From positions 1 to 22,892 of the IMG/VR virus record IMGVR_UViG_3300020183_000491: a stretch of DNA of 22,892 nucleotides; one strand, given 5' to 3'. The position numbers and the translations under genes were made by a program. Every line of letters starts with the position of its first letter. Position 1 is the first letter of the stretch. Positions 1 through 22,892 of the stretch are shown one piece after another. A model generated the notes under the pieces. That model was not told the DNA's origin and did no database searches. It saw only the letters and a list, made by a program, of their open reading frames with translations. Origin of the DNA: a virus.

Positions 1-1575
1 AATACTGCATATTATTTAGACCCTAATAGTACATCTAACTTAGGAGGTTTAACTTTAGCGTGTAATGTATCAACAGGAAGAGCAAGCTATGGAAGATCAT
101 TGGCTAACTTAGTGCTATTACCCGATAGTACATATGGTGCTGCTTGTATTGATTTTAGGAGTGGAGTAAACTATCCCTCAGATGGCGCTCAAATTTATTA
201 TGAAACTGCTACAAATGGTGTTAGTGGTGAAACTTCTAGATTGGTTATTAGAACTGAAAATGATGCAGATGACACTATTTTAATTAGAGGTGGTTTTGTA
301 GAAATAAATTCTATTACTGTAGATGGTGGTAGTTCAAATCCAGGGTTTAGAGTATTATATAGTAATACAGCTAGAATGTACACATATAGTGACCATACTG
401 CAGAACTTGGTTCATTTCGTGCTCCAATCTTCTATGACAGCAATGATACTAGTTATTATGTAGATCCAAATAGTACATCAAATCTCTACTATACACAATT
501 CAATGACAGAGTATCCTTAGTAAAAAATAGAAATCACTTTACTGGATTGGAGGGTACAAGCAATGCTGATGGTAGATCACAACTTGTTCTTAGTTCTTAT
601 TATAGTGACCTTGTTATTGCATCTCAGCAAAACAATGCTAATCATGGAAGTACTATTTCCTTCACTGCAGTAAATCCTGCCAATAGTGCAGATTATAGAA
701 AATTCGTTATCAATCAGGGTAATTGGACTGGTAGCCAATACCTTCGTTTTGGATGGAGAGATGCTATCTTTACAAATCCACATGAATATGTGGGAGGTGT
801 TACGTTTGGTCCATATGATACATTTGGATTAGATGGATCTAATAAAATTGCATATGCATTTGGGTCATTCCGAGCACCAATCTTCTACGACAGCAATGAT
901 ACTGGGTATTATGTTGATCCTGCTAGCACTTCGAGAATTGGTGGTATTCAAATTTCTGCCGCAGAAGCAACTACCACAGGAAATGGCATTTATTTTTATG
1001 GCGTAAATGGTGATAATCCAGGATCATACAATCATGCTGCAATTGTTGAAAGGTTATGGGGAGCAACTGACCAATCTGAATTATTAATTTTTAAAGGTAA
1101 TGACCCAGATACTTCAACGATTCACGATCGTATTAGAATTGCTGCCACTGGTCGTATCGTATTTCACAGTACAACAGCATATCAAGCATATAGTGATTAT
1201 GTTAATGCTTATAGCGGAAATCTCGCTGGCTCAGGATACATTTATGGTAATGATCTTGTAATGACAGGTAATATTACTGCATATTCTGATATTCGATTAA
1301 AAGATAATATATCAGAAATTCGAAATCCTCTTGAAAAAATAAAACAAATTCGTGGTGTAACATATTCTAGAAAAGATCATGCAGATAAAAACGCAAGGCA
1401 TACTGGTGTTATTGCACAAGAGGTTGAAAAAGTTTTACCTGAAGCGGTACAAACAGATGAAGACGGTATGAAAATGGTTGCTTATGGTAATATGGTTGGT
1501 CTCTTGATCGAAGCAATTAAAGAACAACAGAAGCAGATTGACGAACTTAAGAAAATGATATATAATAAAGACTAA
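1..1575 (+). CDS. Tail fibre protein with C-terminal S74 chaperone domain (5' partial)
   Basis: The reading frame is open from base 1, so the start lies upstream of the window; the TTG at 100 is an internal codon. The visible part is about 524 residues, beta-rich and full of Gly, Ser, Asn and Tyr, as in receptor-binding fibres. A motif of the type YDSNDTxYYVDPxSTS occurs three times (the first copy cut by the window edge). The C-terminus, from about 1285, matches the S74 intramolecular chaperone: it opens with SDIRLKDNI and contains TGVIAQEVEKVLPEAV, then ends in a helical tail likely to form a coiled coil. In that family the Ser (codon 1285) and Lys (codon 1300) form the dyad that cuts off the chaperone after trimer folding. 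I infer a self-processed trimeric fibre at the tail periphery. Which T4 fibre it replaces is unknown. It is followed 26 bp later by the next gene, with a candidate late promoter over its stop codon. Confidence 0.9.
   Translation, partial: NTAYYLDPNSTSNLGGLTLACNVSTGRASYGRSLANLVLLPDSTYGAACIDFRSGVNYPSDGAQIYYETATNGVSGETSRLVIRTENDADDTILIRGGFVEINSITVDGGSSNPGFRVLYSNTARMYTYSDHTAELGSFRAPIFYDSNDTSYYVDPNSTSNLYYTQFNDRVSLVKNRNHFTGLEGTSNADGRSQLVLSSYYSDLVIASQQNNANHGSTISFTAVNPANSADYRKFVINQGNWTGSQYLRFGWRDAIFTNPHEYVGGVTFGPYDTFGLDGSNKIAYAFGSFRAPIFYDSNDTGYYVDPASTSRIGGIQISAAEATTTGNGIYFYGVNGDNPGSYNHAAIVERLWGATDQSELLIFKGNDPDTSTIHDRIRIAATGRIVFHSTTAYQAYSDYVNAYSGNLAGSGYIYGNDLVMTGNITAYSDIRLKDNISEIRNPLEKIKQIRGVTYSRKDHADKNARHTGVIAQEVEKVLPEAVQTDEDGMKMVAYGNMVGLLIEAIKEQQKQIDELKKMIYNKD
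412..486 (+). repeat. Tail-fibre repeat unit, copy 2
   Basis: This 25-codon unit begins SFRAPIFYDSNDTSYYVDP. It recurs at 865-939 with few changes, 453 bp later. A third copy, cut by the window edge, ends at base 42, about 444 bp earlier. The near-constant spacing of about 150 residues suggests a repeated structural module in the fibre shaft. The pattern is common in fibres of marine phages. Confidence 0.85.
865..939 (+). repeat. Tail-fibre repeat unit, copy 3
   Basis: The unit begins SFRAPIFYDSNDTGYYVDP and differs from the copy at 412-486 mainly near its end (ASTSRI in place of NSTSNL). The DNA is also close, with mostly third-position changes, which fits a fairly recent duplication or one kept alike by recombination. 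Confidence 0.85.
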
Positions 1576-1578
1576 ATA
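1572..1578 (+). promoter_or_regulatory. Candidate late promoter ACTAAATA before the 127-aa gene
   Basis: ACTAAATA (core CTAAATA at 1572-1578) resembles the T4 late promoter TATAAATA read by gp55. It lies 23 bp before the ATG at 1602 and overlaps the fibre stop codon. The same octamer occurs at 7007-7014 and 15771-15778, each time before a structural gene. Confidence 0.6.
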
Positions 1579-1601
1579 TAATTTCTCAGAGGAAATTTAC
1601 A

Positions 1602-1985
1602 ATGGCAATTACATACACTTGGAAAGTTACAGGTCTTAAAAAGACAAGCACAGAAGGTCTTTCAGACGTTGTAATCGGAACACAATGGAACTGCAAAGGT
1701 ACAGATGAAGATGGGAATGAGGGTACTTTTAGTGGTGCCACTCCATTTAAGGCTTCAGATGTAAATGTCGATTCATTTGTAAACTTTTCACAACTTACTG
1801 AAGAAACTGTTCTTTCGTGGATTAAACCTGTCGTAACTGGTGGGTATTGGGATCATGTAAAAGAACAAATTCAAAAGCAAATTAATGGAAAGAAAAATCC
1901 GATTGTCGATGTTTCTGCAATGCCATGGGCTCCTGCTCCTGCGAATACCGCAAACGTGGCACCAGCCACCACAGCAAATACTTGA
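1602..1985 (+). CDS. Conserved small phage protein beside tail fibre (unknown role)
   Basis: A 127-residue protein with no signal peptide or membrane segment. It starts MAITYTWKVTGLKK and contains a DEDGNEGTFSGATPF segment, then a helical stretch (LTEETVLSWIKPVV). Its tail is rich in Ala, Pro, Thr and Asn. From memory, proteins with this opening and the GTDEDGNEGTFSGATPF block are common near tail genes of marine myoviruses, but none has a role I can name. The start is supported by AGAGGAAA about 9 bp upstream. It may be a small virion or fibre-assembly protein; that is inference from position only. Confidence 0.75.
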   Translation: MAITYTWKVTGLKKTSTEGLSDVVIGTQWNCKGTDEDGNEGTFSGATPFKASDVNVDSFVNFSQLTEETVLSWIKPVVTGGYWDHVKEQIQKQINGKKNPIVDVSAMPWAPAPANTANVAPATTANT

Positions 1986-2010
1986 TTTTTGAGTTGAGAT
2001 AATATATAAT
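1982..2010 (+). promoter_or_regulatory. Candidate sigma70-type promoter before the 75-aa gene
   Basis: TTGATT (1982-1987) and a perfect TATAAT (2005-2010) are separated by exactly 17 bp, which would start RNA near 2017, about 30 bp before the ATG at 2047. The region is very AT-rich, so chance matches are a real risk. The -35 overlaps the stop codon of the preceding gene. Confidence 0.45.
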
Positions 2011-2046
2011 ATTTTTTGCACTTAATATGTTTTAGGAGAAGAAATA

Positions 2047-2274
2047 ATGAATGGTACAGATACACAGCAAGCGCAACAGGCACAAGCACAAGCTCAACAA
2101 GAACAAATTGTTTCATTGCAGGTCACATTAAATGAAGCAAATGTACTTCTTGCTGGTCTTGGCGAACTTCCTGCTAGAGTCTCAATGAATTTAATTGATA
2201 AAATTCGCAATCAAGCGGTAAATCAATTAAACAAACAAGGACCAGCGCCAGTTGAAGGCGAACTTGTTAACTAA
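2047..2274 (+). CDS. Small conserved phage protein, Gln/Ala-rich N-terminus
   Basis: A 75-residue protein. Residues 6-18 are a Gln/Ala run. The rest is a helical segment with the pattern TLNEANVLLAGLGELPARVS followed by MNLIDKIRNQAVNQL. From memory, short proteins with 'vLaaLgxLPyxxxxxLixxIxxQ' are frequent in tailed phages and sit near tail genes, with no established role. A strong ribosome site (TTAGGAGAAG) lies upstream of the ATG. The Gln/Ala run is encoded by repetitive CAA/GCA codons and so could vary in length by slippage. Function unknown. Confidence 0.75.
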   Translation: MNGTDTQQAQQAQAQAQQEQIVSLQVTLNEANVLLAGLGELPARVSMNLIDKIRNQAVNQLNKQGPAPVEGELVN

Positions 2275-2307
2275 TCGATAACGCAATAATCTCGACTTTT
2301 GAAATAC

Positions 2308-2314
2308 CTAAATA
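2308..2314 (+). promoter_or_regulatory. Candidate late promoter CCTAAATA before gene 13
   Basis: CTAAATA lies 30 bp upstream of the gp13 ATG at 2345, in the 70-bp gap after the 75-aa gene. It matches the same core seen ahead of gp18 and the post-gp23 tail gene. It would head the 13-14-15-16-17 run. Confidence 0.55.
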
Positions 2315-2344
2315 ATGAAAACTCTTCATTTTTAGGAATGTTAA

Positions 2345-3106
2345 ATGTCATCACCAGCTACTCGAGAACAGTTAAAAGACTACGCTTTACGCAAACTCGG
2401 TTTCCCTGTAATTGATATTAACGTCGACGACGATCAATTAGAGGATCGTATCGATGATGCATTACAAAAGTTTCGCGACTATCACTACGACGGTACAGAA
2501 GAAGTATACCTAGCGCATCAGATTACAGCTGGTGACGTTTCGAACACTTACATACAACTTTCAGATAATATTGTTGGTATAAGTCGAATTTTACCAATTA
2601 GTTCTGGATCAATTAGTTCATCCAGTTCACAAGGATTCAATATCTTTGATATTAACTATCAGCTGCGATTAAACGATTTTTATAATCTTTTATCAAGTTC
2701 CTATACATACTATGTAATTGCGCGCGAGCATTTGGCAATGCTCGATTTAATTGTTACAGGGGAAATTCCATTCTCCTTTAATAAGAAATTAAACAAAGTA
2801 ACTTTATTTCTCGATTTTGCTGGTCGTCTTGCTGTTAATGATTATGTTGTTTTTCAAGCAACACAAATTGTTAATCCAGATACATATGCGAAAGTTTACA
2901 ATGATACTTGGGTAAAATCTTACACTACAGCATTGTTTAAAATGCAGTGGGGCAATAACTTAAATAAGTATACAAATTACACGCTTCCTGGTGGACTTGT
3001 TGTAAATGGTGATAAAATTTATAATGACGCAATTCAAGAAATTGACCGCTTAAACGAACGATTACGCGACGAGTACGAATTACCACCTCAAATGCAAGTT
3101 GGATAA
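2345..3106 (+). CDS. 13: Neck protein gp13 (head completion)
   Basis: A 253-residue protein that, in T4, forms the neck ring with gp14, closing filled heads and providing the site for tail joining. The N-terminus (ATREQLKDYALRKLGFPVID, then an acidic helix DDDQLEDRIDDALQKF) is typical of the gp13 family in T4-like phages. T4 gp13 is somewhat longer, at about 309 residues. The ATG at 2345 has TAGGA upstream; the nearby ATG at 2338 is in another frame. It is followed closely by gp14, gp15 and the terminase genes, the standard T4 order, which strongly supports the call. Confidence 0.9.
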   Translation: MSSPATREQLKDYALRKLGFPVIDINVDDDQLEDRIDDALQKFRDYHYDGTEEVYLAHQITAGDVSNTYIQLSDNIVGISRILPISSGSISSSSSQGFNIFDINYQLRLNDFYNLLSSSYTYYVIAREHLAMLDLIVTGEIPFSFNKKLNKVTLFLDFAGRLAVNDYVVFQATQIVNPDTYAKVYNDTWVKSYTTALFKMQWGNNLNKYTNYTLPGGLVVNGDKIYNDAIQEIDRLNERLRDEYELPPQMQVG

Positions 3107-3110
3107 TTTT

Positions 3111-3983
3111 ATGGCAGTTTCTGTGTATTTTAATAATCAGGGTGCAACAAGAGAACAGTTTTTAATCGAAGATTTAATTATTGAATCGATTAAAAATCAT
3201 GGAATTGATATCTATTATCTTCCGCGTAAATCTAGATCATCAATCGATCAACTCTATGGCGATGATCCTGTTAAATCATACGAATTAGCATTTAAGATTG
3301 ATATGTATCTTGAGACGTTTAATGATTTTGAAGGTAATCGAGAATTCTTTTCTAAATTTGGTTTAGAAATTCAAAAATCTGCGAGAGTTGCAGTTGCTCG
3401 AAGAACGTTCGAAAAAAATATTGGTGTAAATATTCGCAATCTTCCAAAAGAGGGCGATTTAATTTATCTTCCTGTTCAACAAAAATTATTAGAAATTAAA
3501 TTTGTTGAAGAAGAAAAAAACTTTTTTCAGGCAGGTAAATCAGCGCCATATATGTATGTGTTAAGTGTCGAGGCGTTTAGATACAATGGTGAATTGTTAA
3601 ATACTGGCGTTCCTGAGATCGATGAAATTGCTGATAGGGAAGCAGTTTCTGTTGAATATACATTAAATGTTGATGGATCAGGAACGTTCGACGATATGGA
3701 AATTGTATATCAGGGTGCATCACTCAATGCTGCAACAGCAAAAGCATTCGTTGCTGATTGGAACAAACCAAATCGAATATTAAAACTTCGAAATATTAAA
3801 GGAGTATTCGCATCGAATGTAAACATTATCGGCAATACATCTGGCGCAACATGGACATTAGCCTCTGTAAATCTTATGGAAAATGCAAATGAAACCTTTG
3901 ATGATAATGTTCGCATTGAAACAGAGGCAGATAATATTGTAGATTGGTCAGAAGCAAATCCATTCGGATCGAGTGACGATTAA
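3111..3983 (+). CDS. 14: Neck protein gp14 (head completion)
   Basis: A 291-residue protein, partner of gp13 in the neck. I chose the ATG at 3111 rather than the upstream in-frame TTG at 3099, because the TTG lies inside gp13 and MAVSVYFNNQG is the usual family opening. The N-terminal two thirds carry the gp14 core (EQFLIEDLIIESIKNHGIDI, YYLPRK, and EFFSKFGLEIQ). Residues about 189-253 are a separate beta-rich module that also occurs in gp15. The C-terminus is acidic. The stop and the next start overlap as TAATG, so translation of gp15 is probably coupled. Confidence 0.9.
   Translation: MAVSVYFNNQGATREQFLIEDLIIESIKNHGIDIYYLPRKSRSSIDQLYGDDPVKSYELAFKIDMYLETFNDFEGNREFFSKFGLEIQKSARVAVARRTFEKNIGVNIRNLPKEGDLIYLPVQQKLLEIKFVEEEKNFFQAGKSAPYMYVLSVEAFRYNGELLNTGVPEIDEIADREAVSVEYTLNVDGSGTFDDMEIVYQGASLNAATAKAFVADWNKPNRILKLRNIKGVFASNVNIIGNTSGATWTLASVNLMENANETFDDNVRIETEADNIVDWSEANPFGSSDD
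3675..3869 (+). repeat. 65-residue module in gp14, shared with gp15
   Basis: This encodes residues about 189-253 of gp14, starting GSGTFDDMEIVYQG. An ungapped hand alignment with gp15 residues 231-295 gives 18 identical positions of 65, including GSG, E.VY.G, AA.A, FV..WN and GV. It is likely an added beta domain rather than part of the core neck fold. Confidence 0.7.
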
Positions 3984-4984
3984 TGTTATCAGAAAAATAC
4001 TTTTATCACAGAATAACTCGTAAACTTGTTGTTTCATTTGGAACATTGTTTAACAATTTACGATTAACTCGATATGATAACACAGGAACAACAGAAATTG
4101 AACGAATCACAGTACCATTGTCATATATGGCAAAGGAAAAATTCTTTCAACGCATAGAACAAGATCCTAATTTAGATAAAAGAGTTCAAATTACATTACC
4201 ACGTATGTCATTTGAATTAATTTCTATAACATATGATCCGCTTCGAACTAAATCTATATTTAATAATTCGTATACTTCTAGCAATAACTCAATTGTTAAA
4301 TCTTCATACGTGGCGCCATATAACTATGCATTTCAATTAAACATATATGTTCGTAACACTGAAGATGGTACACAAATTATTGAACAAATTTTGCCATATT
4401 TTACGCCAGATTACACTCTTACAATTAATTTGACTGATGGTGTTGGAGAAAAAATTGATGTGCCAATCGTTCTAGAATCGATTGATTATCAAAACTCTGG
4501 ACAAATTGGAAATTCTGAGGAATTACGCACATTAATTTGGACATTAGGATTTACTGTAAAAGCATATTTGTATGGTCCAATCGAAAATAGAAAACTAATT
4601 CGAAAAGTAACCGCAAATACACTAGATTCTACTGTTTTACAAACAGGTGAAAGAAAAATTAATTTAAGTTCTGGTTCGGGAAATTATAAAGTTGGTGAAC
4701 TTGTATACGAAGGAAAAACAGCGAGCGCCGCAAATGCCTCGGGTTTCGTTAAATCTTGGAATAATGTTGCGAATCAAATTATTATCACAGATGTTACTGG
4801 TGTATTGTTAACAGGTAACAAACTTACAGGAGCAGTTACAAATACTGCATATACAATTAATACTTTTGATATTAATGACAATCAATTAGTAAATATAACT
4901 GTGATACCAAATCCATCAACAGCGAATGCGAATTCTGATTTCGGATTTACAGAAACTATTGAAGAATATCCAAATATTACATGA
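3983..4984 (+). CDS. 15: Tail completion / sheath-terminator protein gp15
   Basis: A 333-residue protein. In T4, gp15 forms the hexameric ring at the head-proximal end of the tail, stabilises the sheath and docks to the neck. The opening (MLSEKYFYHRITRKLVVSFGTLFNNL) and the block LSYMAKEKFFQRIEQDP are characteristic of the family. Residues 1 to about 210 match T4 gp15 in extent (T4 about 272). The extra length comes from a C-terminal module (231-295) shared with gp14, plus a short tail. The start overlaps the gp14 stop, and the end overlaps the gp16 start as ATGA. Confidence 0.9.
   Translation: MLSEKYFYHRITRKLVVSFGTLFNNLRLTRYDNTGTTEIERITVPLSYMAKEKFFQRIEQDPNLDKRVQITLPRMSFELISITYDPLRTKSIFNNSYTSSNNSIVKSSYVAPYNYAFQLNIYVRNTEDGTQIIEQILPYFTPDYTLTINLTDGVGEKIDVPIVLESIDYQNSGQIGNSEELRTLIWTLGFTVKAYLYGPIENRKLIRKVTANTLDSTVLQTGERKINLSSGSGNYKVGELVYEGKTASAANASGFVKSWNNVANQIIITDVTGVLLTGNKLTGAVTNTAYTINTFDINDNQLVNITVIPNPSTANANSDFGFTETIEEYPNIT
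4673..4867 (+). repeat. 65-residue module in gp15, shared with gp14
   Basis: This encodes residues about 231-295 of gp15, starting GSGNYKVGELVYEG. It is the same length as, and alignable without gaps to, the module at 3675-3869. Both sit C-terminal to the conserved core of two proteins that are physical neighbours in the virion. Confidence 0.7.
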
Positions 4985-5382
4985 GTGAAATTGATAATAA
5001 ACTAAGTGACATATTAAATACTGATTATATTCCTGTTGTAAAAGACGACAAGCCTATAACAGTTCATCAATCACACACAGAAAATCCAGATGCAGATTAC
5101 TCGCGTTCAAATTATTATAATTTAATTGAAAAAGGCAACGAAGCATTAGATGGTATTCTTGAAGTTGCGAAAGAATCCAATCATCCTCGCGCATATGAAG
5201 TTGCTGCAAATATGATAAAAAATCTCTCTGATGTAACAGAGAAACTTATGATTCTTCAAAAACAGCAGCACGATTTACAACCAAAAGAATTATCACCAAC
5301 AAATATTACAGTAGATAAAGCAGTGTTTGTTGGATCTACTACCGATTTATTAAAGAAACTTAAAAATGAATCAGCTGAGTAG
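4981..5382 (+). CDS. 16: Terminase small subunit gp16
   Basis: A 133-residue protein in the T4 gp16 position. gp16 recognises DNA and stimulates the gp17 motor. The central region (SNYYNLIEKGNEALDGILEV, then HPRAYEVAANMIKNLSDVTEKLM) is predicted to be helical and coiled-coil, as expected for the ring-forming core of small terminases. The C-terminus carries VFVGSTTDLL, a conserved block in T4-like gp16 proteins. The length is close to the family norm (T4 164). The start overlaps gp15 by 4 nt (ATGA), and the end overlaps gp17 by 17 nt, suggesting coupled production of the two subunits. Confidence 0.9.
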   Translation: MSEIDNKLSDILNTDYIPVVKDDKPITVHQSHTENPDADYSRSNYYNLIEKGNEALDGILEVAKESNHPRAYEVAANMIKNLSDVTEKLMILQKQQHDLQPKELSPTNITVDKAVFVGSTTDLLKKLKNESAE

Positions 5383-6994
5383 AATTAAAAATTATCTTGG
5401 AAATCCTAAATTAAAGCGCATTAACACACAGCTGCAACTTACAGAGCATCAAGTTCGTGAGTTTATTAAGTGTTCAAAAGATTCAATTTATTTTATCGAA
5501 AACTATGTTCGAATTATTACGCTTGATAAAGGATTTGTGCAAATTAAACTTTATCCGTTTCAGCATCGAGCAATTAATGATATTGACAATAATCGCCGTG
5601 TAATTGTAAAAGCAGGTCGTCAGGTTGGTAAAACGACGATGGTTGTTGGATACATTCTCTGGTATATTTTATTTAATCAAGATAAATTTGTCGCAATTCT
5701 AGCAAACAAAGCTCCTACAGCAAGAGAAATTTTAAATCGCATTAAGGTGGCGTATGAGGCGCTGCCATTGTGGTTACAACAAGGTGTAAAAACATGGAAC
5801 AAGGGCGACATTGAACTTGAGAATAACTGTCGTGTAATGGCAACCTCGACTGCCTCGAGCGCGATTCGTGGTTATTCTATTTCGTTATTATATCTCGATG
5901 AGTTTGCATTCGTACCAAGTAATATTGCTGAAGAATTTTTTACCTCTGTTTATCCAACCATATCCTCTGGTGAAACCTCTAAGGTTTTAATTTCATCTAC
6001 ACCATGTGGAATGAATCACTATTATCGCATGTGGACTGAGGCGACTGAGGGTTTAAATGGATTTAAACACATTGAGGCTGATTGGCGTGAAGTTCCAGGT
6101 CGTGATCAAAAATGGGCAGATGAGCAACGCAGAGTTCTGGGTGATGAAAAATTCCTTCAGGAAATGGAATGCGAGTTTATGGGATCTGCAGGAACGCTTC
6201 TATCCTCTGCCTCATTAAAATCATTAGCGTTTGTAAAACCTGTGCACACCTCTGACAATGGAATTAAAATTTATGAACAACCGAAACAGGGGCATGTTTA
6301 TACAATTGTTGCTGACACTTCTCGTGGTAAGGGATTAGATTATTCTGCATGTGTAGTAATCGACTGTACAATTCCGTATAAAGTTGTCGCCTCTTATAAG
6401 GATAATAATATAAGCCCACTTGTTTATCCATCGATTCTGAAGAAGATGGGCGACTACTACAATCAAGCATATGCCTTAGTCGAAATAAATGACAATGGAC
6501 AACAGGTTGTAGATAGTTTATTTGAAGATTATGAGTATGAAAATATTTTATCAACGATTGAAATTAAATCAAAGATTGCACTGACATGGGGTTATGGTAA
6601 TAAATCGAATCGTGGAATTAGAACCACCAAATCGGTAAAGCGACTCGGCTGTTCTATTCTAAAGAATTTAATTGAACAAAATAAACTAATCATTCAAGAT
6701 TTTGATACGATTGCTGAGTTGTCAACTTTTATTGCCAAGGGATCCAGCTTCGAAGCTGAAGAGGGTGGGCATGATGATCTCGTAATGTGTCTTGTTCTCT
6801 TCTCTTGGATGTCAAATCAATCATTTTTTGCTGATTTGACGAATACAAATTTAAAGGAGCGATTGTATCAAGAACAAATGAAACAGATTGAGGAAGATTC
6901 TTTGCCAATGCCCATGGCTGGTCATGTAGATATGGACAATCCAGATTATGATTTTATCTCAAATGGAGCGGTTTGGAAGATCGTAAATCATTAA
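5366..6994 (+). CDS. 17: Terminase large subunit gp17 (ATPase and nuclease)
   Basis: A 542-residue DNA-packaging motor that docks on the portal, hydrolyses ATP to translocate DNA and cuts concatemers. Motifs visible: Walker A AGRQVGKTT at 83-91; Walker B LLYLDE with D178/E179; coupling motif SST at 210-212; C-terminal RNase H-type nuclease with D317 (ADTSRGKGLDYS), E373 (LVEIND) and D470/D471 (GGHDDLVM). All catalytic residues expected for T4 gp17 are present. It is shorter than T4 (610), mainly at the ends. The ATG at 5366 lies inside gp16; the only gap is between its stop and the gp18 promoter region. Confidence 0.97.
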   Translation: MNQLSRIKNYLGNPKLKRINTQLQLTEHQVREFIKCSKDSIYFIENYVRIITLDKGFVQIKLYPFQHRAINDIDNNRRVIVKAGRQVGKTTMVVGYILWYILFNQDKFVAILANKAPTAREILNRIKVAYEALPLWLQQGVKTWNKGDIELENNCRVMATSTASSAIRGYSISLLYLDEFAFVPSNIAEEFFTSVYPTISSGETSKVLISSTPCGMNHYYRMWTEATEGLNGFKHIEADWREVPGRDQKWADEQRRVLGDEKFLQEMECEFMGSAGTLLSSASLKSLAFVKPVHTSDNGIKIYEQPKQGHVYTIVADTSRGKGLDYSACVVIDCTIPYKVVASYKDNNISPLVYPSILKKMGDYYNQAYALVEINDNGQQVVDSLFEDYEYENILSTIEIKSKIALTWGYGNKSNRGIRTTKSVKRLGCSILKNLIEQNKLIIQDFDTIAELSTFIAKGSSFEAEEGGHDDLVMCLVLFSWMSNQSFFADLTNTNLKERLYQEQMKQIEEDSLPMPMAGHVDMDNPDYDFISNGAVWKIVNH

Positions 6995-7007
6995 AAACCT
7001 CAATTTA

Positions 7008-7014
7008 CTAAATA
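7008..7014 (+). promoter_or_regulatory. Candidate late promoter ACTAAATA before gene 18
   Basis: ACTAAATA (7007-7014) lies in the short gap between gp17 and gp18, 38 bp before the gp18 ATG. Sheath protein is needed in large amounts late in infection, so a late promoter here is expected. Confidence 0.6.
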
Positions 7015-7052
7015 AACCGTAATTACTATTTCTCCCAAACAGGAGTAAAACC

Positions 7053-9080
7053 ATGGCATTTTTAGTTTCTCCAGGAGTTAATACTTCTGAAATCGATCTG
7101 ACAACATCAGTTCCATCCGTCGGAACTTCGACTGGTGCGACAGTTGGTGTGTTTCGTTGGGGTCCAGCAAATACAATTGTGCAAGTATCGAGTGAATCTG
7201 ACTTACTTCAAAGATTTTTTGCGCCAAATTCAACCACTGCAGAATCTTTTCTCTCAGCAACTAACTTCCTCGCATATGGAAATGATCTTCGTGTAGTTCG
7301 TGCAATTAATTCAACAGCAGGATTGACAGCTGCAAACAATGCACTTGCAAACACTGTAAACGCAAGCGGAACAAATGTACCAAGTTTCAGCGGTGTTGTT
7401 ACAGTAAATGTGGCACAACACTCTACTACAGTCACTGCAAATACAACTAATCCACAAAATAATAAATTTACATTGTTAACAAGCGGAGACTCGGTTACGA
7501 TTAATGGTGTTTTAAGAACAGTTGCCGCTGTAACTGATGCGAATACGTTTACTGTAAATTCAAATGTTGGATTCTCTGTTGCTGCAGCAATTTCAGACGC
7601 TACTCTCTTCGCGAACACTGGTATCGCAAGACCAGATGCTTTCGTAACAATCGCGAATGATGAAGATTACTTTAATACGCACTATGGATCATCTAACGGA
7701 TCTGTGCAATTTGTAGCACGTTATCCTGGAGAATTAGGAAATTCGTTAAAAGTTGAAGTATGCGCTAAAGAATCTGCGTTTACAGGATGGATGTATGCAC
7801 CGTTGTTTGACGAGGCACCGAATACATCCAATTACGCTACGGTAACGCACTCAGCGCCAAATGTTAAAGACGAATTACATATTGTTGTCGTTGATCAAGA
7901 TGGATTAATTTCTGGAGTAGCGAATACTGTTCTTGAGCGTTATTCGAACTTATCTAAAGCAACAGATGCTCGCGGTGACGATGGATCATCGATTTACTAT
8001 AAAGAAGTTTTATATCGAAACTCTCAGTGGATTTACTGTTTTGGACATCCGCATGGATCCAATGTTGCGAATACATATGGTCAAACGATTACTGCTGTTA
8101 AAAATAGTGGAGATGGTAAATTTTTTGAACCTGCAGCTGTTTCCTCATTCTCGCTTCAAAATGGAGCAGATGGAATAGTAACTCAATCAGCTATAACAAC
8201 AGGAATTGGGTTGTTTAATAATACAGAAAAAGTTGACGTCTCATTGCTCTTTGCTGGAGATTGCGGCGCTGGTGCAAACGCATCGATAAACACCGTAACA
8301 GTTGCAAATGAATACTTATCCGTTGCAACAGCTCGTAAAGATTGTGTTGCATTCGTATCACCCGCATATGCAAATGTTGTTGGTGCGCAAGCCTCTGCAA
8401 CTGCGATCGTTAATTATCGCAATGCATTGACTAGCACCTCTTATGGTGTAATGGATTCGGGTTGGAAGTATCAGTATGACAAATACAATGATGTTTATCG
8501 TTGGATTCCAGGTAATGCTGATGTTGCTGGTCTCTGTGTTCGAACAGATCTGCAGCGCGATCCGTGGTTCTCGCCAGCTGGCTTAAATCGTGGTCAAATT
8601 CGAAATCTTGTAAAACTTGGATTAAATCCAACGCAAGCAGAACGTGATACACTGTACAAGGGTGGTGTAAATCCGATTGTCTCATTCCCAGGAGAAGGAA
8701 CAGTTCTCTTTGGAGATAAAACTTTACAAGGACGCCCGAGTGCATTCGATCGTATTAATGTTCGTCGATTGTTTATCGTCTTGGAAAAGGCGATTTCTAT
8801 CGCTGCAAGATCAAGTCTCTTTGAGTATAATGATGAATTTACAAGAGCGCAGTTCGTAGCACTTGTAGAGCCATTCTTAAGAGATGTGCAAGGTCGTCGT
8901 GGTATCTTTGACTTCCGTGTTGTTTGCGATGAAAGCAATAATACAGCAGGAGTTATCGACCGCAATGAGTTCATAGGCGATATCTATGTTAAACCAGCAA
9001 GAAGCGTAAACTTCATTCAATTGAACTTTGTCGCTGTTCGAAGTGGTGTAGCGTTTGACGAAATCGTTGGTCGCTTCTAA
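7053..9080 (+). CDS. 18: Tail sheath protein gp18
   Basis: A 675-residue contractile sheath subunit, close in length to T4 gp18 (659). The N-terminus (SPGVNTSEIDLTTSVPSVGT) and the C-terminal block (PWFSPAGLNRGQI, NVRRLFIVLEKAI) are hallmarks of the sheath family; the C-terminal domain carries the conserved contacts to the tube. Residues about 111-180 look like an inserted beta module with GVVTVNVAQHSTTVT and GDSVTINGVLRTVAAV. AGGAG about 10 bp upstream of the ATG supports the start. The AT-rich gap before it holds a candidate late promoter. It is followed by the tube gene, as in T4. Confidence 0.96.
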   Translation: MAFLVSPGVNTSEIDLTTSVPSVGTSTGATVGVFRWGPANTIVQVSSESDLLQRFFAPNSTTAESFLSATNFLAYGNDLRVVRAINSTAGLTAANNALANTVNASGTNVPSFSGVVTVNVAQHSTTVTANTTNPQNNKFTLLTSGDSVTINGVLRTVAAVTDANTFTVNSNVGFSVAAAISDATLFANTGIARPDAFVTIANDEDYFNTHYGSSNGSVQFVARYPGELGNSLKVEVCAKESAFTGWMYAPLFDEAPNTSNYATVTHSAPNVKDELHIVVVDQDGLISGVANTVLERYSNLSKATDARGDDGSSIYYKEVLYRNSQWIYCFGHPHGSNVANTYGQTITAVKNSGDGKFFEPAAVSSFSLQNGADGIVTQSAITTGIGLFNNTEKVDVSLLFAGDCGAGANASINTVTVANEYLSVATARKDCVAFVSPAYANVVGAQASATAIVNYRNALTSTSYGVMDSGWKYQYDKYNDVYRWIPGNADVAGLCVRTDLQRDPWFSPAGLNRGQIRNLVKLGLNPTQAERDTLYKGGVNPIVSFPGEGTVLFGDKTLQGRPSAFDRINVRRLFIVLEKAISIAARSSLFEYNDEFTRAQFVALVEPFLRDVQGRRGIFDFRVVCDESNNTAGVIDRNEFIGDIYVKPARSVNFIQLNFVAVRSGVAFDEIVGRF

Positions 9081-9086
9081 TAAATA
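9079..9086 (+). promoter_or_regulatory. Possible late promoter AATAAATA before gene 19
   Basis: AATAAATA starts at the last bases of the gp18 stop codon and lies 26 bp before the gp19 ATG. It differs from T4 TATAAATA at one base. The spacing agrees with the other candidates, but the core lacks the C seen in most of them. Confidence 0.4.
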
Positions 9087-9112
9087 GAATAGAATAAAGT
9101 CAGGAGAATACA

Positions 9113-9658
9113 ATGGCTTTTAATGTATCTGAATTTCGTTCTCAAATGCAATTCGATGGCGCTCGCGCTAATCTCTTCGAAGTTGAGATGAATTTTCCCG
9201 CCTTTTCTTTACCAGGAAATGCTGCGAGAAAATTGCGTTTTTTATGTAAGACTGCACAAATTCCAGGATCAACAGTAGGAATTGTTCCAGTTCAATACTT
9301 CGGTCGTGAAGTAAAGTTTGCTGGAAATCGTACCTTTGCAGATTGGACAGTAACATTATTAAATGATGAAGATTTTATCGTTCGCAATGCATTCGAACGT
9401 TGGATGAATGGAATTAATGCACATAGATTTAACACTCGCTCTGCTTCAGCATCAACACCGATTTCTTATGGCACTGATGCCTTCGTGAAACACTATGGTA
9501 AGACAGGTAAGATAATCAAACAATACAAATTTATTGGTATGTTCCCGAATGATATTGCACCAATCGATCTTGATTGGGGTAATAATGATGCTATCGAAGA
9601 ATATTCAGTGACCTTTGCATATCAATGGTGGGAAGCTGCTGCCGAAAGCGTTTTTTGA
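9113..9658 (+). CDS. 19: Tail tube protein gp19
   Basis: A 181-residue subunit of the inner tail tube through which DNA passes (T4 163). Family signatures seen: NLFEVEMNFP near the N-terminus, FLCKTAQIPGSTVGIVPVQYFGREVKFAGNRTF in the middle (pattern matches T4 closely), LLNDEDF, and a C-terminal beta hairpin ending VTFAYQWWE. It directly follows gp18 with a strong AGGAG site. A related protein is encoded after gp23 at 15802. Confidence 0.95.
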   Translation: MAFNVSEFRSQMQFDGARANLFEVEMNFPAFSLPGNAARKLRFLCKTAQIPGSTVGIVPVQYFGREVKFAGNRTFADWTVTLLNDEDFIVRNAFERWMNGINAHRFNTRSASASTPISYGTDAFVKHYGKTGKIIKQYKFIGMFPNDIAPIDLDWGNNDAIEEYSVTFAYQWWEAAAESVF

Positions 9659-9670
9659 TCATCATGATCA
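9656..9670 (+). repeat. 15-bp perfect inverted repeat at gene 19 stop
   Basis: TGATCAT and ATGATCA flank a single C. The left arm begins with the gp19 stop codon. It holds two GATC sites. There is no loop or U-tract, so it is not a normal terminator; it lies 23 bp before the gp20 start. Role unknown. Confidence 0.4.
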
Positions 9671-9693
9671 TTATTTTATCATGGAGTTAATTT

Positions 9694-11295
9694 ATGGCAG
9701 GAATTAATTTATTCGGATTTCAAATAGTCCGAGGAAAACCGACAGAAGATTTACAACCAGCAGTCACTGCACCGACAACTGATGATGGTGCAGTGACAAT
9801 TGCCTCTGGTGGATATTTCGGTACTTATCTAGATTTAGATTCCTCGTTTAAAACAGAAAATGATCTTATCACGCGATATCGTGAGATGGCAATGCAGCCA
9901 GAACTCGAATCAGCAATTGATGATATTGTCAACGAAGCAATTATTCATGATGAGAAAGGAAAATCAATTACAATTATTCTTGATGATTTAGATCAACCTG
10001 ATAATATTAAAGATATGATTCGTGCAGAATTTTATGAGATTTTGCGTTTACTCGATTTCTCGAACAATGGTAACGATTTATTTCGTCGTTGGTATATTGA
10101 TGGTCGACTGTATTATCAAGTATTAATTGATGAGAAACAACCTAAAATTGGTATTCGCGAATTAATTTATTTAGATCCACGTAAAGTGAAGAAAGTTCGC
10201 ATTCTCGATAAGAAAAAAGATCCTCGCACAGGAATTGAAGTTATAACAGGATCTAGAGATTTTTATATTTACAATGAAAAAGCAACACAAACAGGTCAAA
10301 CATTTGTTTCTTCACCATCAGATGCAGGTGTAAAAATTGCTGCTGATGCAGTTGTAAATGTAAATTCGGGATTAATGGATCCGAAACGAAGTATGGTTTT
10401 ATCATATCTTCATAAAGCAATTAAACCACTAAATCAATTAAGAATGGTTGAGGATGCGATTGTTATCTATCGTATTTCTCGTGCACCAGAACGTCGTGTA
10501 TTTTATATCGACGTTGGTAATATGCCTAAAATAAAGTCAGAACAATATCTTCGCGACATTATGACAAAATTTCGCAATAAAGTTGTTTATGATTCAGCAA
10601 CTGGCGAAGTCAAAGACGATCGTAAATTTATGTCAATGATGGAGGATTTTTGGATTCCTCGTCGTGGTGAAGGAAAGTCAACAGAAATTACGACACTTCC
10701 TGCTGGTCAAAATCTTGGTGAGTTGTCAGATGTGCGTTACTTTGAACAAAAACTATACAAATCATTAAATGTTCCCGTGTCAAGACTTGAGTCACAAACA
10801 GGATTTAGTTTAGGTCGCGCAACAGAAATTACTCGCGATGAATTAAAATTTATGAAGTTTATTGATCGACTTCGAGCTAAATTTACATTAATGTTCGATG
10901 AATTAATGGAGCGTCAATTAGCACTTAAAGGTATTTGTTCTGTTGATGAATGGAACGAATTAAAACAAAAAATTCACTATGACTTTTTAAAAGATAATAA
11001 TTTCGCTGAACTTAAGAATACAGAACTACTCGCGTCAAGATTACAAATTATGACACAAATCGATCCATATGTGGGAACATATTTCTCGAAGAGTTGGATT
11101 CGTAGGCACGTTTTAAATATGAATGAAGAAGAAACTCAAGAAGTCTTACAACAAATTGAGCAAGAAAAATCAGAGCAACCAGAAATTGCTGAGAATGAAT
11201 CTAATCTGAGCAATGTTACTCCGATTAGTTCTACAGAATCAGCGCCTCAGAATAATGACATTAATTCAGTATTTAAATTACAATTGGCTAAATAA
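9694..11295 (+). CDS. 20: Portal vertex protein gp20
   Basis: A 533-residue protein (T4 524) forming the dodecameric portal, the start point of prohead assembly and the docking site for gp17 and gp13. The conserved regions are clear: YREMAMQPELESAIDDIVNE, RRWYIDGRLYYQ, SRAPERRVFYIDVGNMPK, and PAGQNLGELSDVRYFEQKLY followed by SLNVPVSRLE. These blocks are the usual targets of gp20 marker surveys in marine phages. GGAG lies upstream of the ATG. The last codons form GCTAAATAA, which includes a chance-looking late-promoter core at 11288. Confidence 0.97.
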   Translation: MAGINLFGFQIVRGKPTEDLQPAVTAPTTDDGAVTIASGGYFGTYLDLDSSFKTENDLITRYREMAMQPELESAIDDIVNEAIIHDEKGKSITIILDDLDQPDNIKDMIRAEFYEILRLLDFSNNGNDLFRRWYIDGRLYYQVLIDEKQPKIGIRELIYLDPRKVKKVRILDKKKDPRTGIEVITGSRDFYIYNEKATQTGQTFVSSPSDAGVKIAADAVVNVNSGLMDPKRSMVLSYLHKAIKPLNQLRMVEDAIVIYRISRAPERRVFYIDVGNMPKIKSEQYLRDIMTKFRNKVVYDSATGEVKDDRKFMSMMEDFWIPRRGEGKSTEITTLPAGQNLGELSDVRYFEQKLYKSLNVPVSRLESQTGFSLGRATEITRDELKFMKFIDRLRAKFTLMFDELMERQLALKGICSVDEWNELKQKIHYDFLKDNNFAELKNTELLASRLQIMTQIDPYVGTYFSKSWIRRHVLNMNEEETQEVLQQIEQEKSEQPEIAENESNLSNVTPISSTESAPQNNDINSVFKLQLAK

Positions 11296-11306
11296 TTGGA
11301 GACATT

Positions 11307-11558
11307 ATGGATACCGTAGAATTAGTAAATTTGGCAATCGCAGGTGATAGAGAGGCTTTAGTAGCAGCATTCGATAATGCCATGGCTGCTAAAGTTACAG
11401 ATGCATTAGAAATTAAAAAAGTAGAAATCGCATCGAATTTATTAGATACAGAAGGAACAGATGAAGTTACAGACACTACGCTCGAAGTTGATGGAACAGA
11501 TGGATCAGCAGATGCCGACGCCATCCCAGCAACAGCAGAGCCAACAGAGACAAACTAG
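11307..11558 (+). CDS. 67: Prohead core protein gp67
   Basis: An 83-residue protein matching T4 gp67 (80 aa) in size, position and layout. It has a short helical start (LVNLAIAGDREALVAAFDNAMAAKVTDAL) like T4 'AIKSNDLVAARKLFAEAMAARTIDLI', then an acidic tail. By my count it has 20 Asp/Glu and 4 Lys/Arg. In T4 it is part of the scaffold core and is degraded by gp21 during maturation. The TTGGAGA ribosome site is 5-6 bp upstream. Its 3' end is overlapped out of frame by the next gene. Confidence 0.85.
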   Translation: MDTVELVNLAIAGDREALVAAFDNAMAAKVTDALEIKKVEIASNLLDTEGTDEVTDTTLEVDGTDGSADADAIPATAEPTETN

Positions 11559-12252
11559 AACTAACGCACAGCGCATTGCTCAGTTAGTTCGTGCTGGCTT
11601 AATGAAAGCCAGTGAACTTCCTGCACTTAAAGTTGCACTCGCACGACAATCTAAAGTTGGTGATGTCGCAAAACTTCCAAGGAATCAACGGGATGTTTTA
11701 AATCGATATTATCAAGGAACTGCTGCAGCTGCATTAGCGTCACAACAATCTGTAACTGCAGTTCGTCGCAATATTCAAAATGGATATGAAATTTCGCGAG
11801 ACGATTATATTAGCGAGTCGACAATTATTGATCCTCCTATGATGTTAGTTTTAAAGCGTAGAGGAATTCGTATTTTTCCTGATGGTAAGCGTGTAGCATT
11901 GTATAACAATGAAAAATTAGGTTTATCATTTACAATTCCATATGAGGCTGCAGGTCCAGAAAAAGAACTTGTTGGCGTTTCTGAAGAAGAAATTATGGAA
12001 AACTTAGATCAAGTTTCTGCATTCGCACAAAAAGGTGATGGTGTAACATCTGCATCAAAACATTTTAAATTTGCTGATGGTAGCAAATTAAAAGTCAGTC
12101 ACGGTGCAGCAAAAGCCATTCATATGGTGCATGGCGCACTTAATGACGAGAATAAAAAGAAATTTGCTGACATGCTTACAACTCCGAAAGGTTTTGAGAA
12201 AGCCGCTCATTTTGCGCTAAATCGAGTACAGTTCACTATTGGCGGCAAATAA
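11461..12252 (+). CDS. Unknown protein of the prohead gene cluster
   Basis: Up to 263 residues, not recognised. The ATG at 11461 has AAGGA 4 bp upstream and overlaps gp67 by 98 nt in another frame; in-frame ATGs at 11491, 11500 and 11512 are alternatives (the last would start MPTPSQQQQ). Any of these overlaps gp67. The N-terminus is Gln-rich; then come a helical part (AQRIAQLVRAGLMKASELPALKVAL), a likely beta domain with DPPMMLVLKRRGIRIFPDG and KLGLSFTIPY, and a helical C-terminus. T4 has no gene of this kind between 67 and 68. From position it may be a core or minor head protein. No signal peptide or membrane segment is seen. Confidence 0.8.
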   Translation: MKLQTLRSKLMEQMDQQMPTPSQQQQSQQRQTRTNAQRIAQLVRAGLMKASELPALKVALARQSKVGDVAKLPRNQRDVLNRYYQGTAAAALASQQSVTAVRRNIQNGYEISRDDYISESTIIDPPMMLVLKRRGIRIFPDGKRVALYNNEKLGLSFTIPYEAAGPEKELVGVSEEEIMENLDQVSAFAQKGDGVTSASKHFKFADGSKLKVSHGAAKAIHMVHGALNDENKKKFADMLTTPKGFEKAAHFALNRVQFTIGGK

Positions 12253-12256
12253 ATAA

Positions 12257-12586
12257 ATGATAAGTATTTTAAAAGTTATTAAAGAAGTAATTATTGAAGC
12301 AGTAAAACGAAATCGTAATGTAATTCGAATGGGGCGTACAAAAATTATTCGTGCGCGTGTTCGAACTATTGGTGGTAAACCGACAGTACAGCGTAGAAAG
12401 AAATTTTCTGCTGTTAAAGGTTATACAATTCGTGGTGGAAGAGTTACACGCATGACCTCTGCAGAGAGACTCAAGCGTCGTATCTCGCAACGGAAAGCAA
12501 AAATTAAACGTAAGGCAAAAAAAGCTCGCGCGTTAATTAAAAGAAGAAGATCAATGCGTCGTAGGCAGTCATTAGGGTTAAAATAG
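12257..12586 (+). CDS. 68: Very basic protein in gp68 position (prohead core)
   Basis: 109 residues, of which I count 41 Lys/Arg and only 3 Glu, with no Asp. After a hydrophobic N-terminal helix (MISILKVIKEVIIEAV) the rest is Arg/Lys-rich, with an Arg/Lys-rich helical C-terminal half. T4 gp68, also a small basic prohead core protein, lies at the same place between 67 and 21; the name here rests on position and charge, not on a clear sequence match. The start is 4 nt after the previous stop, and its stop TAG is directly followed by the gp21 ATG. It could bind acidic scaffold proteins or DNA. Confidence 0.6.
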   Translation: MISILKVIKEVIIEAVKRNRNVIRMGRTKIIRARVRTIGGKPTVQRRKKFSAVKGYTIRGGRVTRMTSAERLKRRISQRKAKIKRKAKKARALIKRRRSMRRRQSLGLK

Positions 12587-13231
12587 ATGAAATTAATTAC
12601 CGAAACAGTTGAAGAAGTAAAGATGATCGTCGAAGAGAAAAACGGCGTGAAAACACTTTACATTCAAGGTCCATTTTTAGTTGCCGAAACAAAAAATAAA
12701 AATGGTCGTATGTATAAAACTGATACTCTTGCGAAAGAAGTTGATCGTTATAATGAGGAGTATGTTTCTAAGAATCGTGCGTTTGGTGAATTAGGTCATC
12801 CAGATTCTCCAACAATTAATCTCGATCGCGTATCACATCTAATTACCTCGTTAAAACAAGAGGGTAATCAATGGGTCGGTAAAGCAAAAATTCTCGAAAC
12901 ACCAATGGGTAAAATCGCCAAGTCTCTTATGGACGGTGGTGCAACTCTTGGTGTTTCTTCACGTGGCATGGGATCTCTTAAAGAGATCAATGGTGTTAAC
13001 GTGGTACAAGACGATTATTATCTAGCCACAGCGGCAGATATCGTGGCGGATCCATCCGCTCCAGGCGCTTTTGTACAGGGCATTATGGAAGGTAAAGAGT
13101 GGGTATGGGATAACGGTAAAGTCAAAGAAATTGATATTAATCGTTACTATGAAGAAATTAAAAATGCTCGGCAAAAGCAATTAGATGAAGTTGCATTGAA
13201 GATCTTTTCAAACTTCGTGTCAAAACTTTAA
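12587..13231 (+). CDS. 21: Prohead core protease gp21
   Basis: A 214-residue serine protease (T4 212) that is built into the prohead and cleaves scaffold and capsid proteins after (L/I)xE. Family signatures seen: NKNGRMY near residue 40, FGELGHP with candidate catalytic His71, and LGVSSRG with candidate Ser124 or Ser125. Further on come YYLATAADIVADPSAPGAFV and EGKEWVW, conserved in T4-like gp21. It starts directly after the basic gene, without its own promoter. The next gene is its main scaffold partner, gp22. Confidence 0.95.
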   Translation: MKLITETVEEVKMIVEEKNGVKTLYIQGPFLVAETKNKNGRMYKTDTLAKEVDRYNEEYVSKNRAFGELGHPDSPTINLDRVSHLITSLKQEGNQWVGKAKILETPMGKIAKSLMDGGATLGVSSRGMGSLKEINGVNVVQDDYYLATAADIVADPSAPGAFVQGIMEGKEWVWDNGKVKEIDINRYYEEIKNARQKQLDEVALKIFSNFVSKL

Positions 13232-13235
13232 ATTT

Positions 13236-13243
13236 TATAAATA
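13236..13243 (+). promoter_or_regulatory. Late promoter TATAAATA before gene 22
   Basis: An exact copy of the T4 late promoter octamer, 27 bp before the gp22 ATG and just after the gp21 stop. It is the best match in the window. I see no separate candidate in front of gp23, so this one probably drives both the scaffold and the capsid gene. Confidence 0.7.
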
Positions 13244-13270
13244 TATTTACTTCTTTAGGAGTTTAAACCA

Positions 13271-14359
13271 ATGAGTAAGACATTATCAGAATCTGCTGCT
13301 GAAATCCTTAAATCATCGCTTGCATCTGCGGCGAAGGATCCAGCAAAAAAATTGCCAGGCGAAGAGGAAGATCTCGGTGGAGCAACATCAGCTGATCCAG
13401 CTGGTGGTGAAGTCGGCAAAAAGGCTGCAGCCAGCGTTGGCGTAGCGCCGAAGCCAGAACCGAAGGGTGACGCTAAATCCGCTAAAACAGACGCAATGGA
13501 AGAAGTTCAAGCTGAAGAAACAGCTGAAGTTGTTGCTGAGGATGCATCGGAAGAAGAAGAAGTCGTTGAATTCTCAGAGGAAGAACTGGCAGAAGCAAAG
13601 AAAAAGATGAAAATGGATATGATTGCCAAACATAAGGGTTCGATGGCTGAAGATGTCGACGCTCTTTTCAATGGCGAATCATTATCTGAAGAATTCCGTA
13701 CAAAAGCAACAACGATTTTTGAAGCAGCGGTACAGTCGCGCGTTGAGAAAATTGTTGAAGAAGTCATTAACGAAAACGATTCCATTATGGAAGAAGTTGT
13801 TGATGAAATTAAAAACGAGCTCGCGACACAAGTTGACGATTATCTTAACTATGTTGTTGAGCAATGGATGGAAAACAATCAAGTAGCAATTGAATCAGGA
13901 TTACGCTCAGAGTTGACCGATGAATTTATCAACGGTTTAAAGAATCTCTTCGCGGAACACTATATCGATCTTCCAGAAGAGAAGCTCGAAGTGGCTGAAA
14001 CACTTGCTGCTAAAGTCGTTGAGATGGAAGAAGCAACAGCTGCTCGTGAAGAGCAATTCGCTGCTCTCTCGAAAGAACTTAACGAAGCAAAGAAAAACGA
14101 AGCAATTCGCAAGATTTGTGAAGGTCTAACCGAAGTACAAGTCAGCAAAATGAAATCGCTCGCAGAGAGCGTGGAGTTCACCACAGAGGGTGATTTTAAT
14201 AATAAACTCGCAGTTATTCGCGAGAACTACTTCCCAACAAAGAAAATTGTGAGTGAGGTAAAGGTGTCTGATGAGACGTCAACAGAACAACCCGAAGTAG
14301 CAACACCTGCATATATGGATCGTTATGTTAAAGCAATCTCGAAATCACTACCAAAGTGA
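13271..14359 (+). CDS. 22: Prohead scaffold core protein gp22
   Basis: 362 residues, longer than T4 gp22 (269). It is highly charged and helical, as expected of a scaffold: an Ala/Lys/Glu-rich N-terminal third with long acidic runs (EEVQAEETAEVVAEDASEEE), then KKKMKMDMIAKHKGSMAEDVDALFNGESLSEEF, a conserved gp22 block, then a long helical region. Many (L/I)xE sites (for example LSE near the N-terminus) would let gp21 digest it during head maturation. The extra length is mostly the low-complexity N-terminus. TTAGGAG lies upstream of the ATG. Confidence 0.92.
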   Translation: MSKTLSESAAEILKSSLASAAKDPAKKLPGEEEDLGGATSADPAGGEVGKKAAASVGVAPKPEPKGDAKSAKTDAMEEVQAEETAEVVAEDASEEEEVVEFSEEELAEAKKKMKMDMIAKHKGSMAEDVDALFNGESLSEEFRTKATTIFEAAVQSRVEKIVEEVINENDSIMEEVVDEIKNELATQVDDYLNYVVEQWMENNQVAIESGLRSELTDEFINGLKNLFAEHYIDLPEEKLEVAETLAAKVVEMEEATAAREEQFAALSKELNEAKKNEAIRKICEGLTEVQVSKMKSLAESVEFTTEGDFNNKLAVIRENYFPTKKIVSEVKVSDETSTEQPEVATPAYMDRYVKAISKSLPK

Positions 14360-14388
14360 TATTTTTAACTTGAACGGAGAAATCTAAC

Positions 14389-15696
14389 ATGTATTTAAAT
14401 GAAACACATGCAAAGAAGTGGGCTCCTGTTCTTGATCACCCAGAACTCCCAAAGATCAGCGATCCATACAGACGCGCTGTTACTGCCCTAGTTCTCGAGA
14501 ACCAAGAGCGAGCCATTCAAGAAGAAGCCGCAAATATGGGTCGTTTGTTTGAAGCAACACCAGTCAACGTTGCTCCAACATCGCCATCTTCAGGCAATCT
14601 TCAAGGCTTCGACCCAATTCTGATCGGATTGGTGCGTCGCGCTCTTCCAAACCTTATGGCTTATGATATCTGTGGCGTGCAGCCAATGACAGGTCCGACA
14701 GGACTTATCTTTGCGATGCGCACACGTTATTCGGCACCGAATGGCGCGGAAGCATTTTATGACGAAGCAAACACAGTGTTCGCAGGAACAAATGGAAACG
14801 GTACAGTTGCCAACGCAATCGTGTCGCTCAGCCAAAATGTTGCTGCAATGACAACAGCAAACACTGGTACAGGTCTGAGCACAGCAACTGCTGAAACACT
14901 TAACATGGCAAACATGGCGTTCTCGATTGAGCGTGTGTCTGTCACTGCTAAGACACGTGGTCTGCAAGCATCTTACACGATGGAATTAGCACAGGATCTC
15001 AAGGCAATTCATGGTCTTGACGCTGAGACGGAACTTACAAATATCCTCTCGACAGAAATCCTTGCTGAAATCAATCGTGAAGTTGTTCGTACAGTCTACG
15101 CGACAGGTGTGGTAGGTGTTGTTGGTGCATCTTCTGCAACTTTCAACTTATCTAGCAACAGTGATACGTCAGGTCGCTGGCAGGTTGAGAAGTATAAGAG
15201 CCTCTTATTCGCAATCGAACGCGCAAGCAATAAGATTGCAAAAGATACTCGTCGCGGCAAGGGCAACATGCTTATCCTCTCGACGGATGTTGCATCAGCT
15301 CTCGCAATGACTGGTCTGCTCGATTACAATTCGGCACTGTCGAACAACACGAACTTAGCTGTCGACGATACAGGTAATACCTTCGCGGGTACACTGTTCG
15401 GACGCATCAAAGTTTATGTTGATCCATTCTCTGTGACAGGATCTGATTATGTCGTAGTTGGATACAAGGGATCGTCGCCATATGACGCTGGCTTGTTCTA
15501 CTGCCCATACGTTCCGTTGCAGATGGTGCGTGCAATTGATCCAGATAACTATCAACCGAAGGTTGGATTCAAGACTCGCTACGGCATGGTCTCAAATCCA
15601 TTCGCGGATGGAAGTTCTGCAGCATTGGCAGGTGCGCTTACGACGAATACAAACGTCTACTATCGCAAGTTCCAAGTGTTGAACATCAATCAATAA
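14389..15696 (+). CDS. 23: Major capsid protein gp23
   Basis: A 435-residue HK97-fold capsid protein. It is shorter than T4 gp23 (521) but typical of marine T4-like phages. Conserved blocks: PNLMAYDICGVQPMTGPTGLIFAMRTRY, and the C-terminal DPDNYQPKVGFKTRYGMVSNPF, both used as marker sites. Residues LFE|A at 53-56 make a good gp21 cleavage site, which would remove a 55-residue propeptide. Codon use differs from most of the window: more C-ending codons and higher GC, as expected of the most abundant protein. ACGGAG lies upstream of the ATG; no own late promoter is visible. A strong terminator follows. Confidence 0.97.
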   Translation: MYLNETHAKKWAPVLDHPELPKISDPYRRAVTALVLENQERAIQEEAANMGRLFEATPVNVAPTSPSSGNLQGFDPILIGLVRRALPNLMAYDICGVQPMTGPTGLIFAMRTRYSAPNGAEAFYDEANTVFAGTNGNGTVANAIVSLSQNVAAMTTANTGTGLSTATAETLNMANMAFSIERVSVTAKTRGLQASYTMELAQDLKAIHGLDAETELTNILSTEILAEINREVVRTVYATGVVGVVGASSATFNLSSNSDTSGRWQVEKYKSLLFAIERASNKIAKDTRRGKGNMLILSTDVASALAMTGLLDYNSALSNNTNLAVDDTGNTFAGTLFGRIKVYVDPFSVTGSDYVVVGYKGSSPYDAGLFYCPYVPLQMVRAIDPDNYQPKVGFKTRYGMVSNPFADGSSAALAGALTTNTNVYYRKFQVLNINQ

Positions 15697-15699
15697 TAG

Positions 15700-15730
15700 T
15701 TTGCCAATCTTATAATAATAATAAGGCAAA
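15700..15730 (+). other. Hairpin in the 3' untranslated region of gene 23
   Basis: TTTGCC (15700-15705) pairs with GGCAAA (15725-15730), and TTAT inside can pair with ATAA after a small bulge. It begins 4 bp after the gp23 stop and has no U-tract. It may protect the capsid mRNA end or be incidental. Confidence 0.45.
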
Positions 15731-15737
15731 GTGAACT

Positions 15738-15766
15738 GGGGGGAGCAGAAATGCTCCCCCTTTTTT
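15738..15766 (+). terminator. Intrinsic terminator after gene 23
   Basis: A perfect 9-bp stem, GGGGGAGCA (15739-15747) with TGCTCCCCC (15752-15760), closed by a GAAA tetraloop and followed by six T. This is a textbook rho-independent terminator and the strongest hairpin in the window. It closes the head gene run; a late-promoter motif starts 5 bp after the T-tract. Confidence 0.93.
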
Positions 15767-15771
15767 ATTCA

Positions 15772-15778
15772 CTAAATA
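15772..15778 (+). promoter_or_regulatory. Candidate late promoter ACTAAATA before the tube-like gene
   Basis: ACTAAATA (15771-15778) follows the gp23 terminator and lies 23 bp before the ATG at 15802. Since the terminator would stop read-through from the capsid operon, a fresh promoter here makes sense. Confidence 0.62.
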
Positions 15779-15801
15779 TTTGTATCGTTCGAGGATTTTA
15801 A

Positions 15802-16344
15802 ATGACAGTATTAAATCGAAATCCAATCAATACAGATTTATTACAAAGCACTAAATTTCGTGTAACTTTTTCAAGATTACCAGGTGTTACATATTTCTGT
15901 AATAGTGCAAATTTACCAGGAATCTCATTAACTGAAATTCCAATGCCAACTCCATTCGTAGAACTATACCTACCAGGAGAAAAAGCAATTTATGATACGT
16001 TTAACATTACTTTTTTAGTTGATGAAGATTTACGAGCGTGGACCGAACTTCATGATTGGATTCGTGGTGCAACTTTCCCTACAAAATTTGAAGAATATGT
16101 AAATCTCGCAAGAACAAATCCAGGCGCGAATATTCGCGCTGCAAGCGTACGACCACCAGTCTACACTGATGCGATATTAACAATCTTTACAAATAAAAAC
16201 AATCCAAATTTTAGAGTTAAATTTGTTGATGTGTTTCCTACAAACGTAGGATCGCTTTCTTTTTCTGCTGGCGATAGTGCTGAAAACATCATAACTGCTG
16301 ATGCTACGTTTAGATTTTCATACTTTAACTATGAAAGAATATAA
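15802..16344 (+). CDS. Tail-tube-family protein in gp3 position
   Basis: 180 residues. The C-terminus (VKFVDVFPTNVGSLSF, then ATFRFSYFNYE) closely resembles the end of tail tube proteins: T4 gp19 has GLWPTNVGELQLDW and a terminal YWE. A central NLPGISLTEIPMPTPF with LVDEDL matches the 'LPG...P' and 'NDED' steps of gp19 here. So it is a tube-fold paralogue. In T4-like marine phages the gene after 23 is usually annotated as gp3, the tail completion protein that caps the tube; that is my preferred role, with a baseplate tube-initiator as an alternative. CGAGGA lies upstream of the ATG. It is isolated by the terminator before it and a 129-bp gap after it. Confidence 0.7.
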   Translation: MTVLNRNPINTDLLQSTKFRVTFSRLPGVTYFCNSANLPGISLTEIPMPTPFVELYLPGEKAIYDTFNITFLVDEDLRAWTELHDWIRGATFPTKFEEYVNLARTNPGANIRAASVRPPVYTDAILTIFTNKNNPNFRVKFVDVFPTNVGSLSFSAGDSAENIITADATFRFSYFNYERI

Positions 16345-16392
16345 AATAGTACATTCATATTCGACATAGTCTATTATATCGAATCATATCAA

Positions 16393-16407
16393 AATAGTCA
16401 AACTATT
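16393..16407 (+). repeat. Small inverted repeat in the uvsY leader region
   Basis: AATAGT and ACTATT flank CAA. ATAGT or its complement occurs five times between 16346 and 16439 in this gap. It could be a regulator site just upstream of the candidate uvsY promoter, or chance in AT-rich DNA. Confidence 0.3.
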
Positions 16408-16415
16408 GTTATGAT

Positions 16416-16444
16416 TTGCTATTAATCTAAAAATATAGTATATT
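16416..16444 (+). promoter_or_regulatory. Candidate sigma70-type promoter before uvsY
   Basis: TTGCTA (16416-16421) and TATATT (16439-16444) are 17 bp apart, which would start RNA near 16451, 23 bp before the uvsY ATG. The longest intergenic gap in the window (16345-16473, very AT-rich) holds it. Recombination genes are needed before late genes, so a host-type promoter fits. Confidence 0.5.
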
Positions 16445-16473
16445 ATGTGTTCTATAACTTTGTATGATAATTT

Positions 16474-16917
16474 ATGGAAACACCACCACTTGATGAAATA
16501 ATGCGTCAATGGGAAAAAGACAGCAATGTCGATTCCACTGAACCAGGTAAAGAAATTCTTCGTATTCCAATATTGCATAACAAGTATAACAAATACTTGT
16601 CGCTGCATACCTTATCAGCACGTAAATGCGCTCTTGAGTTTGATAAGATTAAAAAACTCAAGTGGGAGTATTACACTGGTAAGTTAGATAAAGATGATTT
16701 ACAAAAATTAGGATGGGAACCATTTAGATTTGTTCTCAAGTCGGATATTAGCGTCTATATTGATGGTGATGACGATTTAAATAAAATTAAACGTAAAAAA
16801 TCTTATCATGAAGAAACAGCCAAGTATTGTGAAAATGTGATGAAAGAACTTAATGCAAGAACATATCAACTGCGCGCATTTATGGACTGGGAAAAGTTTA
16901 TACAGGGTTCGCGTTGA
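16474..16917 (+). CDS. uvsY: UvsY recombination mediator
   Basis: 147 residues (T4 137). UvsY loads the UvsX recombinase onto ssDNA coated with gp32. The pattern LDEIMRQWEKDSNVDSTEPGKEILRIPILHNKYNKY and YYTGKLDKDDLQKLGWEPF matches the family closely; the C-terminal half is basic and helical. The ribosome site is weak (ATAATTT before ATG). The stop overlaps the uvsW start as TGATG. uvsX is not in this window. Confidence 0.93.
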   Translation: METPPLDEIMRQWEKDSNVDSTEPGKEILRIPILHNKYNKYLSLHTLSARKCALEFDKIKKLKWEYYTGKLDKDDLQKLGWEPFRFVLKSDISVYIDGDDDLNKIKRKKSYHEETAKYCENVMKELNARTYQLRAFMDWEKFIQGSR

Positions 16918-18380
16918 TGTGTGATGTACAGATTCAACATGTAAACAATATATACATTCAGATAAATGCCGAAGACGGTATTTTGCAGGAGATGTCAGAA
17001 TTTTTTACGTTCTCAACTCCTGGGTATCAGTTTAGTCCAGCGTTTCGTAATCGTCACTGGGATGGTAAGATTCGTTTATTAAATTTAAAAACTAAACAAT
17101 TGTATGCAGGTTTAGTTGGATATGTAAAAACATTTTGCAAAAACAATAATTACACTCTTGAGATTACTGACGAAGAAGAGACAGTTTATCCAATCGATAC
17201 AAAAAATTTCGCAAGCGCATTGTCGCTTACTATAGAGCCAAGAGACTATCAGTATCTTGCGTCGAGCGTAGGTCTTACGAAAAAACGAACTGTGCTATTG
17301 TCGCCCACTGCAAGTGGAAAGTCGCTTATTATTTACATGATGATTCGTCATTTATTAAACAATGGTAAAAAGCGAGGATTGTTAATCGTCCCCACAATTA
17401 ATCTTGTTACTCAGATGCACTCAGATTTTAAATCGTACTCTGTCAATAATGGTTGGGATGCTGAAAAGTATTGTCAAAAAATTTATGGCGGCGAGAGTAA
17501 AATTCCGAATAGCGATTTAATTATTTCTACTTGGCAGTCGATCTATGATATGCCAAAGAAATACTTTTCTCAATTTGATTTTGTAATTGGCGATGAGGCA
17601 CACACCTTTAAAGCGCGATCACTAACCGCAATTATGACGAAACTTATAAACTGTGATGTGCGCATTGGTACAACAGGAACACTTGACGATAGTAAAATAA
17701 ATAAATTAGTTCTAGAAGGATTGTTTGGTCCTACATTTAAAGTTATCTCTACGAAAGAGTTGATAGATCGTAAACAACTAGCTGATTTTAAAATTAAATG
17801 TATTGTTTTAAAATATCCGAATGATGTTTGTAAAGCAGTAAAGGGATTCGTTTATTCTGATGAAATGAATTTTATTGTAAGTCATGAGGGTCGAAACAAC
17901 TTTATTCGCGATCTTGGTATTAGTTTAAGCGGTAATAGTCTAATTTTATTTACTTATGTCGAGAAACACGGTAAAATATTATATGATCTGATAGGTGAAA
18001 AAGCAAAAGATCGTAAGATATTTTTTATTCATGGTGGAGTTGAGGCAGAGGATCGCGAAGCGGTAAGAAATATTACAGAGAACGAGAATAATGCGATTAT
18101 AGTAGCGAGTTATGGTACGTTCTCAACAGGCGTGAACATTCGCAACCTACATAATATTATATTCGCCTCTCCAACGAAAAGTAAAATTCGCTCATTACAA
18201 TCAATTGGTCGAGGTCTTCGTTTGGGGGAAAATAAAACTGCTGCAACACTTTATGACATTGCTGATGATCTTCGATATGGTCCGTATACAAACTTCACGT
18301 TGCGGCATTATGAAGAACGCATAAAAATATACAGTGAAGAAAAGTTTTCATTTACGACTAATAGTGTAAGGATAAATTAA
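16917..18380 (+). CDS. uvsW: UvsW recombination helicase
   Basis: A 487-residue SF2 helicase (T4 503) that unwinds branched DNA and R-loops and helps switch from origin- to recombination-dependent replication. Seen: an N-terminal domain including YQFSPAFRNRHWDGKIRLL; Walker A SPTASGKS (129-136); DEAH (226-229); GTTGTL (251-256); motif VI QSIGRGLRLGE. I chose the ATG at 16917 over the in-frame TTG one codon earlier, since the ATG overlaps the uvsY stop. Its own stop overlaps the next start (TAATG). Confidence 0.95.
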   Translation: MCDVQIQHVNNIYIQINAEDGILQEMSEFFTFSTPGYQFSPAFRNRHWDGKIRLLNLKTKQLYAGLVGYVKTFCKNNNYTLEITDEEETVYPIDTKNFASALSLTIEPRDYQYLASSVGLTKKRTVLLSPTASGKSLIIYMMIRHLLNNGKKRGLLIVPTINLVTQMHSDFKSYSVNNGWDAEKYCQKIYGGESKIPNSDLIISTWQSIYDMPKKYFSQFDFVIGDEAHTFKARSLTAIMTKLINCDVRIGTTGTLDDSKINKLVLEGLFGPTFKVISTKELIDRKQLADFKIKCIVLKYPNDVCKAVKGFVYSDEMNFIVSHEGRNNFIRDLGISLSGNSLILFTYVEKHGKILYDLIGEKAKDRKIFFIHGGVEAEDREAVRNITENENNAIIVASYGTFSTGVNIRNLHNIIFASPTKSKIRSLQSIGRGLRLGENKTAATLYDIADDLRYGPYTNFTLRHYEERIKIYSEEKFSFTTNSVRIN

Positions 18381-18796
18381 TGGAAGAAAAAGAATTAAAA
18401 TTTGTACGATTTAAAAATTTGCCCGACGATTTAGTTGGATGGGTGAGTTATAAAGAAGAATGCATTTTAATCGAAATGCCTTTACGAGTCGAGATTGAAA
18501 CCATGTTCGATGAGGGTCGCCAAGTTCTTGCATTGCAAGAATACTTACCACAGTCGATTATAGAGCTTCGTGAGGTAGAATTTCTTTTAGAGGATGTAAT
18601 GTTTGTAACTCCTATTCGTCCCGAGTTTCAGGAGCAATATGAATTCGTAAGCGATTTTTTCTACAACAATCAAGCAAAATTTGCAGAACAACTTAAAAAC
18701 AAAAAAAAGAAAAGCAAAGAAAAGATTGAGCCGCTAGAAAATGTAGTCTCGATTTTAGAGGCACTTAAATCTAAAAAGGACAAACCAGTGCATTAA
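18380..18796 (+). CDS. Unknown, possible Sm-like protein between uvsW and gene 55
   Basis: A 138-residue protein, not firmly recognised. Residues 8-90 look like a small beta barrel: short strands FVRFKN, LVGWVS, CILIEMPLRVEI, then QVLALQEYLP, EVEFLLEDVMFVTPIRPEFQEQY. This pattern recalls the small Sm/Lsm-like proteins found in T4-like marine phages ('LFKSGEEVIA... PW.P... V.P...Y'), but the link is from memory and weak. The C-terminal 40 residues are a Lys-rich, likely disordered or helical tail. Its start is coupled to uvsW, and gp55 begins 4 nt after its stop, so it is co-expressed with helicase and late sigma. It might act on RNA or transcription; unproven. Confidence 0.8.
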   Translation: MEEKELKFVRFKNLPDDLVGWVSYKEECILIEMPLRVEIETMFDEGRQVLALQEYLPQSIIELREVEFLLEDVMFVTPIRPEFQEQYEFVSDFFYNNQAKFAEQLKNKKKKSKEKIEPLENVVSILEALKSKKDKPVH

Positions 18797-18800
18797 TTTT

Positions 18801-19340
18801 ATGACAAAAAATCATTATATTAACAACAAAGACTTTCTTCGCGAGATGACAAAATATCGTACAGCGATACGAAAAGCGAAAAGATTGGGTGAACCTAAAC
18901 CGCAGATTCCTCGATACGTTGCTGAATGTTTTATGAAGATCGCAGAAAATCTTTCTCACAAACCAAACTTTCTATCATACACTTTCCGTGACGAAATGGT
19001 CGCTGACGCAATTGAAAATTGTGTGATGTATGTAGGCAATTTTGATCCAGCTAAATCGAGCAACCCATTTGCTTATTTTACGCAAATAGTATATTATGCA
19101 TTCTTACGTCGCATTCAAAAAGAAAAGAAACAACTGTATGTAAAGTACAAGTCTACAGAAACAGCTGGTATTCTTGATGAATATGAATTAAATGAAAATG
19201 ATGATGGAACATTTAGACAGTTCGAATTATATGAAAACATTTCAGAGTTTATTTCTAACTATGAAAATGCGCGCAAGACAAAGAAAGCGAAAAAAATTGG
19301 GTTGGAGAAATTTGTAGATGAAGATAGCAATTCTAGGTGA
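18801..19340 (+). CDS. 55: Late-transcription sigma factor gp55
   Basis: 179 residues (T4 185). gp55 replaces sigma70 on host RNA polymerase and recognises the -10-like late promoter, working with the sliding clamp and gp33. The N-terminus (NNKDFLREMTKYRTAIRKAKRLGEPKPQIPRYVAECFMKIAENLS) and the core (MVADAIENCVMYVGNFDPAKSSNPFAYFTQIVYYAFLRRIQKEKKQ) match sigma region 2 of the gp55 family. The 3' end overlaps gp47 by 23 nt. Its presence supports reading the TAAATA motifs in this window as late promoters. Confidence 0.94.
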   Translation: MTKNHYINNKDFLREMTKYRTAIRKAKRLGEPKPQIPRYVAECFMKIAENLSHKPNFLSYTFRDEMVADAIENCVMYVGNFDPAKSSNPFAYFTQIVYYAFLRRIQKEKKQLYVKYKSTETAGILDEYELNENDDGTFRQFELYENISEFISNYENARKTKKAKKIGLEKFVDEDSNSR

Positions 19341-20373
19341 TACACATTTTGGAATGAGAGGAGACTCTCTTGCATTTCATAATCTGTATAGTAAGTTTTA
19401 TAAAGAAACTTTTTTTCCCTATCTGGCGCAAAATGAAATCAACACCGTGTTTCAAATGGGTGATTTATTTGATCGTCGGAAGTACATTTCTTTTCAATCT
19501 CTTGCTCTTTGTCGCCGCTATTTTTTCGATGAACTAGCAAAGAACAATATTGAACTACATACACTGCTAGGTAATCATGATATCACCTATCGTAATACTC
19601 TAGAAGTTAATTCACCCGATTTGCTTCTAAAGGATTACAACAATATTACTGTTTACGATAAACCTGCTACTTGGCAGGATATCGACATCATTCCTTGGAT
19701 TTGTAAAGATAATGAGCAAAGTATTTACGAGTTTATTGGCGAAAGTAAAAATTCTATTTGTTTCGGTCATTTTGAACTCGCTGGGTTTGAAATGGATCGA
19801 GGTAATATTTGCTATGAAGGTATGAACCCTGAGACACTTCGTCGCTATGAGATTGTTCTTTCAGGACACTTTCATCATAAGAGTTCTCAAGGCAATATTA
19901 CTTATGTCGGAACTCCTGGTGAAATGACTTGGGCAGATTACAACGACGAGCGTGGATTTCATATCTTTGATACGAATACTCGCGAGTTAGAATTAATTGT
20001 AAATCCGCATAAGATGTTTTACAAAATTAAGTATAATGACGACAATATGTTTTATAATGAGGTTATTGAAAAAAACTATTCTGAATACACAGGTAAACAG
20101 GTAAAAATTGTAATTGAAAAACGAACGAACTCTTTTATATTTGACACCTTAATTGATTGTTTAACTAAAGCAAATCCGACGGAAATTTCTGTCGTTGAAG
20201 ATTTTAGTGATATTACTTTAACATCTGATGATATAAAAGTTGATGAAGCGCAAGATACAATCTCAATCCTAAATTTATATGTAGATAACTTGACATTACC
20301 AGTCGAATCAGATAAGATTAAAACTATCCTTCGTGATGTTTATAACGAAGCAATTTCTTTAGAAACTGCATGA
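19318..20373 (+). CDS. 47: Recombination nuclease subunit gp47 (Mre11/SbcD-like)
   Basis: 351 residues (T4 339). With gp46 it resects DNA ends for recombination-dependent replication. Phosphoesterase motifs: GDTHFG (D8, H10), MGDLFDRR (D49), GNHD (85-88), GH at 150-151 and GHFHH (183-187); all metal-binding residues are present. A GGAG site within gp55 precedes the ATG, and the start overlaps gp55. The end overlaps gp46 as ATGA, so the two subunits are probably made together. Confidence 0.95.
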   Translation: MKIAILGDTHFGMRGDSLAFHNLYSKFYKETFFPYLAQNEINTVFQMGDLFDRRKYISFQSLALCRRYFFDELAKNNIELHTLLGNHDITYRNTLEVNSPDLLLKDYNNITVYDKPATWQDIDIIPWICKDNEQSIYEFIGESKNSICFGHFELAGFEMDRGNICYEGMNPETLRRYEIVLSGHFHHKSSQGNITYVGTPGEMTWADYNDERGFHIFDTNTRELELIVNPHKMFYKIKYNDDNMFYNEVIEKNYSEYTGKQVKIVIEKRTNSFIFDTLIDCLTKANPTEISVVEDFSDITLTSDDIKVDEAQDTISILNLYVDNLTLPVESDKIKTILRDVYNEAISLETA

Positions 20374-22076
20374 TCCTATTTTCAAAGGTTCGGTATAAGA
20401 ATTTTCTTTCAACAGGAAACTACTTTACCGAAATAAATCTTAATGCGAATGCTACCACGCTAATTATTGGCGAGAATGGTGCTGGAAAATCAACTTTTTT
20501 GGATGCGATCACGTTTGGTTTATTCGGTAAACCGTTTCGTAGTATAAACAAACCACAATTAATAAATTCAATCAATGATAAAGAATGTGTTGTTGAAGTA
20601 GAATTTAACACCTTATCTAAAAAATATAAAGTTATTCGCGGCATCAAACCTAATGTGTTTGAAATCTACTGCGATGGTGACTTGTTAAATCAAGATGCCA
20701 AAGCAAAGGATTATCAAGATCATCTCGAGAAGTTAATTCTTAAGATGAACTATAAATCGTTTACACAGATTGTGATCTTAGGATCAACTAACTTTATTCC
20801 ATTCATGCAACTGTCAGCAGCTGATCGAAGATCAGTAATTGAAGATTTGCTTGACATTCAAATTTTTTCTGCAATGAATCTTGTGGTCAAAAATAAGTTA
20901 AATGCGTATAAAACTGAAGCAGGGCAGCTGAAGATTCAAATCGATGCGACTAAAGGTAAAATTGAGTTGCATAAAAAACATCTCGAAGAACTCAAGAAAA
21001 ATTCAAAAGAAATTATTGATGCAAAGAAAAAAGAGTTTGAAGAAAATAGTAAAACATTACAACAGTTACAAATTGAACTGGAAGAAAAAGAAAAACAAAT
21101 TGATGATCTAATTTTTTCAACATCTGATGAAGAGTTTACAAATAAAAGATTCAATAAACTAAACAATCTTGAAGCCAAGATTGAAGGAAATATTCAAAAA
21201 CTTGAAAAAGATATTTTATTTTATTCAGTAAATTCGACTTGTCCAACTTGCGATCAGACGATTAATAATAAAGAAGAGAAGGTGCATACGTGCAATATTA
21301 AAATCGGTGAACTGTCAGAAGGTTTAAACAAACTAAAGGAAGAGAGCGATGCCGTTTTACAGCGAATCAATACCATCAAAACAACTCAAAAAGAACTCAA
21401 GTCTCTTGAACAAGATCTCGTGCGTATTACAACGCATCGTAAACAAGTTCGTTCATATATTGCAAAGATTCAAGAAGAAATCGATATAATCGTAAACAAA
21501 CCAGCCATGAGTAATGAATTTAAAGCACAATCAAAAGAATTACTTAATGCGTTACAAGAATTTAATGATAAACGAAAAACAGTATCTGAACAAACACAGA
21601 ACTACGATATTGTCGCACAACTACTTAAAGATGGTGGGATTAAATCGAAAATTATTAAACAGTATGTACCGATCATAAATAAATTAGTAAACAAATATTT
21701 GGCTGCGATGAACTTCTTCGTAAACTTTAATTTAGATGAAGAATTTAAAGAGTCTATTAAGTCGAGACACCGAGACGATTTTAGTTATGAAAATTTTAGT
21801 GAGGGCGAAAAGAAGCGCATCGACTTAGCGTTGTTATTTACTTGGCGTGCAGTAGCCAAATTAAAAAACAGCGCGAATACAAATCTTCTTATCTTTGATG
21901 AAGTTTTCGATGGATCTCTTGACTCGAATGGCACAGAAGAATTTCTTAAATTAATAAATATGTTTAGTGATGGTACAAATATATTTGTCATTTCTCATAA
22001 AGGTGATGTGCTGATTGACAAATTTAAACACACAATTAAATTTGCAAAAATTAAAAACTTTTCACAGGTGGTATAA
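20370..22076 (+). CDS. 46: Recombination nuclease subunit gp46 (Rad50/SbcC-like)
   Basis: 568 residues (T4 560). ABC-type ATPase partner of gp47. Walker A GENGAGKST at 34-42; a coiled coil from about 165 to 410; a zinc-hook CPTC at 291-294 in the middle; signature FSEGEKKR at 476-483; Walker B LLIFDE with D510/E511; switch-type His in VISHKG. Short coiled-coil arms are normal for phage Rad50s. It begins inside the gp47 stop (ATGA) and is followed 2 nt later by the deformylase gene, which suggests one transcript. Confidence 0.96.
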   Translation: MILFSKVRYKNFLSTGNYFTEINLNANATTLIIGENGAGKSTFLDAITFGLFGKPFRSINKPQLINSINDKECVVEVEFNTLSKKYKVIRGIKPNVFEIYCDGDLLNQDAKAKDYQDHLEKLILKMNYKSFTQIVILGSTNFIPFMQLSAADRRSVIEDLLDIQIFSAMNLVVKNKLNAYKTEAGQLKIQIDATKGKIELHKKHLEELKKNSKEIIDAKKKEFEENSKTLQQLQIELEEKEKQIDDLIFSTSDEEFTNKRFNKLNNLEAKIEGNIQKLEKDILFYSVNSTCPTCDQTINNKEEKVHTCNIKIGELSEGLNKLKEESDAVLQRINTIKTTQKELKSLEQDLVRITTHRKQVRSYIAKIQEEIDIIVNKPAMSNEFKAQSKELLNALQEFNDKRKTVSEQTQNYDIVAQLLKDGGIKSKIIKQYVPIINKLVNKYLAAMNFFVNFNLDEEFKESIKSRHRDDFSYENFSEGEKKRIDLALLFTWRAVAKLKNSANTNLLIFDEVFDGSLDSNGTEEFLKLINMFSDGTNIFVISHKGDVLIDKFKHTIKFAKIKNFSQVV

Positions 22077-22078
22077 TC

Positions 22079-22636
22079 ATGGGTAGAATAGTAAAATACA
22101 GAGATGGCATGCTGGTTGAGTACGAGATTTTAAAACTTGTAGATTTTTATAATCCAATTTTACGAACACCGACAATACCATATAATTTTGCAACTAGAAA
22201 AGATGCAGAATATATCATGTACTCTTTAATAGAAACAATGGAGCATAACGGTGGTCTTGGACTATCAGCGAATCAAGTTGGATTGAAAGATAGAGTTTGC
22301 GTTGTTAATATGGGCAAGCAAGCATGGGTTATGTTTAATCCAGAAATTATTGAACGATCGGGCGAGATTGCTGATTTCCAAGAAGGATGTCTATCTTATC
22401 GAGGGCTATACATTAATTGTAAACGACTTAGTCACATTAAAGTGAGATTTCAAGCAGTTGCTGGGGAATTTGTAGAGAAAGAATTCGATGGATTGACTGC
22501 TGTATGTATTCAGCATGAACTTGACCATCTTGATGGGATCATGTATACTAGTCGAGTGAGTCCAATCAATCTAGAAAAAGCAAAAAGAAAAGTAAAAACC
22601 AATCTAAAAAAATTAGCAAGAATGAAAGCTGCGTAA
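22079..22636 (+). CDS. def: Peptide deformylase (phage-encoded)
   Basis: A 185-residue metalloenzyme that removes the formyl group from nascent proteins. All three family motifs are present: GLGLSANQ at 59-66 (the usual GxGxAAxQ with Ser for the first Ala), EGCLS at 102-106, and HELDH at 146-150, giving the metal ligands Cys104, His146 and His150 and catalytic Glu147. It has about 15 N-terminal residues before the usual start of the domain (LKLVDFYNPILR) and a basic C-terminal tail. The start is 2 nt after gp46, so expression with the recombination genes is likely. Deformylases are known in marine phages as host-derived metabolic genes. Confidence 0.95.
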   Translation: MGRIVKYRDGMLVEYEILKLVDFYNPILRTPTIPYNFATRKDAEYIMYSLIETMEHNGGLGLSANQVGLKDRVCVVNMGKQAWVMFNPEIIERSGEIADFQEGCLSYRGLYINCKRLSHIKVRFQAVAGEFVEKEFDGLTAVCIQHELDHLDGIMYTSRVSPINLEKAKRKVKTNLKKLARMKAA

Positions 22637-22664
22637 GTCATTGATTTTATTAGAATTTTAATTC

Positions 22665-22693
22665 TTTACATTCCAGTTTTATTATAGGATAAT
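22665..22693 (+). promoter_or_regulatory. Candidate sigma70-type promoter before the HEVGH gene
   Basis: TTTACA (22665-22670) and GATAAT (22688-22693), each one mismatch from consensus, are 17 bp apart. RNA would start at about 22700, at or next to the ATG. A short inverted repeat (AGAATT, TT, AATTCT; 22652-22665) lies just upstream of and touches the -35 and could be an operator or a weak end signal for the preceding genes. Confidence 0.55.
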
Positions 22694-22699
22694 GGTTGT

Positions 22700-22892
22700 A
22701 TGAATATAAATATTCAAACTTCCAAGTCTATGCTTGCCAAACTTTTGGCGACTGAGAATATCACAGTCTCACACCAAAAAGTCAAGACCGCATATTTCGA
22801 TCTGAAATCACGCACACTAGTCTGTCCTGTCTGGAAAGATATGGATGGCAACCTTTATGATCTTCTCATGGGTCACGAAGTCGGTCATGCGT
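22700..22892 (+). CDS. HEVGH metallopeptidase-like protein (3' partial)
   Basis: The first 64 codons of a gene that runs off the window. The sequence has SKSMLAKLLATENITV, YFDLKSRTLVCPVWKDMDG, and DLLMGHEVGHA; the HExxH zinc site is H59, E60, H63. From memory this matches a conserved protein of T4-like cyanophages with 'PVWKDM...YDLLVGHEVGHAL', annotated as peptidase-like; its role is unknown to me. AGGA lies 10 nt before the ATG, but the candidate promoter would leave little or no leader. Next in-frame ATG: 22730. Confidence 0.8.
   Translation, partial: MNINIQTSKSMLAKLLATENITVSHQKVKTAYFDLKSRTLVCPVWKDMDGNLYDLLMGHEVGHA

Follow-up and report, generated by a model that had tools for sequence, protein, structure and literature searches.

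A small beta module shared by the neck protein gp14 and the tail terminator gp15 of a T4-like phage

Two neck proteins with the same module

The analyzed stretch of DNA, hereafter the window, is a whole virus record of 22,892 bases (IMGVR_UViG_3300020183_000491), and its closest named phages, judged by the terminase and the capsid protein (about 47-57% identity), include Pelagibacter phage HTVC008M, Methylophilales phage Melnitz, and cyanophages. Two consecutive genes (Table 1) were named from Pfam and PHROGs as the T4-type neck protein, or head closure Hc2 (gp14), and the T4-type tail sheath stabiliser (gp15). Both assignments combine a profile match of the core with gene order: gp14 (PF11649) is located between gp13 and gp15, and gp15 (PF16724) precedes gp16. 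The cores match T4 structures by sequence as well, and the AlphaFold (AF2) models have fold matches to T4 gp14 in 9mkb (chain 0) and 9lu5 and to T4 gp15 in 9mkb and 4hud/4huh, respectively.

Table 1. Features of the gp14-gp15 locus in the window
Feature	Position	Strand	Evidence and details
gp14, neck / head-closure protein (290 aa)	3111..3983	+	start ATG 3111; PF11649 E=3e-33; phrog_460 E=2e-73
gp14 module copy, six predicted strands	3648..3893 (residues about 180-261; 65-residue span 189-253 = 3675-3869)	+	module profile E=6e-33; AF2 pLDDT 83-89 over residues 181-250
gp14 conserved C-terminal peptide ...EADNIVDWSEANPFGSSDD	3894..3980	+	N266, E281, and NPFG 283-286 invariant in 65 gp14s
gp15, tail terminator / sheath stabiliser (333 aa)	3983..4984	+	start ATG 3983; PF16724 E=6e-67; phrog_227 E=4e-71
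gp15 module copy, six predicted strands	4649..4894 (residues about 223-304; 65-residue span 231-295 = 4673-4867)	+	module profile E=4e-31; AF2 pLDDT 82-90 over residues 221-290
gp15 conserved tail peptide NITVIPNPSTANANSDFGFTETIEEYPNIT	4895..4981	+	F320, G321, and F322 nearly invariant

The first-pass annotation had described a 65-residue segment common to both proteins; its coordinates are exact, and its alignment, a single ungapped diagonal with 18 identities, was reproduced. Homology of the two segments is evident from three comparisons: (i) the Smith-Waterman score of gp14 vs gp15 is 101, whereas shuffled versions of both proteins (2,000 shuffles) average 38 and never exceed 71 (Gumbel p about 5e-7), (ii) BLASTP aligns 70 positions without a gap at E = 1e-8, and (iii) the profile-profile comparison suggested by the same annotation, carried out with hhalign on the C-terminal families of the window clade (26 gp14 and 30 gp15), gives 99.1% (P = 8e-19) over 70 ungapped columns. 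Compared with cyanophage gp14, the window-clade gp14 and gp15 families score 99.8% and 98.3%, respectively; as controls, the gp14 C-terminus scores only 0-0.1% vs the C-termini of other gp15 types, from cyanophages. Both window segments match the profiles of the copies in cyanophage gp14 and giant virion proteins, the gp14 segment matching PHROGs 460, 701, 4406, and 18802. Searched against the whole window, the gp14 segment finds two copies only, those of gp14 and gp15. The modules follow the conserved cores, as had been noticed at first reading: the PF11649 match stops near residue 183 of gp14, and the PF16724 match stops near residue 221 of gp15. The T4 proteins are indeed shorter (256 aa for gp14, 272 aa for gp15), and neither has a module match.

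The AlphaFold models, built from 65 gp14s and 48 gp15s, have a mean pLDDT of about 71, with 82-90 for the modules alone; pTM values of 0.49 and 0.55 make the placement of the modules relative to the cores uncertain. Predicted strands lie at residues 198-201, 210-218, 223-230, 238-241, and 247-254 of gp14 and at residues 240-243, 252-260, 265-273, 280-283, and 289-297 of gp15, plus one earlier strand in each, and a fixed shift of 42 residues brings the two sets into register. The extra beta domain proposed at first has six strands in either model, equally placed in gp14 and gp15 (pLDDT about 85). The module is a small predicted all-beta domain, probably barrel-like to judge by the strand pattern. 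Fold searches mainly picked up the cores, and the module profile had no credible match in PDB (best E 0.17). In Pfam searches with both proteins and 11 module copies nothing credible was found for the module, and no Ig-like family appeared at E<=1; the six strands per module predicted by AF2 compare with seven or more for an Ig-like sandwich. Judged by sequence, the module family has neither a Pfam model nor a PDB relative and is not Ig-like.

A permissive slot ahead of the terminal peptides

Peptides resembling ILDFS..NPFG close gp14 whether or not the module is present: the module-less gp14 of phiM12 has a similar ending, ILDFSDMDPYSS, and the T4 ending is SSPFDNDFMD. The gp15 tail peptide matches VTPNPTTADADDDFGF of the module-less HTVC008M gp15, in which the corresponding region reads KREQRYVVTPNPTTADADDDFGF, compared with TGERKI-module-NITVIPNPSTANANSDFGF in the window. 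Within the clade, the modules (56% and 53% for gp14 and gp15, respectively) are less conserved than both the tails (65% and 61%) and the cores (73% and 62%). The content of the gp15 slot varies between phages: it is empty in HTVC008M and S-CAM8, holds an EF-hand-like loop in S-PM2, an unrelated beta module in P-SSM4, Bellamy, and S-SSM7, and the shared module in the window's lineage. Because the tail peptides are kept with or without a module and the gp15 contents differ at one place, we consider this slot permissive in both proteins.

Several of these alternative contents were characterized by their sequences. The EF-hand-like loop found in the gp15 slot of other phages has the form DLDGDGDIDAQDD; at the C-termini of cyanophage gp15s (loci L236, L239, L004, and others), an EF-hand or dockerin-like loop, DLDGDGDIDAQDDALL, stands directly before the DFGF tail, at the module site, and may possibly be a calcium site at the tail terminator. 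The beta module of P-SSM4, Bellamy, and S-SSM7 (L003:2489-3520, L006:2492-3493, and L011:2489-3571, respectively) follows the pattern iyIg.ElmrV..v.gn.L.V.RG....t.vtH. The cyanophage gp15 insert was considered as a possible copy of the shared module and ruled out, as window-clade gp15 shares just the terminal peptide with it in hhalign. The gp15 of Pelagibacter phage Mosig (L300:2386-3984, - strand; 532 aa) has a long extension past its DFGY peptide, with a LamG-type-looking segment followed by glycine-rich repeats.

One module is present in 278 of 279 gp14s of cyanophages and environmental relatives, the sole exception being T4, and in all 73 complete gp15s from loci found via gp14 alone; since the environmental loci were collected by similarity to the window and two cyanophages, these counts describe those lineages and not phages at large. 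No module match was found in the gp14s of T4, phiM12, HTVC008M, Melnitz, and Mosig; phiM12 gp14 consists of the core and the tail peptide, and the gp14s of HTVC008M, Melnitz, and Mosig hold a different filler. Cyanophage gp14 (PHROG 460, head closure Hc2) resembles the window gp14 in having the same module ahead of the same NPFG tail peptide but is without the four-residue insertion that the window clade shows in its SL..AT loop, whereas cyanophage gp15, unlike the window gp15, carries another module, an EF-hand-like loop, or no insert. Among the gp15s examined, the module is confined to the window's lineage, which forms one branch of the gp15 core tree with 100% support; as far as sequences can tell, the gp15 module was gained a single time, in this lineage.

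Other carriers and the origin of the gp15 copy

The first-pass annotation had also suggested looking for the module in other proteins of related phages, and it was found in baseplate and giant virion proteins. Five cyanophage genomes each have 7-9 matches to the module profile, other genomes have 1-3, and T4 has none; the weakest of these matches (E above about 1e-3) may be due to chance. Besides gp14, the module-bearing proteins of the cyanophages are gp7-like giants 6,000-7,300 aa long and other proteins of the baseplate region. Two long environmental relatives add two more carriers, a baseplate wedge subunit of the gp8-like type (phrog_438) and a wedge protein about 1,100 aa long, for which PHROG 17744 is the best match; one of these relatives also has copies in a 1,056-aa protein. 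Several module copies were matched by PHROGs 701, 460, 18802, 4406, and 708. The giant virion proteins and baseplate wedge subunits (PHROGs 701, 18802, 4406, 708, and 438; profile E down to 1e-29) are alike in carrying module copies but differ in having many further repeats and domains and in belonging to the baseplate and not to the neck. The module is an unnamed, promiscuous virion module of open-water T4-like phages, here present in two partner neck proteins.

The first reading had left the choice between duplication and a mobile decoration module. Supported is a real beta module, added after the cores, absent from T4, and present in other virion proteins of related phages; a simple recent duplication between the neighbors is not supported. 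Recent duplication or gene conversion between gp14 and gp15 was rejected: module identity within one genome is about 25%, the same as between genomes, the DNA identity of the two copies is 47%, and no repeats flanking the modules were found. There is no GC shift either. In the module tree, the gp14 copies group together, and the gp15 copies lie opposite, with the baseplate copies (support 88/82), although with 82 columns both the gp14 grouping and the donor of the gp15 copy have moderate support. The identity level, the tree, and the lack of repeats and of a GC shift suggest that gp15 either acquired its module independently, out of a shared stock, or has an old copy that can no longer be traced. 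An ancient copy from gp14, now saturated, could still be its source.

A direct copying of the gp14 module into the adjacent gp15, with the pair co-evolving as contacting partners, would fit the adjacency of the genes, the ungapped alignment, and the loop YQG.SL..AT, which is common to the gp14 and gp15 of the window clade and missing from cyanophage gp14. However, this loop form also occurs in gp7-like and gp8-like copies, and the equal identities within and across genomes and the moderately supported clustering of the gp15 copies with the baseplate copies and not with gp14 speak against it. No coevolution of the two modules was detected by distance correlation (partial r 0.07, with 88 of 500 permutations as high). 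We regard direct copying as improbable.

The modules at the head-tail joint

The gp14-gp15 joint of T4 has been studied as a genome gate. T4 gp14 and gp15 (PDB 9mkb, 9lu4-9lu7, 4hud, 4huh) are similar to the window proteins in both cores, in gene order, and in the C-terminal arm at the gp14-gp15 joint and differ in having no module. In T4, gp14 residues 178-256 are disordered in the free neck and become ordered in the mature virion by extensive contacts with gp15 residues 203-245 (PMC12270204). The window modules fall within the segments matching these two regions. As the matching T4 segments bind each other (PMC12270204), the two modules are probably close neighbors on the outside of the head-tail joint, and by the same comparison they may plausibly touch.

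The best explanation in our opinion, and a fairly probable one, is that the module belongs to a set of virion modules that T4-like phages of marine and fresh waters carry and can interchange. The gp14 slot would have been filled early, in a lineage shared with cyanophages; the gp15 slot would have received its module from the same stock carried by phages, in a single event in the window's lineage. After joining of head and tail, the six gp14 and six gp15 copies would keep their terminal peptides docked in the gp14-gp15 joint, and the modules, six from each protein, would stand out around it in an outer ring that stiffens or decorates the joint. The ring, the mutual proximity of the modules, their stabilising or decorating role, and the surface collar envisaged by the first-pass annotation are what we infer for the assembled virion. 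In a more specific and rather unlikely version, the modules would form a matched pair interlocking across the head-tail joint, an extra clamp without a counterpart in T4, with slots that can be swapped between phages.

Another role, which we consider doubtful and even less probable than direct copying, is binding to the host surface, in which the copies would attach weakly to glycans of the cell surface, a role that has been put forward for the Ig-like domains of other phages. The module is indeed multi-copy and spread across tail and baseplate proteins, it is less conserved than the cores, and accessory domains with such a proposed role are known in tail sheath proteins (PMC9230969). However, it has no Pfam carbohydrate-binding or Ig-like match, the first host contact is far from the neck, and glycine, aliphatic, and aromatic residues prevail among the conserved positions, as would be expected of a fold core. 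Finally, two beta-rich segments could resemble each other by chance or convergence, as suggested by the identity of just 27% and by glycine-rich turns that can make small beta modules look alike; this reading is very hard to reconcile with the shuffle test, the hhalign score with its negative controls, the 70 ungapped columns, and the equal positions of the predicted strands.

Under the preferred reading of an interchangeable module family, the gp14-gp15 joint carries interchangeable add-ons in lineages other than T4. Although T4-like phages that are abundant in marine and fresh waters have it repeatedly in their neck and baseplate proteins, the module has no Pfam entry or solved structure, and its definition would name parts of many proteins annotated as "virion structural protein". 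Accessory beta domains on conserved virion cores are of an already known kind: those of phage tail sheath proteins are promiscuous and often Ig-like (PMC9230969). The window module is similar to them as a small beta module that is attached to conserved cores of virion proteins and probably lies off the assembly surface, and differs in having no Ig-like sequence match, in its six predicted strands, and in being shared by two neck partner proteins.

In the window's own sheath protein gp18 (7053-9080), the stretch near residues 105-187 has a weak similarity to a repeat of a wedge protein from a relative; as a possible second shared module, this insert has a weak match only (in phmmer, one stretch has i-E 1.6e-4, and E for the whole sequence is 0.025). 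The record itself starts inside a fibre-like protein (1-1575) in which FRAPIFYDSNDT.YYVDP units recur and whose end is similar to an intramolecular chaperone (SDIRLKDNI...).
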